Assembly (NCBI GenBank): GCA_950022695.1
Contig: CATLLN010000002.1
Location: 186,001 to 250,000, forward strand
DNA: 64,000 nt
Origin: an uncultured bacterium
Lineage (GTDB): Bacteria; Cyanobacteriota; Vampirovibrionia; Gastranaerophilales; Gastranaerophilaceae
Direction: 5' to 3'
In this document: positions 1-64,000 of the stretch, in pieces
Numbering within the stretch: the first letter of the stretch is position 1
Layout: each line of letters opens with the position of its first letter
Program-made: the position numbers and the translations under genes
The notes under the pieces: generated by a model
Told to the model about the DNA's origin: nothing
The model's input: the letters and a program-made list of their open reading frames with translations, nothing else
Databases searched by the model: none

Positions 1-153
1 CTTAACTGCGGACAGGTTTGCCTTGATACCTGCGTCTGAATTTATCGTATTCGCATTCGCATACGCCAATGTACGGCGTTTCTTTGCTCCTCTTAATATT
101 AATTCAACACATTCGCATCTGTTATTTGCCGGTGTTGTTATCTTCTTTAACAT
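1..153 (-). CDS. Partial ORF, unknown small protein (cut by window start)
   Basis: An open frame of 51 codons runs from an ATG at 153 off the window edge without a stop. The predicted start is MLKKITTPANNRCECVEL, followed by a basic, Ala/Asn-rich stretch. A GGAG ribosome-binding site lies 8 bases before the ATG, which is the main reason to believe the frame. I do not recognise the protein, and no domain is visible in the fragment. Confidence 0.45.
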   Translation of the reverse strand, partial: MLKKITTPANNRCECVELILRGAKKRRTLAYANANTINSDAGIKANLSAVK

Positions 154-295
154 TATTGTTACTCCATTAGACTTCTGATTACAAATATGTTATCGGCAAA
201 CGAATTCAAAAACTTTAGAAATTCTTGAGAATTATTAACAAATATTAATACAATTTTCATATCAGTAATGTATGACTTTTTTAATTAATATAGAG

Positions 296-301
296 TAAAA
301 T
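296..301 (+). promoter_or_regulatory. -10 box of a leaderless promoter
   Basis: TAAAAT lies 6 bases before the ATG at 308, and there is no Shine-Dalgarno sequence. Transcription would start at or next to the ATG. The same spacing recurs at many gene starts in this window. Confidence 0.5.
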
Positions 302-307
302 AGATTT

Positions 308-1111
308 ATGAATCAGGTTTTTAATCAAACTACAACTGCACAAATAGATGCAAAGCTTCACTATGACATCCTTGCACATGAAGATAATATTGAAAAAATA
401 TGTATTATAATTTATTTTATTTTTTTATTATTATTCAAAGGCTGGATAGGTTACTGGCTGAAATTCGGCGTTGCAATACCTTCTAAATTCGAATCTAAAC
501 CGATTACTACAATGGAAGAACCTATTCAAATAAATTACACAAAAGACGAACAAGCTCAAAAAACTTTTGTATATAAATCTTTAATAAACAAAAGTAAAAC
601 AACTATTATACCGCAGGCGAAATATAAAATATCAGGATTGACAATTACTTATAATCACAGCTTGGGTTTTATGAATAACTTCTATGATCAGGCAATATTA
701 TACGATTACGGAACAGCTTGGGGCAAGCTTGGTAATAAACAATTTTTTGACAACTATTACGAATGTTCCTATGAAAAATCAAATTTATCAGGATACCGTT
801 ATATAAAAACAATTAATAAAGCTTTCGCCCCTTCTATAACAGAAGATTACGAAAAATCCCACTGGTCACATTCTCATATCATTCCTGCAAACCGCAACAT
901 TATGGCCGCATTTTTAAAAATCAAAAAGTGGGATAAGGTTACAATTGAAGGAGAACTTGTTGATATAGAATATACTGACAGATTTAATTATATCCAGAAA
1001 TATAAAACAAGCTTATCAAGAACCGATAACGGTACCGATGGACGCGGCAGCGGACCTGCGGAAATAATATACGCAACAAAGGTTAAAATCGGCAATAAAG
1101 TTTACAAATAA
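308..1111 (+). CDS. Membrane-anchored protein of a conserved uncharacterised family
   Basis: This is a 267-aa protein with one strongly hydrophobic segment at about residues 31-47 and a polar C-terminal domain. The tail carries the motifs HSHIIPAN (about 189-196), a following 'D-x-V-x-I-x-G-x-L-V' strand, and SRTDNGTDGRGSGPAEIIY. I recall this motif set from uncharacterised membrane-anchored proteins in many bacteria, whose function is not known. The likely topology is an N-terminal anchor with a soluble C-terminal domain. The ATG is preceded by TAAAAT at -12 to -7 and by no SD. The gene converges on rnhB with a one-base gap and has no visible operon partner. Confidence 0.6.
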   Translation: MNQVFNQTTTAQIDAKLHYDILAHEDNIEKICIIIYFIFLLLFKGWIGYWLKFGVAIPSKFESKPITTMEEPIQINYTKDEQAQKTFVYKSLINKSKTTIIPQAKYKISGLTITYNHSLGFMNNFYDQAILYDYGTAWGKLGNKQFFDNYYECSYEKSNLSGYRYIKTINKAFAPSITEDYEKSHWSHSHIIPANRNIMAAFLKIKKWDKVTIEGELVDIEYTDRFNYIQKYKTSLSRTDNGTDGRGSGPAEIIYATKVKIGNKVYK

Positions 1112-1112
1112 A

Positions 1113-1751
1113 TTAAAATAGAGTTAACTGTTTTTGTTTTTCAAAATGTTTTCTCAAAAAAGACGGTCTGTGATATTTTGTAAGCCCGTACTTATCAATC
1201 GCGCGCAAATGCTCATATGTTAAGTAACCCGCATTACGATTCCAACCATATTGCGGAAACTCCTGCGCTAATTCTTTCATATACCTGTCACGCGTAACTT
1301 TTGCCATTATACTTGCTGCCGCAATTGATGCTGATTGACCATCACCTTTTATTATAAATTTTTGAGGATACGTATAATTTTTAATAGACTTATTACCGTC
1401 AACAAGCGTAATAAAATCAGTTAATCCTGCCTCCTTGATAACATTTTCACAAGACAATTTCATTGCCTTTAATGAAGCATTCAAAATATTAATCTTTTCA
1501 ATTTCATCAACATCAACACATACAACTGAGTTAATTGAATTTGTCAAAATAACTCCGTAAAGCTTTTCCCTTGCAACTTCAGAAAGCTTCTTAGAATCAT
1601 TTAGTCTTGCTAAATCGACAATAAGTGTTTCAGTAACCTCAGGGAAATAAACTGCCGCAGCAAAAACCCCGCCAGCCGCAGGCCCCCGTCCAGCTTCATC
1701 TGTACCTACAACTACCCCATAATTTTTATCAAAATCAAAAAGTTCTATCAT
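1113..1751 (-). CDS. rnhB: Ribonuclease HII
   Basis: This enzyme removes RNA and single misincorporated ribonucleotides from RNA/DNA hybrids in the cytoplasm. At 212 aa it is the usual length. The N-terminal GTDEAGRGP (16-24) holds the catalytic Asp18-Glu19 pair. VDGNK (about 118) supplies another acidic ligand, followed by the helix AAASIMAKVTRD and a C-terminal GYLTYEHL-x-GLTKYHRPSF block typical of RnhB. There is no SD. Instead TAATAT preceded by TGG sits 6 bases before the ATG (1758-1763), so the mRNA is probably leaderless. The gene stands alone and converges on the gene to its left. Confidence 0.95.
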   Translation of the reverse strand: MIELFDFDKNYGVVVGTDEAGRGPAAGGVFAAAVYFPEVTETLIVDLARLNDSKKLSEVAREKLYGVILTNSINSVVCVDVDEIEKINILNASLKAMKLSCENVIKEAGLTDFITLVDGNKSIKNYTYPQKFIIKGDGQSASIAAASIMAKVTRDRYMKELAQEFPQYGWNRNAGYLTYEHLRAIDKYGLTKYHRPSFLRKHFEKQKQLTLF

Positions 1752-1817
1752 ATGAAGATATTACCATAAAAAATTAAAAATAATTAGTATCATAATGCCC
1801 CACCACCGACCCAAAAC

Positions 1818-1845
1818 AAAAAAAAAGTTGCCAGATTATGGCAAC
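1818..1845 (-). terminator. Rho-independent terminator (minus strand)
   Basis: The hairpin GTTGCC-(7 nt)-GGCAAC is followed on the minus strand by nine T. No protein gene ends just before it on that strand, so it may end a small RNA starting near 2062. Confidence 0.65.
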
Positions 1846-2066
1846 ATTAAATAAACACGAGGATATTAAGAGAGAGAGTATAAAAAACTTTTTTTGCTTA
1901 TATCCTTTTCACATATAACATCTATTTATATAAAATAGAATTTAACTTTTCTTTTTCCCTTGAATGTCTTTTGCATTCCCCTTACATATATATAAACGTT
2001 TTCAATTTTGAAAAATTGCCTTTTTGTTTTTAATGTTGTTAACATTCTGTAACCAGTAGTAAATCA
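1846..2066 (-). ncRNA. Candidate small RNA between two terminators
   Basis: This 450-base gap between rnhB and the GGGtGRT gene has no convincing ORF; the best is a 16-codon basic frame without a well-placed SD. On the minus strand TTGTAT-N17-TATATA would start a transcript near 2062, and the nine-T terminator at 1818-1845 would end it, giving about 240 nt. Several short hairpins lie inside, including GAATG/CATTC and CAATTTT/AAAATTG. I match it to no known RNA family. It could also be an untranslated tail. Confidence 0.3.
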
Positions 2067-2130
2067 TATATACAGGGTATATACTTAATATTTGCAAGAT
2101 ATACAAAATTTAAATTTTTGCTTAACAAAT

Positions 2131-2184
2131 AAAAAGTCGGCCTGTTATTCTGAATCAAATTGAGAATCTTAGACCGACTTTTTA
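2131..2184 (-). terminator. Terminator of the GGGtGRT gene
   Basis: AAAAAGTCGG pairs with CCGACTTTTT across a loop that holds a second short stem (ATTCT/AGAAT). The element sits 18 bases past the stop codon of the minus-strand gene and could act in both directions. Confidence 0.8.
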
Positions 2185-2201
2185 TATTTAATTTAATATG
2201 C

Positions 2202-3206
2202 TTATTTGCTCATAGCTTGAGAAACAGCAACAGCACATGCAACAGTTGCACCTACCATTGGGTTGTTACCCATACCGATAACGCCCATCATTTCTACGTG
2301 AGCGGGAACAGATGATGAACCTGCAAATTGTGCATCACCGTGCATTCTACCCATAGTATCAGTCATACCGTATGAAGCAGGACCTGCTGCAACGTTATCA
2401 GGGTGAAGTGTTCTACCTGTACCACCACCAGATGCTACTGAGAAGTATTTTCTATCGTTTTCAAAACACCATTTTTTGTAAGTACCTGCTACAGGGTGTT
2501 GGAAACGAGTTGGGTTAGTTGAGTTACCTGTAATAGATACATCAACACCTTCTTTAATCATAATAGCAACACCTTCTGAAACATCATCAGCACCGTAGCA
2601 TCTAACTTTTGCTCTTTCTCCGTCTGAGAATGGAGTTTCTTTAACAACTTTAAGTTCGCCAGTTTTGAAATCATATTCAGTTTCAACAGCTGTAAAACCG
2701 TTAATTCTTGCGATAACATAAGCAGCGTCTTTACCAAGACCGTTTAAGATAACTCTTAAAGGTTCTTTTCTAACTCTGTTAGCGTTTCTGGCAATACCGA
2801 TAGCACCTTCAGCTGCTGCAAAAGATTCGTGACCGGCTAAGAAACAGAAACATTTTGTTTCTTCTCTTAATAACATAGCACCTAAGTTACCATGACCGAT
2901 ACCAACTTGACGTCTGTCACCAACAGAACCTGGTACCGCAAAAGCTTGTAAACCAAGACCGATTGCTTCTGCAACATCAGCTGCTTCTGTTAAACCTTTT
3001 TTAATTGCAATAGCACAACCTAAAGTATATGCCCAAGAAGCGTTATCAAATGCGATAGGTTGAATACCTTTAACAATCGCATCAACATCAATTCCTTTTG
3101 ATAAGCATAAATCGCGAGCTTCTTCTAAGTTTTTGAAACCGTATTCCGGTAAAACTTTAGCTAGAGTAGCTTCACGTCTATCTTGTCCTTCAAATTTTAC
3201 TGTCAT
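2202..3206 (-). CDS. GGGtGRT protein
   Basis: This 334-aa protein contains SVASGGGTGRTLHPDN at about residues 256-271, the signature that names the GGGtGRT family. The rest is rich in Gly and Ala, with a conserved end (GVIGMGNNPMVGATVACAVAV). The molecular function of the family is not established. It is usually found beside an IscU/NifU-like scaffold protein, as here, where that gene lies just upstream on the same strand. A moderate SD (AAAGGA) lies about 9 bases before the ATG. The partner gene and several Cys residues suggest a link to Fe-S or redox metabolism, but this is inference. Confidence 0.85.
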   Translation of the reverse strand: MTVKFEGQDRREATLAKVLPEYGFKNLEEARDLCLSKGIDVDAIVKGIQPIAFDNASWAYTLGCAIAIKKGLTEAADVAEAIGLGLQAFAVPGSVGDRRQVGIGHGNLGAMLLREETKCFCFLAGHESFAAAEGAIGIARNANRVRKEPLRVILNGLGKDAAYVIARINGFTAVETEYDFKTGELKVVKETPFSDGERAKVRCYGADDVSEGVAIMIKEGVDVSITGNSTNPTRFQHPVAGTYKKWCFENDRKYFSVASGGGTGRTLHPDNVAAGPASYGMTDTMGRMHGDAQFAGSSSVPAHVEMMGVIGMGNNPMVGATVACAVAVSQAMSK

Positions 3207-3244
3207 AATTATTTTCCTTTATTTTTGTTTGTTACTTGTTATTT

Positions 3245-3370
3245 CCCGCCTGTGCAATCAAAATTGCTTCGTTCCTTTCGCTCTTGCTGCAATCACAACG
3301 GCGGTATCATAATGTTTCGTCCTTGCGCGGCTATAGCAACCCGGCACCGGACTTCACACAGGCTGACGTG
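3245..3370. repeat. Dispersed intergenic repeat, copy 1
   Basis: A GC-richer segment fills the gap between the Fe-S scaffold-like gene and the GGGtGRT gene. It shares blocks in the same order with 19037-19163: CGCCTGT, a 'TTCG/TTTCG' block, CACAACGGCGG, AATGTT(T/C)CGTC, and GACTTCACAC(A/C)GGCTGACG. Parts can fold on themselves (CCGCC..GGCGG). It ends 2 bases before the stop codon of the scaffold-like gene. It resembles the palindromic 'GCGA..GAAGCAAT' type of dispersed repeats found in many genomes. Confidence 0.6.
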
Positions 3371-3372
3371 CC

Positions 3373-4074
3373 CTATTCTTCACGAGGATCGATATATTTA
3401 ACAGCATCAGCAAATCTGCCGTAAGTACCGATATTCTTTTCATAAGCTTCTTTAGGGTCAACACCTTTTTTGATTGCGTCCATAACTTTACCAAGGTTTA
3501 CGAATTGATAACCGATAACTTCATCGTTTTTATCAAGACCCATTTTAAGAATATAACCTTCAGTTAAAGATAGGTATCTTACACCTTTTTGAGCTGTAGA
3601 GTGAATTGTACCGCACATAGAGCAAAGACCTTTACCTAAATCTTCAAGTCCTGCACCAACCGGTAAACCGTTTTCTGAGAAAGCTGATTGAGTTCTACCA
3701 TAAACGATTTGTAAGAACAATTCTCTCATTGCAACGTTAATAGCGTCACAAACAAGGTCAGTATTTAGAGCTTCAAGGATTGTTTTACCAGGAAGGATTT
3801 CACCAGCCATAGCAGCTGAGTGAGTCATACCTGAACATCCGATTGTTTCTACCAAAGCTTCTTGGATAATACCGTTTTTAACATTTAAAGTTAATTTACA
3901 AGTACCTTGTTGAGGTGCACAGCATCCGCAACCGTGTGTAAGACCTGAAATGTCTTTAATTTCTTTACACTTTGTCCATTCTCCTTCTTGAGGAATTGGA
4001 GCAGGTACTCCTTTTACACCGCGAGCTACGCAGCATTTTTCTTGAATTTCTTGTGAAACTTGTATATTAGTCAT
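3373..4074 (-). CDS. IscU/NifU-like iron-sulfur cluster scaffold-type protein
   Basis: This 233-aa protein is rich in Cys. It has a CGCCAP block at about residues 50-55 and GCSGMTHSAAMAGEIL at about 80-95, resembling the IscU/NifU N-terminal fold, in which conserved Cys residues assemble Fe-S clusters. A later LCSMCGTIHST adds a CxxC. It is longer than IscU (about 130 aa), matching the variant that pairs with GGGtGRT proteins. The partner follows on the same strand, separated only by a repeat. Cluster assembly itself is inferred from fold similarity. Confidence 0.8.
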   Translation of the reverse strand: MTNIQVSQEIQEKCCVARGVKGVPAPIPQEGEWTKCKEIKDISGLTHGCGCCAPQQGTCKLTLNVKNGIIQEALVETIGCSGMTHSAAMAGEILPGKTILEALNTDLVCDAINVAMRELFLQIVYGRTQSAFSENGLPVGAGLEDLGKGLCSMCGTIHSTAQKGVRYLSLTEGYILKMGLDKNDEVIGYQFVNLGKVMDAIKKGVDPKEAYEKNIGTYGRFADAVKYIDPREE

Positions 4075-4139
4075 TTTCTACTCCCTTCACCTTATATACA
4101 CTTAAATTTTAACTTGCTCAAAATATCCAGTCAAGGCGA

Positions 4140-4168
4140 TTGAACTTTTTGCAAAATAATGTTAAAAT
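4140..4168 (+). promoter_or_regulatory. Promoter of pilin-like gene 1
   Basis: TTGAAC, a 17-base spacer, then TAAAAT. The leader carries GAGGAT as its ribosome-binding site. The same layout occurs before other pilin-like genes in this window. Confidence 0.6.
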
Positions 4169-4195
4169 AAATATATATTATTATGAGGATTGGTT

Positions 4196-4867
4196 ATGAT
4201 TAAGATAAAAAAGAATGGTTTTACACTATCCGAAATGTTAATAACTTTAAGTGTTGTTGGGCTGTTAGGTGTATTAATTTTACCAGGCTTGATTAAAGAC
4301 ACAACAAGCAAAGCTTCTATTACTCTTTTGCAAAGCACCGTTTCTAATATTAACGATGCAGTTCAAAATGAAATTATAAGAACAAGAGCTACAAATCTTG
4401 TTAATACATATATTTTCAGCGACACTGAAAAATTTTTAAAAAGTTTAGACACTGCAGAAATATTTACGACTCAAAAACAAAAAGAATATAAAACATTTAA
4501 TGGTTCTACCAAAAATATTAATTTTGGGAAAAACTCTGCTATATTGAAAAATGGAGTTTATATAAGTATCTGGCCGGATAAATCAACAACATATACAATT
4601 ACAGGAGTTCCGAATCCAATAAAAAATGCTATGGTAAGTATTTATATTGATATAAACGGAGATAAAGAACCTAATATTGTTGGTGTTGATTTATTTAAGT
4701 TGGAAATGTATAACTACAATTCCTTAGAGCTTGGACGCCATGTCGGAGACATTGGAGGAACAAGCTATTCCGAAAACACAAAAACGCTTTGTGAACAGGG
4801 ATATCCCGATGCCTGCTATTACTTACTGGAAGCATCAGGCTTTGACCATAATTATATGAAAAAATAA
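4196..4867 (+). CDS. Pilin-like protein 1 (type II secretion/type IV pilin family)
   Basis: This 223-aa prepilin begins MIKIKKNG followed by FTLSEMLITLSVVGLLG, a class III signal peptide with cleavage expected between Gly and Phe and the usual Glu at +5. The globular part carries DINGDKEPNIVGVD (calcium-site-like, about residues 157-170) and a C-terminal Cys pair (LCEQGYPDACYYLL). A TTG at 4190 is in frame, but GAGG at 4186 is well spaced only for the ATG at 4196, so that start is chosen. It lies 10 bases upstream of a second pilin-like gene, so the two probably form an operon. It is likely a minor pilin or pseudopilin for the secretion operon at 25-31 kb. Confidence 0.85.
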   Translation: MIKIKKNGFTLSEMLITLSVVGLLGVLILPGLIKDTTSKASITLLQSTVSNINDAVQNEIIRTRATNLVNTYIFSDTEKFLKSLDTAEIFTTQKQKEYKTFNGSTKNINFGKNSAILKNGVYISIWPDKSTTYTITGVPNPIKNAMVSIYIDINGDKEPNIVGVDLFKLEMYNYNSLELGRHVGDIGGTSYSENTKTLCEQGYPDACYYLLEASGFDHNYMKK

Positions 4868-4877
4868 GGGAAAATAT

Positions 4878-5546
4878 ATGATTTTAAAAAATAAAAAAGC
4901 TTTTACTTTAACGGAATTATTACTAGCATTAGCTGTTGTAGGTGCTGTTGCGGCATTATCTATTCCGGCATTGTTGGAAAACATAAATAGAAAAGTGCTT
5001 GCTTCACAATTAAAAAATACAGTACTTACAATACAAAACCTTGCAGATGAGCAGCTTATAAGTAACAAAACTCAAAGCCTTGAGAATACCTCATTTGCAA
5101 ACCCTGCAGAATTATTAACAGCAACCAACCTTGCAATTGCGAACCAATGCGCAAACGCCGATGATTGCTGGCCGACAAATTATAAAAAATTATCAGACCT
5201 GACAAATTCTGTCGACAGACCTTTCGGAGTATCAAAAATGCTAAAAAATGGAACTGTTATTAATTATTCTATAAGCAATTACGGAAAAACTTGGCCGGAT
5301 GGCGATAAATGCTACGGATTATTCTGGGTTGATGTTAACGGAAAAGATAAACCTAATATCTTAGGACGTGACTTTTTTGCTTTTCGTATAACCAAAAAAG
5401 GTAAAATAGTATATGGAACAAGCTGTTACGGACTTACGACTGATCAAACCACAGACGAACAAATGTTAAACTACTGCAAAACAAACGGTTATGCTACAGC
5501 TTGTTTAGCACATATTCAGCGCAACAACTGGCAAATTAAATATTAA
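4878..5546 (+). CDS. Pilin-like protein 2
   Basis: This 222-aa prepilin has the N-terminus KKAFTLTELLLALAVVGAVAA; cleavage is expected before Phe. It carries DVNGKDKPNILGRDFFAF (about residues 151-168), two extra Cys residues in the middle (NQCANADDCW), and a C-terminal Cys pair with the ending NNWQIKY. The domain order matches its upstream neighbour, and both presumably form part of the same pilus-like structure or pseudopilus. The SD (AAGGGA) is 7 bases before the ATG. Its 3' end overlaps that of the converging cysteine synthase by 4 bases. Confidence 0.85.
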   Translation: MILKNKKAFTLTELLLALAVVGAVAALSIPALLENINRKVLASQLKNTVLTIQNLADEQLISNKTQSLENTSFANPAELLTATNLAIANQCANADDCWPTNYKKLSDLTNSVDRPFGVSKMLKNGTVINYSISNYGKTWPDGDKCYGLFWVDVNGKDKPNILGRDFFAFRITKKGKIVYGTSCYGLTTDQTTDEQMLNYCKTNGYATACLAHIQRNNWQIKY

Positions 5547-6466
5547 TTAAAAATTCCACAGCTTAAATAATGATCACCACAATCAGGAATTACCGTAACT
5601 ATTGTTTTTCCTTTATTTTCGGTGCGATTTGATAATTCAATAGCTGCACAAACATTAGCTCCGCCTGAAATTCCTGACAAAATACCTTCTTTTTGAGGTA
5701 AAAATTTTGTCATTTCGATTGCGTCATTACTTTTAATCGGCAGAACTTCATCAACAAGAGTTTTATCAAAATTTCCCGGAACAAAGTTAGCGCCAATTCC
5801 TTGAATTTTATGCACCCCTGCCGCTTGTCCGCCAAGCACCTGTGACTCAAAAGGTTCTACTGCTATAATTTTTATATCAGGATTTTTCTGCTTCAGCCCT
5901 TTTGCAATTCCACAAACCGTTCCACCTGTACCTACTCCTGCCACAAAAATATCTATTTTCCCTTCGCAATCTGCCCAAATTTCTTCTGCTGTAGTCAAAA
6001 TATGAGCTTTTGGGTTTGAAGGATTATCAAACTGAGAAGGAATAAATGAATCAGGATTATCCCGATGAAGTTCTAAAGCTTTATCAACAGCACCTTTCAT
6101 GCCATACTCTGCAGGTGTTAAAACAAGCTCGGCACCATATGCCTGCAAAAGCTGACGACGTTCCAAACTCATTGATTCAGGCATTGTCAAAATAATTTTA
6201 TATCCGCGAATTGCACAAACCATCGCAAGCCCAATCCCTGTATTACCGCTTGTCGGTTCTATAATTACAGTATTCTTACCGATTCTACCATCATTTTCAG
6301 CATCAATTATCATCTGCAAAGCCGCACGATCTTTCACCGAATTTGCTGGATTAAAATACTCAAGCTTTAATAAAACCTCAGCACCCCCTGAATTAAGTCT
6401 ATTCAATCTTACCATAGGTGTTTTACCGACCAATTCAGTCAAATCACGTGCAATTTTACTCATCAT
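5543..6466 (-). CDS. cysK: Cysteine synthase (O-acetylserine sulfhydrylase)
   Basis: This PLP enzyme makes cysteine from O-acetylserine and sulfide in the cytoplasm. At 307 aa it has the typical length. The PLP lysine is Lys45 in NSVKDR, the substrate loop is TSGNTG (72-77), and a GVGTGGT phosphate-binding loop is at about 178-184. The C-terminal SGISGGAN block is also present. Two adjacent ATGs (6466 and 6463) follow AAAGGAGAGTGA, and either could be used. No serine acetyltransferase is nearby. Specificity among CysK, CysM and related beta-replacing enzymes cannot be settled here, but CysK is the best fit. Confidence 0.93.
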   Translation of the reverse strand: MMSKIARDLTELVGKTPMVRLNRLNSGGAEVLLKLEYFNPANSVKDRAALQMIIDAENDGRIGKNTVIIEPTSGNTGIGLAMVCAIRGYKIILTMPESMSLERRQLLQAYGAELVLTPAEYGMKGAVDKALELHRDNPDSFIPSQFDNPSNPKAHILTTAEEIWADCEGKIDIFVAGVGTGGTVCGIAKGLKQKNPDIKIIAVEPFESQVLGGQAAGVHKIQGIGANFVPGNFDKTLVDEVLPIKSNDAIEMTKFLPQKEGILSGISGGANVCAAIELSNRTENKGKTIVTVIPDCGDHYLSCGIFN

Positions 6467-6518
6467 TCACTCTCCTTTATAGGAATTCTAAATCAAATAT
6501 TTTGTTTTGTACATCAGC

Positions 6519-6547
6519 TTGAAGTAATTCAAAAAAAATGGTATAAT
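6519..6547 (+). promoter_or_regulatory. Promoter of pilin-like gene 3
   Basis: TTGAAG, a 17-base spacer ending ATGG, then a perfect TATAAT. It is followed by a GAGGAT leader as in the other pilin-like genes. Confidence 0.7.
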
Positions 6548-6580
6548 TAAGAAAAGAATTAGCGAGGATAATTACAAATT

Positions 6581-7201
6581 ATGCGTAAAATATTAGCATT
6601 CACTTTGGCAGAAGTTTTATTAACTATGACTATTGTAGGTGTTGTTGCAGCTATGACAATTCCAACACTTCACTATTCAAGAGTAAAAAAAGAATATACA
6701 GCAAAACTTAAAAACTTCTACTCAAGAATGGAAAATTCTATCCTTGACATGGAAATGGATAAAGGTTCATTCCGTGATATGAAACTTCCTCCTTCAGGGG
6801 AAGGATTTAACTGGTATATGGAAAACATAGACCCATATATGGGACACCAATATGTAGATACAACAAAAAAAATCGTTTATTATAAAGACGGTTCACGACT
6901 TTTAACATTTTACACCGGTGGATGTCTTGATGTTAACTACGACGTAAACGGGGATAAAAGTCCTAACCGCCAGGGATATGACTGGCACAGATTCTTATAC
7001 TGTTTCACAGATGGTAATCGCGAAGCTTGGTTTGGCAACAAAGATATATTCTTTGGCACATACGGTTCCGGAATAAAAGATGCAGGAATTACCAGGGCTC
7101 AAATGATTAATCAATGTAAAACTACCAGTACATCATATTGTACCCGCCTACTCCAAAACGATCAGTGGGAATTCAAAGGCGATTACCCGCTCAAATTCTA
7201 G
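6581..7201 (+). CDS. Pilin-like protein 3
   Basis: This 206-aa prepilin starts MRKILAFTLAEVLLTMTIVG, with a very short leader peptide and predicted cleavage between Ala6 and Phe7. The conserved site is DVNGDKSPNRQGYDWHRF (about residues 127-144), followed by a C-terminal Cys pair (QCKTTSTSYC). It stands alone between cysK and a strongly structured element that begins on the first base after its stop. It is probably an orphan minor pilin served by the prepilin peptidase and assembly ATPase encoded elsewhere. Confidence 0.85.
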   Translation: MRKILAFTLAEVLLTMTIVGVVAAMTIPTLHYSRVKKEYTAKLKNFYSRMENSILDMEMDKGSFRDMKLPPSGEGFNWYMENIDPYMGHQYVDTTKKIVYYKDGSRLLTFYTGGCLDVNYDVNGDKSPNRQGYDWHRFLYCFTDGNREAWFGNKDIFFGTYGSGIKDAGITRAQMINQCKTTSTSYCTRLLQNDQWEFKGDYPLKF

Positions 7202-7314
7202 GGGGTAAATGTAGATTACCAGTTACTTACGAGTCATCTCAAAAATTTTCATCCTAAGGAAATTACCCTAAAAATCCGGTCATTAGACTCGATATAAGTA
7301 GCTGTATTTACCCC
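7202..7314. other. Structured 113-nt element (candidate ncRNA or 3' UTR structure)
   Basis: The two ends pair: GGGGTAAAT at 7202-7210 with ATTTACCCC at 7306-7314. Inside, AG-T-TACTTA-C-GAGTC at 7221-7235 pairs with GACTC-GATA-TAAGTA-G-CT further on. An inner TCCTAAGGA can form a small hairpin. That gives more than 20 paired bases in a three-part stem. No T-run follows, so it is not an ordinary terminator. I could not match it to a known riboswitch or ribozyme core. It lies between the stop of pilin-like gene 3 and the DnaJ-like gene. Confidence 0.55.
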
Positions 7315-7357
7315 AAATTAATGTTGAAATTTTGTAATTTATCATTAAACGTATAAT

Positions 7358-8413
7358 ATGGCGTTTAATAAGTTAGAAAACTTTTATGAAATTTTAGAAG
7401 TCAGTGTAGATTCTTCGACTGCACAAATTAAGGCTGCATACAGAAAACTTGCAAGAAAATACCACCCTGATATAAATAAATCACCAGATGCAATAGAAAG
7501 ATTTAAAAAAATCTCACAGGCTTATGAAACACTTGCCAACCCACAAACCCGTGAGCAATATAATATTCTAAACGGTATTTTCAAACCTGAAAAGACCAAA
7601 ACTTCTTCTCAAAAAGCCGAAGAAGAATACAAAAACACTGCAAAAAATACAAGAACTACACAACAAGAACAAACTCCACCGCCAAAAGCTGAAAAACCGG
7701 TTAAAAAAAATAAATCATTTAATTTTTTCAAATATCTTTGGGCAAAATTCAAAAAAAACAAACGTGCAAAAGATAGTAAAAAGCCGCAAAAAGGTCAAAA
7801 TATTACAACAGATATCACAATAACCCCCGAAGAAGTAATTACAGGAAGTAAACGAATAATTAATGTTCTTACGACCCAAACCTGTCCGCAATGTCACGGA
7901 CACAGATTTATTAATGGCGGCAAATGTACAGAATGCCATGGTACAGGCGAAGTTTCCAGACGCAAAAAAATCACAGTAACAATACCAAAAGGAATAAAAG
8001 ACGGCGCAAAATTAAGACTAAAAAACGAAGGCGGAATCGGCAAAAACCACGGTACAAACGGAGATTTGTATATTAATGTTAAAATCGAAACCAAAACAAA
8101 AATCCATTTCGATAAGCAAAACATTTATTATAATGTACCAATTACACCGTTTGAGGCAGCACTAGGTGAAGAAATAAAAATCCCGACATTTGACGGAATA
8201 ATAAAACTAAAATTGCCTAAAAACACCTGTTCAGGACAAAAATTCCGTATTGCAGGACAAGGAATCAAAAAAAACGGTAAAACAGGTGACTTAATTATTA
8301 CGGTAAGTATTGAATTTTCTCAGGATTTATCGGATGATGAAATTAAGCTTTATGAAAAGCTTAAAAATTTGTCAAAAGATGATGTGAGAAAGAATTTAAT
8401 AAATGAAAACTAA
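7358..8413 (+). CDS. DnaJ-like co-chaperone with a halved zinc finger
   Basis: This 351-aa protein has an N-terminal J domain (residues about 8-72) with the HPD motif in ARKYHPDIN. A long basic, Lys-rich linker follows (about 85-160). Only two CxxC motifs are present, in CPQCHGH and CTECHGTG (canonical DnaJ has four). The C-terminal substrate-binding domain has VTIPKGIKDGAKLRLKNEGG. It should stimulate DnaK ATPase. The Gly/Phe region is missing, so it is a divergent paralogue rather than the main DnaJ. No SD precedes the ATG, and a TATAAT directly abuts it, too close to serve as its -10. It overlaps queE by 11 bases. Confidence 0.85.
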   Translation: MAFNKLENFYEILEVSVDSSTAQIKAAYRKLARKYHPDINKSPDAIERFKKISQAYETLANPQTREQYNILNGIFKPEKTKTSSQKAEEEYKNTAKNTRTTQQEQTPPPKAEKPVKKNKSFNFFKYLWAKFKKNKRAKDSKKPQKGQNITTDITITPEEVITGSKRIINVLTTQTCPQCHGHRFINGGKCTECHGTGEVSRRKKITVTIPKGIKDGAKLRLKNEGGIGKNHGTNGDLYINVKIETKTKIHFDKQNIYYNVPITPFEAALGEEIKIPTFDGIIKLKLPKNTCSGQKFRIAGQGIKKNGKTGDLIITVSIEFSQDLSDDEIKLYEKLKNLSKDDVRKNLINEN

Positions 8414-9059
8414 GATTAACGAAATATTTTCCTCCATTCAAGGAGAAGGTCCTGTTGTTGGTTATAAACAATTATTCATAAGATTTTGCGGCTGCAATCT
8501 CAAATGTGAATACTGCGATACAGAATTTTTGCAAGGTGAAGAATATACAGCGCAGGAACTTTATGAAAAAGTTTCAAAAGAATATGATTTAAGAAGTTTT
8601 CACTCAGTTTCTTTGACCGGCGGTGAACCGCTATTACATGCAGAATTTTTAAAAGAATTCTTACCGCTTATTAAAGAAGAAACCAAAATATATCTTGAAA
8701 CAAATGCAACTTTACCAAAAAATCTTGAAATCATAAAAGATTATATTGATATAATTTCAGCTGATATTAAGCTTGCAATTGACCCGGAAATTCACAGAGA
8801 ATTTTTCGCAAAATGCCGGGGAGTAGATACTTTTGCAAAAATAGTTTTCGATGAAAATATTACAGATGAACAAATACAAACCTGTTGTGAAATTGGCTCT
8901 AAATTCGGTATTGAGCTTGTCTTACAGCCAAAAATGGGGATTGATAACAAAATGTGTGTAACATCTGAATTTTGCAACTTAATTCTGGATAAATTCACAT
9001 CAATTTATCACAATGTCCGATTAATCCCGCAGGTTCACAAGTTTTTGGATGTAAGATAA
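8403..9059 (+). CDS. queE: 7-carboxy-7-deazaguanine synthase
   Basis: QueE is a radical-SAM enzyme that makes 7-carboxy-7-deazaguanine on the way to queuosine or preQ0. This 218-aa protein begins with the family signature FSSIQGEGPVVGYKQLFIRF and has the CxxxCxxC cluster motif at Cys31, Cys35 and Cys38. SLTGGEPLLH (about 74-83) is the SAM-binding GGE motif, and VRLIPQVHKFL closes the protein. It overlaps the DnaJ-like gene, so the two are co-transcribed. No other queuosine gene lies in the window. Confidence 0.93.
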   Translation: MKTKINEIFSSIQGEGPVVGYKQLFIRFCGCNLKCEYCDTEFLQGEEYTAQELYEKVSKEYDLRSFHSVSLTGGEPLLHAEFLKEFLPLIKEETKIYLETNATLPKNLEIIKDYIDIISADIKLAIDPEIHREFFAKCRGVDTFAKIVFDENITDEQIQTCCEIGSKFGIELVLQPKMGIDNKMCVTSEFCNLILDKFTSIYHNVRLIPQVHKFLDVR

Positions 9060-9060
9060 T

Positions 9061-9627
9061 TTATTTAGCAGTTTCTTGCTTAGCCTGCTCAATCATTTCA
9101 TCTGTTTCTTTAAGAAGCTGATCTAATTCCTTTGCAGACTGTTTTGTATCTTCATCAATTAACTGCAAACCATATTCCATATCTTTCATAGAACCGCTTA
9201 AATCTCCCAGTTCCATTCTTGCAGTTCCTCTGCCGGTATAGCAATACCCGTTTTTCGGATTTACTCTTAAACATGTTGTAAAATCAGTATAAGCACTCTG
9301 AGCTGAACTTAAATCTAATTTAATCATACCGCGATAAAAATAAGCATCCTCATTTTTTGGATCTAAACTTATCGCCCTATCATAATCTGCTAAAGCTGCT
9401 TTTTTATTGTTTAAATCTTCATAAATTCCACCGCGCAAACAATATAATAAAGCAGAATTCGGATAACCGCTTATTGCAATATTTGCAAGTTTTAACGCTT
9501 CTTGATGTTTTTGAGCATAATCTAAATCAGTTATCTCTATAGTATACTCTTCAAGCGATTTAGCACAAACACAATTGCCAATGCCCAAAACTCCAATACA
9601 AAGTACTGTTAATAAAATCTTTTTCAC
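9061..9627 (-). CDS. Secreted TPR protein (188 aa)
   Basis: An N-terminal signal peptide (about residues 1-22, hydrophobic, ending CVCA-K) precedes three to four TPR units. These include SALLYCLRGGIYEDLNNKKAA and two 'YDRAISLDPKN' type helices. TPRs scaffold protein-protein contacts. After export the protein would act in the periplasm or at the outer membrane. It is a tandem paralogue of the next upstream gene, with a 14-base gap, so they form an operon. No catalytic motif is visible. Confidence 0.7.
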   Translation of the reverse strand: MKKILLTVLCIGVLGIGNCVCAKSLEEYTIEITDLDYAQKHQEALKLANIAISGYPNSALLYCLRGGIYEDLNNKKAALADYDRAISLDPKNEDAYFYRGMIKLDLSSAQSAYTDFTTCLRVNPKNGYCYTGRGTARMELGDLSGSMKDMEYGLQLIDEDTKQSAKELDQLLKETDEMIEQAKQETAK

Positions 9628-9641
9628 ATTTTTACCTTTCT

Positions 9642-10160
9642 TTATTCTTCTTTTTGAGTATCGTCAAACAATTTATTTGCAGTTTCCAAATCATCATTTG
9701 CACTTTGCAAATCGCCAGTTCCAATTTTCACACATGCGCGCATAGAATATGCTGAACTGTTTTTTGGATTAAGTTTTATAGCTTGATCAAAATCAGCTAA
9801 AGCTCCTTTATCGTCCCCTAGCTCGTTCTTTGTAATCCCTCGCATTACATAAACATTACTATCTTCAGGGTTTAATTCAACTGCCTTATCAAAATCAACT
9901 AAAGCACCCTTATCATCCTTCATATGAGTTTTTATAACAGCACTCCAGTAATATAGTTCTGGCTCATCCGGATATTTTTCTAACGCTGCTTTACATTTAT
10001 GAAGTGCTTGCAAATACTTTTGAGCATTCGATAATGTACCGATTTCAGAAATTATCTGAAGCTTTTCCCTATCAAATGCGTTCGCAGTATTAACACTTAA
10101 AAACACCCCAAATAGCAGTGCTAAAATAACCAAAAATTTTTTCAACTGAACTTGCTCCAT
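9642..10160 (-). CDS. Secreted TPR protein (about 170 aa)
   Basis: A hydrophobic signal peptide (KKFLVILALLFGVFLSVNTA, then NA) is followed by TPR units with 'ADFDQAIKLNPKNSSAYSMR' type repeats. It is closely related to its downstream neighbour and probably arose by duplication. The start is uncertain. ATG at 10160 is chosen, but a TTG at 10145 has a better-placed GGAG, and a GTG at 10175 lies just past a TGTTATAAT box. The function is unknown beyond a likely periplasmic scaffold role. Confidence 0.68.
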   Translation of the reverse strand: MEQVQLKKFLVILALLFGVFLSVNTANAFDREKLQIISEIGTLSNAQKYLQALHKCKAALEKYPDEPELYYWSAVIKTHMKDDKGALVDFDKAVELNPEDSNVYVMRGITKNELGDDKGALADFDQAIKLNPKNSSAYSMRACVKIGTGDLQSANDDLETANKLFDDTQKEE

Positions 10161-10228
10161 AAAGCTAATAAACACATCTCATTATAACATGTTTTTCAAA
10201 ACTTTACCAGTAGGGAAATTTAAAAAAA

Positions 10229-10810
10229 TTATTCTTTCCATAGGTACTTTCTCTCAGACTTACTCATTAAATCAAAATTATTTTTTTTATAAAAAGAATC
10301 TAAACCAGAATTTGAAGCTCTTAATGAAATTGAGTTATAAATTTTCTTAAGAGCACTCAATATACCGCTTCCAATACCTTTATATATTCGATTTCCCAAA
10401 ATATTATATTGTTCAATATAAGCCGGTTTTACTTGCAAATAACTTAAATAATGCGTTTGTCCATCTTCAATATCCATTTGAGCAAGCCCTAACAACTCAT
10501 CCGAAATCAACTTGTCATAATTGTTTTTCTGAGAGGTTAAAGCAAAAATTTTATATTTTTCACACTTATCAAGATTTTTTGTACAATATTCAAATCCATT
10601 TAAAATACAACAAGCATATTTATCATTTTCCCAATAATTTACAACCTCTGATAAAGCTTTTGCATCATCAATATTTTTAGGATCAAATTCTACAAAAGAA
10701 GATAACACTTTATCATAATTTTTTGTTTTATAGTTAAATTTCAAAACAGGAATATTTTGAAGAAATCGAGCTTTAAAAGCCAAATTATTGGAATTATTTT
10801 GTACAATCAT
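10229..10810 (-). CDS. GNAT-like acetyltransferase domain protein
   Basis: This 193-aa protein has a C-terminal half resembling a GNAT fold. LSYLQVKPAY forms the beta-4 strand, NRIYKGIGSGILSALKK has the acetyl-CoA-binding K-G-x-G-x-G loop (about 141-157), and the ending SGLDSFYKKNNFDLMS is typical of the last GNAT strands. The N-terminus NNLAFKARF is short and polar. The substrate is unknown. The gene stands alone, divergent from def, and I see no SD. The GNAT assignment is by motif only. Confidence 0.55.
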   Translation of the reverse strand: MIVQNNSNNLAFKARFLQNIPVLKFNYKTKNYDKVLSSFVEFDPKNIDDAKALSEVVNYWENDKYACCILNGFEYCTKNLDKCEKYKIFALTSQKNNYDKLISDELLGLAQMDIEDGQTHYLSYLQVKPAYIEQYNILGNRIYKGIGSGILSALKKIYNSISLRASNSGLDSFYKKNNFDLMSKSERKYLWKE

Positions 10811-10929
10811 ACTGGTATGAACACGCGTAAATATAAATTTTGCTATAAAAGTAAACTAATTTCCAAATTGCAAACCTGGGGAATTTATAGTAAAATATTT
10901 AACATAAGACAGTTAGGAAGGTTAAATTT

Positions 10930-11496
10930 ATGGCAATAAGAAAAGTTTTACACTACGGCGAACCATCATTAAGAGAAAAATCAAAAGAAGTACATAAAGT
11001 TTCAAAAAAAATCTCTGATTTAGTAAGAGATTTACTTGATACAATGTATGCACAAAACGGTGTCGGACTTGCCGCTCCGCAAATAGGAGAAAACATAAGA
11101 GTTTTTGTAATTGATGTAGCAACAGGTAATGAACCTTTAAATCCGATAATTTTCATTAACCCGAAAATCATCAAAAAAAGCGGTGCGGTTAAAAGTAATG
11201 AAGGTTGTTTGAGTTTCCCTGAAGCGTATACGGATGTTAAACGCTACAAAAACGTTATGATAAAAGCACTTAACGAACACGGAAAACCATTTGTAATGGA
11301 AGCAAAAGACGGAACACTTTTAGCACGTGCAATTCAGCACGAATACGATCACTTAGATGGAATTTTATTTATCGACCACTGTATGAACAGGTTTGAAGCT
11401 GAATCAGTTCTTCAAAAATACAGTCTTCCGCCGCTTGACCCTGAAAAACTGATTGAAGAAAAAGAATTAGAGGAAGAATTAGCAAATAATGATTAA
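10930..11496 (+). CDS. def: Peptide deformylase
   Basis: This enzyme removes the formyl group from the N-terminal methionine of new proteins. At 188 aa it shows all three metal-site motifs: GVGLAAPQIG (44-53), EGCLSFPE (Cys near 97), and QHEYDHLDG (two His and the catalytic Glu, about 137-145). AGGAAGG is followed 6 bases later by the ATG. It overlaps fmt by 8 bases, a pairing in which one gene adds and the other removes the formyl group. A C-terminal Glu-rich tail (EEKELEEELANND) follows the domain. Confidence 0.96.
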   Translation: MAIRKVLHYGEPSLREKSKEVHKVSKKISDLVRDLLDTMYAQNGVGLAAPQIGENIRVFVIDVATGNEPLNPIIFINPKIIKKSGAVKSNEGCLSFPEAYTDVKRYKNVMIKALNEHGKPFVMEAKDGTLLARAIQHEYDHLDGILFIDHCMNRFEAESVLQKYSLPPLDPEKLIEEKELEEELANND

Positions 11497-12403
11497 AATT
11501 GTATTTTTTGGAACACCTGATATTGGTTTAAAATCACTTGAATACTTACATAACTGCGACACAATTGAAGTTCAAGCTGTAGTTACCCAGCCTGACAAAC
11601 CGGCAGGCAGAGGACATAAACTTCAAATGTCACCAATAAAAAAATTCGCGCTGGAACATAATATCCCTGTTTTTCAGCCTAAATCTATTAGAAAAGAACC
11701 GGAAATTCAGGAAGAATTAAAAAAACTTGCTCCTGATTTTTTCGTAACCTTTGCATTTGGACAAATCTTGTCGCAAGATGTTCTTGATATTCCAAAATAC
11801 GAAACAATAAATCTTCACGCTTCATTATTGCCTAAATACAGGGGTGCAAACCCGATTCAGCGAGCAATAATTAATGGTGATAAAGAAACCGGAATCTGTA
11901 CAATGATTACAGAACTCGGGCTTGACTGCGGAGATGTCTGTCAAAAACTTGTTATTCCTATTTCTGACACAATGAATTGCGAAGAACTATGGAATGAAAT
12001 CGCTGAAAAATCACCAAAAATGATTGAAACCACACTTACCGGCTTAAAAACCGGAAGTTTAACTCCTCAAAAGCAGTGTGAAGATGGGCTTTGTATGGCA
12101 AATAAGCTAACAAAAGAAGAATGTCTTATTGACTGGACAAAAACAAATAACCAAATTCATAACTTAGTTCGCGGAATTTGTCGCTGTCCGAGTGCTTATT
12201 TTATGTTTAATGATAAAATAATAAAAGTTATTGAATCAAAACCGATTGACGGCACTGCCGCCCCGGGAGTTATTGCAAATCATTCTAAAGAAGGTATTGA
12301 TATAGGCTGCGGTGAAGGTCTATTAAGGCTTATCAAAATTAAACCTGAAGGCAAAGGCGAAATGTTTGCAAAAGACTGGTACAACGGGGTCAAGAAGGGA
12401 TAA
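11489..12403 (+). CDS. fmt: Methionyl-tRNA formyltransferase
   Basis: Fmt formylates the initiator Met-tRNA using 10-formyl-tetrahydrofolate. The 304-aa protein has the N-terminal VFFGTPDIGLKSLEYL, then the catalytic block INLHASLLPKYRGANPIQRA (Asn/His of the folate site, about 109-128). The C-terminal OB-like domain begins near 205. It overlaps def upstream and is followed closely by aroH, so the three form one transcription unit. Length and motifs are standard. Confidence 0.96.
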   Translation: MIKIVFFGTPDIGLKSLEYLHNCDTIEVQAVVTQPDKPAGRGHKLQMSPIKKFALEHNIPVFQPKSIRKEPEIQEELKKLAPDFFVTFAFGQILSQDVLDIPKYETINLHASLLPKYRGANPIQRAIINGDKETGICTMITELGLDCGDVCQKLVIPISDTMNCEELWNEIAEKSPKMIETTLTGLKTGSLTPQKQCEDGLCMANKLTKEECLIDWTKTNNQIHNLVRGICRCPSAYFMFNDKIIKVIESKPIDGTAAPGVIANHSKEGIDIGCGEGLLRLIKIKPEGKGEMFAKDWYNGVKKG

Positions 12404-12437
12404 GGTAAGTCACATACTAAAAGTGATGGAGCAAAAT

Positions 12438-12791
12438 ATGACAACAAAAGGTATCAGAGGCGCAATCACAGTAGAAGCCAACACCGAAAAAGCTATAGAA
12501 GAAGCCACAATTGAATTATTGAATGAAATATTTGAACAAAACGGGCTTAAAAATACATTTGAGATTTCACACATAATATTTACAACAACAAAAGACTTAA
12601 ACGCAGCTTTTCCTGCAAAATTTCCTCGTACAAAATTAGGATGGAATGATGTTGCAATGATGTGTTTCCACGAACTGGATGTACCGAATTCACTAAAAAT
12701 GTGTCTAAGAGTACTTGTTGTAGTAAACTGCGACAAAGATTTTACACCAAAATTTGTTTATCTTAAAGGTGCTTCAAAACTTCGCAAATAA
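12438..12791 (+). CDS. aroH: Chorismate mutase, AroH type
   Basis: This enzyme converts chorismate to prephenate for Phe and Tyr synthesis. The 117-aa protein has the AroH signature GIRGAITVEANT at its N-terminus and the conserved Arg and Cys/Leu core of the trimeric fold (FPRTKLGWNDVAMMCFHELDV). The frame is open further upstream into fmt, but GGAG placed 7 bases before ATG 12438 decides the start. At this length it matches the family (about 120 aa). It is the last gene of def-fmt-aroH and converges on the following gene with a one-base gap. Confidence 0.9.
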   Translation: MTTKGIRGAITVEANTEKAIEEATIELLNEIFEQNGLKNTFEISHIIFTTTKDLNAAFPAKFPRTKLGWNDVAMMCFHELDVPNSLKMCLRVLVVVNCDKDFTPKFVYLKGASKLRK

Positions 12792-12792
12792 A

Positions 12793-14859
12793 TTATATTT
12801 TTGTTAATTCTGAAATTGACGGGTCTAAAAGACGTCTGCCAACATTTTCAAATGAAATTGAGCAAAGTGTTTTGTTGCCGTACTTTATAATCTTTTCAAC
12901 AACCCCCCTGCCATATCTCGGGTGGGTAACACTATCACCTTGTTCAAACCCGCTTTCGTTATCATCTGCAGGATTTTCATCTGCAGGATAAACAGGAACA
13001 ACCGGAGTTTGTTCAGGGGCGAAAGGTTCTTCCTGATATGACGGTTCAATTAAAGGTTCATTTATTTCCATCCCATCAAAAATATTTTCAGATTCAGTAA
13101 TTTGATTATCTTCAATAAAATTCAAATCTTCTTCGGTCAATGTTGCATCAGATAAAGAATCTTCAACCAACGGTTCTTCATCTATATCATCAGCTGAAAA
13201 ATCAAGCATTTCAGGTTCTTCACTAATTTGTAAGTCTTCCTGTTCCGGTAAAATATCATCCAAATCTTCATCTTCTTCGGCTAAAAGATTATTTACAGGC
13301 GGTAATACTGCCGGTTCTTCTGCTTCCTGGATTTCAGGCTGTTCAAAACCTTCCTGTAATTTTTCAACAATATTTAAAGGAGCAGCTACAGGTAAATCTT
13401 CAGTAAAGTTTTGAATTGGTTCTTCAACTACATCAATTACCGGCTGTTCAATTTCAGGAATCTGTGAAATTGTTTCATCCATTACAGGTTCTGTTTCCGG
13501 CTCTGAAACAGGCGCTTGTAATTCTTCATCATACTCTTCCGGTTGAATATTAGTTACAGGAATTTGGTTACCGTAATCATCTATTTTTACAAGCTGAACA
13601 TTTTCAACTACAGGTACAAACTGATACCTGTCTCCTAATACATCATCACGGGTTAAATCAAGCTCTAAATCTGCCATATCAACAATAAACGGAATTCCTT
13701 GAGTTAACTTTCCGTATACGATACATTCATCGTTATTTAACTTATTGAGGAACGTATTGTATGCTGCAAAATCATGATTCATACTTTGAGGTGCAAATAA
13801 GAACATATTTTGTGCATGCTGCTTTAATTCATTTGCATATTTATATGATGAACCTGCAAGAATAGTTGTAAATACGTGGTTATTATTTACCATTTGTTTT
13901 AATAATTTTTTATCTGAATTTTCATCATTTAACGGCACAAACAAATAAATGTATTTTTCATAAGATTCCAAAGTTGAATGAACAAATGAAATAACGACAT
14001 TCTGCAAAGATTCATGAATATTTTTCAAATTAATAATTGAACAATTTTTTTCATTCAATTTTTCTTTAAGAGCTAAAACTTCTTCTTTTGTATTTGCAAA
14101 AACATTAGCATCACGATATTTTAATAATTTATTTTTCAAAAGAGCCAATTCAGGCATTTGAATTTCTTTATACTGGTTTGCAACAACATCTACGAAATTA
14201 TCAATAGGCAAAAATTCAAAATCAAGAGTTTTAATATACTGCTGAACCGCATAAAATATATCTTGAATAACAGCTTTTGTAGATGCATCAACTTCAGCCA
14301 TTTCATATTCAAAAATAAAATCAATCATTTCTGAGTTTAAAGGCAGTTTAAAATCTTTGGCAAATTCAATTTTCGGATAATCTTCGAAAAGGTTACAAGT
14401 ATCAATAACAACAGATTTTTCCTTCATTTGGAACAGTTGTCTTATGCAGTTTGAAATAAATGTTGTTTTATTGATATCTTTTTCAACAAAAACAGTAAGG
14501 TTTCTCTCAAACATAGAAATATCAAGAGCGAGCATATCTTCCTGTTGTGAAAGGTTACCGATTTTAACAGGAGTTTCAACAGGTAAAAGATTTAACAATT
14601 CTTCTGCAGGTAAAAATGATATCTCAGCATTTACAGTAGGTGTTGAGCCATCATAATTATCTACAACACCGTCCGGTGTAAAAGTAAATAATAATTTAGC
14701 AATTGCAAAATTATTAACTGTATCAGATTTTAAATTAACAAACTGGGCAACATAAGATTTTTCATCAGTTGCTAATACAATAAACCTTCCAAGTACAGGA
14801 ATCTCGGTATCAGTATATGACAGCTTTACCAAATTATTCTTAATCTCAAGTAACTTCAT
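12793..14859 (-). CDS. HerA/VirB4-like protein with degenerate P-loop and C-terminal tudor-like domain
   Basis: This 688-aa protein has three parts. An N-terminal beta-rich region (about 1-115) resembles the HAS barrel of HerA-type ATPases. A middle region (about 120-440) follows the ATPase layout (LTVFVEKDINKTTFISNCIR, then SVVIDTCN), but the Walker A glycines are gone. A long Glu/Pro-rich acidic linker (about 450-630) leads to the end, where GDSVTHPRYGRGVVEKI and SFENVGRRLLDPSISEL match the tudor-like tail of UvrD/PcrA helicases. The whole architecture is not one I know. The SD is GAGAGGG. A DNA- or RNA-polymerase-related role is only inferred from the tail. Confidence 0.55.
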   Translation of the reverse strand: MKLLEIKNNLVKLSYTDTEIPVLGRFIVLATDEKSYVAQFVNLKSDTVNNFAIAKLLFTFTPDGVVDNYDGSTPTVNAEISFLPAEELLNLLPVETPVKIGNLSQQEDMLALDISMFERNLTVFVEKDINKTTFISNCIRQLFQMKEKSVVIDTCNLFEDYPKIEFAKDFKLPLNSEMIDFIFEYEMAEVDASTKAVIQDIFYAVQQYIKTLDFEFLPIDNFVDVVANQYKEIQMPELALLKNKLLKYRDANVFANTKEEVLALKEKLNEKNCSIINLKNIHESLQNVVISFVHSTLESYEKYIYLFVPLNDENSDKKLLKQMVNNNHVFTTILAGSSYKYANELKQHAQNMFLFAPQSMNHDFAAYNTFLNKLNNDECIVYGKLTQGIPFIVDMADLELDLTRDDVLGDRYQFVPVVENVQLVKIDDYGNQIPVTNIQPEEYDEELQAPVSEPETEPVMDETISQIPEIEQPVIDVVEEPIQNFTEDLPVAAPLNIVEKLQEGFEQPEIQEAEEPAVLPPVNNLLAEEDEDLDDILPEQEDLQISEEPEMLDFSADDIDEEPLVEDSLSDATLTEEDLNFIEDNQITESENIFDGMEINEPLIEPSYQEEPFAPEQTPVVPVYPADENPADDNESGFEQGDSVTHPRYGRGVVEKIIKYGNKTLCSISFENVGRRLLDPSISELTKI

Positions 14860-14922
14860 CTTTGCCCTCTCTATTTTAGGAAAATTATATCATGAAAATC
14901 CCAAATTTCGTAATATTTTAAA

Positions 14923-15510
14923 TTACTTAACCTTAGCTTGAAGGCTGTTATAAATATCAATTGTCATAGGACAAATTGTTAAATTTCTGTCGACCAAACT
15001 TTTGATAGTCTGCTTATAACACTGCAAAAGAGCCTTATGAAGTCCGTCATCTTCAAAAAGTAAAGTTCTTATAGGACCTGCACAAGATTCTTCTCTGGTT
15101 CTTGCTTCAATTTTGTCTGCAAGAAAAATTATCTTTTCAAAATCAGACATACCGATTTTACCAATTGTATGCCATCTTATTGAAGATAAAATTTCTTCAT
15201 CGTCTACCCCGAATTCAGTTTTTGCAATATAAGCACTAACAGGTGCGTGGAGAGTTTTGCAATTCATTTTTTCAACTTCTTCAATATCAAGATTTTTATC
15301 TATAATTGCAACAAGTTTTTCATTAGAAAAACATTTTGCACAATCATGTAAAAGTCCTGCTACATAAGCTTTTTCACTATCTAGATTATATTTTTCTGCA
15401 AGCATTTTTGCACATTCTGCAGTTCCTAAAGAATGCTCATAACGTTCTTCACATAAATTCTTTTTTAACCAATCCAATAAATCTTCCGTACTAATCTTTA
15501 TATAATCCAT
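14923..15510 (-). CDS. yqeK: HD-domain hydrolase, YqeK-like
   Basis: YqeK proteins are HD-superfamily phosphohydrolases that cleave diadenosine tetraphosphate symmetrically. The roughly 195-aa protein has RYEHSLGTAECA (first metal His), GLLHDCAK (the HD pair), a later conserved His (LHAPVSAYIA), and IRWHTIGKIGMSDFEKIIFLADKIE, the usual C-terminal block. The frame extends upstream inside nadD; ATG 15510 is chosen because it begins the family's normal N-terminus, with GGAGG about 15 bases before it. It overlaps nadD by 20 bases, the common nadD-yqeK pairing. Confidence 0.88.
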   Translation of the reverse strand: MDYIKISTEDLLDWLKKNLCEERYEHSLGTAECAKMLAEKYNLDSEKAYVAGLLHDCAKCFSNEKLVAIIDKNLDIEEVEKMNCKTLHAPVSAYIAKTEFGVDDEEILSSIRWHTIGKIGMSDFEKIIFLADKIEARTREESCAGPIRTLLFEDDGLHKALLQCYKQTIKSLVDRNLTICPMTIDIYNSLQAKVK

Positions 15511-16072
15511 TTTTTTTAATATATTCCTCCACTTCTGCCGGCACAAAAGATTTAATATCTTCGCCATTTTTGATTTTTTCTCTTAATTCAGTTGATGAAA
15601 TATCTTGATATGGCAATGTTTGAAATTCAAAATCATAACCTTTATCTTTTAAATAATCATACTTTGAAATATCAAAATTGTCTTCCCTAATAAAGACGAT
15701 AAATTTTACAAGTTCTTTTAATTTATCAGTTTCATACCAGGTTTCGATTTTTTTAAACGCATCAGTTCCAATAATAAAACTAACTTTACCATAAGTCTTA
15801 TAAAGCTCTTTTATAGTTAAATAAGTATAAGATTTTCCATCCCGTCGATATTCAATATCTGAAACCGCAAATTTCGGATTCGTACGTATAGCAAGCTCTG
15901 CCATTTTTAGCCTGTGCAAAGAATACTTTGAATCACAATCTTTGTGAGGCGGGTTTGCAGCAGGTATAAAAACAAGTTTATCAAAATTATACATATTTAA
16001 AACATGCATAGCAACACGCAAATGAGCATTATGAATAGGATTAAACGTACCTTGAAAAACACATAATTCCAT
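15491..16072 (-). CDS. nadD: Nicotinate-nucleotide adenylyltransferase
   Basis: NadD joins ATP and nicotinate mononucleotide to form deamido-NAD. The 193-aa protein has the nucleotidyltransferase motif GTFNPIHNAHL (8-18, HxxH type), FIPAANPPHKD, and the C-terminal SSTELREKI block (ISSTxIR type). It lies 3 bases after the PurD-like gene and overlaps yqeK, so the three form an operon. Length is typical. Confidence 0.94.
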   Translation of the reverse strand: MELCVFQGTFNPIHNAHLRVAMHVLNMYNFDKLVFIPAANPPHKDCDSKYSLHRLKMAELAIRTNPKFAVSDIEYRRDGKSYTYLTIKELYKTYGKVSFIIGTDAFKKIETWYETDKLKELVKFIVFIREDNFDISKYDYLKDKGYDFEFQTLPYQDISSTELREKIKNGEDIKSFVPAEVEEYIKKNGLYKD

Positions 16073-16075
16073 AAC

Positions 16076-17317
16076 TTAACCCTTGCAAATATCGTGCCTG
16101 TATTTCATTCCGTCAAAACTTATTTGTGCTAAGTCTTCATAAAGATAATTACGAGCTCTGGTCAGCGTTGAAGCAGTTCTGGTTAATACAAAAACCTCAT
16201 TTTGTCCTGTAATATATTTACCATCCAACCCTTTTTTAACATTTATAAACCCGAGATTCTTAATATCATCAACCAGCTCCAGCCCACTAATATATTTACC
16301 CTCGCTGCGGGAAGATACAACCGCAGTAACAGAAGATAAATCATTTATCTTAATTTGTTCGTAATCATCCGAAAACAAACCTTCAATACATGCTGTAAAC
16401 AATTTAATTAAATTTTCATCAAGAAGATTCAAAACAGATGCCGCATCAAAATCCTGTAAAAACGACTTAAATTCATTGATATAGAATTTATCTTCACCTG
16501 TCATAACACATTCGACACCAAGAATTCCGACATACGGTTCACCTTTTTTATCCAATGAAACAAGCGCATTTCGTACAACATTTTGAACCCTTTGCACAAC
16601 AAGCTCTGAAACCCGATAATCTGGCACATAGCATCCTGAGCCATTGGTTAAAATTCCACCGTCTCCATCTTCTAAAAACTTATAATTTCCGACAACCGCA
16701 AACGGCAAAGAACTATAACCGTCAGTTACAAAATAGACGGTAAAATTATGTCCAAATACGTATTCCTCAAGTAATACTCCGCTTTCACCTCTCGAGAACA
16801 GATTTTCCAAAAACTGACCCGCAAGAGATACCGTTGTACAAACGAGTCTATCACCAATATTATTTGATTCAAAACATTTAATTGTAACAGGAAAATTTGC
16901 AGTTCTTAACCAGTCTTCTGCCATCTGTTGCTTATCAAAAACCCCAAATTTAGAGGTCTGTGCATGAATTTTATACAAAAACTTTTTACCTGCCGCCTTG
17001 TTTAATGCTATATTACAAGCTTCTTTTACAGGTCCAAAAATGCTCTGCCCATTAGACATAAAAAACGACACAATATCAGATTTTAAAGCTAATTCTGATA
17101 CCGGAACAGTTAAAGAAATTTCGTTTTCTAAAGCAAACTTCAAAAGACCTGTTAAATCATCTTCACGTAAGTCTACATTTGTATAATTTTCTGATTCAAT
17201 ACCATTTCCCGAAGCTACAAAAACCTTACATACCCCTTGAGATACTAACTTTTGTGCAAGTGATGATGCTGCAGCGCCTTTACCCACAATTAAAATATTT
17301 TTCTTATCGTTTTCCAT
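16076..17317 (-). CDS. PurD-like ATP-grasp protein with altered active-site motifs
   Basis: The 413-aa protein aligns in order with phosphoribosylamine-glycine ligase (PurD). It has an N-terminal GKGAAASSLAQKL (PurD has GSGGREHA), IFGPVKEACNIALNKAAGKKFL, an ATP-grasp core with LLEEYVFGHNFTVYF, and ILTNGSGCYVPD (PurD has PNTGGMGAYSPAP). The C-terminus has FKSFLQDFDAASVL where PurD has a GDPETQ-like loop. The fold is clear, but several signature residues are lost, so activity as PurD is doubtful. It may be a paralogue with a new substrate, or inactive. TATAAT lies exactly 6 bases before the ATG (17324-17329). Confidence 0.65.
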   Translation of the reverse strand: MENDKKNILIVGKGAAASSLAQKLVSQGVCKVFVASGNGIESENYTNVDLREDDLTGLLKFALENEISLTVPVSELALKSDIVSFFMSNGQSIFGPVKEACNIALNKAAGKKFLYKIHAQTSKFGVFDKQQMAEDWLRTANFPVTIKCFESNNIGDRLVCTTVSLAGQFLENLFSRGESGVLLEEYVFGHNFTVYFVTDGYSSLPFAVVGNYKFLEDGDGGILTNGSGCYVPDYRVSELVVQRVQNVVRNALVSLDKKGEPYVGILGVECVMTGEDKFYINEFKSFLQDFDAASVLNLLDENLIKLFTACIEGLFSDDYEQIKINDLSSVTAVVSSRSEGKYISGLELVDDIKNLGFINVKKGLDGKYITGQNEVFVLTRTASTLTRARNYLYEDLAQISFDGMKYRHDICKG

Positions 17318-17362
17318 AAAATAATTATACTACACAAAATGTATGATTTTTGTTAAGTTAAT

Positions 17363-17392
17363 TTAAGAATTTCAAATAAATTATGCTATAAT
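17363..17392 (+). promoter_or_regulatory. Extended -10 promoter
   Basis: TTAAGA, an 18-base spacer ending TGC, and TATAAT form an extended -10 promoter for the small Asn-rich gene. The mRNA leader would be about 50 nt and contains GAAAGG. Confidence 0.65.
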
Positions 17393-17449
17393 CGTGACAA
17401 GGATACAAATTTTATTAAATAAATACCAAGTAGAAAGGTATATAGTCAG

Positions 17450-17695
17450 ATGGCAGGTTTAGTTAATTTATTATCAAATGTTTTTCAGCAATCACCGCGT
17501 GTGAATGTATCATCTCCTGTTGTTACACAGTCTAACAACAGTAATCCATACAGTAACAATCCATTTGTTAACTACAACGGAAACCGTTATAATCAATTTT
17601 ACGCCCAAAACAAACCTGTAAAAGGCGGCTATTTCGCAGGATATTACAACGGCAAACAAAATATTGTCGGCAGACGATTATTTGTAGAAGTATAA
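17450..17695 (+). CDS. Small Asn-rich protein (81 aa)
   Basis: I do not recognise this protein. It is short, low in charge and rich in Asn, Ser, Pro and Tyr, with an N-terminal amphipathic stretch (MAGLVNLLSNVFQQ). Its conserved-looking end reads GYFAGYYNGKQNIVGRRLFV. No signal peptide or membrane helix is evident. The strong promoter and the perfect terminator right after the stop mean it is expressed as a single-gene transcript. Confidence 0.65.
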   Translation: MAGLVNLLSNVFQQSPRVNVSSPVVTQSNNSNPYSNNPFVNYNGNRYNQFYAQNKPVKGGYFAGYYNGKQNIVGRRLFVEV

Positions 17696-17730
17696 AAAAA
17701 TATGGGGCTGTATAAGCCCCATATTTTTTT
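17694..17730. terminator. Bidirectional terminator
   Basis: TATGGGGCT pairs with AGCCCCATA around a 5-base loop, flanked by A7 and T7. It serves the small Asn-rich gene on plus and the aminotransferase on minus. Confidence 0.9.
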
Positions 17731-18970
17731 AATACTTAAATCCGTCAGCTTTCATTCTATCAATTACTTCCTGCAATTTTTCATCACTGCATACATATGA
17801 TATGCGGAAAAATCCTTTGCCGTATTCTCCAAAAGCATCACCAGGTACAACTACTATACCTGATTTTTCAAGTAAATCTTCACAGAATTTAAATGATGAT
17901 TCATATTTTTTCGGAATCGGAAGCCATAAATAGAAAGTTGTGTGAGGCAACTTCGCATCATCAATTTCCCATCCGAGTTCTTTTAAACCTTTCACCATAA
18001 TTGCTTGTTTACGGCGATAAGCTGCATTTCCTTGCGCAATATAATCTTCACCTTCAGGAGAATTCATAATATACGCACAAGCCTTCTGCAATGCTTTGAA
18101 AATACCGTTATCAATAGTAGATTTTGCCTTACCGAAACGTGAAATAACCTCCGCATTACCGCACATCCAACCTAAACGCCAGCCGGTAATTGCATACGGT
18201 TTAGACAAGCTGAAAAGTTCAACTGCAACATCTTTTGCACCCTTAAGTTCTAAAACACTGAAAGGTTTTTCATCTTCATTAAAATATAAATCACAATATG
18301 CAGCATCTGCAATTAACAAATAATTATGTCTTTTACAAAAATCAATTACACTTTGAACGTATTCTTTTGTTGCAGAAGCTCCGAGCGGATTGTTCGGATA
18401 ATTTATTATAACAGCTTTAACCTTTTTAGAATCCAACCCTGCCGCTTCAAGATTACCCAAAACCTGTTCCATATCAGGCATATAATTGTTTTCAGCAGTC
18501 AAAGGTATAGGAAAAGCCTTACCGCCTGAACACTGAACCATTTGACCGTAAGAAGCATACCCGGGATCCGGAATCAAGATAATTTCTTTTTCCAACTCGT
18601 CAGATTTTGGATTAATAAGGAATCTGATTAAATTCGCAAGCCCGTCTTTTGAACCCAAAAGAGAAAAAATTTCTTTATTCACATCAAGCTCTACGCCAAA
18701 ACGGTTTTTCATACGCTCAGCTACAGCCTGCCTGAAATACAATTCTCCACGTGTGACAGAATATGTGTGAATATTATCTTCTGTCAAAAACTCTTTTAAT
18801 TTTTCAATAAGCATAGCTGGCGGATTTGCAGTCGGAGCACCCATTGAAAGTGCAATCGGCGCACGGTTTTTCTTTGCCAGGCTATCTGCCAATTGCGCGG
18901 TTTTTTCTTTCAACTTAACCATAATATATGTATCTAAAGCCATTACTTCATCATTAAATAAATTTTCCAT
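17729..18970 (-). CDS. Class I/II PLP aminotransferase
   Basis: This 413-aa fold-type I aminotransferase carries HTYSVTRGELYFRQAVAER, the IINYPNNPLGASA substrate block, DAAYCDLYF (Asp that binds the PLP ring), and SLSKPYAITGWRLGW, where Lys forms the Schiff base. Likely substrates are aspartate, alanine or LL-diaminopimelate; the sequence alone does not decide. It stands alone, bounded by a terminator downstream and a dispersed repeat upstream. Confidence 0.85.
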   Translation of the reverse strand: MENLFNDEVMALDTYIMVKLKEKTAQLADSLAKKNRAPIALSMGAPTANPPAMLIEKLKEFLTEDNIHTYSVTRGELYFRQAVAERMKNRFGVELDVNKEIFSLLGSKDGLANLIRFLINPKSDELEKEIILIPDPGYASYGQMVQCSGGKAFPIPLTAENNYMPDMEQVLGNLEAAGLDSKKVKAVIINYPNNPLGASATKEYVQSVIDFCKRHNYLLIADAAYCDLYFNEDEKPFSVLELKGAKDVAVELFSLSKPYAITGWRLGWMCGNAEVISRFGKAKSTIDNGIFKALQKACAYIMNSPEGEDYIAQGNAAYRRKQAIMVKGLKELGWEIDDAKLPHTTFYLWLPIPKKYESSFKFCEDLLEKSGIVVVPGDAFGEYGKGFFRISYVCSDEKLQEVIDRMKADGFKY

Positions 18971-19036
18971 ATTTTTCTTCCTTACTATTTCTGTTTTCGG
19001 ATTGGATTAAATGCCCAACACACATTTATCCCTTTA

Positions 19037-19163
19037 CCGCCTGTCAAAACATAGATTTGTTCGCTCATTTCGTTACACTCCATTCACAACGGCGGGATCG
19101 TAATGTTCCGTCTTCAGTTTGCCGGCTAATCGCCGCCAAATTCAGACTTCACACCGGCTGACG
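19037..19163. repeat. Dispersed intergenic repeat, copy 2
   Basis: This shares ordered blocks with 3245-3370 (CGCCTGT, CACAACGGCGG, AATGTTCCGTC, GACTTCACACCGGCTGACG). It ends directly at the stop codon of the downstream-coded ABC ATPase. Both copies have the same orientation relative to the gene they follow. Confidence 0.6.
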
Positions 19164-19883
19164 CTAATTTTGCATTTGCATAGGTCCTTCAAGAGAAGCT
19201 GTTACAAATTGTTTTGTGTACGGATTATCCTGTTTTAAAAGTTCGGTTGGTGTTCCTTGAAACACAATTTTTCCATCGTACAACATTATAACACGATCAG
19301 CAGTTCTTGTAATCGTTGACATCTGGTGTGTTACAACAATAGATGCCGCATTAATCTCACGCTTTAAGCTTACAATATAGTCCTCAATCAGCGTTGATGA
19401 CATCGGATCAAGCCCCGCGGTCGGTTCATCGTATAATATCGTATTTGGTTTTGTTACAATTGCACGGGCAAAACTTACCCTTTTTTGCATGCCGCCTGAA
19501 AGTTCAGACGGAAACTTATTTTCTATCCCTTTTAAGCCCACAAGTTCAAGCTTTTGAGATACTATTTTTTTTATTTCATCTTTTGTGTATTTTTTTCTTA
19601 AATCTTTTCTTTCACGAAGCGCAAACGAAATATTATCAGCAACAGTCAGCGAATCAAACAAAGCTGAATATTGGAAAACCATTGCAATATCGCCTTCAGA
19701 GGTTAAAATTTCGCCGCTGTCAAATGGTATAAGCCCGCAGATAAGTTTTAACACAGTACTTTTACCTGAACCGGAAAACCCCACAATTGCAAGGACTTCT
19801 CCGTCTGCTACTTTAAAAGATATATCGTTAATGACTGTTCTTTCATCAAACTTTTTAATAAGATTTCTAACTTCAATACTCAT
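19164..19883 (-). CDS. mlaF: ABC transporter ATPase, MlaF type
   Basis: This is the ATPase of an Mla-type phospholipid transport system in the inner membrane. The 239-aa protein has Walker A GFSGSGKST (about 34-42), the Q-loop MVFQYSALFDSLTV, signature LSGGMQKRVSFARAI, Walker B TILYDEPTAGLDP and a switch His in VVTHQMS. The 'QYSALFDSLTV' and 'GGMQKR' wording is characteristic of MlaF. The mlaE permease gene lies 14 bases upstream. An MlaD (MCE) partner is not in the window. Confidence 0.9.
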   Translation of the reverse strand: MSIEVRNLIKKFDERTVINDISFKVADGEVLAIVGFSGSGKSTVLKLICGLIPFDSGEILTSEGDIAMVFQYSALFDSLTVADNISFALRERKDLRKKYTKDEIKKIVSQKLELVGLKGIENKFPSELSGGMQKRVSFARAIVTKPNTILYDEPTAGLDPMSSTLIEDYIVSLKREINAASIVVTHQMSTITRTADRVIMLYDGKIVFQGTPTELLKQDNPYTKQFVTASLEGPMQMQN

Positions 19884-19897
19884 AATTTAACCTTTTT

Positions 19898-20710
19898 TTA
19901 AAAGAAAAATAATACTGCAAACACCATATCAAGTACAACGATTGCAATAAATGACCATACAACGGCTTTTGTGGTTGCAAGTCCGACACCTTTCGCGCCG
20001 CCTGATGCGTAGAATCCGCAGGTACAGCTGATAAGTGAAATTGTTGCGCCAAATGATGCGGCTTTAAGCAGACATACGCCTAAATCCTTCATATATAATC
20101 CAAGCCCCGCAGAATCGAAATACGCTCTATACGTAAGTCCTGCAAACATATCAGATGTCACGGCACCTAACAGAACCCCGACAACAGAAGCTAAGATTAC
20201 CACAAACGGCATCATAATCATACCTGACAACACGCGCGGCACAAAAAGATAACTGACAGAATCCACACCCAAAACATCTATTGCATCAACCTGTTCTGTA
20301 ACCCGCATTGTCGCAAGTTCCGACGCTAATGATGAGCCAATCATAGATGTTATTGCAAACCCTGACATAATTGCACCGACTTCACGCACGATAAGAATTG
20401 TCATAAGCATTCCAACAAAGTTTCCGCCGCCCTGTTTAACCATTTCATGCGCAACTTGAGATGCGACAATAATCGATGTCATCCCGACAATTGAAAGCGT
20501 AATAGGCAAAGAGCTTACACCAAACCTGTCGCACTGTGCCAAAAGCTCTTTTCCGTCAATTTCGCGTTTCAAAATAGCTTTAACGACATGCACACCCATC
20601 TGTGCAATTTTACCTAAAGTATCCAAAAAGTCAGCAAACACAACCAGAAATTGTGAAAAGACTTTATAAGTCGCCGACTGTTTAAGATATTTTTGTAACG
20701 CTGTTGCCAT
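19898..20710 (-). CDS. mlaE: MlaE-family lipid transport permease
   Basis: The 270-aa inner-membrane permease works with MlaF to move phospholipids between membranes. Five or six hydrophobic segments are visible. The family core is present: LPITLSIVGMTSIIVASQVAHEM, REVGAIMSGFAITSMIGSSLASELATMRVTEQ (a Glu-rich coupling region near 109-140) and DVLGVDSVSYLFVPRVL. It is co-transcribed with mlaF. The start has no SD; TATAAT is 6 bases before the ATG (20717-20722). Confidence 0.92.
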   Translation of the reverse strand: MATALQKYLKQSATYKVFSQFLVVFADFLDTLGKIAQMGVHVVKAILKREIDGKELLAQCDRFGVSSLPITLSIVGMTSIIVASQVAHEMVKQGGGNFVGMLMTILIVREVGAIMSGFAITSMIGSSLASELATMRVTEQVDAIDVLGVDSVSYLFVPRVLSGMIMMPFVVILASVVGVLLGAVTSDMFAGLTYRAYFDSAGLGLYMKDLGVCLLKAASFGATISLISCTCGFYASGGAKGVGLATTKAVVWSFIAIVVLDMVFAVLFFF

Positions 20711-20817
20711 AACGAAATTATACTAAAAATAAATAAGAGTGTAAAGCTTGGTTCTATATATAGAAACCCTTTTTAATTAAATTGATATATTATTTTCATA
20801 ACAAAAAGGAGGATAAT

Positions 20818-21003
20818 ATGAATTATAAAAAATTAGACAAACTATTTGAACTTACATCCGGCTTGATAGAACTTATGCAAAGTTATTGCGAAAACGAAAA
20901 ATGCTTAAGTCTTGTTGCAATAAAACCCGGATTGAAATATTTAGGTATAATTTTGGGTCGAATATATTGTACAATTTTTACAGATACTCAAAGAAAAAAT
21001 TAA
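20818..21003 (+). CDS. Small hypothetical protein (61 aa)
   Basis: I do not recognise this protein. ATG 20818 follows a perfect AAAGGAGG by 6 bases, which decides the start over an upstream in-frame ATG. The product is amphipathic, with MNYKKLDKLFELTSGLIELM at the N-terminus, two Cys residues (SYCENEKC) and a hydrophobic patch near residues 36-50. It stands at the edge of the repeat-rich block, with no partner gene on its strand. Confidence 0.55.
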   Translation: MNYKKLDKLFELTSGLIELMQSYCENEKCLSLVAIKPGLKYLGIILGRIYCTIFTDTQRKN

Positions 21004-21081
21004 ATTTTGGCACTCCAAGAATTGACCCGAAATCTAATACTATAATACGTAATAAAGTGGGATTTTCTTTATAAACAGCAC

Positions 21082-21110
21082 TTGACAAACAAAAAAAAAT
21101 CGTAAATAAT
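21082..21110 (+). promoter_or_regulatory. Strong promoter of a small RNA
   Basis: A perfect TTGACA, a 17-base spacer and AATAAT (5 of 6). No ORF with an SD follows, but a terminator lies about 110 bases on. Confidence 0.75.
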
Positions 21111-21116
21111 AAGCAT

Positions 21117-21223
21117 ATAGGGGCAAGCCCTAAAGAAAGCGACTTCCTTAGGACTTGACTTTGTACCCTATGTTAAGACTTGAAAAATAGTTCTAGTAGT
21201 TCCAATACTGGGACTATTTTTTT
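21117..21223 (+). ncRNA. Candidate antisense RNA (antitoxin-like), about 107 nt
   Basis: The transcript from the promoter at 21082-21110 would begin near 21117. It contains a hairpin CCTAA-A-GAA/TTC-C-TTAGG enclosed by ATAGGG/CCCTAT, and ends in a terminator at 21183-21223 (AAAAATAGTTC paired with GGGACTATTTTT, then T7). About 50 nt are complementary to the 3' half of the minus-strand small ORF at 21173-21271. The convergent overlap, strong promoter and short length fit a type I antitoxin. I match it to no named RNA family. Confidence 0.6.
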
Positions 21224-21271
21224 GTGTGCCTTAGCAAAGACATACAAAAAGTATTCTAGCCATATTAACAT
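21173..21271 (-). CDS. 32-aa hydrophobic peptide, candidate type I toxin
   Basis: A 33-codon frame starts at ATG 21271 behind AGAGGGGGTGA, an unusually strong Shine-Dalgarno spaced 4-5 bases away. The peptide begins MLIWLEYFLYVFAKAHKK, a short hydrophobic stretch with a basic turn, and continues into a Leu-rich, Lys-ended tail. This is the general build of membrane-acting type I toxins, though the sequence matches none I know. Its 3' half overlaps the opposing small RNA. A regulatory leader peptide is an alternative, but no gene follows on this strand. Confidence 0.55.
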   Translation of the reverse strand: MLIWLEYFLYVFAKAHKKIVPVLELLELFFKS

Positions 21272-21278
21272 GTTATCA

Positions 21279-21326
21279 CCCCCTCTCTGACCGATTTCTT
21301 TGTATAATCGTGTGTGTCAGCGGGAG
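21279..21326 (-). promoter_or_regulatory. Leader hairpin sequestering the toxin ribosome-binding site
   Basis: On the minus strand three helices stack: CTCCC (21326-21322) with GGGGG (21283-21279), CTGAC with GTCAG (21320-21316/21291-21287), and CGATT with AATCG (21310-21306/21296-21292). The GGGGG strand is the Shine-Dalgarno of the 32-aa ORF, so the folded leader should block translation. Confidence 0.6.
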
Positions 21327-21378
21327 CTCAGGTACAACCCTGCAATCATCTTATTATAAAATTTATTTACAGTCTATA

Positions 21379-21490
21379 ATTATCATAATTTCGTTTTACG
21401 TCACTCCGGCCTTTGAGCCGGAGTCTAATGTTTGGTCGGTTTGTAATAGATTCCGGATCGGAGTCCGGAATGACGTCACGTTATGATAAT
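21379..21490. repeat. 112-bp nested palindromic element
   Basis: Its ends are inverted copies, ATTATCATAA and TTATGATAAT. Inside lie two GC-rich hairpins, CTCCGGC/GCCGGAG and ATTCCGGA/TCCGGAAT, bordered by CGTCA and TGACG. This resembles the 'GTCATTCCGGA' class of short palindromic repeats seen in many genomes. It carries no gene. Confidence 0.75.
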
Positions 21491-21728
21491 CATTCGTAAC
21501 AACGTTCACCCCCTTGCAGAGCTCAACTCAAATTCTTGCTTTAGATATAACCAGCAGCTATATTGCCCCGTCCGGCCGAGGACCTTGCGGAGCTCAACTG
21601 TTGAGATGACTTGGAAACCACTACCCCCTGTCGAGCATTAAACGGCAACGCTCACACTTGCTCCAAGACTCAACGTCTTGTCGATGCGTGTTCGCCTCTC
21701 GCTTACGCTCGTGCCTCTGCTCGACAGT
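21491..21728. other. Structured non-coding stretch with short direct repeats
   Basis: Two copies of CTTGC(A/G)GAGCTCAACT occur at about 21513 and 21586. C-rich blocks (CCCCC at about 21509 and 21623) would be SD-like GGGGGT on the minus strand, as in the 32-aa ORF, but only tiny frames follow them. CTGTCGAGC (21628) pairs with GCTCGACAG (21719) around a hairpin CAAGAC/GTCTTG. These may be decayed relatives of the toxin-like locus. No credible gene is seen. Confidence 0.4.
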
Positions 21729-21754
21729 AAAAAAAACGGACAGCAAGCTGTCCG
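21729..21754 (-). terminator. Terminator of cobO
   Basis: CGGACAGC-AA-GCTGTCCG is followed on minus by eight T, about 60 bases past the cobO stop. Confidence 0.9.
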
Positions 21755-21813
21755 CTTATTTCATTTCTGAAACAAAAAAGGATTCACATTAACCTAAAAT
21801 TATTTCGTTAATT

Positions 21814-22347
21814 CTAGTACTCTATTCCCTGTCTTGCCATTACGCCCATATCAAAGTAATGCTTCACAGGTTTCATCTCGGTTACAAGGTGTGCCATTGC
21901 AACCAATTCAGGGTGCGCATAACGTCCTGTCAAAACTATTTCCAGGTTTTCAGGCTTATGCAGCAATGTATCTTTAATTTCACTGACTTTAATCATATTC
22001 ATCACAGTGCAAATATTAATCTCATCAAGAATAATTAATTGGTATTTACCGGAATTTATTGCCTGTTTTGCAAATTCCCAGCCGCGTTTTGCCTCTTTGT
22101 AATCATCAAGGCATACGTTATGAGAATAACAAACCCTGTCCATACCAAACTGAACTACTTCCAGATTTTTAGAAAAGTGTGTTGATGATGCGATTTCACC
22201 GTATGTTGTGGCTCCGTCCCCTTTAGTAAATTGAATAATTAAAACCTTCCAGTCATGACCCAGCGCTCTCATAGCTAAGCCCAATGATGCTGTTGTTTTT
22301 CCCTTGCCATCTCCTGTATAGATTTGTATATATCCGTGCTCTAACAC
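21814..22347 (-). CDS. cobO: Cob(I)alamin (corrinoid) adenosyltransferase
   Basis: This enzyme transfers the 5'-deoxyadenosyl group of ATP to cobalamin or cobinamide. The 177-aa protein has the CobO/BtuR P-loop YTGDGKGKTTASLGLAMRALG near the N-terminus, VLIIQFTKG, LIILDEINIC (Walker B-like) and LTGRYAHPELVAMAHLVTEM. The start is a GTG at 22347 with GGAGG 10 bases upstream. A promoter is visible at 22382-22410. No B12 riboswitch core was recognised in the leader. No other corrinoid gene is near, so it may act in salvage. Confidence 0.93.
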   Translation of the reverse strand: MLEHGYIQIYTGDGKGKTTASLGLAMRALGHDWKVLIIQFTKGDGATTYGEIASSTHFSKNLEVVQFGMDRVCYSHNVCLDDYKEAKRGWEFAKQAINSGKYQLIILDEINICTVMNMIKVSEIKDTLLHKPENLEIVLTGRYAHPELVAMAHLVTEMKPVKHYFDMGVMARQGIEY

Positions 22348-22381
22348 TTATTACTAACCTCCAAAATACACTTAGCTTCCT

Positions 22382-22410
22382 AGTATAATTGTAAACTATC
22401 TTCGAGTAAA
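22382..22410 (-). promoter_or_regulatory. Promoter of cobO
   Basis: On minus, TTTACT, a 17-base spacer and TATACT, about 35 bases before the GTG start. The remainder of the 326-base gap holds only the terminator at 22545-22579. Confidence 0.6.
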
Positions 22411-22544
22411 CCTTAATCGTTCAATAGATTGAAAAAAACTATCCTTTAATCTCATTCCCGATTTGTATATCCATCATAGAATAAATTATTGGTTTTGACT
22501 AACTTTTTTTTATTGGCATGCCAAAGTCTTTACAATTATTTTTA

Positions 22545-22579
22545 AGTAAAAAATGAAAGGGTCATATCATAACCCTTTC
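22545..22579 (-). terminator. Terminator of the 589-aa TPR gene
   Basis: On minus GAAAGGGTT-(8 nt)-ACCCTTTC is followed by ATTTTTTAC. It lies about 95 bases past the stop. Confidence 0.75.
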
Positions 22580-22673
22580 GACAATTTTTAATTTCTATAA
22601 AAAATTTACAAAATTTTTGTTAATTTAGATTACAAAACACTTGCAAAATCCCAAACAAGTCTTGCTGTATGGG

Positions 22674-24443
22674 TTAGCTGAGTTTACGAATAAGTTCCTG
22701 TGCTTCTTCACATTCCGCAAAGTTTTCTGCAACCTTTTCTGCAAGCCTTAAAGCTTCATCATTGTTGCCAAGTTTTTCGTTGCATTTTGCAAGATTCAAC
22801 AGCACATTAACATTAAGCGGAGCTTTTTCAAGCATGTTTTCGAAAATAACTTTTGCCTGCTCATAGTTACCAAGTTCCAAATAGCATAATCCTAAAAGAT
22901 TCTGGACATCAGGCATTTTTTCAAGCTCATAAGCTTTTACAAGATACATTTTTGCAGTTTCAAAATCCCCTGCAAGGTGATAGATTCTGCCTGCAATAAA
23001 AAGTAAAAATGCGGAATCTGAACATTTTGACATAACTTTATCAATTTGTTCTTTTGCTTGCTCAATTTGTTTTAAATGTGTTTTATTTAGTGCAGAAAAA
23101 GCTAAAGCATTAGGGTTTTCCGGTTGAAGTTCAATCGCTTTTTGATAAAATTTATCTGCCGCTTCGAAATCAGATGTTGAATGAAGATAATTTGCATACT
23201 CAACAACAATTGAATAATTATTCGGATCAATTGAGTATGCTTTTTCAAACTCATCTTTAGCATAATCAAAAAGCCTTTTGTTCAGGTATATCACACCTAA
23301 ATCCTTATGAGCCGGTGCAAAATCCGGATTAAGCCCGCAGACTTTTTTCAAAATCTGTTCGGCTCTGTCTAAATCATTTGTCTTAACACACAAAATTGAC
23401 AGCTCGTAATAAGTTTGAGGATTCACAGAACCCTGCTTAATTATACGTTCATAAATTTCTTTGGCATTAGCAAACTGACCCGTTGTCATATAAATACTTG
23501 CAAGCTTTTTCAAATAATTTGCATTTTTAGGATTCATTATAACAAGCTGTTTCAGAAGAGAAATAGCAATTTCAAACTCTCCCAAAACCTGATAACAGCA
23601 GGCTAAATTAAACTTATAAGTAGGTTTTTGCGGATAAGATGAAGCAAGGTATTTGTAATGTTCAACAGATTCTCTAAACATTCCTGCTTTTACTTCAGAC
23701 AAAGCCCAAGCTACAATATAATTGTCTTCTTCCGGTTCAAGTTCATGAGCTTTGGCAAAATATTCGCAAGCCTCCTTGTGCTTTTCCTGAATCTGCAAAA
23801 TCGAAGCAATATTAAAATAAGTTAATGAATCCTTATCATTAATTTTTAATGCTTTGTTATAAGTTTCTATCGCTTTATCAAAATTACCGATTGTCAAATA
23901 AGAAGTACCTAAGTTGTTATATAACTGAAGGTTTTCAGGATTAAGTTCAATCGCTTTTTCAATATATTCAACACTTTTTTCAAAGTGATTTCCTGCCATA
24001 CTTGCAGTTCCAAGAATATAATATATTGAGTAATCATCACCCGAAATTTCCAATGCTTTTTTACCTGTTTCAATCGCTTCATCAAAATTTTCGGATTTAA
24101 TATAAACTATTGCAAGACTTTTATAAGCATCAATATATTCAGGTCTTAATTCTAACACTTTTAAATAAGCGTGTTTTGCTGCGATTAAGTCGTTTAAATT
24201 ATCATAACAACAGCCAAGGTAATACCAAACAAGAGCATCATCCTGCTTAAATTTTACAACATCTTCCAATATAGCCCTTGCAAAATCGTAATTTTCAAGG
24301 TTAACTTCACACAGCGCTAAAAGTTTTCGCGCCTCCATATCTTCAGAAATTTTTTCAATAGCTCCTGCAATAATTTCTTTTGCAGATTCAAATTCCTCTG
24401 ATTCTATTAGTTCATAAATTTTATCAATCTCTTTATCTTCCAT
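22674..24443 (-). CDS. TPR-repeat protein (589 aa)
   Basis: Almost the whole protein is built of about sixteen 34-residue TPR units, with typical lines such as YNNLGTSYLTIGNFDKAIETY and 'AIELNPENLQLY'. There is no signal peptide or membrane segment, so it is probably cytoplasmic and acts as a protein-binding scaffold. No enzymatic domain is attached. It lies alone before its terminator. The start has no SD; TGATATAAT ends 9 bases before the ATG (24453-24458), suggesting a very short leader. Confidence 0.8.
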   Translation of the reverse strand: MEDKEIDKIYELIESEEFESAKEIIAGAIEKISEDMEARKLLALCEVNLENYDFARAILEDVVKFKQDDALVWYYLGCCYDNLNDLIAAKHAYLKVLELRPEYIDAYKSLAIVYIKSENFDEAIETGKKALEISGDDYSIYYILGTASMAGNHFEKSVEYIEKAIELNPENLQLYNNLGTSYLTIGNFDKAIETYNKALKINDKDSLTYFNIASILQIQEKHKEACEYFAKAHELEPEEDNYIVAWALSEVKAGMFRESVEHYKYLASSYPQKPTYKFNLACCYQVLGEFEIAISLLKQLVIMNPKNANYLKKLASIYMTTGQFANAKEIYERIIKQGSVNPQTYYELSILCVKTNDLDRAEQILKKVCGLNPDFAPAHKDLGVIYLNKRLFDYAKDEFEKAYSIDPNNYSIVVEYANYLHSTSDFEAADKFYQKAIELQPENPNALAFSALNKTHLKQIEQAKEQIDKVMSKCSDSAFLLFIAGRIYHLAGDFETAKMYLVKAYELEKMPDVQNLLGLCYLELGNYEQAKVIFENMLEKAPLNVNVLLNLAKCNEKLGNNDEALRLAEKVAENFAECEEAQELIRKLS

Positions 24444-24484
24444 AATAATTTTATTATATCATGTAAATTTAATGTTACAAAAAG

Positions 24485-25294
24485 TTATTTTTTCATACGT
24501 GTTTTCAACCCAAATTTTACAAGGTTATTTATCATATCCTGAGGTAAATAAGACATAATCTGTGCAAATTTAGCATCACGTCCAAGTGTATAAGAAGATT
24601 TAGGATTACTTTTTTGTGCAATTTTCGTAATGAAAGCCGCAGCATCTTCTACTTTTAAACCTTTATTTGTATTTTTCAAAGCGTTATTTTTCAAAAACTC
24701 CATTTCACATTCATACCCCTCGCAGTGCTCAATCAATTCACTATTACGTTTAACAGATTTTTCCCAAATTGGAGTAGAAATAACCCCTGGTTTAACTGAC
24801 ACAACTTTAATACCTCTGTGATTTTCAATTCCGAAAGCATTGAAAAATATATCCAAAGCTCTTTTTGATGCACAATAGGGACTAATAAAAGGAAAGTGCC
24901 CAAAACTTGACATAGAACTTATATTAATAATTTTCCCGTTATCAAGCAATGGCAAAAGTTTTTGAGTAAAATCAATGTGAGAAAACGTATTTACATCAAA
25001 TTGTTCCCGCAGATTATCAACATCTAAAACTTCAATAGGTCCGGCAGATACACATCCTGCCGCGTTAATCAAAACATCTACTTTATCAGTTTTAGATTTA
25101 ATAAATTCAGCCGCTGCCTGAATAGATTCTCTATCAGTCATATCAATATAAAAATATTCAACATTATTAACATGTTCTATAAGTTTTTCATTTCTGAACC
25201 CTGCAAAAACATGCCAACCAAGTGCCGAAAACTGTTTGACAAGCTCTTTGCCAAGTCCTGATGTTGTGCCAGTAATTATAATATTTTTTTTCAT
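24485..25294 (-). CDS. Short-chain dehydrogenase/reductase
   Basis: The 269-aa NAD(P)-dependent oxidoreductase has the classical SDR layout: TGTTSGLGKEL (7-17, cofactor loop), INAAGC (about 78), catalytic Ser in INISSMSSFG, and YCASKRALDIF with the Tyr-x-x-x-Lys pair (about 151-155). The C-terminal part (about 190-269) is longer than minimal SDRs and resembles lipid- or sterol-type SDRs. The substrate is unknown. AAGGAG lies 7 bases before the ATG. It follows the secretion operon on the same strand, with a hairpin between. Confidence 0.85.
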   Translation of the reverse strand: MKKNIIITGTTSGLGKELVKQFSALGWHVFAGFRNEKLIEHVNNVEYFYIDMTDRESIQAAAEFIKSKTDKVDVLINAAGCVSAGPIEVLDVDNLREQFDVNTFSHIDFTQKLLPLLDNGKIINISSMSSFGHFPFISPYCASKRALDIFFNAFGIENHRGIKVVSVKPGVISTPIWEKSVKRNSELIEHCEGYECEMEFLKNNALKNTNKGLKVEDAAAFITKIAQKSNPKSSYTLGRDAKFAQIMSYLPQDMINNLVKFGLKTRMKK

Positions 25295-25313
25295 AATAAC
25301 TCCTTATAAACTC

Positions 25314-25351
25314 AAAAGGGCTCTGAATCTTCAAAGTCCTTTTGATAAATT
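25314..25351 (-). other. Intercistronic hairpin
   Basis: TCAAAAGG pairs with CCTTTTGA across 18 bases that hold a further short stem. No T-run follows on minus, so it may be a weak terminator or RNA-stability element between the secretion operon and the SDR gene. Confidence 0.4.
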
Positions 25352-25377
25352 TCAACCTAATTATTTCTTGCGCAATA

Positions 25378-26598
25378 TTACATACCCATGTATGATGCGA
25401 ATAGTGGTAAGTACAATGCCGCTGCAAGGATAAGTACGATAGTACCGATTACAATCAACATGATTGGCTCAATCATTTTTGTCATAATATCGATAATTGT
25501 ATCTAATTGTTTATCGATATAGTTTGTTGCCTGACCTAACATATCACCCAAACGACCTGATTGTTCACCTGTTGCAATCATAAACAAAATCATTTTAGGC
25601 ATAGTTCTGGTTGAACGAAGCGCTGCAGATAAGTGCTGCCCTTGTTGAACACGAACAGTTGCTTCTTCAACTCTTGTTTCTAATGTGTGATTTGTCAATG
25701 TCATATTTGACAGATATAAACATTCCAAAATCGGTACACCTGCATCATACGCAACTTGCATAACCGCAATAAAGTTTGCAAAGTTTGAATATTGAATCAA
25801 ATCTGTTAAAACCGGAACTTTTAAAACAAGTTCGTCGATTTTCCATTTACTAGGTTTCCAACGGAATAAGAACTGGATAAACGCACCAACTGCAGCAAAA
25901 CCAATCGGAATTGCATACCAGTTTTTCTTCATCCACAAGCCCATTTCCATCAATACTCTTGTGATCCAAGGTAACTGCATGCCCATTGAATCAAACATTT
26001 CCTTAAATACAGGGAATACAAATACCAACATGACAATTACGATAAATACAGCAAGTAAAATTACGAATACCGGATACATCAAAGTTCCGATTACTTTACT
26101 TCTGATAGATGCTTGTTTATTTAAAAGTTCCAACAAACGATCAAGAGTTTTTTCCAACTCCCCTGAATCTTCACCGGCTCTAACCAGACCGATATAAACC
26201 TGACCAAATTGTTCCGGATATTTTGCAATAGTACCAGCAAAAGTACCGCCGTTCATAATTTGTCGTCTTAACTCTGTCGCTACCTGACGAATTTTTAATT
26301 TCGCAGCATCGTTTTCAATGAACAACAAAGATTCAATAATCGGAATACCCGCAGCAGCCAAAATTTGCAGAGTAGATGTAAAATCAATTTGATCTGATAA
26401 ACCCAGTTTAGGCATTCTGCCTGTTGGTTTTTTCTTATCATCTTTTTTACCTACAGCTTGTTCTTCAACAATATTTGTAGGAGTAAAACCTAACGCTCTG
26501 ACGGAAGCTCGGGCTTCACGTAAATCATCAGCTTCAACCTTCCCCTTAACAATCTCATTTGTACCGTCTTTTAATGCTGTATAATTATAAATTGTCAT
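25378..26598 (-). CDS. Inner-membrane platform protein, PilC/GspF family
   Basis: This is the polytopic platform on which the assembly ATPase acts in type IV pili and type II secretion. The 406-aa protein has two GspF domains: LSDQIDFTSTLQILAAAGIPI with LFIENDAAKLKIR near the N-terminus, and FANFIAVMQVAYDAGVPI in the second. Three hydrophobic segments lie at about 165-190, 215-240 and 375-400. Typical motifs include VRAGEDSGELE and IATGEQSGRL. It is the last gene of the four-gene operon, 7 bases after the ATPase gene. Confidence 0.93.
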   Translation of the reverse strand: MTIYNYTALKDGTNEIVKGKVEADDLREARASVRALGFTPTNIVEEQAVGKKDDKKKPTGRMPKLGLSDQIDFTSTLQILAAAGIPIIESLLFIENDAAKLKIRQVATELRRQIMNGGTFAGTIAKYPEQFGQVYIGLVRAGEDSGELEKTLDRLLELLNKQASIRSKVIGTLMYPVFVILLAVFIVIVMLVFVFPVFKEMFDSMGMQLPWITRVLMEMGLWMKKNWYAIPIGFAAVGAFIQFLFRWKPSKWKIDELVLKVPVLTDLIQYSNFANFIAVMQVAYDAGVPILECLYLSNMTLTNHTLETRVEEATVRVQQGQHLSAALRSTRTMPKMILFMIATGEQSGRLGDMLGQATNYIDKQLDTIIDIMTKMIEPIMLIVIGTIVLILAAALYLPLFASYMGM

Positions 26599-26605
26599 AC
26601 TTCAC

Positions 26606-28663
26606 CTATTCGCCTGCCATACCTAATACTCTGACAAATTCTTCAATTGTAGTTTGTCCCTTAACAATATGGTTATAACAAGATTTATGTAGTGTCATCA
26701 TACCATTAGCCACTGCACTTTCCTCAATTTCCAAATCATGAGCACCCTGTGCAATAAGCTTTTTAATTTCTTTTGTAATCTGCATAATTTCATAAACGCC
26801 CAAACGACCTTTATATCCTTGGAAACCACATTTATTACAGCCTTTAGATCTGTAAATCGGTGTTTTCATAAGTTTATCAATCATTTCAGGATCTGTTGTA
26901 ATCATTGCAGCTTCTTCTTTTGTCGGGTAATATTCTTCCTTACAATCGTCACAAAGTTTTCTAACAAGACGTTGTGCAATTACGCCGGATAATGTTGAAG
27001 ATACAAGGTAATCTTTTGCACCCATCTCAATCAAACGAGTAACTGTTGCAGCTGCAGAGTTTGTGTGGACGGTACTTAATACTAAGTGACCTGTCAACGC
27101 TGCTGAAATCGCAATTTCAAGAGTTTCATAGTCACGAATCTCACCGACAAGAATAATATCAGGGTCTTGACGAAGAATTGCTCTCATACATGATGCAAAT
27201 GTAATACCTGCTTTTGCGTTTATTTGAGATTGGTTAATACCTTCAAGCTTAATTTCTATCGGATCCTCAATTGTTGTAATATTTACGGATTCATCATTCA
27301 AACTCTTAAGTACAGAATAAAGAGTTGTAGTTTTACCTGAACCTGTAGGACCTGATGTTAAAATAATACCATTTGGGCAAGATACCATCTGTTTAACTTT
27401 TTGAATATCACCCTCGTGAGCACCGACAAGTTTAATCTCTTTATCATTAGAAGCAAGAGATACTGCAGGCGCCAAAATACGAATACAGACCTTCTCTTTA
27501 CCGGATACAGGAAGAGTGTTAATACGGAAGTCGTAAGAACAATCTCTGTATGAAATAGAGAACGTACCATCTTGAGGACGTCTGTTTTCTGCAATATTCA
27601 TTCTTGCCATTACCTTGAAACGTGCAATAACAGAGGTTTCAACTTTTGCCGGAACATCAAGAACTTTTTGTAACATACCGTCTTTTCTGTAACGGACAAT
27701 GTAACCTGAAAGTCTTGGCTCAATGTGAATATCGGAAACTTTATTATCAATACCGTTTGTAATAATTTGGTTAACAAATTTTGCAACAGAACCTGTTGAG
27801 TCCTGCAATTCCGCATCAACTTGTTCCCATAATGTAGCTTCTTCTTCAGTATCAAGTGTTTCTGTTTTGATTTGTTCAATAATTTCTTCTGTTTGCTTTT
27901 TCTGAGCAGAGAAGAAAGTATTTAATGAGTTTTCAAACTCATAGTGAGTCATCAATAATTGTTTAGGATTTTGTCCTGTCAAATAGATAATCTCTTTCAT
28001 GATATCCATTTTGATAGGTTTTACAACCCCTAAAACAAGAGTTTTGCCATCAGATGAAATCGGTATTACACGATTTGCTCTAATAAAATCTTCCGGCAAA
28101 ATATTAACAAACTTTTTCTGTTCAACAAGTTGCTCACTAGAAACAAGATCATAACCGGATTGATCATGTAATACATTTTTCAATTGATCAAGTGAAATTA
28201 ACCCCATTTCAAATAAAGTTGAACCGATTGGTACGTTTTTACGTTTTGATGCTGCAAGAGCTTTCATCAAATCGACTTCAGATAATATACCTTTAGAAAC
28301 AAGCATTTCACCAAGCTTACTTACTGTATCAGATGACTTAGCGGCAGGTTTTGCCACTTGTTGAGCTTCTGAATCCGTTCCGCCTGTTGGAACATCTGCA
28401 ATAGTATCAGCTGATATAAAAGAGCCCAATAATTCTTTTAAATCATCATCTCCAACAAGCATAAACTTTATTGATTGCTGAAATGTTTTTTTCATTAAAG
28501 CATTAATTTCATCTTTATTTGAATTTTTAGATACTGCAACAAAAAGAAAATTATCCTTGACACTAATCGGGACAAAGTGGTATTGTCCCATTAGATTTTT
28601 ATCAATACTATCAAGTACTTTTTGATCTATACTGTTTTTTAATCTTAAAATTAGTGCGTTCAT
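26606..28663 (-). CDS. Pilus/secretion assembly ATPase, PilB/GspE family
   Basis: This hexameric ATPase drives pilin polymerisation. The 685-aa protein has an N-terminal MshEN region with two repeats, SKLGEMLVSKGILSEVDLMK and PIGSTLFEMGLISLDQLKNV (about 115-170). The catalytic core follows, with SGPTGSGKTTTLYSVL (Walker A, about 440), an Asp box, ILVGEIRD (Walker B), the His box LSTVHTNSAAATVTRL, and a zinc-binding CxxC-x(n)-CxxC insert (LCDDC and GCNKC). MshEN domains bind cyclic di-GMP in some relatives; here the consensus Arg of the first repeat is Lys, so binding is uncertain. A separate promoter may precede it (TTGACA-N17-TAAAGT, 28676-28704). Confidence 0.93.
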   Translation of the reverse strand: MNALILRLKNSIDQKVLDSIDKNLMGQYHFVPISVKDNFLFVAVSKNSNKDEINALMKKTFQQSIKFMLVGDDDLKELLGSFISADTIADVPTGGTDSEAQQVAKPAAKSSDTVSKLGEMLVSKGILSEVDLMKALAASKRKNVPIGSTLFEMGLISLDQLKNVLHDQSGYDLVSSEQLVEQKKFVNILPEDFIRANRVIPISSDGKTLVLGVVKPIKMDIMKEIIYLTGQNPKQLLMTHYEFENSLNTFFSAQKKQTEEIIEQIKTETLDTEEEATLWEQVDAELQDSTGSVAKFVNQIITNGIDNKVSDIHIEPRLSGYIVRYRKDGMLQKVLDVPAKVETSVIARFKVMARMNIAENRRPQDGTFSISYRDCSYDFRINTLPVSGKEKVCIRILAPAVSLASNDKEIKLVGAHEGDIQKVKQMVSCPNGIILTSGPTGSGKTTTLYSVLKSLNDESVNITTIEDPIEIKLEGINQSQINAKAGITFASCMRAILRQDPDIILVGEIRDYETLEIAISAALTGHLVLSTVHTNSAAATVTRLIEMGAKDYLVSSTLSGVIAQRLVRKLCDDCKEEYYPTKEEAAMITTDPEMIDKLMKTPIYRSKGCNKCGFQGYKGRLGVYEIMQITKEIKKLIAQGAHDLEIEESAVANGMMTLHKSCYNHIVKGQTTIEEFVRVLGMAGE

Positions 28664-28675
28664 TTACGTTTCTGT

Positions 28676-28704
28676 ACTTTATCTTTTCTTAATATGTGTG
28701 TCAA
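28676..28704 (-). promoter_or_regulatory. Possible internal promoter before the PilB/GspE gene
   Basis: On minus, a perfect TTGACA, 17-base spacer and TAAAGT, ending 12 bases before the ATG. No clear SD accompanies this start. Confidence 0.45.
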
Positions 28705-28727
28705 CTATATTTTAATACATCTATGGT

Positions 28728-30647
28728 TTATAACATATTATCATCTGCTACTGCATCTTCAGTATCAATAACAATTTGAGGTGTCAACATAATAACCATT
28801 TCTTCTTTAGATTTTGAAGTACCGGTACTTCTGAAAAACATACCGATTACAGGAAGATCTCCTAAGAAAGGTATTTTGTTTACGGATTTTGTTTCATTTT
28901 CTTGAATCATACCACCGATAACAAGAGTTTCACCATCTTTGATACGAACACCTTTTAAGTCGAGGTCACGTCTTTGAAGCAATGTAGCTGCCAAATCTTG
29001 TTCACCTGTTTCACCTGTAGCATAAACTTGTTCTTTAATTGTTTTATATTCAGGTTTAACATCAAGAGTTACATAACCATCCGGTGAGATAAACGGTGTA
29101 ATTGTAACTTTAATACCGTTGTCATCCTTGATTTCGTAATCTCTCTGTACTTGAGCAGAACCTGATGCTGAACCAGAATCCAAATATTGAGAAGTTACTT
29201 TAGCAACATAATCTGAAGTTAAGTCAATTGTTGATTGTTGACCGCTTGTTAAAAGAACTTTCGGATTAGCTAACACGCGACCTTTTTTATTTTCAACCAA
29301 GTAATTAACTGAATATTTCAACTGTGGTGAAGTACTCCATTTGCTAACTTTACCAACTGTTTCATAAGCACCTTTTTCATCATCCCAAGATGAACTGTCA
29401 ACTAAGTAGTATCCGTGTCCTGCAAAGAATATAGGATACATAGAATCAGTTGCAAAACCTTTACCGCCACCTGCGTTAAATGAGAAGTTTTTGCTTAAGA
29501 ATTGCCAAGTATTATCAAATGTTTTACTTCCGGATTCAGATAATGAAATAACTTGAACTTCCATATAAGCTTGAGGTGTTTTCTTATCATTAGCAGCGAT
29601 ATATTCTCTAATCATATCTATTTGAGACTCAGAGCCACCAATAACTTGAATTGAACCTTGAGTAGGGAAGTATGTAACAGATAAATTCAATAACGGTAAG
29701 CTATCTAATTTAAATGTTTCATCATCATTTGATGATTCTTCTGTAGTTTGCTGAGCTCCAAGAACACAAGCTAACTGCCCCCCGCCAACAGAAATTGAAC
29801 CACTGCCGCCGCCAGAAGAACTGCTTGAAGAATCATCATCTGAAGCAAAACCGGTAACAATACCTGCAGCTCCGCCTGATGAACCTCCGCCATTAATTAT
29901 AGTCATTGAAGGGAACAATGAATTACATATTGATGCTGACATTTCAGCTGGTGTTGTATGATTAACCTTAAAAGTATTAATTGCAGGTTTTTTATCAAAT
30001 TGTTCTACAACCCTTCTTACAAGAGCTACATCATTTTCAGTACCTGTTACGATTAATTCATTTGTAGCAGGGTTTGTTGCAACAATAAAACCTTTTGACA
30101 TACCAGGATTTAAAGCACCTTTACCTTTTGCTGAGAAAATACTAGTATTTAAGAAATGAGAAATCGCTACTGCATTTACATATTTCACAGGAATTACAGT
30201 CATGCTCTTATTACGTTCAGCAAGAGATAAAGCATTTTCAGTAGTTGATACAACTAAAGTATTTGCCTTGATGTCATAGAACAAATCATTTGTTCTTACA
30301 ACTAAATCAAGAGCTTCTTTTAGCGGAATATCAACTAAATCCATTGTAACTGTACCTTCAACACCTTGTGCAAAGATAATATTCATTCCGGCTTGATCAG
30401 CAAACATTCTCAAAACCTGAGTAACATCAGCATCTCTCAAACTTAAATTTACAACTGAATCTGAATTAGGAATAGTCACATCAGATCTTAAATTTACAAC
30501 TGATGTTTCACCTGCTCTAATAGCCGGTTTTCCTGCTTCATAACCGTAATAATCGTTCATTGCAAACGATGCAGTCATGGAATTTGTTATCATAAATGCT
30601 GACAACATAACACTTGCAATAATTTTTTCTCTAATCTTATTTTTCAT
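28728..30647 (-). CDS. Secretin, PilQ/GspD family
   Basis: Secretins form the outer-membrane channel for type IV pili or type II secretion. The 639-aa protein has a signal peptide (about 1-29). An STN-like domain (VVNLSLRDADVTQVLRMFAD) and N1-type repeats follow, with a Ser/Gly-rich insert (about 270-290). The C-terminal secretin barrel contains LQRRDLDLKGVRIKDGETLV, KIPFLGDLPVIGMFF and EEMVIMLTPQIV. AGGAGC lies 6 bases before the ATG. It follows the PilP/GspC-like gene and precedes the ATPase, so the operon links periplasm, outer membrane and motor. Confidence 0.94.
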   Translation of the reverse strand: MKNKIREKIIASVMLSAFMITNSMTASFAMNDYYGYEAGKPAIRAGETSVVNLRSDVTIPNSDSVVNLSLRDADVTQVLRMFADQAGMNIIFAQGVEGTVTMDLVDIPLKEALDLVVRTNDLFYDIKANTLVVSTTENALSLAERNKSMTVIPVKYVNAVAISHFLNTSIFSAKGKGALNPGMSKGFIVATNPATNELIVTGTENDVALVRRVVEQFDKKPAINTFKVNHTTPAEMSASICNSLFPSMTIINGGGSSGGAAGIVTGFASDDDSSSSSSGGGSGSISVGGGQLACVLGAQQTTEESSNDDETFKLDSLPLLNLSVTYFPTQGSIQVIGGSESQIDMIREYIAANDKKTPQAYMEVQVISLSESGSKTFDNTWQFLSKNFSFNAGGGKGFATDSMYPIFFAGHGYYLVDSSSWDDEKGAYETVGKVSKWSTSPQLKYSVNYLVENKKGRVLANPKVLLTSGQQSTIDLTSDYVAKVTSQYLDSGSASGSAQVQRDYEIKDDNGIKVTITPFISPDGYVTLDVKPEYKTIKEQVYATGETGEQDLAATLLQRRDLDLKGVRIKDGETLVIGGMIQENETKSVNKIPFLGDLPVIGMFFRSTGTSKSKEEMVIMLTPQIVIDTEDAVADDNML

Positions 30648-30675
30648 ATTTGCTCCTGCTTATTACTTTTTATTA

Positions 30676-31479
30676 TTAACCTTTTCTACCACCAAATCTG
30701 CTTCTCAAGTTATATAAATCATTTTGAGTTCTATCAAAAGATTCTTTTGAGAATAATTCACCAATACTTGCTGAATATATGTTTGAGCCAAGTCCTACAG
30801 TAATCCAAGATGGATTAATTTGCATAACTTTGTATTCCTGCCCCATAATTTTATCACCCTGACGAACAAGATAATCTTTATCATCAACATTTATAATTGC
30901 TGACGGACTTGTTTTATTATACATAATACCAACAACTTTTGTTCTTGTTATTTTAGCTGCTGCAGCATCAGCCGGCGCTAAAGTCGTAGGCGGAACCGGT
31001 AAATTAAAGCTATAAGGACTGATGTCATCAGGCTGACGAACAACAACATCTTTTAGCTTTTCCAGTTCTGCAATCCTTGAATTGTAAGCATTTGCCTCTG
31101 CAATAGCAGAATTTTTCGCATCTTCAAAAGCTTGTATTTCATCTGAAGGCATAAACGGATCTGAACGACCGATTGAAGTAACATCATACGATACCATAGC
31201 ACTTGCTTGATTTGAATCTACATCCATATCAACATTTCCTTCAGCCGGGACTTTTACTTCTTCTCTTTTGACCGGTTCTGCAACATTAGCAACAGGCTCT
31301 ACCGAAGCTATAGCCTCAGGAGCTTCTGACTTATCACCGCCAAAGTTTTGTAATACGCCGCATCCGCAAGCGATAACACCAACAGAAAAAACCACTAACA
31401 ATAAGGATAATACCCATTTGCCACGTTTACTGAATGTATTATCTACCCAACTATCATTCCTATAGTAATTTAAGTTCAC
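30676..31479 (-). CDS. PilP/GspC-like inner-membrane linker protein
   Basis: This 267-aa bitopic protein has a short cytoplasmic N-terminus, one membrane helix (about 22-40) and a periplasmic region. SIGRSDPFMPSDE resembles the R-DPF motif of PilP. The C-terminal domain (VVGIMYNKTSPSAIINVDDK through SIGELF) resembles the PilP/GspC homology region that contacts the secretin. An ATG at 31494 is in frame, but GGTGGAG fits best with the GTG at 31479. It is the first gene of the operon, with the secretin next. PilM, PilN and PilO are not adjacent. Confidence 0.7.
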   Translation of the reverse strand: MNLNYYRNDSWVDNTFSKRGKWVLSLLLVVFSVGVIACGCGVLQNFGGDKSEAPEAIASVEPVANVAEPVKREEVKVPAEGNVDMDVDSNQASAMVSYDVTSIGRSDPFMPSDEIQAFEDAKNSAIAEANAYNSRIAELEKLKDVVVRQPDDISPYSFNLPVPPTTLAPADAAAAKITRTKVVGIMYNKTSPSAIINVDDKDYLVRQGDKIMGQEYKVMQINPSWITVGLGSNIYSASIGELFSKESFDRTQNDLYNLRSRFGGRKG

Positions 31480-31590
31480 TTTCTCTCCACCCATCTAATT
31501 AGTTATATATCAACTACATTATATTAAAGCTCTTAATTTTATGTATCAGTTATTTAATGTATTTTCAAAATAACTATACCATCATTTACA

Positions 31591-31619
31591 ATAATATAAT
31601 AATCTGTCAATTAAGTCAA
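31591..31619 (-). promoter_or_regulatory. Promoter of the secretion/pilus operon
   Basis: On minus TTGACT, 17-base spacer, TATTAT. A second TTGACA lies 7 bases further in, so two overlapping promoters are possible. The leader is about 100 nt. Confidence 0.55.
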
Positions 31620-31752
31620 AAAAACGATTCTTTAATAAGTTTCAGCACAAATCACCCCCAAAACAATGATAGATAAAGGATTTCAGTATGTTAATATTTT
31701 GTTACGTGCAGCCAATTGTGCTCAAAATTTCAATCCAAAGATGTACTTCAAA

Positions 31753-32232
31753 TTATGGACGAACACTTATTCTTTCAAGCTTTCTGACAAATCTTACCAA
31801 TTTTGACTCGGTATCTGCAGTGATTGAATCAACAAGAATAGTCTTACAGCCTAAGTATTTACCACATAATACATCTGTTAATGGTCTATCTCCTACAAGA
31901 ACACAATCTGTAACATTAATTCCTTGTTCTTCTAAAAATTTCTCAACATAACAAGTTTTAGGTTTACAAGCATTAAAAAGAAGCGGAAAATCTGAAATTT
32001 GTTTAACTTTTGCAATATATTCTTCATTTTTGTTATTAGAAACAACTGCGACAAAAAATTTTTCACGAACCGTTTGCAACCAGTCAAGCATTTTTGGAGA
32101 ATATTCAGCTGACTTTGATGCCATTAAAGTACTGTCAAGATCAAAAAGCATTGCCTTAACACCTTCTTGCTGTAATTTTTCCAAATCAATATCATAAATA
32201 CTTTTTAAATTATAATCAGGTTTAATAAACAT
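31753..32232 (-). CDS. YqeG-family HAD phosphatase
   Basis: The 159-aa protein has the HAD subclass IIIA layout: FDLDST (Asp31 and Asp33, nucleophile and acid), VVSNN (motif II), ACKPKT (Lys, motif III) and VGDRPLTDVLCG (motif IV). This is the YqeG family; related proteins dephosphorylate phosphatidylglycerol phosphate in some bacteria and plastids, so a role in PG synthesis is possible but inferred. It overlaps the U32 peptidase gene by 11 bases, so translation is probably coupled. Confidence 0.88.
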   Translation of the reverse strand: MFIKPDYNLKSIYDIDLEKLQQEGVKAMLFDLDSTLMASKSAEYSPKMLDWLQTVREKFFVAVVSNNKNEEYIAKVKQISDFPLLFNACKPKTCYVEKFLEEQGINVTDCVLVGDRPLTDVLCGKYLGCKTILVDSITADTESKLVRFVRKLERISVRP

Positions 32233-33496
32233 GTTCTTTCACTCCAATTGTACGGGCAAGTGCGACTTCTGAATCAACAGGCGCACGGTCAAATCTCAAG
32301 TAAACATCTGCATTTGTATTTGCCAAATCTTGTGAAATCCCTTTTTCATCAAGGATTTCAACAATTTTTGCCACGAACTGTTCATCAGGTGTTATTATTT
32401 CCACCTCATCATTTAGCAAAACTTTATTTTTAACTTTTACAAAATAAACATCATAAGCTCTATCTGAGTCGAAAACGACATCTGAATATTTCTTTTTGTC
32501 ACGAAATTCGAACAAGAAATCTGCTCCTGCCAGACCTTTTGAAATATCATAACTATAGCTGTCCGGCTTGTTTTCACCAAGCGCAAAACCCGTTGTATAT
32601 CCGCGATTTCCGACTTTTTTAAGTTCGATGAAATATTTTTCCATATCTGCATTCGGATCTTTTAAAATTTCATCAATTGCAGCACGGTAAGTTTTTGCAA
32701 CAGCTGAAACATAGTATAAGCTTTTTGTTCTTCCTTCAACCTTAAATGAATCAACTCCCGCATCAATCATATCTTTTAAATGTTTTACAAGACATAAGTC
32801 TTTCGGACTCAGGATATGTGAACCGTGTTCATCTTGATTGATTTCGTAATATTGTCCAGGACGAGTTTCTTCAACAAGTTTATAACTCCAGCGGCATGGC
32901 TGTGAACAGTTACCTGAATTTGCTTTTCTTTCGCCGTTTGTAAAATAATCACTCAACAAACATCTGCCAGAAAACGATACACACTGAGAACCATGAATAA
33001 AGCATTCAACTTCCATACCCGGAACTTGTCTTTTAATTTCGGCAATTTCAGGAATTGAAAGTTCGCGCGCCAACACAACACGTGTTGCACCCATATCCTG
33101 CCAGAATTTTACACATTCATAATTTAAAATATTAGTCTGTGTACTTACATGGATTTCTGTATCAGGCATATATTTTTTTAACAGGCGCAAAATCCCGAAA
33201 TCACTAACTAATACCGCATCAGGATTAGCATCTTTTAAGATTTCCATACACTGTTCTAGGTGTTTTATATCTGAATTAAACGCAAATATATTGAGCGTTA
33301 GATAAGCTTTTGCGCCTAATTTATGAGCTAAATCAACAGCTGATTTAAGATTTTCCAGCGTTATAATTTCACCCTTTCGCATGGCGCGCAGACTAAAATC
33401 CACAACTCCCAAATATACAGCATCAGCACCGTATTTAACGGCATATTTCAATTTTTCCAGATTGCCCGCAGGCATTAGTAATTCAATATTTCGCAT
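32222..33496 (-). CDS. U32-family peptidase-like protein (RNA hydroxylation type)
   Basis: The 424-aa protein has the U32 N-terminal block LLMPAGNLEKLKYAVKYGADAVYLG. The family signature follows: ECFIHGSQCVSFSGRCLLSDY with GNCSQPCRWSY, whose Cys residues probably hold an Fe-S cluster. Relatives TrhP and RlhA hydroxylate tRNA or rRNA using prephenate as donor, while others were first named collagenases; the closer fit is TrhP-like. It heads an operon with yqeG. There is no SD: TATTAT sits exactly 6 bases before the ATG (33503-33508). Confidence 0.87.
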   Translation of the reverse strand: MRNIELLMPAGNLEKLKYAVKYGADAVYLGVVDFSLRAMRKGEIITLENLKSAVDLAHKLGAKAYLTLNIFAFNSDIKHLEQCMEILKDANPDAVLVSDFGILRLLKKYMPDTEIHVSTQTNILNYECVKFWQDMGATRVVLARELSIPEIAEIKRQVPGMEVECFIHGSQCVSFSGRCLLSDYFTNGERKANSGNCSQPCRWSYKLVEETRPGQYYEINQDEHGSHILSPKDLCLVKHLKDMIDAGVDSFKVEGRTKSLYYVSAVAKTYRAAIDEILKDPNADMEKYFIELKKVGNRGYTTGFALGENKPDSYSYDISKGLAGADFLFEFRDKKKYSDVVFDSDRAYDVYFVKVKNKVLLNDEVEIITPDEQFVAKIVEILDEKGISQDLANTNADVYLRFDRAPVDSEVALARTIGVKEHVY

Positions 33497-33613
33497 AAGT
33501 CAATAATAATCTAAACTAAATTAATAATCAACCAAACAGGTGATGTTGTTTTTTCGTAAATATGGAAAATAGAATATATACAAAACACGAGTTTATATTA
33601 TTGGAGAACAAGC

Positions 33614-33748
33614 ATGCAAACTATAAATAATGCAACAAGCACAATTAAGGAAATCTGGTCATACCAACACCCTGTTATGCACACATGGTTTTTATTTAGT
33701 GCTGCATCATTAGGATGTATGTTTACTTTATTATTTTTCTTATTCTAA
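33614..33748 (+). CDS. Small membrane protein (44 aa)
   Basis: A 45-codon frame begins at ATG 33614 with GGAG 7 bases upstream and is followed by a terminator. The product is polar at first (MQTINNATSTIKEIWSYQHP) and ends in one hydrophobic helix (about 24-44, WFLFSAASLGCMFTLLFFLF). I do not recognise it. A well-placed SD, a clean stop and its own terminator make it credible despite the length. Confidence 0.6.
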   Translation: MQTINNATSTIKEIWSYQHPVMHTWFLFSAASLGCMFTLLFFLF

Positions 33749-33792
33749 AGCATAAAATAAGCTTATTATATACAATTACCCGAAAAGCATTA

Positions 33793-33823
33793 ACAAGAAC
33801 TACTTTTAAGGTTCTTGTTTTTT
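33793..33823 (+). terminator. Terminator of the small membrane-protein gene
   Basis: CAAGAAC-(10 nt)-GTTCTTG followed by six T. The 3' arm and T-run lie partly inside the end of the opposing MATE gene. Confidence 0.75.
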
Positions 33824-35128
33824 GTATGTATTATCTGCAAACTTTTTCAGCTTGTAAATCATAATTGCACACAAAATAATTGCGGCACAACATAACCCAA
33901 TCCAAAAACCAACCAGTTTGAAATTATACTTAAACGCTAATATATAACCGACAGGAACGGATACACACCAATAAGCAAGGAAATTTGCAAGTAAAACAAT
34001 ATCTGTTTGTTTTACCCCTTTACAAATTCCGGCAAGGGCAATCTGCAATCCGTCAAATACCTGAAATACAGCTATTATATATATCACAGGGACAGCGATT
34101 TTAAACAATACATCATCTACAGTAAAAAGCCCTACAAGGAATTTAGGGAATGAACAGAATACTAACGCACTGCAAATCATAAATCCAACAGATAACATAA
34201 CTCCGACAAATGAATATTTTTTTAAATCTTCTATCTGACCGGCACCATTTGCAAAACCTACTTTAACAGCAATAGCATTTGATATTGCAAACGGAATCAT
34301 AAATGACACCGTTGTTAAAGAACAAACAAGATTTTGCGCTGCAGCATAAACACCTGAAACTCTGCCCATAAAAATTGCGACACTGTTAAACGCAATAAAT
34401 TCAACAAGCACAGCCAGTGATATCGGCATTCCTATACTTAATAAAGCCTTATAGTACCCTTTTTCATGATAATTTGAAAATTTCATATTAATAAAACAAT
34501 AAATTAAAAGGGCAATACCCATAAAATACCTTACAAGAAAACTTGCAATAGCAAGCCCGATTACCCCAAGTGAAGGGATAGGACCGAATCCGAATACAAA
34601 AATTACATTTAATGCAATATTTAAAAATACACAAAAAATAGTAACTAAATTCGGAAACATTACAATTTCAAATGCCTGTAAAAATTCTTTCAAGCAAGCA
34701 TGCAAATATGCACCAAATGTAGAAAAAGCAGTTATAAGCATATAATTTTGGATATCAGGCACAAGCTTTTGTTCAAAACCCATATGAGGAATCACAGGAA
34801 TTGCTGCAAGGATTAAAATACAATTTATCACAGCAAGTATCATAGAAAACCTTATTGATGGGTAAAAATATCTTTTTATTGGCTTCTTTTCTCCACGATA
34901 ATTAGATAAAAGCGGTGATATACTTGCAATAAGTCCGACACCAAATGTTAAAATACAGTTAATAATAGCTGTTGCAATACTAATTGCGGCAAAGGTATCA
35001 GTTGAATGCCTTCCGGCAACCACAACATCCCCGATACCAATCAGGATGAAACCTAGGTTTCCCATAATAATCGGGGCAGCTATTGTTAAAAGTTCTTTAA
35101 CATAATATCTTAAATCATGTTTTGACAT
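33806..35128 (-). CDS. MATE-family multidrug/metabolite exporter
   Basis: The 440-aa inner-membrane protein has about twelve hydrophobic segments in two similar halves. MATE signatures include MGNLGFILIGIGDVVVAGRHST in the first half and the paired LVEFIAFNSVAIFMGRVSG in the second. These proteins export cationic drugs or metabolites using H+ or Na+; the substrate is not predictable. There is no SD: TGATATCAT ends 6 bases before the ATG (35135-35140). It is followed on the same strand by nothing closer than the convergent small gene. Confidence 0.9.
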   Translation of the reverse strand: MSKHDLRYYVKELLTIAAPIIMGNLGFILIGIGDVVVAGRHSTDTFAAISIATAIINCILTFGVGLIASISPLLSNYRGEKKPIKRYFYPSIRFSMILAVINCILILAAIPVIPHMGFEQKLVPDIQNYMLITAFSTFGAYLHACLKEFLQAFEIVMFPNLVTIFCVFLNIALNVIFVFGFGPIPSLGVIGLAIASFLVRYFMGIALLIYCFINMKFSNYHEKGYYKALLSIGMPISLAVLVEFIAFNSVAIFMGRVSGVYAAAQNLVCSLTTVSFMIPFAISNAIAVKVGFANGAGQIEDLKKYSFVGVMLSVGFMICSALVFCSFPKFLVGLFTVDDVLFKIAVPVIYIIAVFQVFDGLQIALAGICKGVKQTDIVLLANFLAYWCVSVPVGYILAFKYNFKLVGFWIGLCCAAIILCAIMIYKLKKFADNTYKKQEP

Positions 35129-35156
35129 AATTCTATGATATCACAAAGAAATTTAA

Positions 35157-35669
35157 TTATAATTGAGGAGGAGTTGAAGAACTGCTGATTTTACTCAAAA
35201 CATTTCCCAGAACAAAACCAATACCTGCACCCCAGGCAAAATTAGTCCAGCGAATTCGTTTAAACGCCTTAACTGCAACAGAATCCCGCAAAATTTCAGA
35301 ATTTTTACAATCTTTAAATGAATCTGCAAATCCTTGTTTTAAATTCTTTACCAAATCCTTATCGGTAACAGATTTTTTCAAATCTGAGATTTTGGCATTT
35401 ACTGCAGTAAGATTTTCGGAAATTCCTAATTGAGAAAGAAACAATTTTTGTTCCTGTTTCAAACTGTTTTTCGAAATTGCCAGTGCTGATTCATTTAATA
35501 AATCTACAGTATCACGAGCCTCATTCTCAACAACATTAAACGCTGCTCTTACAAACCTATTTTCCCGTACCGGCAAGTAATAAGCACTCATTCCCACAAC
35601 AGCAAGCCCTGTACCTGCTGCCATTGCTTTCGTACGTTCTCTTGGTGTAATTGACATGTTCATAGACAT
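35157..35669 (-). CDS. Membrane-associated hypothetical protein (170 aa)
   Basis: I do not recognise this protein. It has two hydrophobic segments, near residues 16-32 and 143-160, separated by a charged, helical, Lys/Asp-rich region. AGGAGAATCAATT precedes the ATG. It sits 28 bases upstream of the MATE gene, but that gene has its own leaderless-type promoter, so co-function is not implied. It has the style of lineage-specific two-helix proteins. Confidence 0.5.
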   Translation of the reverse strand: MSMNMSITPRERTKAMAAGTGLAVVGMSAYYLPVRENRFVRAAFNVVENEARDTVDLLNESALAISKNSLKQEQKLFLSQLGISENLTAVNAKISDLKKSVTDKDLVKNLKQGFADSFKDCKNSEILRDSVAVKAFKRIRWTNFAWGAGIGFVLGNVLSKISSSSTPPQL

Positions 35670-35730
35670 AATTGATTCTCCTGATATTTTTAATTCTAAA
35701 CCCCCTAAATTTAAAATTTGCTACTTTATA

Positions 35731-35759
35731 TTGAGGTAATAAAAAAAATATGTTATAAT
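35731..35759 (+). promoter_or_regulatory. Promoter of pilin-like gene 4
   Basis: TTGAGG, a 17-base spacer ending ATGT, and a perfect TATAAT, followed by a CGAGGAT leader as at the other pilin-like genes. Confidence 0.7.
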
Positions 35760-35788
35760 AAAGAAAAATATACGAGGATAAGTTTTAT

Positions 35789-36508
35789 ATGATGAAAAAG
35801 AGTTTTGGATTCACCCTTGGTGAAATTTTAATAGCATTATCAGTCATTGGTGTTGTGGCATCACTTGTTATACCACAACTTGTAAACGGTCACAAAGCAG
35901 GTGTAGCCCAATCTCAATTTAATACAGCATATTCACTTATGGCAAAAGCGGTTGCAGATATGGATGCGGATAATATCTCCATAAATCCTGCCTCATACGG
36001 AACCGGAGCTTTTTATACTGAATTTAAAAAATATAATAGAGTAGCAATTGACTGCGGTAAGTATGCCGCAACAAATACAAGTGTATGTTTTTCAACAACT
36101 GACAGCGCTTCAGACTTAAGCTATAAAAGTCTTTCCAAAAAAAATATGACAAGTAATGAAAAACAAATGCTTGATGATGGTGCTTTTGTATTAAATAATG
36201 GTATGCTTGTTATGATAGAAAACAACATTGCATATGGAGTAATGATATTTGTTGATATAAACGGAAAAAATAAACAACCAAATATTTTAGGATATGACGT
36301 ATTTGCATTTGAATTAACAAAAGACGGTTTATTACCGGTTGGAGCTGAAGGAACCGGACTAGGTGCAACTTCAAAAAATTTATGGGGAAGTAAATCGCCC
36401 GAAACATACTGTGATCCAAATAGCGAAGTCCTATATAATGGTATAACATGCTCCTATTTTGCTTTAAAAAACCAGGATTACTTTAAAAATTTATATAAAG
36501 GTCACTAA
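35789..36508 (+). CDS. Pilin-like protein 4
   Basis: The 239-aa prepilin begins KKSFGFTLGEILIALSVIGV, with cleavage expected between Gly and Phe. The conserved site is DINGKNKQPNILGYDVFAF (about residues 155-173). The C-terminal Cys pair (YCDPNSEVLYNGITCSYF) and the ending DYFKNLYKGH are shared with the frame-broken gene at 47.0-47.8 kb, so these two form a subgroup. It stands alone between promoter and terminator. Either of two adjacent ATGs could start it. Confidence 0.85.
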   Translation: MMKKSFGFTLGEILIALSVIGVVASLVIPQLVNGHKAGVAQSQFNTAYSLMAKAVADMDADNISINPASYGTGAFYTEFKKYNRVAIDCGKYAATNTSVCFSTTDSASDLSYKSLSKKNMTSNEKQMLDDGAFVLNNGMLVMIENNIAYGVMIFVDINGKNKQPNILGYDVFAFELTKDGLLPVGAEGTGLGATSKNLWGSKSPETYCDPNSEVLYNGITCSYFALKNQDYFKNLYKGH

Positions 36509-36520
36509 AATATATTCAGA

Positions 36521-36560
36521 AAAAAAGCCGGTTTTGAAAAATTTCCAAAACCGGCTTTTT
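36521..36560. terminator. Bidirectional terminator
   Basis: AAAAAAGCCGGTTTTG pairs with CAAAACCGGCTTTTT around a short loop. It ends pilin-like gene 4 on plus and rplT on minus. Confidence 0.92.
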
Positions 36561-36583
36561 AATTACTCTTTGTAAAATTATGA

Positions 36584-36928
36584 CTATTTAGAAATAGTTT
36601 CAAAAATTACATTAAATGCTTCAGGATCTTTAACTGCTAAGTCAGCAAGCATTTTTCTGTTAACAACGATATTAGCTTTTTTACAAGCGTTAACGAATCT
36701 TGAATAGCTCATACCGCGTTCTCTAACAGCAGCGTTGATTCTTACAATCCATAATCTTCTCATATTACGTTTTGTAGTACGTCTGTCTCTGTAAGCGTAT
36801 TTTAAAGCTTTCATAACAGCGATATTAGCAACTTTAAAGATTCTGCTTCTTGCGCCGATAAAGCCTTTAGCAAGTTTTAATATTTTTTTGTGTCTTTTAA
36901 CACCGGCATTGCCACGTTTAATTCTCAT
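36584..36928 (-). CDS. rplT: Ribosomal protein bL20
   Basis: The 114-aa large-subunit protein binds 23S rRNA early in assembly. It is strongly basic, with the standard [20 protein letters not shown] start and [16 protein letters not shown] block. It is co-transcribed with rpmI (11-base gap). A terminator follows. Confidence 0.97.
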
Positions 36929-36939
36929 TTTCTATGCTC

Positions 36940-37149
36940 CTATCTTGAATACTTCTTGTATGGTAACTCTTTAGATACCAGTGCTACGTGTGAATCAGAT
37001 ACACCAACCATCTTGAAAATTCTGCGTTTTCTTGAAGCTGATTTGTGTTGGAGCAAGTGACCAATACCTGCTTGTCTTTTCATAATTTTACCAGTTGCTG
37101 TTACTTTGTAACGTTTTGCAGCTGATTTGTGAGTTTTTAATTTTGGCAT
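36940..37149 (-). CDS. rpmI: Ribosomal protein bL35
   Basis: The 69-aa protein has the MPKLKTHKSAAKRYKVTATG signature and a basic, Lys/Arg-rich centre (HKSASRKRR). AAAGGAG lies 7 bases before ATG 37149, which decides the start over a longer open frame. The usual upstream partner infC (IF3) is not in this cluster; folC lies upstream instead. The 145-base leader may hold an L20-binding control site, but I could not identify one. Confidence 0.96.
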   Translation of the reverse strand: MPKLKTHKSAAKRYKVTATGKIMKRQAGIGHLLQHKSASRKRRIFKMVGVSDSHVALVSKELPYKKYSR

Positions 37150-37294
37150 TTTCTTCTCCTTTTTGTTTAAAGTAGTAACTAAAAAATTACAGGCATACCA
37201 AAGCCTATAACTTTCGGCTGAGTTTATAATATTATGAAAAACAAATATTTGCAACCCATACCAAATATTTATTAAATTTTATGTAGATAATATA

Positions 37295-38467
37295 TTATAC
37301 AGATAAGTTAAACTTATCTGCCAGTTCCGAAATCATATACAAAGAACCGCATATAATATTTAAATATCCATCACAAAAATCAATTTCCGTATCCGCAGTT
37401 AGTTCTTTTGACTCTACAGGACAAGCAGCCTGTAGTTCAGATACCTCACAAGAATTAGCATGATTAAAATGATAAAAATATACTTGCTCTCCACCATCAA
37501 AAAGTGAATTCAACATTTTTGAATATTCCTTATTTTTCAGACAGCCAAAAATAAATCTTCGCTTTTGGTTAGGAAAATACATATCAATACTTTGTTTTAA
37601 TGCATTAACCCCGTTTGGATTATGCGCCCCGTCAATTATTAGATTTTTTTCTTGAATATATTGAAACCGCCCCGGATGTTTTACATTTTTTAACCCTTCA
37701 TCAATAATTTCCTGTGAAATTTCCCCAAAAACAGTTTTTATAGCAGCAAGCGCAAGCGATAAATTTTCCTGCTGATGAACTCCTTTTAATGCTAAATTTT
37801 CAGTACTTTCAAAAGGCGATATCACAATAAGTGCAGCTCCGATTTCATTTGCTACGTCGTAATAAACTTCCTTGCCTTCAAAAACAATACACGTACAGCC
37901 TGACTTTATAATACCAGCTTTTTCATAAGCGATTTTATCTATAGTATTTCCAAGCCTTTCAGTATGGTCAAAATCAACGTGAGTAATTATTGAACAAAGA
38001 TTCCGTTTAATAACATTTGTAGCATCGAATCTTCCGCCAAGACCTGTTTCTAATACAACAATTTCAACATCATTATCTAAAAAGTACTTAAACATTATAG
38101 CAGTAAGGATTTCAAACTCTGTTAAATCAATTCCGTGACTATCTGCAAGCTCTGAAATTTCAAATACATACTGAGCAAAAGTTTCATCGGGAATTTTTTC
38201 CCCACAAATTTGTATTCTTTCTGTATACTTGAAAAGATGAGGAGAAGTATAAAGTCCGACTTTTTTCCCCGCCGAAACTAAAACAGATGACAAAATCGCA
38301 CAAACCGAACCTTTTCCATTAGTTCCTGCAACATGAATACAACTAAGCTTATCCTGCGGATTACCCAGAAGCTCAAGAATTTGCTCCATCCGCTCTAACC
38401 CGAGAGAAATATGAAATTTCCCGACTGATGTCAATAAATTTATCGCATCTTTATATGAATACTTCAC
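37295..38467 (-). CDS. folC: Folylpolyglutamate synthase / dihydrofolate synthase
   Basis: FolC adds glutamate to dihydropteroate and to folates. The 390-aa Mur-ligase-family protein has the P-loop VAGTNGKGSVCAIL (about 46-59), then YTSPHLFKYTERIQI, the ALETGLGGRFDATN-type block (VLETGLGGRFDATNVI) and IDGAHNPNG in the C-terminal domain. The start is GTG with AGAGG 8 bases before it. It lies upstream of rpmI on the same strand. Confidence 0.93.
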   Translation of the reverse strand: MKYSYKDAINLLTSVGKFHISLGLERMEQILELLGNPQDKLSCIHVAGTNGKGSVCAILSSVLVSAGKKVGLYTSPHLFKYTERIQICGEKIPDETFAQYVFEISELADSHGIDLTEFEILTAIMFKYFLDNDVEIVVLETGLGGRFDATNVIKRNLCSIITHVDFDHTERLGNTIDKIAYEKAGIIKSGCTCIVFEGKEVYYDVANEIGAALIVISPFESTENLALKGVHQQENLSLALAAIKTVFGEISQEIIDEGLKNVKHPGRFQYIQEKNLIIDGAHNPNGVNALKQSIDMYFPNQKRRFIFGCLKNKEYSKMLNSLFDGGEQVYFYHFNHANSCEVSELQAACPVESKELTADTEIDFCDGYLNIICGSLYMISELADKFNLSV

Positions 38468-38480
38468 GTTTTACCTCTAA

Positions 38481-38507
38481 AAAAAGCTCTCAATTTGAGA
38501 GCTTTTT
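38481..38507 (-). terminator. Terminator of efp-accB-accC
   Basis: AAAAAGCTCTC-AATTT-GAGAGCTTTTT, directly after the accC stop. Confidence 0.92.
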
Positions 38508-38509
38508 AA

Positions 38510-39868
38510 TTATTCATTTTCCAAACCTTTACGTTTATAAAATTCTTCTATAAAACCGGTATTGAATTTACCGCTCATAAATACTTCGTCCTCAATTATT
38601 GCCTGGTGGAACGGAATAGTTGTTTCTACACCAGTCACCACATATTCTTTGAGGGCACGGTACATTCTTCTGCGGGCTTCATTTCTGTTTCTGCCCCAGC
38701 AAATAAGTTTACCGATCATTGAATCGTAATAAGGCGGAATTTCATAATCTTGATATACATGAGAATCAACTCTTATACCAAAACCGCCGGGAGCTAAGTA
38801 TCCTGAGATTTTACCAGGATTTGGCATAAAGTTTTTAGCCGGATTTTCAGCATTAATACGACATTCAATAGCATGACCGTAAAGCTTAATGTCATCTTGT
38901 GTATAACTTAGTTTTTCACCTGATGCGACAAGAATTTGTTCACGAACAAGATCAACCTGTGAAATCATTTCAGTGACACAGTGTTCAACCTGAATTCTTG
39001 TATTCATTTCCATGAAGTACCATTTACCATCATGGTCAAGTAAGAATTCGCAAGTTCCAGCACCTTCGTAATTTATTGCTTTTGCGGCACGAACGGCTGC
39101 TGCACCCATTTCCTGCCTTGTTTCTTCATCAATAGCAGGAGATGGAGCTTCTTCCAATAATTTTTGGTGACGACGTTGAATAGAACAATCTCTTTCACCT
39201 AAGTGAACAACATTACCAAAACTGTCACCTAAAATTTGAACCTCAATATGACGAGGATTTTCAAGGAATTTTTCAGCGTAAACATCAGGATTACCGAAGA
39301 AATTTTTAGCTTCAGCCTGACAAAGTTCCATATTAAGCTGAACATCTTCATCATTACGGCAAACTCTCATACCTTTTCCGCCGCCGCCGGCTGTAGCTTT
39401 TAATATAATCGGATAACCGACTTTGTTACCAAATTCCTGAACTTCTTCAACTGTATGAACAATACCTGTACCAGGTGTTACAGGAACATTATTTTCAATC
39501 ATTGTTCTGCGGGCAGTAGCTTTATCACCCATTTTTCTCATAGCTTCAGAACTTGGTCCGATAAATTTAATACCTTGTTTTTCACAAATTTCTGCAAAAT
39601 CAGCTCTTTCAGACATAAAACCATATCCAGGGTGAATAGCATCAGCACCTGAAACCATTGCGGCTGACATAATTGCAGGAATACTCAAATAACTATCCGC
39701 ACTTTTTGCAGGACCGATACAGTATGCTTCTGTTGCCAATCTTACATGAAGCGAATTTGCATCAGCTTGAGAATAAATTGCAACTGTCGGTATTCCCAAC
39801 TCTCTGCAAGCTCTGATAATTCTAACGGCAATTTCGCCTCTGTTTGCAATTAAAACTTTTCTAAACAT
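38510..39868 (-). CDS. accC: Acetyl-CoA carboxylase, biotin carboxylase subunit
   Basis: AccC carboxylates the biotin carried on AccB using ATP and bicarbonate, the first step of fatty-acid synthesis. The 452-aa protein begins MFRKVLIANRGEIAVRIIRA, has the ATP-grasp glycine loop TAGGGGKGMR (about 164-173), and the catalytic region FMEMNTRIQVEHCVTEMI. Length and motifs are standard. It follows accB after about 70 bases that contain a hairpin (39893-39922). Confidence 0.97.
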   Translation of the reverse strand: MFRKVLIANRGEIAVRIIRACRELGIPTVAIYSQADANSLHVRLATEAYCIGPAKSADSYLSIPAIMSAAMVSGADAIHPGYGFMSERADFAEICEKQGIKFIGPSSEAMRKMGDKATARRTMIENNVPVTPGTGIVHTVEEVQEFGNKVGYPIILKATAGGGGKGMRVCRNDEDVQLNMELCQAEAKNFFGNPDVYAEKFLENPRHIEVQILGDSFGNVVHLGERDCSIQRRHQKLLEEAPSPAIDEETRQEMGAAAVRAAKAINYEGAGTCEFLLDHDGKWYFMEMNTRIQVEHCVTEMISQVDLVREQILVASGEKLSYTQDDIKLYGHAIECRINAENPAKNFMPNPGKISGYLAPGGFGIRVDSHVYQDYEIPPYYDSMIGKLICWGRNRNEARRRMYRALKEYVVTGVETTIPFHQAIIEDEVFMSGKFNTGFIEEFYKRKGLENE

Positions 39869-39892
39869 TTTCCAAATATCCCTTATTAAATA

Positions 39893-39922
39893 AGAAGTGA
39901 ACGCTATTTACGTCCACTTCTC
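39893..39922 (-). other. Hairpin between accB and accC
   Basis: GAAGTGgACG and CGTtCACTTC pair around a 6-7-base loop and are followed on minus by TTATTT. It could be a partial terminator or a stability element that sets the AccB:AccC ratio. Confidence 0.45.
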
Positions 39923-39936
39923 AATATTTTAAATTA

Positions 39937-40389
39937 TTATTCCACATACATCAAAACTTGACCGAATTCAACAGGTTGACCGTCTTCGACACAAACTTCA
40001 ACGATTTTTCCTGAAACTTCTGATTCGATTTCGTTCATCATTTTCATAGCTTCTACGATACAAACCACATCACCAGGCTTAACTGTAGAACCAACGTTTA
40101 CAAACGGATCAGCATCCGGAGATGGTGATTTGTAGAAAGTTCCAACCATTGGAGATGTAATCGGAGTACCTTTTGCTGCAGGAGCAGAAGCTTCAGTTGC
40201 AGCCGGTGCACTAACCGGAGCAGCAGGTGCTGCAACAGGCGCAGATACAACAGCTTGAGGAGCTGAAGTTACAATAACATCTTTTCTTAAAGTAATAGCT
40301 TGTTCACCATCTTCAAGAGAAATTTCAGTCAAACCTGTTTCTGCTAAAACTTTTGCTAATTTTTCTATATAATCTGTTTCAAATTTCAT
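39937..40389 (-). CDS. accB: Acetyl-CoA carboxylase, biotin carboxyl carrier protein
   Basis: The 150-aa carrier has a short N-terminal helical part, an Ala/Pro-rich flexible linker (about 47-75) and a C-terminal biotinyl domain. Biotin attaches to Lys116 in EAMKMMNEI. The thumb-like PSPDADPF segment is typical of AccB. It lies between efp and accC with AAGGAG before the ATG. Confidence 0.97.
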
Positions 40390-40427
40390 TTATTTTCTCC
40401 TTTTGTAGGTTTTATCCGCCTGTGCGA

Positions 40428-40985
40428 TTAGCATCTATCCAAATATTCATTTGATCTGGTATCAACCCTGATGATATCACCATTTGCAACGAAGAACGGA
40501 ACTTGTACAACAGCACCTGTTTCAAGTGTTGCAGGTTTTGTACCGCCTTGAGCAGTGTTTCCTTTTTCTGCAGGAGGTGTATCTACGACTTCAAGCTCTA
40601 CGTGAGCAGGAATATCAACACCAATAATTTTACCTTCGTGCATAAGAATCATAATATTCATGTTTTCTTTTAAGTATTTAATACCGCTGCCGATTTGAGC
40701 TTCTTCAACATGCATTTGATCATAGCTTTCATTATCCATCATAACGTAAGCTGAACCTTCTTTATATAAGTACTGCATTTCACGTCTATCTAAAGTAGCT
40801 TTCGCAACTTTTTCACCTGCACGGAAAGTTTTTTCAACAACCTGACCTGTGATAACGTTTTTCAATTTAGATCTGACAAACGCAGCGCCTTTTCCCGGTT
40901 TAACGTGCAAGAATTCAACAACTGACCAAAGTCCATTATCTAATTCTACTGTCAAACCTGTTTTAAAATCGTTTACTGAAATCAT
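40428..40985 (-). CDS. efp: Elongation factor P
   Basis: EF-P relieves ribosome stalling at proline runs. The 185-aa protein has the three-domain fold. The modified-loop motif is [14 protein letters not shown] with Lys32 at the tip, and the C-terminal signature [16 protein letters not shown] is present. It heads the efp-accB-accC operon, with AAGGGGA before the ATG. The modifying enzyme is not in the window. Just past the stop is TCGCACAGGCGG, a fragment like one end of the dispersed repeat at 3245. Confidence 0.97.
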
Positions 40986-41129
40986 ATTTTTCCCCTTATA
41001 TAATAAGTAATCTTCTTCTAGTGAACTAATAATAACACAAAAAACCTATTTTACAAAATAGCTTTACAGAATGTAAAAAAACAATGCAAATAGCTGAATA
41101 TAGAATAACGAATTTTATAAAATTTTATT

Positions 41130-41873
41130 TTACACTTTAATTTTCCATAAATCTGCAGGAATTACCCAACCATTATTTTTTACTCTCATCAAGCAATAAT
41201 ATCCTGCATTACTATCATTTGCAAGAGCTGAACAATTTTGATTAACTTTTTCATTTGTTTCATTAACTCCGGCAGGGAATAAGCCATCCGGAGTCCAGAC
41301 AAGAATGAATATATCTTTACCGATTACATTAGGTAAACTGTCCCCATTTGCATCAATATAAACAACTAAAGATGATGAAGTTGTATTTGTTCCAAACCAA
41401 TTCTTCATGTCATCCTTCTTAAACCCATCAATACATAAATTAGTCCCATTTGATAGTTTTACGGTTAATATACCGGATCCAATACCTATGCCTGTTCTAT
41501 TCCCGGTTGCATTTCCACCTTTAAGTGTTCTTGTAGGCCCTTTATCCTGCCAACATCCGGCTTTATCATAACAAACAGATACATATTTCAAATGCGGTGC
41601 CATAAAAGTTTCAAACCAAAGTTTCATCCCGGCTAAACTGTCAGGAACCGACAAATCCAGAGAAACATCATCATACTCCGTAAATTTCATTACCTGTTGA
41701 ATAATTGCATAATCCTCTTTTAATAATGATTCTATTTTTCTTTTCTGTTGATTTTGTACTATCGACGGGATAGTTATAGCAGCAACAACTCCAATTACTC
41801 CTAAAGTAATCAAAACTTCTGCTAACGTAAATGCAAACTTTATTTTTTTAAATTTCTAACCATTCAACAACTC
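41130..41873 (-). pseudogene. Pilin-like protein 5, frame-broken at an A7 run
   Basis: The body encodes a typical family member: KFAFTLAEVLITLGVIGVVA, then DANGDSLPNVIGKDIF and a C-terminal Cys pair (QNCSALANDSNAGYYC). The only SD-linked start is ATG 41873 (GGAG 7 bases before it), which reads MVRNLKK and then hits TAA in the seven-A run at 41852-41858. One extra A would join it exactly to the prepilin sequence. Without it no start codon precedes the pilin N-terminus. Causes could be mutation, a sequencing error, or transcriptional slippage on the A run. A perfect promoter lies upstream. Confidence 0.75.
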
Positions 41874-41896
41874 CATTAATTCATGTATTTATGAAC

Positions 41897-41925
41897 ATTA
41901 TAACTCATTTTATTATCTTTGTCAA
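41897..41925 (-). promoter_or_regulatory. Consensus promoter of pilin-like gene 5
   Basis: On minus TTGACA, 17-base spacer, TATAAT: a perfect match to both boxes. It overlaps the upstream region of the divergent XRE regulator gene. Confidence 0.85.
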
Positions 41926-41942
41926 TAATATAGGATTGATTT

Positions 41943-42161
41943 ATGAAAGATGACAGATTACTGCAATTGGGGCAAAAAATAAGATATGAACGTGTAAAAC
42001 GCGGATTAAGCCAGGAAGATTTAGAGGAAAAATCTTCGGTTTCACGCAGAACAATCAGTGAAATAGAGCGCGGCAATGCTGATATCCGCTATACTAACCT
42101 TTACCAGATTGCAGCCGCTTTTGGTATTAGTATCTCAGAAATGCTTGATTTTAAATTATAG
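41943..42161 (+). CDS. XRE-family transcriptional regulator
   Basis: The 72-aa protein is a single helix-turn-helix domain: LGQKIRYERVKRGLSQEDLE, then SSVSRRTISEIERGNADIRY as the recognition helix, and FGISISEMLDF. It is probably a dimeric DNA-binding repressor or activator. It is divergent from the frame-broken pilin gene, and its own start lies within 20 bases of that gene's -35 box, so it could control it. No SD is seen; TAGGAT is 6 bases before the ATG. Confidence 0.85.
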   Translation: MKDDRLLQLGQKIRYERVKRGLSQEDLEEKSSVSRRTISEIERGNADIRYTNLYQIAAAFGISISEMLDFKL

Positions 42162-42185
42162 TCTTTTTTGTGTTAGAATAAATTT

Positions 42186-43478
42186 ATGATAGAAAGATAT
42201 TCAAGAGAAGAAATGACAAAAATTTGGGACTTGAATTCCAAATTTGGATACTACCTGCAAGTTGAACTTGCAGTGTGTGATGCTTATGCAAAATTAGGTA
42301 CAATCCCATCGGAAGCCGCTAAAGAAATCAGAGAAAAAGCTTCTTTTTCGGTTGAAAGAATTGATGAAATTGAACGTGAAGTAAGGCACGATGTTATAGC
42401 GTTTTTAACCTGTGTAAACGAAAGCTTAGGCGATTTGGGACGATATGTTCACGTTGGTTTAACAAGTTCTGATGTTATTGATACAGCTTTCGCACTACAA
42501 ATTCAAGACAGCGGAAAAATTATAAAAGCAGATCTTGAAAAAAACATTTCTACATTAAAAAATCTAGCAAATCATCACAAAAATACAATTTGTATCGGAC
42601 GTTCACACGGAATCCACGCTGAAATTATGACTTTTGGCGTAAAAATGTGTAACTGGATTGATATTCTTGAACGTCAAAAAGAAAATTTTGAACACGCTTT
42701 GGAACAAATTCGTGTCGGACAAATTTCAGGTCCTGTTGGAACTTACAGCAACATTTCAACTGATGTTGAAAAAATTACCTGTGAAAATCTCGGACTTAAA
42801 CCTGCAAGAGTTTCGACTCAAATTATAGCAAGAGATTATCATGCATACTTTATGCAATCTCTGGCTTTGATTGCAAGTGTTATTGAACAATTTGCCACAG
42901 AAATCAGACATTTACAAAAAACAGAAGTTTTAGAGCTTGAAGAAGGTTTCGGCAAAGGGCAAAAAGGGTCATCTGCGATGCCCCACAAGAAAAACCCAGT
43001 ATTAAGTGAGAATTTATGCGGACTTTCCCGAGTTGTACGCGCAAACTCTTTTGCTGCACTTGAAAATATTCCGCTATGGCACGAAAGAGATATTTCGCAT
43101 TCATCGGCTGAACGTATAATTTTTCCTGACAGCCTGATTTTAGTTGATTTTATGTTAAATAGATTCAACGGACTTATGGAAAACATTGTTGTTCACAGTG
43201 ATAATATGCTCAAAAATACTGATAAATTCGGCGGAATCGTTTTTTCACAAAAAGTTTTACTATCACTTGTTGCAAAAGGTTTAACACGAGAAGCGGCATA
43301 CGTTATCGTTCAGAGAAACGCGCTTGATGCATTTCAAAACCACGGCGACTTCCGCGCTAATTTGTTAAAAGACTCTGATGTTACAAGTCTTTTATCTAAT
43401 GAAGAAATAGAAAAAATCTTTGATAAACAAGCGTTTTTACAAAACATTGATGAGATTTATAAAAGAGTTTTAATCTAA
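42186..43478 (+). CDS. purB: Adenylosuccinate lyase
   Basis: PurB acts twice in purine synthesis, releasing fumarate from SAICAR and from adenylosuccinate. The 430-aa fumarase-superfamily protein has VHVGLTSSDVIDTA (about 86-99), CIGRSHGIHAE (catalytic His) and the signature GSSAMPHKKNPVLSENLCGL (about 262-281). There is no SD: TGTTAGAAT ends 6 bases before the ATG (42174-42179). It converges on hemW with a 9-base overlap. Confidence 0.96.
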   Translation: MIERYSREEMTKIWDLNSKFGYYLQVELAVCDAYAKLGTIPSEAAKEIREKASFSVERIDEIEREVRHDVIAFLTCVNESLGDLGRYVHVGLTSSDVIDTAFALQIQDSGKIIKADLEKNISTLKNLANHHKNTICIGRSHGIHAEIMTFGVKMCNWIDILERQKENFEHALEQIRVGQISGPVGTYSNISTDVEKITCENLGLKPARVSTQIIARDYHAYFMQSLALIASVIEQFATEIRHLQKTEVLELEEGFGKGQKGSSAMPHKKNPVLSENLCGLSRVVRANSFAALENIPLWHERDISHSSAERIIFPDSLILVDFMLNRFNGLMENIVVHSDNMLKNTDKFGGIVFSQKVLLSLVAKGLTREAAYVIVQRNALDAFQNHGDFRANLLKDSDVTSLLSNEEIEKIFDKQAFLQNIDEIYKRVLI

Positions 43479-44561
43479 GAAATCTGCAAGAATAACATTG
43501 CTTACAAGAACCCCGTTTGGTGTGAGTTTGTATCCTTGCGGTGTTTTTTCAATAAGTTTCAAGTTTTCGTATTTATCCAAAACATCAAAATATTTACCCA
43601 CGAAATCAATATTATATTTGGAATTAATTTGCTCAACATTTATCCCCTCACGGATTTTACGAAAACCCAGAAAAATTTCTTCCTCTAACTGTTCTTGACA
43701 GGTTAAAAGTTTTGATTCTTTACGTGTGAAAGGATCATTAAGATATTGTTCAATAGTTTCTACATTTCCGTACCGCGTACCATTTACATAACCATGCGCA
43801 GCAACTCCAAAACCATAATACTCATCATTATTCCAATAAGTTAGATTATGCCTTGAATTAAAACCACAATGCGAAAAATTACTTACTTCATAATGTTCAA
43901 ACCCTAATTCCTGCATCAGTTCAACAGCACCCAGATACATATCAGCCTGGGTATCATCATCTGCGAGGTTTTCAGGCATATGAGATGCAAAATAGCAGCC
44001 ATCTTCAAGTTTCAAACCATAAAGTGAGATATGCTGAACCCCTAATTTTACAGCATTTTTTAAATCATCAAAAAACATCTCAGGTGTCTGCCCCGGAAGC
44101 CCGTATATAAAATCAAGGCTAATGTTTTTAAATCCTGCATCCTGAGCGATTTTAACAGCATTTACAACCTGACCTGCATTGTGTCTGCGATTAATTTTCT
44201 TTAATATGCCATCATGAAATGTCTGACACCCGAAACTTATACGATTTATCCCGATATCATAAAGCATCCGCAGATACCCGTAATCCACATCATCAGGGTT
44301 GCATTCCATTGTAATTTCCGTATCTTTATTAAATTTTAAAATACGCAAAATATTTTCTATCTCTGATGGCTCAAGTATAGAAGGAGTCCCGCCACCTAAA
44401 TAAATAGTATTTAAAACCTCCCCCTGATAAAAATGATTTATTTCTTTTGCTAGCGCTTTTAAATAATCTTTTTTCAGCTCTGATTTACTGAACGAAACAA
44501 ACGAGCAGTAATGACACTTTGACTTGCAAAACGGTATATGTATATATGCACTTTTTACCAT
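43470..44561 (-). CDS. hemW: HemW-like radical-SAM heme chaperone
   Basis: The 363-aa protein resembles HemN but is shorter. Its radical-SAM motif is FCKSKCHYC (Cys12, Cys16, Cys19), followed by YLGGGTPSIL, and SLDFIYGLPGQTPE. The HemN-specific extra Cys is absent, so it is best called HemW, which binds and delivers heme rather than oxidising coproporphyrinogen. There is no SD: TATAAT is exactly 6 bases before the ATG (44568-44573). It is divergent from mutS2, whose start has the same layout. Confidence 0.9.
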   Translation of the reverse strand: MVKSAYIHIPFCKSKCHYCSFVSFSKSELKKDYLKALAKEINHFYQGEVLNTIYLGGGTPSILEPSEIENILRILKFNKDTEITMECNPDDVDYGYLRMLYDIGINRISFGCQTFHDGILKKINRRHNAGQVVNAVKIAQDAGFKNISLDFIYGLPGQTPEMFFDDLKNAVKLGVQHISLYGLKLEDGCYFASHMPENLADDDTQADMYLGAVELMQELGFEHYEVSNFSHCGFNSRHNLTYWNNDEYYGFGVAAHGYVNGTRYGNVETIEQYLNDPFTRKESKLLTCQEQLEEEIFLGFRKIREGINVEQINSKYNIDFVGKYFDVLDKYENLKLIEKTPQGYKLTPNGVLVSNVILADFLD

Positions 44562-44567
44562 AAACTT

Positions 44568-44598
44568 ATTATATACGAAATTTTCTTTGTGTTAATAT
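44568..44598. promoter_or_regulatory. Divergent leaderless promoters of hemW and mutS2
   Basis: TATAAT (44573-44568, minus) and TGTTAATAT (to 44598, plus) each end 6 bases before an ATG, and the two ATGs are only 43 bases apart. Neither gene has an SD. Confidence 0.6.
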
Positions 44599-44604
44599 AA
44601 ACTT

Positions 44605-46974
44605 ATGGATATCACATTAAAAAGCAATACTACACTTGAATTTGATAAGGTAAAAGAAGAACTTTCAAAGTTTGCCAAGTTCGAACAAAGCAGAGTTCTT
44701 TGTCTTCGCGCGCAAGCCTTAAACCAAACAGATAAAATTAAAAGACAAATCGAACTTACCCGTGAAGCTAAAAAAATTCTTGATTACGCGAAAGATACCC
44801 CTACTGAATTTATTGCAGATGTCAGCAAAATTAAAAACAATTCTGCCGTGTCTTACCTGATGGAAGAAGAATTGATTGATATTGCTAAAACAATGAAATC
44901 CTCAAGACTTTTAAAAAGATTTATCCTTGAAAATTCGGACGAAGATTTTTTACTAAAAGATTTAGCCCAAGATTTAATAACAGATAAAGAATTGGAAGAA
45001 AAAATCTTCGATACTTTTGATGAAAATTTAAGAATCAAACAAAACGCAACACCCGAATTAAAAGGATTATATTCATCACTTCGCGATACGGAGCAAAACA
45101 TTCGTGATCAGATTTCCTCATTATTAAACAATCAAAATTTTTCAAAATATCTTCAAGACAATATTTATACTCAAAGAGATGACAGAATTGTTTTTCAGGT
45201 AATGGCTTCAAACAAAACCAAAGTTCCCGGTATTGTTCACGATGTATCAGCTTCTGCTAAAACTTTTTATATAGAGCCTGCACAGCTTGTTCCGCTAAAC
45301 AATAAAGTGCGCGAAGTTAAATCAAAAATTCACGCAGAATGTATCAGAATTCTCGTAGGTCTTACTGATTTAGTAAAAAATCACATATCCGGACTTGAAA
45401 ATTGTGAAAAAATCATGTCAGAAATCGATTACCACTTTGCAAAAGCCCGCTATGCAGTAAAATTACAAGCCGTAGAGCCGGAATTAACCGATGAAAAATA
45501 CATTTATTTTGAGAATATGAAACATCCGCTTTTGATGCAAGTAACAGAAGAAGTTGTTGCAAATAATTTTGAAATCGGTAAAGATTACAAATCTGTTATC
45601 ATAACAGGTTCAAACACAGGCGGTAAAACAGTTACACTAAAAACAATCGGGTTATTCATTCTTATGGCAAAAGCCGGAATGTTTCTTCCTTGCACTTACG
45701 CTAAACTTTACCCGTTTAAAAATGTTTTCGCAGATATCGGCGATTCTCAAAGCATCTTACAAAGTCTTTCAACATTTTCATCCCATATGACAAATATCAT
45801 CGAAATCCTAAACCAAAGTAATGACGAATCTTTTGTACTGTTAGATGAAATCTGCGCAGGAACTGACCCTGTTGAAGGTGCGGTTTTAGCTCAAGGCATA
45901 CTTGAAAAACTTGCTCAAAAACAAGTAACAAGCGTTATTACAACCCACTATGGCGAACTTAAAGCTCTTGAATACTCTAACAGCTTTTTCAAAAACGCAT
46001 CTGTTGAATTTAATACAGAAACCTTAAAACCAACATATAAACTGCTTATAGGGATTCCTGGCTTAAGTAATGCAATCTCAATCGCTGCAAACCTTGGTCT
46101 TGATAAAGAAATCGTTGACAAAGTTAAAACAACACTCATAACCCAAAAAGACCCGACAGTTGCAGTTGTAGAAAAGCTGCAGGAAACCCATCAAGAGCTT
46201 TCCAAAAACCTTGAACAAGCTCAAGAACTTAAAGAAACTTCACTCGAAATTAAAAAAGAATATGAAGAAAATTTACATAAAGTTAAACAGGATAAAAAGA
46301 AAACATTAAAAAATATTAAGAACAAATTTGATTCTGAAATGATGGAAGCCCGTGCCGAAATAAAAGAAATTTTAGATGAACTTCGCCGTGAAAAATCCGA
46401 GAAAATTGCCCGTCGCGCATACTCACGTCTTGCAAAACTTGAAGAAGGTTTCCGCACAGAAATTGAGAAAGTTTCTGATAAACAAAAATATCTCGAAATT
46501 GATTGGGATAAAGTAGTTATCGGAGACATTTTAATGATTAAAAATCTTCATCAAAAGGTTACTGTTCTGACACTTCCCGATAAAAACAAACGTCTTTTTG
46601 TGGATATGGGCGCAATGAAAATGAAAGTAAAAAAAGACGAACTTGCCGTTCTTGATGAAAATTACAAAGAACCTGCAAAAGTTAAAATCCCCGGAACTTC
46701 ATTCAAAAAGTTTGAACTTAAACGCTACGAAATGTCACAAACATTGGATTTACGCGGGTTCAGAGTGGAAGAAGCCCTTGACGAAGTTGAAAACTACCTT
46801 GATAAAGCAAGTTTATATAACCTGACACCTGTTTATATAATACACGGTCACGGCACAGGAGCTTTAAAACAAGCTGTCAGAGATTTTCTAAAAACATCGC
46901 CTTACGTTGCCAAATTCCGCCCAGGAGAAGACTCAGAAGGCGGAGACGGTGTGTGTGTTGTAGATATCAATTAA
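44605..46974 (+). CDS. mutS2: Endonuclease MutS2
   Basis: The 789-aa protein has the MutS-type ATPase core with Walker A ITGSNTGGKTVTLKT (about 333-347), LSTFSSHM and Walker B SFVLLDEICAGTDPVEG. A coiled-coil insert (about 510-620, Glu/Lys-rich) follows, and the C-terminal Smr nuclease domain has LDLRGFRVEEAL and VYIIHGHGTGALK. MutS2 limits recombination or rescues collided ribosomes, depending on species. It is a single gene with a strong terminator. Confidence 0.96.
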   Translation: MDITLKSNTTLEFDKVKEELSKFAKFEQSRVLCLRAQALNQTDKIKRQIELTREAKKILDYAKDTPTEFIADVSKIKNNSAVSYLMEEELIDIAKTMKSSRLLKRFILENSDEDFLLKDLAQDLITDKELEEKIFDTFDENLRIKQNATPELKGLYSSLRDTEQNIRDQISSLLNNQNFSKYLQDNIYTQRDDRIVFQVMASNKTKVPGIVHDVSASAKTFYIEPAQLVPLNNKVREVKSKIHAECIRILVGLTDLVKNHISGLENCEKIMSEIDYHFAKARYAVKLQAVEPELTDEKYIYFENMKHPLLMQVTEEVVANNFEIGKDYKSVIITGSNTGGKTVTLKTIGLFILMAKAGMFLPCTYAKLYPFKNVFADIGDSQSILQSLSTFSSHMTNIIEILNQSNDESFVLLDEICAGTDPVEGAVLAQGILEKLAQKQVTSVITTHYGELKALEYSNSFFKNASVEFNTETLKPTYKLLIGIPGLSNAISIAANLGLDKEIVDKVKTTLITQKDPTVAVVEKLQETHQELSKNLEQAQELKETSLEIKKEYEENLHKVKQDKKKTLKNIKNKFDSEMMEARAEIKEILDELRREKSEKIARRAYSRLAKLEEGFRTEIEKVSDKQKYLEIDWDKVVIGDILMIKNLHQKVTVLTLPDKNKRLFVDMGAMKMKVKKDELAVLDENYKEPAKVKIPGTSFKKFELKRYEMSQTLDLRGFRVEEALDEVENYLDKASLYNLTPVYIIHGHGTGALKQAVRDFLKTSPYVAKFRPGEDSEGGDGVCVVDIN

Positions 46975-46982
46975 GAAAAGCA

Positions 46983-47014
46983 AGGCGCGCGGCGCGACAC
47001 GCCGCGCGCCTTTT
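46983..47014. terminator. Very stable bidirectional terminator
   Basis: AAGGCGCGCGGCG and CGCCGCGCGCCTT form a nearly all-GC stem of 13 pairs with T4 after it. It separates mutS2 (plus) from pilin-like gene 6 (minus). Confidence 0.85.
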
Positions 47015-47017
47015 AAT

Positions 47018-47772
47018 CTATTTAAAATGTTTCACAAGTGATTTAAAATAATCAGTTTCGGTTTTAGCCTTGTAAGCACAAGCTATGCCGTTAAGCCCGT
47101 CACCTTTTTTAGGATTACAATATTTTTCAACATCATTATAAGTAGTTTCCCTATCACCCATAGTACGAAGTTCACCATTAATAAATTGAAACGTAAATAA
47201 ATCATATCCCCATCTATTAGGTAATTTTCCAAATCCATTTATGTCCACCAACACCCATAAGTGATCAACACCATTTGGATTTTCAATAGCTACAAATGTA
47301 CCGTCAGAAAGGACAAGCTGACCATCATCAAAAATACCTCTAGCTAAATATTCAGTTCCATTATAGTTTTTATATCTATTTCGCTTATTGTTAAACTCCT
47401 TAAAACCGGCACAAGGAAAAGCATCGCTTGTATTTGAAAAAACTCCACATTCATGCACCCCTGCTAAATATTGTTTAAATACATCATAAAAAGAACCCAT
47501 TTTCCCAGAATAAGCGCTTATATCTGTTGAAACATCATCAGCTTCCATTCTTCTAAATACCTGCTGAATTGTAGAATAAGACTTTAAAAATTGAGAGCGT
47601 AATTGATGCGCTTTGTAAGCAGTCATCAAACCGGGAATTGTAAGTGCAGCAACAACACCAATAATACCTAAAGTAATTAAAACCTCAGCTAAAGTAAAAC
47701 CTGGTAAAGCACGTAAGGAAAGCTTTAAACGGTCTCCCCCCCCCGCTTTTCTAATTTTTTGTTAAATTTCAT
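47018..47772 (-). pseudogene. Pilin-like protein 6, out of frame at a G9 tract (candidate phase-variable)
   Basis: ATG 47772, with AAAGGAGAG before it, reads MKFNKKLEKR into nine G (47736-47744), then ends at TAA after 15 codons. With ten G the frame joins RLKLSLRALPGFTLAEVLIT, a normal prepilin cleavage region. The body then gives DINGFGKLPNRWGYDLFTF and a C-terminal Cys pair (YCNPKKGDGLNGIACAY), closest to pilin-like protein 4. No alternative start precedes the pilin N-terminus, so this version is off. A G9 run in such AT-rich DNA near a surface-protein start is the classic form of a contingency locus. Sequencing error is the main alternative. Confidence 0.8.
47736..47744 (-). repeat. Homopolymeric G9 tract in the pilin 5' coding region
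   Basis: Nine consecutive G on the coding strand, 28 bases after the ATG. It is the only G/C run of this length that I noticed in the window. Gain of one G restores the reading frame. Confidence 0.9.
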
Positions 47773-47800
47773 ATATTTTCTCTCCTTTGATTATGAATTA

Positions 47801-47829
47801 AATATAATTCATTTTTTATAAGTTTGCAA
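47801..47829 (-). promoter_or_regulatory. Promoter of pilin-like gene 6
   Basis: On minus TTGCAA, 17-base spacer, TATATT, about 30 bases before the ATG. An intact promoter argues that the gene is still under use. Confidence 0.6.
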
Positions 47830-47893
47830 GTATTTTGTACTCTTTATAAAAAACTATGCTATTATATAAATAGCCCAACAATTGGAGATTATT

Positions 47894-49057
47894 ATGGAAT
47901 TAAAAAATTTAAGAAATGGAAACGAATTAGTAGATTTATTCTGTACACTAGCAGAAATCCCTTCACCTTCTTTGAAAGAAGAAAAAATTATTGAAAAAAT
48001 ATGTGCCTATTGTAATGAAAACAATCTGGAATGCAGTACTGACGAGTACAAAAATATTTACATAAAAGTGCCTGCAACAGATGAAACGAAAGAACCGGTT
48101 TTATTATCTTCACATATGGATGTTGTGGGAGATGATTCACCTGTATGTACATATTTAGAAGGTGACTTAATCAAAGCCAAAGGCAGAACACTTGGTGCTG
48201 ATGATAAAGCTGGAGTGGCAAATGCTTTGTATTTTGCAAAAGAACTTAGCAAAAGAACAGACTTAAAGCATGGCGGGCTTGAAATCGTTTTCACAAGAGA
48301 TGAAGAAAACGGCATGACAGGTATTAAACATGTAGATTTTTCAAAAATTGATTCAAAATATGTACTTGTTTTAGACAGTGATGCTTTAGGTCAATGCCTG
48401 GTATCAGGTGCAAGCTATGTTCTTGCGGATTTAAATGTAAATGCACCAAAAGGCGGTCATTCCGGAAATGATATCGGAGATAACACAAGAGAAAACGCAG
48501 CAAAATTAATTGCAGACATTATTACTGACATGCCACAAGGAGTTTACTACAGCGAAAACGGTAAAGTTGTAACCTCTTGTAACATTGGTGGAATTGTTTC
48601 AGGTGATGTTAATATTACAAATGTAATTAACACAAACGCGCATGCCACATATTCAATCAGAAGCTCCCGAAAAGACAAAGAACAGGAACTTATTGATTTA
48701 ATGCAGGATGTTGTTGATTCATTTAATGAAGAATACGAAGGTATTGCAAAAGCTGAAATTACTTTTACAGAAAAAATGCCTATGTTTGAAAAAAATGAGG
48801 ATGAATATTTACCGATTCTTTTTGAAACCACAGCTAAAAAATTAGGTATTGAGCCTGAAATTTCAAGCTTCCATGCCGGTGCTGAAACCCACATTTATGC
48901 AAACAAAACTAATAAAAAAGGTGAAAAATTCTCACCATATCTTCTTGGACTCGCAACAGTTTGCAATATGCACTCAGCAAATGAATACCTGGATTATAAA
49001 ACAATGCTCAAAGGTCAGGAACTTTTAAAAGCACTTTTTGAAGCATATAATAACTAG
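47894..49057 (+). CDS. M20-family aminopeptidase, peptidase T-like
   Basis: The 387-aa cytoplasmic metallopeptidase has LLSSHMDVVGDD (first zinc His and Asp), GADDKAGVANALYFA (bridging Asp), FTRDEENGMTGI (catalytic Glu pair) and DSDALG, in the M20 order, plus CNMHSANEYLD near the end (zinc His). It most resembles peptidase T-type tripeptidases. A TTG at 47882 is in frame, but GGAG before ATG 47894 decides the start. It is a single gene with a terminator. Confidence 0.88.
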   Translation: MELKNLRNGNELVDLFCTLAEIPSPSLKEEKIIEKICAYCNENNLECSTDEYKNIYIKVPATDETKEPVLLSSHMDVVGDDSPVCTYLEGDLIKAKGRTLGADDKAGVANALYFAKELSKRTDLKHGGLEIVFTRDEENGMTGIKHVDFSKIDSKYVLVLDSDALGQCLVSGASYVLADLNVNAPKGGHSGNDIGDNTRENAAKLIADIITDMPQGVYYSENGKVVTSCNIGGIVSGDVNITNVINTNAHATYSIRSSRKDKEQELIDLMQDVVDSFNEEYEGIAKAEITFTEKMPMFEKNEDEYLPILFETTAKKLGIEPEISSFHAGAETHIYANKTNKKGEKFSPYLLGLATVCNMHSANEYLDYKTMLKGQELLKALFEAYNN

Positions 49058-49090
49058 AAAAAAGACCTCTCAAACGAGAGGTCTTTTTTT
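49057..49090. terminator. Bidirectional terminator
   Basis: AAAAAAGACCTCTC-AAAC-GAGAGGTCTTTTTTT, ending the peptidase on plus and the GH77-like gene on minus. Confidence 0.93.
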
Positions 49091-51038
49091 ATTCAGGTTC
49101 TTTTAAAATCTTTTCATACTTATCAAGCTTATCTAAAATATTTTGAACATGCTCATCATTTGATTCTGAAATACAATCATCAGGAATTCCATTTTTATGA
49201 GCAGCTTTAATTGTATCCATATCTGCTTTTGCCTGAACCGCTATTTTTAAAATTTCAGGCATATTCAATGCTGTCGGGTTTTCACTTGACAGGTTTTTAT
49301 AATAAGAATCCTCATAATCCTTATTCAGTCTAAGTTTCCAGTTTATATCATTTTCTTCACCGGCGACATTATAAGTCTTGTTTATTCCAAAAAAGTCAGC
49401 AAATGAAATCTGAATTTTCTTGCAAGTCAAAAACAATTCTGCGAATTTTGCTTTTACTCTTAAGGAATCATTATTATCAATTTCGCGACAAAAACTATCT
49501 CTATACTGTGATCTTTTCGGATTCTGATTTAAAAACCCCGCAAGGTAAAAAATATTCCACGCATCATGATTTCTTACCCAGTCTTTTTTTATCATTTGAT
49601 TTACAGGACTTGAATCGTGCGAACCTATTAGTCCCCAATCATCTGCATCTTGAGAGTTTTCAGCTCTCATATATTCAAGCTGAGTTATCCCCGGAAGATG
49701 ATTTTTATTGTGATAAATATGATTAAATACAGGAGTTTCAGTTACTAAATCCTCCCAAACCGGATAATTTTTATCAATACCATGCTCTTCTAGAGAAGGT
49801 ATAATAATTTCATTTAAAACTTTTTTAAAGTTACCGTCAGGATCTATTTCAGGCAGATTTGAAATATTATTTCCTTTAAATTTACTTACATCAAGTTTTT
49901 CATCATTGTAAACAACTGAATTCTTATCATAAATATATGGGTCAACTAATCCTAAAGCATGGTCAATTCTGACATTATCAAAATTATCCAAAGCATAATT
50001 AAGTTTTTGTTTCAAGAATATTCCTGCAGGACCAAGGTTTCCCTCAGAATCGAATAATTTTTTAGGATCAAGTACAGGAAGTTTCCATAATTGAGGTCCG
50101 AATTTTCCTCCATACGGACACCCCATTTCGTAATCTTTCAGGAATATATCTTGATTTGCCCACTCATCAGATTTTGAAACACCTACAAGAAAATCACTTA
50201 TATATTTGAAACCTAATTCTTTTCTTAATTTTGTATTTTCTTTTATTTGTTTATCAAGAAGGAATTGACCAAATAAGTAACTATCATAGTCTTCATTTTC
50301 TCTGGCTACAATCTTTTTGTAACGTTCAATAGCACTTTTGTCATTTGCTTTTATGGAAACAATAAGATTTTTATCTTCATCTTTCCATTTAGTAAAATCA
50401 TCTGTGCCATAAGTATCTGCAAGAATTCTAAACACAGCTTCATTCGAAGCAACATTTTTATTTTGAAGTTTGTACTGCTTAAATTCATTACGCAACGCAA
50501 TTGCTGCAGGTTCTCGATTTATTAAGCTTTTGTGATAGTTTTTATAAGCAAGCCTTATCAAGTATTTATAATTTGCAAAGGCTTCAGGAAAATCTGAGTA
50601 CGCATAATTTTCGCCATTTTTCGAAGGTTTATTTAAAATATAATTAACAACATCTTTAGATAAAATATTTGAGTATTTATCTGTTGTAAGCTCAGTAAAA
50701 TCTAAAAACAGATAGTTTCTTGTAGATACTGTAGACTTATAAGGCGAAACATCCAGAGTATTACGAATTACACCAACCGGACCAAGCTGATTTGAATTAA
50801 AACCATGAAGAATTTCAAACGGAATTAATTGAGCCGCAGCTTTACCGTATGGAGAACCTACACCAATATCACGAGAAGCCTCAGGATAACACGTACCGTG
50901 AATAATCATTGCAACATCCTGAGTACCCAGATAATCAAATGCCGGTTTAAGTGCATTTTGTCTGTAATCTATTTTCTCTTCAGGAGTTAATCTTCTTTGA
51001 AAAGACAATAAATTTGTACTAATATTTTTTACAAACAT
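49089..51038 (-). CDS. GH77-like 4-alpha-glucanotransferase
   Basis: The 649-aa protein resembles amylomaltase (MalQ). GVGSPYGKAAAQLIPFEIL corresponds to the substrate-loop region, NVRIDHALGLVDPYIYD (about 350) carries the likely nucleophile Asp, and WEDLVTETP stands where GH77 has the acid/base GEDLG-type motif. LIGSHDSSPV matches the third catalytic HD. The family moves alpha-1,4-glucan segments in maltodextrin or glycogen metabolism. The motifs deviate from MalQ, so substrate range is open. The N-terminus NISTNLLSFQRRL is unusual. The ATG lacks a clear SD. Confidence 0.75.
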   Translation of the reverse strand: MFVKNISTNLLSFQRRLTPEEKIDYRQNALKPAFDYLGTQDVAMIIHGTCYPEASRDIGVGSPYGKAAAQLIPFEILHGFNSNQLGPVGVIRNTLDVSPYKSTVSTRNYLFLDFTELTTDKYSNILSKDVVNYILNKPSKNGENYAYSDFPEAFANYKYLIRLAYKNYHKSLINREPAAIALRNEFKQYKLQNKNVASNEAVFRILADTYGTDDFTKWKDEDKNLIVSIKANDKSAIERYKKIVARENEDYDSYLFGQFLLDKQIKENTKLRKELGFKYISDFLVGVSKSDEWANQDIFLKDYEMGCPYGGKFGPQLWKLPVLDPKKLFDSEGNLGPAGIFLKQKLNYALDNFDNVRIDHALGLVDPYIYDKNSVVYNDEKLDVSKFKGNNISNLPEIDPDGNFKKVLNEIIIPSLEEHGIDKNYPVWEDLVTETPVFNHIYHNKNHLPGITQLEYMRAENSQDADDWGLIGSHDSSPVNQMIKKDWVRNHDAWNIFYLAGFLNQNPKRSQYRDSFCREIDNNDSLRVKAKFAELFLTCKKIQISFADFFGINKTYNVAGEENDINWKLRLNKDYEDSYYKNLSSENPTALNMPEILKIAVQAKADMDTIKAAHKNGIPDDCISESNDEHVQNILDKLDKYEKILKEPE

Positions 51039-51178
51039 TTTTTACAATCCCTAATACATTAAAATTAATTTTATTATAAAACAATAAAATTTCTCTTTTA
51101 TTTTTATTACATATTTACATTATTTGAAATTTTAAGTAAAATAATTTATAGTGTTTATTGTGGAATTGGGGTAAAAAT

Positions 51179-52861
51179 ATGAAATATGAAAATGTGTTTA
51201 CTTTATTGGAAGAAATTACTATCCAATATGGTGAAAAAGTTTCTTTGGGAATGAAATCAAAATGGGGATGGAATGAGTTTACTTATAAGGGATTAGGTCT
51301 TTTATCAAGACGACTTGCAAGTTATATTATCAATGATTTACAAGTAGAAAAAGGAGAAAAACTTGCAATTCTATCAGAATCCAAACCGGAATACGGAGCA
51401 TGTGTTTTTGGCTCAGTTTTAGCAGGATTAACAACTGTTCCGCTGGATAATAAATTAACAATATATGAACTTGACTCTATTCTTTCAAACTGTCAGCCTG
51501 CAATATTATTATGTTCAAGTGCTAATATAGAAAGAGCAAAAGAACTTCAATCCAGAATTTCTTCCATCAAACACATCATACTTATGGATCCTTCAGTTTA
51601 TGAAGACATAAAAATTCCAAGCCTTTTCTCTATTCCTGAAACTTATAACGCTAAATGGCGACGCAGACCATTAAGTTCTACAGCATTTATTATATATACA
51701 TCAGGAACAACCGGTAACCCTAAAGGCGTTGAAATCACATTTAAAAACATGCTTTCACAGATGCATGATCTTAAAATCGCTTTAAGAGAAATTTTACCAT
51801 TGAACGAAGATATGAGAATGCTTTCAATCCTGCCGATGAATCATTTATTTGAGCTTACTGTAGGATTTTTCATATTCCTTCATCACGGTTATTCTATTTA
51901 TTACACCCAAAGCCTTAAACCTAAGGATATTTTAGAGGTTATGACCGAAAAGAAAATTAAATTTATGATTACAGTTCCTGCATTTTTAAAACTTCTAAAA
52001 TCTTCTATCGAAGCAGAAATCAGTAAAAAACCTGCAATTATTAAATCCATTTTTAATTTCAATTTAAAAATAGCAAAAATTTTACCTGTTAGTATGAAAA
52101 AGAAATTATTCAAACCGGTACATGATAAATTTGGCGGGGAATTTTTTGGCTGCATAGCCGGCGGAGCTCCTCTTGATCCTTCAGTTGGAGATTTCTTTGA
52201 AAGCATAGGAATAAGAGTATTCCAAGGATACGGCTTATCTGAAGCAAGTCCTGTTGTTGCTGTTAATCGCGGTAAATACCAGGATATAAAATCTGTTGGT
52301 CCTGTATTAAACTCTTTTGAAACAAGAATTGATGAAACAACTGAGGAATTACTTTTGCGCGGACCATCAGTTATGAAAGGCTACTACAGTCGCGAAGACT
52401 TAACTCAGGAAGTAATTGATTCCGAAGGTTGGCTACATACCGGAGATATTGCAAGAATTGATGAACATGGATTAATTTTTATTACAGGCAGAATTAAAAA
52501 CATGATTGTTCTATCCGGCGGGAAAAAAGTATTTCCGGAAGAAATTGAATCTGTTCTTGAGCAAAGTACAAATTTTGCAGAAGTTTGTGTGTGCGGAATA
52601 AAAAAATCATTTGGAGAAAAAGACGGCTGTGAAGAGATTGCGGCAATAATTGTTCCAACAAAAGAGTATTCCGAAAATTTCAGCAGTTTTGAAAACCTTG
52701 AAGATGCAATAAAAAATGAAGTTAAGTTCCTTTCAAACCGTCTTGCGCCGTACAAAAGACCAATAAATATAATAGTACGCACTGAGAATCTACCGAGAAC
52801 AACAACACGTAAACTAAAAAGAAATGAAATAAAAAAAATATTATGTGATTGTGTCAAATAA
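51179..52861 (+). CDS. AMP-dependent acyl-CoA synthetase / ligase
   Basis: The 560-aa ANL-superfamily enzyme activates a fatty or other carboxylic acid as an acyl-AMP. Motifs: FIIYTSGTTGNPKGVEITFKN (P-loop, about 174), GYGLSEASPVVAVN (adenylate motif), GWLHTGDIARIDEHG and the C-terminal hinge with GRIKNMIVLSGGKK. A LPRTTTRKLKR Lys near the end is the usual catalytic lysine. It resembles long-chain acyl-CoA ligases. ATG 51179 follows TTGGGGT; an upstream TTG is less likely. Confidence 0.88.
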   Translation: MKYENVFTLLEEITIQYGEKVSLGMKSKWGWNEFTYKGLGLLSRRLASYIINDLQVEKGEKLAILSESKPEYGACVFGSVLAGLTTVPLDNKLTIYELDSILSNCQPAILLCSSANIERAKELQSRISSIKHIILMDPSVYEDIKIPSLFSIPETYNAKWRRRPLSSTAFIIYTSGTTGNPKGVEITFKNMLSQMHDLKIALREILPLNEDMRMLSILPMNHLFELTVGFFIFLHHGYSIYYTQSLKPKDILEVMTEKKIKFMITVPAFLKLLKSSIEAEISKKPAIIKSIFNFNLKIAKILPVSMKKKLFKPVHDKFGGEFFGCIAGGAPLDPSVGDFFESIGIRVFQGYGLSEASPVVAVNRGKYQDIKSVGPVLNSFETRIDETTEELLLRGPSVMKGYYSREDLTQEVIDSEGWLHTGDIARIDEHGLIFITGRIKNMIVLSGGKKVFPEEIESVLEQSTNFAEVCVCGIKKSFGEKDGCEEIAAIIVPTKEYSENFSSFENLEDAIKNEVKFLSNRLAPYKRPINIIVRTENLPRTTTRKLKRNEIKKILCDCVK

Positions 52862-52905
52862 TATTTTTGAGATACAATAAAAATATGAGTAAATAGTAAG
52901 TGGTG

Positions 52906-53030
52906 TAGCCATTGGTAACACTATTTACCCCCGGGATGTAGCAAGGACTCCACTTTTTCGATTAAATATCGAAAAAGAAGGAGGGAGCAGGTAGCGTCGC
53001 TACCAAGCTAGCCCAACAAATAACAACTAT
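52906..53030 (+). other. tRNA-like fragments and direct repeat upstream of tRNA-Pro
   Basis: GTGTAGCCATTGGTAACAC at about 52902-52920 looks like the acceptor/D-arm start of a tRNA, and CGGGATGTAGC at 52932-52942 repeats the first 11 bases of tRNA-Pro. CTAT(AT)TTACC..CGGGATGTAGC occurs twice, about 107 bases apart. Between them lie hairpins CTTTTTCGAT/ATCGAAAAAG and GGTAGC/GCTACC. This may be a decayed tRNA copy or an old insertion at the tRNA 5' end. Confidence 0.4.
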
Positions 53031-53039
53031 ATTTACCTT

Positions 53040-53113
53040 CGGGATGTAGCGCAGCTTGGTAGCGCACTTCGTTCGGGACGAAGGGGCCGCAGGTTCAAAT
53101 CCTGTCATCCCGA
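53040..53113 (+). tRNA. tRNA-Pro(CGG)
   Basis: A 74-base cloverleaf: acceptor CGGGATG/CATCCCG, D-arm with AGCTTGGTAGC, anticodon stem CTTCG/CGAAG with loop TTCGGGA (anticodon CGG, reading CCG), and T-arm GCAGGTTCAAATCCTGT. The discriminator is A and no CCA is encoded. A terminator follows directly. Confidence 0.93.
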
Positions 53114-53154
53114 TACTAAAAAAGAGCTAGAATTTATACTAGCTCTTTTTTAGT
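53114..53154. terminator. Bidirectional terminator after tRNA-Pro
   Basis: ACTAAAAAAGAGCTAG-(8 nt)-CTAGCTCTTTTTTAGT. The stop codon of the opposing 432-aa gene is inside the stem. Confidence 0.92.
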
Positions 53155-54437
53155 ATCTTCAAAATCTTTTTCGAATGCAAAATTTCGCACTCTCTACGAT
53201 TATTATTCGTATATTCCTTTTCGCATGTTTTTCTACTCCGTTCTATACGATTCTTACCGACAACAAATACATAATCTTCTGATTCAACACACTCATAAAA
53301 CTTATAATATTTACTAATCTTTTCACAAATACTTTCACATCTTCCATCATTGAGTTTAAATCCCAGAACCATAAGATTTTTACCAAACATTGAAACATTA
53401 TCCAGAAATACATCTTCATCAACATTAGAAAAATCATTTAAATCCGTTATAACAACAGCATCGGATTCAAACCTTTCATGCGCAAAACTATCATACAATG
53501 CACGATAATGATATTCTTCCGGAATCTCATCATCCTGAATCATTGGATACAATACCGCAGTCGAAATATTGGATTTTCCTGACTTATAAATATAATTATA
53601 AAACTCATCACAAAGCTCATAGTCTTCCAAATATACAAATTTTCGACAATTATTTTTCGAAAAACAAGCATATAATTCAGCATTTCTACCGGTAATAAAA
53701 GCATTATGGACGGAATTTTGTGCCAAAATTCCGTCCAGGGTATATACCCTGGCTAAGTTTTCATATGTTGATTCATAAATTTTTCGGACGTATTTCTTGT
53801 TATAAGATTGAAAAATATTCTTCAATAAAACATATGACTGTTTATAAAAACCTGACATATATAATAACTTACAGGCTAAAGATTTCAATTCTAAAACAGC
53901 AAAACTGTATACAGGAATCATTTTTGAAAGCGCAGAAGTTTTAATACAGTTCAGGTAATAGTGTTTAAGGTATTTTCTTTGAATAATTTTAGATAATTCA
54001 AAAGCACTAAAACATATTTTGAAACACCCGCGAACCTGTGTTTTTACATTTTTCGGGGTCATTTCAAACGCCCCAAAATCATATAAAATCCATTTCCCGT
54101 TATGATATGTATAATTATGCGGCAATAAATCGAATGAATAAACCCCGCAATCAGCCATTTTTATTGCAGTATTAAGAGCAATTTCAGTTACATCATATGC
54201 CATGGATTCTGTGTATTCTCCGGAATGAATAATCGGAGAAATAAATTCGTGTTCCAAAAGATTTTCTTCTTCTGAATAAACTTTTGTTCCTACAACTCCT
54301 TCACCTAATTTATTTTGACACACCGCAATTATTTTTTTTGCATCATCAATATTATCAACATAGCGAAAAACTCTGTTTCCACATATTTTAACTTTATTTG
54401 AACCTGCAATTATTTTTTCTTTTTCTTCTAAGACCAT
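53139..54437 (-). CDS. Kinase-like plus methyltransferase-like hypothetical protein
   Basis: The 432-aa protein has two visible parts. The N-terminal 180 residues resemble a small-molecule or protein-kinase-like fold with YSFDLLPHNYTYHNGKWILYD (Asp..Asn catalytic loop and a DFG-like Asp). The C-terminal half resembles a class I methyltransferase lacking a clear SAM-binding glycine loop, ending with VVITDLND. Similar kinase/methyltransferase fusions are seen beside polysaccharide or secondary-metabolite genes. The exact role is unknown. ATG 54437 is chosen over an upstream TTG; TGCTATATAAT ends 9 bases before it and no SD exists. An AT-rich, Cys/Lys-rich composition is notable. Confidence 0.45.
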   Translation of the reverse strand: MVLEEKEKIIAGSNKVKICGNRVFRYVDNIDDAKKIIAVCQNKLGEGVVGTKVYSEEENLLEHEFISPIIHSGEYTESMAYDVTEIALNTAIKMADCGVYSFDLLPHNYTYHNGKWILYDFGAFEMTPKNVKTQVRGCFKICFSAFELSKIIQRKYLKHYYLNCIKTSALSKMIPVYSFAVLELKSLACKLLYMSGFYKQSYVLLKNIFQSYNKKYVRKIYESTYENLARVYTLDGILAQNSVHNAFITGRNAELYACFSKNNCRKFVYLEDYELCDEFYNYIYKSGKSNISTAVLYPMIQDDEIPEEYHYRALYDSFAHERFESDAVVITDLNDFSNVDEDVFLDNVSMFGKNLMVLGFKLNDGRCESICEKISKYYKFYECVESEDYVFVVGKNRIERSRKTCEKEYTNNNRRECEILHSKKILKILKKS

Positions 54438-54446
54438 AACACAATT

Positions 54447-54480
54447 ATTATATAGCAAACAGTATTATTCATGCTAAAAT
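54447..54480. promoter_or_regulatory. Overlapping divergent promoters
   Basis: ATTATA (TATAAT on minus, 54452-54447) and TGCTAAAAT (plus, to 54480) drive two divergent genes whose start codons are 52 bases apart. Each -10 ends 9 bases before its ATG, so leaders are only a few bases long. Confidence 0.5.
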
Positions 54481-54489
54481 AATTTTAAG

Positions 54490-55779
54490 ATGAAAAAAGT
54501 TGCACTGACATTTTTAAGTATATTACTTATTCAGTCTGTATCTTTAGGGATAGAAGATGTAAAAAAAGTTTATCTTCAAGAAGCGATTACCACAGCTGTT
54601 GAAAATAACATTGATCTTCAAGCCGCAAAACTTGAAATAAATATTGCAAAAAATAATATCAAAGCTGCAAACAGACTTCAAAATCCTTCACTTGAAGCTT
54701 TTTATTTTGTTGGTGCATCAGGCTGGAGTGAACCCCGACAACTTGGCATAAGCCAAACAGTAGAAGTTGCAAAGCGCCATGCCAGAAAAAATCTTGCGAA
54801 ATCAAGCTATAAACTTGTTGAAAAAAATGTTAACTATACTAAATTTGACTTAAAAATGGATGTAAGAGAAGCATACATAAATCTTGTTGCAACAAAATCC
54901 GTTTTAGAAACCCTAAAACAGCAAAAAACTCTTCAGGAAGAACTTTTACAAATAGCACGTCAAAGAGTTAAGGCAGGAAATGTTCCTGAAATTGATGTAA
55001 TTCAAGCTGAAATTGCATTAAATCAAATGATTACTCAGGTAAACAGCGCGGCCGCAAACGTTAAAAGTTCCCTATCAGATTTTAATAAAATAATAAACAA
55101 CCCACAAAATATTATTTATGACAGTATGGATAACATTTTTTCAGAAGAAAATAACTTTGATGAAATGCTTACACCACTGCCAACAAAAGACTTTCCACAA
55201 ATTTCACAAATAATGCAAAAAGCTTTAGAAAATAGATATGACATTCAAATCGCAAAACAAGAAGTTGATGTTGCAGAAAAAAACTTAACAGTAATCGCAC
55301 GTCAAAAAATCCCTGATATTGCATTAAACAGCGGTTTTGCATACCAAAATGCAAACCACACCGAAGATGGCAGATTTAATGGCGGAGCATATATTGGTGC
55401 AAGCCTTGTAAATATTCCATTATTTTACAATTATTCACCGGAGATTCAAAATGCAGCGTTAAAACTTCAACAAGCAGAACTTAAATACGAATCTGCAAAA
55501 AATAAAGCCGAAAAAGATGTTACATCTGCATATGACAAATTCCTCATCGCAGCAGAAAATTTAAATTATTATGAATCAAAAATTCTGACAAGTTCAGAAG
55601 AACTAATTGAAATTTCAAAAAAAGCCTACGAAACCGGGAAATCAGATATTACCTCACTTATTGTTATGAAACAATCTTATAAATCAATAATTGTAGGTTA
55701 TACATACGCACTTGCAGAATATTACAACAGTTGGACAAATTTTCTGCGTGAAGTTAACGACGAAAATTTCACTTTATAA
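54490..55779 (+). CDS. TolC-family outer-membrane channel protein
   Basis: The 429-aa protein has a signal peptide (about 1-20) and the TolC/OEP duplicated helical pattern with long coiled-coil stretches. Repeated blocks are YLQEAITTAVENNIDLQAAKLEI and its second-half partner LENRYDIQIAKQEVDVAEKNL, plus RQRVKAGNVPEIDVIQAE. It forms a trimeric outer-membrane duct for efflux pumps or type I secretion. No pump genes are adjacent. SFTDE-like ends are absent. The start has no SD; the mRNA leader is predicted to be a few bases. Confidence 0.9.
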   Translation: MKKVALTFLSILLIQSVSLGIEDVKKVYLQEAITTAVENNIDLQAAKLEINIAKNNIKAANRLQNPSLEAFYFVGASGWSEPRQLGISQTVEVAKRHARKNLAKSSYKLVEKNVNYTKFDLKMDVREAYINLVATKSVLETLKQQKTLQEELLQIARQRVKAGNVPEIDVIQAEIALNQMITQVNSAAANVKSSLSDFNKIINNPQNIIYDSMDNIFSEENNFDEMLTPLPTKDFPQISQIMQKALENRYDIQIAKQEVDVAEKNLTVIARQKIPDIALNSGFAYQNANHTEDGRFNGGAYIGASLVNIPLFYNYSPEIQNAALKLQQAELKYESAKNKAEKDVTSAYDKFLIAAENLNYYESKILTSSEELIEISKKAYETGKSDITSLIVMKQSYKSIIVGYTYALAEYYNSWTNFLREVNDENFTL

Positions 55780-55808
55780 AAAAACGGGGAAAAATTCCCC
55801 GTTTTTTT
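55780..55808. terminator. Bidirectional terminator
   Basis: AAAAAACGGGGAA-AAA-TTCCCCGTTTTTTT, between the TolC-like gene and the ferritin-like gene. Confidence 0.93.
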
Positions 55809-55816
55809 ATTATGTA

Positions 55817-57112
55817 TTAGAACTCAAATTCTTGTTGTGTCATTATTTCATATTCTTCAACAGTAACTGTATTTGGAGCTTGAGCAATATCTTCTAATCC
55901 TCTTGCTAATAATTTTGGTTGTTGTTTTACAAGTTTAGGATCTGCAATAGCAATATCACGACCTTTTTGAACTGCAATTGTCGAAATTGTAGTTTCAGTC
56001 GGAGAACCTTCTGCATTAGACGTTTCCTGAATAGAGTAACTTGCCCAATCTTCAGGAAGCTCATCTATTGTAGTATAATCCTTATCTAAACCGATACGTT
56101 TATCAATTTCATTTTCTAAGATATTACGTACATATTCTTTTTGAGATTCAAAGTGGTTTGGAATAACAATTTTCTTACCGATAACTTCTTCAGGATCACG
56201 ACCTTCAAATTTGGTAAATAATCTTGCTGCTTCATGAAGATGACCTATTTCCATAGCAAGGAATTCTTCCCAAACAGGCTTCATCATTTCATCTACTTCA
56301 TCAGCATAGCAGGTATAATAGTTACAAACTTCTGTAAATTCATGAAGTAAAAGTTTTTCATATAATGATTCTGTTGGATCTGCAAGAGATTCATACATAT
56401 TTACGTGTTCTTCTTCTACGTCTTTAATTTCGGCATAAGTACATCTTAAGGTTTCGTTGCCATATTGCATACCGTGTTCTGCATAGTAATTGTGAGTTTG
56501 TTGTTCTGCAGCAACAAGTGTCATAATATTTACTTTTGTTTGCGGCTCAGCGGTTTCCTTATCATAAGGACGGCGAAGTCTTAATATATTACAGTTATGA
56601 TGGTTTTGAGTCGGACGGCTTAATATAACATCTGTTTGAGCCTGAATAATTTCATTAGGATTAATTCCGTGTTCCATATAAGCCCATTGACTGTATCTGT
56701 ATAAGTGATCAAAGTCCTCTAACAAACCGAAATTAAAAGTTTCTCTGACATATTCATCAGGTTCATTTTGTGCCATCCAAGCAGTTAAATCAACTGCAAC
56801 CTGTTCATAACCTAAGGTTGTTTCCAATACAGACTGATCTGCAGGTGACATCCAGTTAATTGTTGTCTGCTGCGAATCTTCAAACTTTTTGGTCATTGCC
56901 AAAAATTCTTTAGTTTCATCATCTGAACAAAATCTAGAAAAAGCATGTTTAAAATTCCAAGCTTCCACCTCGATACCGTTCATTAAAATTTGGCGTGTTC
57001 TGCTGTAACAATCTACATCATATTTATTAAATTTACGTTTTGCGATATCTTTCCATGTTCTTAACTGTTTATCCAAAGGAATCCCTTTTTCTTTTAACGG
57101 ATTAAATGACAT
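55817..57112 (-). CDS. Ferritin-like di-iron-type protein (431 aa)
   Basis: The protein is mostly helical, with repeated Glu/His motifs of the ferritin-like four-helix bundle: LLEDFDHLYRYSQ (about 129-141), VAAEQQTHNYYAE (about 200), EIKDVEEEHVNMYES, LLLHEFTEVCNYY and FLAMEIGHLHEAARLF. These give several ExxH pairs able to bind two irons. The C-terminal 100 residues are low-complexity and end in a Glu-rich tail. The reaction is unknown; iron oxidation or storage or a redox role is possible. No SD stands out except AAGGAGA before the ATG. Confidence 0.6.
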   Translation of the reverse strand: MSFNPLKEKGIPLDKQLRTWKDIAKRKFNKYDVDCYSRTRQILMNGIEVEAWNFKHAFSRFCSDDETKEFLAMTKKFEDSQQTTINWMSPADQSVLETTLGYEQVAVDLTAWMAQNEPDEYVRETFNFGLLEDFDHLYRYSQWAYMEHGINPNEIIQAQTDVILSRPTQNHHNCNILRLRRPYDKETAEPQTKVNIMTLVAAEQQTHNYYAEHGMQYGNETLRCTYAEIKDVEEEHVNMYESLADPTESLYEKLLLHEFTEVCNYYTCYADEVDEMMKPVWEEFLAMEIGHLHEAARLFTKFEGRDPEEVIGKKIVIPNHFESQKEYVRNILENEIDKRIGLDKDYTTIDELPEDWASYSIQETSNAEGSPTETTISTIAVQKGRDIAIADPKLVKQQPKLLARGLEDIAQAPNTVTVEEYEIMTQQEFEF

Positions 57113-57178
57113 AATATCTCCTTTCTTTGTACATTTAATTAATGTTCAAACAATAGGATTTTTAATCCGTAAAAATGG

Positions 57179-57871
57179 CTAAGCCTTTAACAAAAGTTCT
57201 TTTCTCCAGGTATACAAAAAATATACCGATAATATTAAATACACAGCCCACATTAAAATTGTCGCAAAACAATTTGAACCGTTTAAATACGCTTCTATCC
57301 ACATAAAAGTCGATAATCCGTTAACAAAAAACCATACATACCACTGTTCTATACAACGCTTTACAGTCAAAATCAATCCAACAACAGAACATACTGAAGT
57401 TACAGCATCAATTAATGGATTTTGGTCATTAAGTTTCCATAAAATAATACACATTATTGCTGAAAAAATTATACAAGCAGATAAATACATCCACCTTTGC
57501 TTATTTGAAAGTTTTGTTTTAACAATTTCTTGTGTGTCTTTTTTCAAGTGTTGCTTCCACTTAAATATCCCAAATATTTGCATCGGGAAATAATACAGCA
57601 AATACAATGCCAAATTCCCGAACAAATGATTTTTAAAGGAAATAAAGGCATAACATAAAGTTCCGCATAATCCGAAAAAGTAACAGGAAATTTTACCTTT
57701 CCCGGCTAGAATTGAATAACTTATTCCGCAAATCGCAGAAACAAGTGCGACTTTATTATCTTTCAAATAAATTGAAATTAAAATAATAGCTAAAATACCT
57801 AAAGGGAACAAAATCCTTTCAACCCTTCCCCAGCCTTCTAACTCTTTTTTAATAAATTCACTAATACCCAT
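57179..57871 (-). CDS. pnuC: PnuC-family vitamin transporter (nicotinamide riboside type)
   Basis: The 230-aa membrane protein has about seven hydrophobic segments. FGIFKWKQH and DAVTSVCSVVGLILTVKRCIEQWYVW with FVNGLSTFMWIEAY match the PnuC family, which takes up nicotinamide riboside (others carry thiamine or riboflavin). Substrate type is not certain. There is no SD: TGCTAGAAT ends 7 bases before the ATG (57879-57884). Confidence 0.85.
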   Translation of the reverse strand: MGISEFIKKELEGWGRVERILFPLGILAIILISIYLKDNKVALVSAICGISYSILAGKGKISCYFFGLCGTLCYAFISFKNHLFGNLALYLLYYFPMQIFGIFKWKQHLKKDTQEIVKTKLSNKQRWMYLSACIIFSAIMCIILWKLNDQNPLIDAVTSVCSVVGLILTVKRCIEQWYVWFFVNGLSTFMWIEAYLNGSNCFATILMWAVYLILSVYFLYTWRKELLLKA

Positions 57872-57915
57872 TAAAGTTATTCTAGCATAAAACTTTTATG
57901 TATAATAGAGAAGTA

Positions 57916-58950
57916 ATGAATATTCAAAAATTAGGGATAACAAATACAAACCTATCAACAAGGATTTTAAAAAATAAAACCCTGCTAAAAAGTCTTGAAA
58001 AAATTTCAGACCATGGAACCTCTTTCAGTGCAACAACCTCTCTTATACTATCTTTAGGACTTAGACCTCTTGCTATATTTTCAACTCCGGATACAGAAAA
58101 AGAAAACAAGCAATATGCAGCCTCTAATTCTATAAGTTCAGGACTGGTAAAATACGCTCTTGTTGAAGCTGTTGCACTACCGGTTGAATACGCAATAAAA
58201 AACATTGACAAAAACCCAAATAAATACTTAAACCAATCAACAATAAAAAATTTATCAGGCAATTCAAAAGAACTCATAAATTCAAAAAGCTACAAACTTC
58301 TAACTCAAGTTATAAAACTCAGCACAGGATTTTTAACCGCAATACCAAAATCAATTCTTACTATTGCACTCATTCCGGTGATAATGGATAAAGTCTTATT
58401 TAGAGATAAAAAACAGCCCCTGCAAACAACTCAAAATCCAGCCCTTGTTACAACAGGTCAAAAACCACCGTTTACAGGAAGAATTACCGATAAAATATCA
58501 AAAGGTTTAAGCAAAATAATTGATAATAACCATATCCAAAACCTTGCAAAAAAATACGAACATAAAGATAAAGATATCCCAAAACACATAACTGCCGGAA
58601 CAGATATTTTACTAACAGGTGCAGCAGCTTACCAAACTAATAAAAGTGAAAAAATTAAAGAAAACCGCAAAAAAGCATTAATCTATAACAACATAATTTC
58701 AACTGCAATAACACTTTTTGGCGGCTATGCAATAGATAATGTTATAAAAAATAAATCAAGTAAATTTATAGAAAAATTTAAACAAATAAATGCTGCAGAT
58801 CCAAAACTATATAAATACATCGAAGGAATAAATATTCTACGTCCGGCATTGATTTTTGCAGGAATTTATTACGGACTTCTTCCGATTATCTCAACTTATA
58901 CAGCAGAAAAAGTAGATAAATTTATAGAAAGACATCAAAAAAGCAATTAA
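57916..58950 (+). CDS. Multi-helix membrane hypothetical protein (344 aa)
   Basis: I do not recognise this protein. It has a polar N-terminus (NIQKLGITNTNLSTRIL) and several hydrophobic segments: about 41-60 (SATTSLILSLGLRPLAIFS), 135-160, and two near the C-terminus (about 240-260, 315-335). Gly-x-Ala-Tyr patches recur. An ATG at 57898 is in frame, but a TATAAT at 57901-57906 lies after it, so ATG 57916 is preferred. It is followed 26 bases on by the Cys-protease-like gene on the same strand, a possible operon. Confidence 0.5.
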   Translation: MNIQKLGITNTNLSTRILKNKTLLKSLEKISDHGTSFSATTSLILSLGLRPLAIFSTPDTEKENKQYAASNSISSGLVKYALVEAVALPVEYAIKNIDKNPNKYLNQSTIKNLSGNSKELINSKSYKLLTQVIKLSTGFLTAIPKSILTIALIPVIMDKVLFRDKKQPLQTTQNPALVTTGQKPPFTGRITDKISKGLSKIIDNNHIQNLAKKYEHKDKDIPKHITAGTDILLTGAAAYQTNKSEKIKENRKKALIYNNIISTAITLFGGYAIDNVIKNKSSKFIEKFKQINAADPKLYKYIEGINILRPALIFAGIYYGLLPIISTYTAEKVDKFIERHQKSN

Positions 58951-58976
58951 TTTTATTTATTTGTTTTTAATAAATT

Positions 58977-59657
58977 ATGAAGGTAAATTTTCTAAGACCA
59001 ATAATATCACGTACAGCTGCCAGAAATGAAGCTGAAAAAGTTTGCCGCATAATTACCTCAGAATTTTCTGCGATTTCTTCAACAAAAATTTCTGAATTTA
59101 CAGCTGCAAAAACGGACAGAAGATATTTTGATTTTGCAAAAGAAATAACCAAGCGTCTTGAAACACTTGTCAGAAATCCTAGTTGGAATAATATGCGCCG
59201 ACCGGGAAATGATGAGTTAGATTTTTACAAAACTCTCGTTGAAGCAGTAAAAAAACACCGTATCGCAAACTGCGGTGATATGTCAAAATTATGTTCATTA
59301 ATTGCAAATATAAATGGGATTCCAACTCAAAAAGCCCAAATGTTCACTTCAATAAATGGAGCAATGGGTTCTTTCATAGATCATGCAATACAAATTATCC
59401 CAATAAATGGACAAAAAGTCAGCATGACGCAGCTAAGTAAAATGAAAGATTTACTAATAATTGACCCTTGGCTTGGTTTTGCAGACTTCGCACCAAAATA
59501 TGAACGAAAAATTATCGCTGATTATTTTAAATTCTTCGGACTGAAAGAAAATAAAACAAGTGTTTATTTAAATCCTCATTGTTTCGGTGAACCAAAAATT
59601 AGTGAAAAAGTTATCAATTATTTCCGTGAAAACTTCCCGCAATTTATAATAAAATAA
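58977..59657 (+). CDS. Transglutaminase/Cys-protease-like hypothetical protein
   Basis: The 226-aa protein shows a Cys-His-Asp triad in the papain/transglutaminase order: HRIANCGDMSKLC (Cys99), IDHAIQI (His136) and LLIIDPWLGFAD (Asp163 with the DPW often found in such enzymes). The N-terminal 70 residues are Arg/Ala/Glu-rich and helical. No signal peptide is present. Enzymes of this fold include amidases, proteases and bacterial effectors; which applies is unknown. It probably shares a transcript with the membrane protein upstream. Confidence 0.45.
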   Translation: MKVNFLRPIISRTAARNEAEKVCRIITSEFSAISSTKISEFTAAKTDRRYFDFAKEITKRLETLVRNPSWNNMRRPGNDELDFYKTLVEAVKKHRIANCGDMSKLCSLIANINGIPTQKAQMFTSINGAMGSFIDHAIQIIPINGQKVSMTQLSKMKDLLIIDPWLGFADFAPKYERKIIADYFKFFGLKENKTSVYLNPHCFGEPKISEKVINYFRENFPQFIIK

Positions 59658-59663
59658 TTAAAT

Positions 59664-60083
59664 TTAAACATTAATATTTGAGATAATCACAAGCAGCGCA
59701 ATTACTTTAAAACAAATTATCATGCCGGTAATTGCAAGAATAAACCACAGACGAACCCAATTTTTCTGAGCTTCGTTAAACTGCTCTATATTTTCCCAGT
59801 TTTTGGAATTCCAACCCCATTTGTTTCCGGCAAGTCCGAACCAAATTGAAACCGCTAAAGGACCTATTACAGGAATTAAGCAAGCAGGAAAATAAACTAA
59901 AGTAATATATTTTTTATGCCATATTCCCCAAATCCAATTAAGCAAAAACGCACCCCAATTGAAATGTTTTAATTCTTCAGGTAAATTTTCAACATCTTTA
60001 TTTACCCATTCGCCGCAGTGCTGACATTTTTTTGCATCAGCTAAAATTTCACCATTACAAAACGGGCACAAAATATTTTCCAT
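59664..60083 (-). CDS. Zinc-ribbon membrane protein
   Basis: The 139-aa protein opens with a zinc ribbon, ILCPFCNGEILADAKKCQHCG (CxxC x12 CxxC, residues about 5-23). After HFNWGAFLLNWIWGIWHK, three hydrophobic segments follow, a layout typical of small zinc-ribbon/DUF2628-type membrane proteins. The function is unknown. A promoter with perfect TTGACA lies upstream (60113-60141), and AAAGGAG precedes the ATG. Confidence 0.75.
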   Translation of the reverse strand: MENILCPFCNGEILADAKKCQHCGEWVNKDVENLPEELKHFNWGAFLLNWIWGIWHKKYITLVYFPACLIPVIGPLAVSIWFGLAGNKWGWNSKNWENIEQFNEAQKNWVRLWFILAITGMIICFKVIALLVIISNINV

Positions 60084-60112
60084 ATATATAGCTCCTTTAT
60101 TCTTTTTCTTTA

Positions 60113-60141
60113 AAGATATAATCTTTAATGTATATTGTCAA
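60113..60141 (-). promoter_or_regulatory. Promoter of the zinc-ribbon gene
   Basis: On minus TTGACA, 17-base spacer, TATCTT, followed by a short leader with AAAGGAG. Confidence 0.65.
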
Positions 60142-60298
60142 CAAGTTTAAAATTTACAAAACCATGAAACTTATGCACAGTATGATTATGCAAGAATCGA
60201 ATTTTTTGTTGATTTTTCAAGTTTTTAGATGTATCATATTTTGCATAATAATAAATTTAGGTTTTTTAATGTAATATTATAAAGGAGTATCGTTTAGT

Positions 60299-62374
60299 AT
60301 GTTAGAAGTAATCAATATAAACAAAGATAATAAAGAAACAAATTCAACAACTATACTGTATTCATTTGATATTTTTGATACTCTTATTACAAGAACAACT
60401 GCTACTCCATGTGGAATTTTTTCTATTATGGAAAAGCATTTACTGCAAGACAGTGAGTACGCAAATTTCCCTGAAATTGTTAAACAAAATTTCTTCATAA
60501 TCAGACAGGAAGCCGAAAACTTTATAAGAACAAATAAAAAACTAATGTATGACGAGCAAGATATTAAATTTGAAGATATCTATAAAATCATAAAAAATAA
60601 TTATAATTTAAATGAAACTCAGATTAATACCTTGATGAATCTCGAACTGAATACAGAAATCAAAAATATTATTCCAATTCAAAAAAATATTAATACATTA
60701 AAAGAACTTATTTTCAAAAACAATCGTGTAGTTTTGATATCTGATATGTACCATAGCGAAAAAACAATAAGAGTTTTTTTAAGCCACATTGATCCTATAT
60801 TTGAAAATATAAAAATTTACGTTTCATCTGAATACAATAAAACAAAAACTTCCAGTGATCTGTACAATTATGTCAAAGAACAAGAAAATGTCGAATATGA
60901 AAATTGGACTCATTACGGTGATAATAATTATTCTGATATTAAAATGGCAAATTTTTTAGGCATAAAAACTGTATACACACCTAAAAATGATTTAAAAGGA
61001 TACGAAGAGAGTTTACTTTTAAATAACGAAATCAGCGAAAGTAATTTTTATTCCCAAATGCTTGTAGGTACAGCTAAACTTACACGAACATTATCTGATT
61101 ATAATGATAAAATCTTTGATTTTGGTTGCTCATATTCAGGTCCGTTATTATACAATTACGTACAATGGATAATAGAACAATCACTGTCCAGAGGGATTAA
61201 AACACTTTATTTTATTGCAAGAGACGGGTATATACCAAAACTCATAGCCGATGAGATTATAAAGTTAAAAAATCTTGATTTAAAAACAAAATATATCTAC
61301 GGTTCTCGTGCAGCATGGAAAATTCCGTCAAAAAATACTGTCGAAACATATATAAACTGGATTCTCGATGAATTTCGCGGACTTTTTAGTATAGAATTCT
61401 TAGCTATGCGATTTAATATGTCGCCTCAAGAATTGGAAAACTTTATTGGAACAACCAAATATTCAAAAAAACGACTCCGAACTAAAAATATTGATGAGAT
61501 AAAAAATATACTTTTAGAAAATCAAGAATTCAAAAATAGATTAATTAAAGATAATTATGAAAAAATACAACTTGCAAAAGAATATTTTAAACAGGAATTA
61601 AATTTTAATGAAAATGTAATTGCATTTGTGGATGTACAAGGTTCCGGACGAACTCAGGATTTAGTAGAAGATTTTATTCAAGAAATCTGTCAAAAACCAA
61701 TTATTACATTTTATTTTTACCAAGACTACAACAGATGTAATTTGAATAAATCATTAAAACTTTGTTATTTTGCTACAAAAAATTTCTATAATTACGGTAT
61801 TGAACTTTTGTGCAGAAACCTTGGCGGTCAAACTCTTGGTTATAAAAAATCCGACTCTTTAATTATACCGGAACTTGAAAATGTTAATAGCCAGAATTTA
61901 ATTAACTGGGGTTTTGAAAAATATATACTTGGGATTTTGGCATTTACTAGAAATATGTATTTTGTTGAGACTTCAAATCAATTATCTTGTAATTCTTATG
62001 AAATAAGCAAACATTATTTTAGTTATTTTAATCACTCATTGGATAAAGAAACCGCTGATATAATTGGTGAAATTCCATACAAAATGATAGGTGATGAGAA
62101 AAATATTCAAAAAGGTGCACCGGTATATAATATTTTTGACTTCATAAAAATGTTTGTTTTTGGGAATAAAGGATTTAATAGTCACATGAATTTTGTTTCG
62201 CTCAAACGTTCAAATGAAAACTTTACTAAACTGCATGAATTTAATTGCAGACATAAAAATATTGTAAACTTCATAATAACATCTATTTTCTCAATAACAA
62301 ATTCCGCAGACAAAACCCACAAAGAAATAACTATTTTAGGGATAAAAATAAGATTGAAACGTAAAAAATCATAA
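60299..62374 (+). CDS. HAD-domain protein of polysaccharide-cluster type (691 aa)
   Basis: The N-terminal 230 residues are a HAD phosphatase-like domain: YSFDIFDTLITR (Asp24 and Asp27), VVLISDMYHSEK (motif II) and WTHYGDNNYSDIKMA (motif IV). The long C-terminal region (about 235-690) is of a type found in proteins of O-antigen and capsule clusters, and the ending ITILGIKIRLKRKKS resembles tails of surface-polysaccharide enzymes. It might dephosphorylate or transfer a sugar-phosphate, but this is inference. AAAGGAG lies 11 bases before the ATG. It is isolated from any sugar gene here. It ends 6 bases into the opposing gene. Confidence 0.65.
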   Translation: MLEVININKDNKETNSTTILYSFDIFDTLITRTTATPCGIFSIMEKHLLQDSEYANFPEIVKQNFFIIRQEAENFIRTNKKLMYDEQDIKFEDIYKIIKNNYNLNETQINTLMNLELNTEIKNIIPIQKNINTLKELIFKNNRVVLISDMYHSEKTIRVFLSHIDPIFENIKIYVSSEYNKTKTSSDLYNYVKEQENVEYENWTHYGDNNYSDIKMANFLGIKTVYTPKNDLKGYEESLLLNNEISESNFYSQMLVGTAKLTRTLSDYNDKIFDFGCSYSGPLLYNYVQWIIEQSLSRGIKTLYFIARDGYIPKLIADEIIKLKNLDLKTKYIYGSRAAWKIPSKNTVETYINWILDEFRGLFSIEFLAMRFNMSPQELENFIGTTKYSKKRLRTKNIDEIKNILLENQEFKNRLIKDNYEKIQLAKEYFKQELNFNENVIAFVDVQGSGRTQDLVEDFIQEICQKPIITFYFYQDYNRCNLNKSLKLCYFATKNFYNYGIELLCRNLGGQTLGYKKSDSLIIPELENVNSQNLINWGFEKYILGILAFTRNMYFVETSNQLSCNSYEISKHYFSYFNHSLDKETADIIGEIPYKMIGDEKNIQKGAPVYNIFDFIKMFVFGNKGFNSHMNFVSLKRSNENFTKLHEFNCRHKNIVNFIITSIFSITNSADKTHKEITILGIKIRLKRKKS

Positions 62375-62677
62375 CCCGAGAATAAATTTATTTACATTTG
62401 CACTCATATTAAGCATTGAAAAAATAGCTTCTTCATTGCGTTTTTTGGTGTTGACTTCTTCTTCCTCACTGACAGTATTTTTAGAATTGCTTTGATTGTC
62501 TACTTTTTGAACTTCTTTTTTACGTTCAATCGATTCAATAAGTCGTAAAGCCTCAGATTCCGAAGATACAGTGCTTGGATCAATTCCAAGAGCAATAAGT
62601 TTGCGGCGGGTTTGTTCGCTAAGCCTATCTTGTATTACAATAAAACCGGATAAACTTCCGATATTATTTATCGACAT
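62369..62677 (-). CDS. Small charged hypothetical protein (102 aa)
   Basis: I do not recognise this protein. It starts MSINNIGSLSGFIVIQDRLS, followed by a helical, Glu/Lys/Ser-rich central region with coiled-coil character and a short conserved-looking end (SMLNMSANVNKFILGL). AAAGG is well placed for ATG 62677, which is chosen over an upstream GTG. The 'RRKLIALGIDPSTVSSESEA' segment resembles peptidoglycan-unrelated helical repeats in this lineage, but that is not certain. Confidence 0.5.
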   Translation of the reverse strand: MSINNIGSLSGFIVIQDRLSEQTRRKLIALGIDPSTVSSESEALRLIESIERKKEVQKVDNQSNSKNTVSEEEEVNTKKRNEEAIFSMLNMSANVNKFILGL

Positions 62678-62779
62678 AAAATACACCTTTCTATTATTTT
62701 TTTAATGGTTTTAATCCCTAAGTCAACAATTATATTATCGGTACTTTTTGTGTAAACTTTAATTTAAAATTTACGCATG

Positions 62780-62808
62780 TTGTTTTAGCCCTATGTTTTT
62801 TGTAAAAT
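62780..62808 (+). promoter_or_regulatory. Promoter of pgk
   Basis: TTGTTT, 17-base spacer, TAAAAT, then AAAAAGGAGAG before the ATG at 62841. Confidence 0.6.
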
Positions 62809-62840
62809 AACCATGCGGTACTTTTAAAAAGGAGAGACTA

Positions 62841-64000
62841 ATGAAAAAATCAATCAAAGATCTTGGCGATATCCAAGGTAAAAGAGCGTTAATCAGAGTT
62901 GACGTAAATGTTCCTCTTGACGCTGACAAAAACGTAACAGATGATACAAGAATCCAAGCAATTTTACCTACCGTAAAATTCTTAAAAGATAAAGGCGCAA
63001 AAATCATCCTTATGGCTCACTTAGGAAGACCAAAAGGTGAAAAAAATCCTGAATTTACATTAGCACCTGTTGCAAAATACATGTCTAAAGTTTTAGGTGA
63101 AGAAGTTATGTTCATCCCTAGTGTTGAAGAAGCAGCTGATTATGTTGCAAAACTTCAAGACGGACAAGTTGCATTGTTAGAAAACATCCGTTACTACAAA
63201 GCTGAAGAAGCTAAAGATGATGATATGACATTTGCACAAGAACTTGCAAAACTTGGTGATTTCTATGTAAACGACGCATTCGGTGCAGCTCACAGAAAAC
63301 ATACATCTACTGCAAAATTAGCTGAAATCCTTAAGCCTGCAGTTTCAGGTTTGTTAATGGAAAAAGAAATCAGATGCTTATCTCAAGCTCTTGATAACCC
63401 TGTAAGACCATTTACAGCAGTTGTAGGCGGCGCTAAAGTTTCATCTAAAATCGGTGTTTTAGAAAACTTAATCGATAAAGTTGATAACCTAATTATCGGC
63501 GGCGGTATGGCTTATACATTTGTAAAAGCTAACGGCGGTAAAATCGGTAACTCAATCTGTGAAAATGACCAAATTGATGTTGCTAAAGCTATCGAAGCTA
63601 AAGCTGCTGCTAAAGGCGTAAAACTTGTTATGGCAACTGACGTTTTAGTTACTGATGATTTTTCAGGTAACGGAACAAACAAATTCGTTAAAATCGATGA
63701 AATTCCAGACGGATTTGAAGGCGTTGATGCCGGTCCTGAATCAAGAAAAGCTTTCGCTGAAGTTCTTAAATCTTCAAAAACAATCTTGATGAACGGTCCT
63801 GTAGGTGCATTCGAAAACCCTGCATTTGCTGAAGGTACAAAAGCTGTATTAGAAGCTATTGTTGAAGCAACTAAAAATGGTGCAGTTTCTGTTATCGGCG
63901 GCGGAGATTCAGTTTCAGCAGCTAAAAAATTCTGCAAAGCTGAAGACTTTACTCACGTTTCAACAGGTGGCGGAGCTTCATTAGAATTCATCGAAGGTAA
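62841..64000 (+). CDS. pgk: Phosphoglycerate kinase (3' end beyond the window)
   Basis: Pgk makes ATP from 1,3-bisphosphoglycerate in glycolysis. The first 386 codons are present. They begin MKKSIKDLGDIQGKRALIRV, with DVNVPL, MAHLGRPKG, the substrate-binding NDAFGAAHRKHTST, the hinge, and GGGDSVSAAKKF followed by HVSTGGGASLEFIEGK at the window edge. The usual protein is about 395 aa, so only some 10-15 residues are missing. AAAGGAGA lies before the ATG. The frame is intact throughout. Confidence 0.96.
   Translation, partial: MKKSIKDLGDIQGKRALIRVDVNVPLDADKNVTDDTRIQAILPTVKFLKDKGAKIILMAHLGRPKGEKNPEFTLAPVAKYMSKVLGEEVMFIPSVEEAADYVAKLQDGQVALLENIRYYKAEEAKDDDMTFAQELAKLGDFYVNDAFGAAHRKHTSTAKLAEILKPAVSGLLMEKEIRCLSQALDNPVRPFTAVVGGAKVSSKIGVLENLIDKVDNLIIGGGMAYTFVKANGGKIGNSICENDQIDVAKAIEAKAAAKGVKLVMATDVLVTDDFSGNGTNKFVKIDEIPDGFEGVDAGPESRKAFAEVLKSSKTILMNGPVGAFENPAFAEGTKAVLEAIVEATKNGAVSVIGGGDSVSAAKKFCKAEDFTHVSTGGGASLEFIEG

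Follow-up and report, generated by a model that had tools for sequence, protein, structure and literature searches.

Runs of G in prepilin leaders as probable on/off switches in gut Gastranaerophilales

The Gastranaerophilales, relatives of cyanobacteria, are widespread in the gut and for the most part uncultured. The stretch of 64,000 nucleotides analyzed here from one of their genomes (the window) contains a gene that raises a simple question: why does a start codon with a ribosome-binding site lead into a run of nine G that leaves an intact pilin-like body one base out of frame? The original prediction was that of a single phase-variable pilin. On the basis of comparisons within this genome (G000) and with related genomes, we consider the best reading of the sequences, and a likely one, to be that a large prepilin family undergoes ON/OFF phase variation by slipped-strand replication and is OFF in the consensus; cells can probably switch pilin surface fibers on and off by the gain or loss of a G. 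The features of the locus are as follows.

47801..47829, minus strand: promoter-like match TTGCAA-17-TATATT, 9/12, weak
47782..47786, minus strand: ribosome-binding site AGGAG, 9 nt upstream of the ATG
47772-47770, minus strand: start ATG
47725..47772, minus strand: OFF-frame leader open reading frame MKFNKKLEKRGGETV, 15 codons, then TAA
47736..47744, minus strand: run of nine G, the proposed switch, one of the 22 G9 runs of the genome
47725..47735, minus strand: stretch after the tract, AGACCGTTTAA; most other copies have TAACNNNTTAA
47018..47743, minus strand: prepilin frame from the tract to the stop (GGGDRLKLSLRALPGFTLAEVLITLGIIG...)
47021..47698, minus strand: prepilin from the FTLAE motif onward, 226 codons, intact
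46982..47012, minus strand: intrinsic terminator hairpin 3' of the gene, strong; 14 pairs, 11 of them GC

The frame one base back of the ATG frame holds 241 open codons from the tract (GGGDRLKLSLRALPGFTLAEVLITLGIIGVVAALTIPGLM...), ends at the stop at 47018-47020, and includes the prepilin motif G/FTLAEVLITLGIIG; the locus thereby has the N-terminal signature of prepilins, a G or A before F-[ST]-L-x-E and then a hydrophobic stretch. It scored above the PF07963 cutoff in a genome-wide profile search, whereas the trimmed 226-amino-acid body alone scored below that cutoff, and searches of Pfam and NCBIfam gave no name to the pilin body beyond the N-terminal motif. The layout originally described, from the ribosome-binding site and the ATG at 47772 through the nine G and the stop after 15 codons to the intact prepilin in the next frame, was confirmed at every coordinate, and one extra G does put the prepilin in frame. 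Of the good ribosome-binding site and promoter originally claimed, the promoter is weak: it matches at 9 of 12 positions, and shuffled sequence gave promoter-like matches about as often (4.4 expected, against 5 in the real sequence). Terminator-like sites, by comparison, numbered 5 against 0.7 expected. A MutS2-type gene and a peptidase-T-like gene flank the pilin gene, which stands on its own, and its AAGGAGAGAAA-ATG stretch is also found before the other tract-bearing prepilins of the genome.

A genome search for G8 gave hits solely as overlapping pairs, corresponding to 22 runs of at least nine G in the 1.95-Mb genome, every one of them exactly nine, where 0.26 per genome would be expected from the window's own base statistics. 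In 18 of the 22 cases, the ribosome-binding site and ATG of a prepilin-like gene closely precede the run, which is placed at codon 10 in nearly every case, so that the 5' part of the reading frame carries a homopolymer longer than chance would give. These 18 genes share a repeated module that consists of a ribosome-binding site, a leader of about 10 codons, the G run, and then usually TAACNNNTTAA; in each, the ATG frame terminates within 20 codons, and all 18 tracts need the same correction, one G more. The remaining four runs are found in a prepilin-leader remnant (L029), at the 3' end of a kdsB-like gene (L024), and as C9 runs in L018 and L022. We rejected the idea that the last two are antisense copies scattered by mobile elements, as both are coding genes that traverse exactly nine C in frame, and L018 has a homologue (L190) in G001. 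The prediction of one switching pilin-like protein is supported by the comparisons with respect to switching and needs correction with respect to number, given 18 such genes in the genome.

The offset is a property of the tract-bearing genes. Matches to the prepilin N-terminal family number 68 in this genome. Among the tract-free prepilins that we examined, an in-frame start is present in all 48, and in 46 it comes with a motif resembling a ribosome-binding site, whereas none of the 18 G9 prepilins combines an in-frame start with a ribosome-binding site; the frameshift thus tracks the tract rather than general assembly noise. Two further prepilins lack an in-frame start. One is a second prepilin of the window (41130-41863, minus strand), the ATG of which, at 41863 and preceded by a ribosome-binding site, is not in frame with the pilin, the offset coinciding with an A7 run (41843-41849). 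It was considered as a second homopolymer switch and rejected: its orthologue in G001 (L365), which is 91% identical, has 25 more leader bases and is in frame, pointing to a 25-nt deletion in G000. The other (L292, near position 1380; G000:C5, near 65500) has a G7 run in a similar leader and is one base out in the same sense.

The original prediction proposed a comparison of the tract in related genomes. We searched for the pattern GGGGGGGGTAAC and used its reversed spelling as a control. Within the genus, 15 of 46 genomes had the motif, with as many as 36 occurrences in a genome; it was also scattered in other genera, with 53 occurrences in G092. Among named records, it occurred in Candidatus Gastranaerophilales or Melainabacteria, in gut bacteria, and in a Muribaculaceae-labeled bin matching the contigs of G014; matches elsewhere among the named records were single and probably due to chance. 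G014 itself (JAMPCZ01 records) is filed as Muribaculaceae, carries the Gastranaerophilales tract and pilins, and was placed in the genus of the window, so it is probably mislabeled; a tract marks the end of many of its contigs. Viral contigs searched for the motif held no copy, which leaves a phage origin unsupported.

Compared at one genome per species, lengths do differ across species, and in-frame copies exist in G001, G023, G027, G030, G092, and G155. We scored the copies with a start near the tract (n = 128) and found 12 of them in frame, a count to be read with the reservation that copies within one genome are not independent, their leaders sharing descent. G000 contributed 17 G9 tracts, all one G short, the eighteenth copy (the second copy in L026) being merged because its leader is the same. 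G001 has nine short G9 tracts, one G10 in frame, and one G11 out of frame; G023 has 22 short G8 tracts and three G9 tracts in frame (two of the three at contig ends); G027 has 10 G8 and three G9 tracts that are short. The offset has the opposite sense in other species: G11 to G12 tracts in G030 have one G too many, with one G10 in frame; nine G13 tracts in G092 have one too many, with two G12 in frame; and in G155, G12 tracts mostly have one too many and G11 is in frame. The tracts of G009 (9 and 10) are all out of frame, in both senses, and G007 has many more tracts, mostly G11, followed by CACC instead of TAAC. The commonest length is thus species specific (8 to 13) and usually one base from in frame, the in-frame copies being a minority. 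Length differs by 1 to 3 among module copies within a genome and between orthologues, and adding or removing one unit decides between the full protein and an early stop, with both kinds present in G001, G023, G092, G155, and G030. Stops in the two wrong frames fall within 18 nt of the tract in 101 and 124 of the 128 copies, versus 34% at control positions; in most copies the TAACNNNTTAA stretch supplies close stops in both. As the window copy has AGAC instead of TAAC, only one of its wrong frames stops at once.

Homologous loci show the same variation. Orthologous tracts pair as G9/G11, G9/G8, and G9/G10; L019 (G9) and L189 (G11), for example, have bodies that are 85% identical. The G027 orthologue of the window gene (L394), on a contig that also has MutS2, has a 29-nt leader and nine G that run in frame into the pilin, with 88% identity to the window gene over 59 residues before the contig ends. 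Tract-free, ordinary short leaders also occur in homologues at 64 to 67% identity (L332, L333, and L354). Leaders are alike at 64 to 69% of nucleotides within a genome and at 39 to 49% between orthologues of G000 or G001 and those of G023 or G027, the closest pair, G000 and G001, keeping its leader at 71 to 88%. That leaders are more alike within a genome than between orthologues suggests that the 5' module has been duplicated or gene converted within genomes. More tentatively, and with rather more doubt than conviction, we propose a gene-converted or mobile "switch leader" that spread over dozens of Gastranaerophilales prepilins. Each species would exchange its leaders as a set, with the result that each cell would display its own random small subset of pilins; the same tract is also present where large secreted proteins have their signal peptide and at polysaccharide gene ends.

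Tracts and repeats in other contexts were observed as well. The same tract is found in the signal-peptide region of large secreted proteins (L032, L045, L034, L055, L056, L223, L226, and L227; GGGVTLKALSxA...), some copies being in frame and others out; in G060, similar leaders have 9, 10, and 12 G, and one tract-bearing secreted protein gave a weak match to the Chlamydia Pmp repeat. At the 3' end of the kdsB-like gene, a G9-TAAC tract is kept in two species (L024, near 2035, G000:C4:30535; L052, near 1499, G001); a TGA in one of the three frames overlaps the next ATG, and the tract length could set translational coupling. Several prepilin leaders (L302, L308, L309, L151, L235, and L241) have inserted stretches resembling dispersed repeats, and three of them (L302, L308, and L309) show a partial doubling of the FTLAEVL motif in which GRG..MLPVFSKAG separates the two copies. 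G008 and G021 have 140 and 88 prepilin matches and almost no G runs, some of their leaders being several hundred bases long, and G173 has a different dispersed repeat (L132, L212-L216, and L218), 10 to 13 G and then TAACAACTTTT, not at recognizable gene starts.

A consistent offset of one base has explanations other than switching. Homopolymers are error-prone, and that every prepilin tract of G000 is off by the same base would fit an assembly or sequencing error in which the true length is ten and the genes are simply in frame. However, L018 and L022 cross their C9 runs in frame at exactly nine, tracts of 8 to 14 G were found in other assemblies, and the offsets in G030, G092, and G155 would require over-calling instead, which makes such an error highly improbable. 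The family could also be in decay, with leaders that are frameshifted remnants and pilins that are no longer made; the 25-nt deletion in the neighboring prepilin, the remnant L029, and the short L028 are consistent with this. Against it, full-length open frames are retained in nearly all tract-bearing copies, and uninterrupted G runs persist at 34% GC though other glycine codons would do. Further, dN/dS was 0.10 to 0.26 for nine pairs of tract-bearing orthologues, eight of which are OFF on both sides, implying that the pilin bodies are used at times. Clear decay of the gene in relatives, named at the outset as an observation that would speak against a switch, is therefore not what we see, the bodies being intact and under purifying selection, and we regard decay as very unlikely.

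Alternatively, the missing base might be made up at expression. Nearly all copies in G000, G001, G023, and G027 need the same −1 shift, and a GGGGGGG heptamer lies inside the run in the right phase for programmed −1 frameshifting, in which ribosomes would slip back on G GGG GGG in a fixed share of passages. Yet other species and orthologues need the opposite shift or none, fold energies of the 75 nt after the tract were like those of shuffles, and no RNA structure at or after the tract stood out above shuffles; with neither a conserved direction of shift nor a stimulatory structure, we give this mechanism hardly any credence. The main rival is transcriptional slippage, in which RNA polymerase adds or drops a G so that part of the mRNA is in frame, giving low constant expression from unchanged DNA. 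It would accommodate a uniform nine with intact, selected genes and a modal length usually one base from in frame, and either offset would work. Nevertheless, it needs neither the variation in DNA length between similar copies and orthologues nor the in-frame alleles, both of which exist, and slippage of this kind is best documented for runs of A and T. We consider it an unlikely explanation of the whole pattern, while it could add to expression.

Slipped-strand phase variation fits the combination of length polymorphism at otherwise similar leaders, in-frame minorities, and intact bodies. The tract would then be a simple-sequence contingency locus between codon 10 and the prepilin signal, in which replication slippage would change the length of the G run: one G more would bring the prepilin in frame (ON), and with the present nine G, translation would end after 15 codons (OFF). 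With 18 modules in this genome, individual cells could each present a small selection of their own from a large pilin repertoire. We infer that populations contain mixtures of lengths, that these change at some switching rate, and that the pilins are expressed as surface fibers varied towards host, phages, or competitors. The weakest point is the uniform nine in G000, since a freely switching clone should show more spread, as Campylobacter tracts do with 53% nine and 26% ten; because all tracts there in G000 are exactly nine, ON/OFF mixtures are invisible in the assembly and stand as a prediction, and if the assembly reflects the consensus of a population, each locus could hold mostly nine G and some ten and still look the same. 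The small number of in-frame copies also counts against switching, as does the G7 prepilin, out of frame in the same sense though G7 should be fairly stable. Absent mismatch repair was rejected as a cause: MutS and MutL are present throughout, which should lower the slippage rate, and switching may be slow.

If this reading is correct, surface variation, which has been studied mostly in pathogens, also shapes a gut lineage without known harm. Switching can be tested without culture from existing metagenome reads, and gene callers will give these pilins as truncated or missing. The literature searched, the coverage of which was incomplete, yielded no paper on phase variation in Gastranaerophilales, and in a single-cell genome paper type IV pilus genes are the only related mention; the mechanism is already known, while none of the papers searched reported it from this host group, with a shared leader module, or on this scale.

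The closest parallel in a gut commensal is Bifidobacterium breve UCC2003, with G tracts in the sortase-dependent pilus genes bbr_0113 and bbr_1889, where one base decides the frame and deep sequencing showed mixed tract lengths in the population (PMC9187656). There, too, a G run (10 to 11, in the first pilus gene) splits the gene at its annotated length (PMC9187656), although the genes and the phylum are unrelated, and two sortase pilus operons take the place of a prepilin family with one shared leader module. Neisseria pilC likewise has poly-G inside a type IV pilus gene, with a modal nine in pathogens (PMC5953494), but it is an accessory gene of one or two copies, whereas in our system the tract is in the genes of the pilin-like subunits, 18 of them in one genome. 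The Campylobacter phasome resembles our system in its AT-rich genome with many poly-G tracts on the coding strand, mostly of 9 to 10 (53% nine, 26% ten), and C. jejuni has 18 to 39 phase-variable genes (PMC6321876); its targets are many unrelated surface and modification genes, in contrast to one paralogous family with a common leader, almost all OFF. A large, mostly silent paralogous surface family that shares a repeat module with conserved flanks is known from vlhA of Mycoplasma gallisepticum, which is active at only one repeat number (PMC6258824), although its GAA repeats act in the promoter and the G run would act in the reading frame. Finally, in the C-terminal switching of Helicobacter canadensis a homopolymer near the 3' end alters the end of the protein (PMC2823697), as the tract in the kdsB-like genes L024 and L052 could; the genes are unrelated, and the tract in the kdsB-like genes is in addition closely followed by the start of the next gene.
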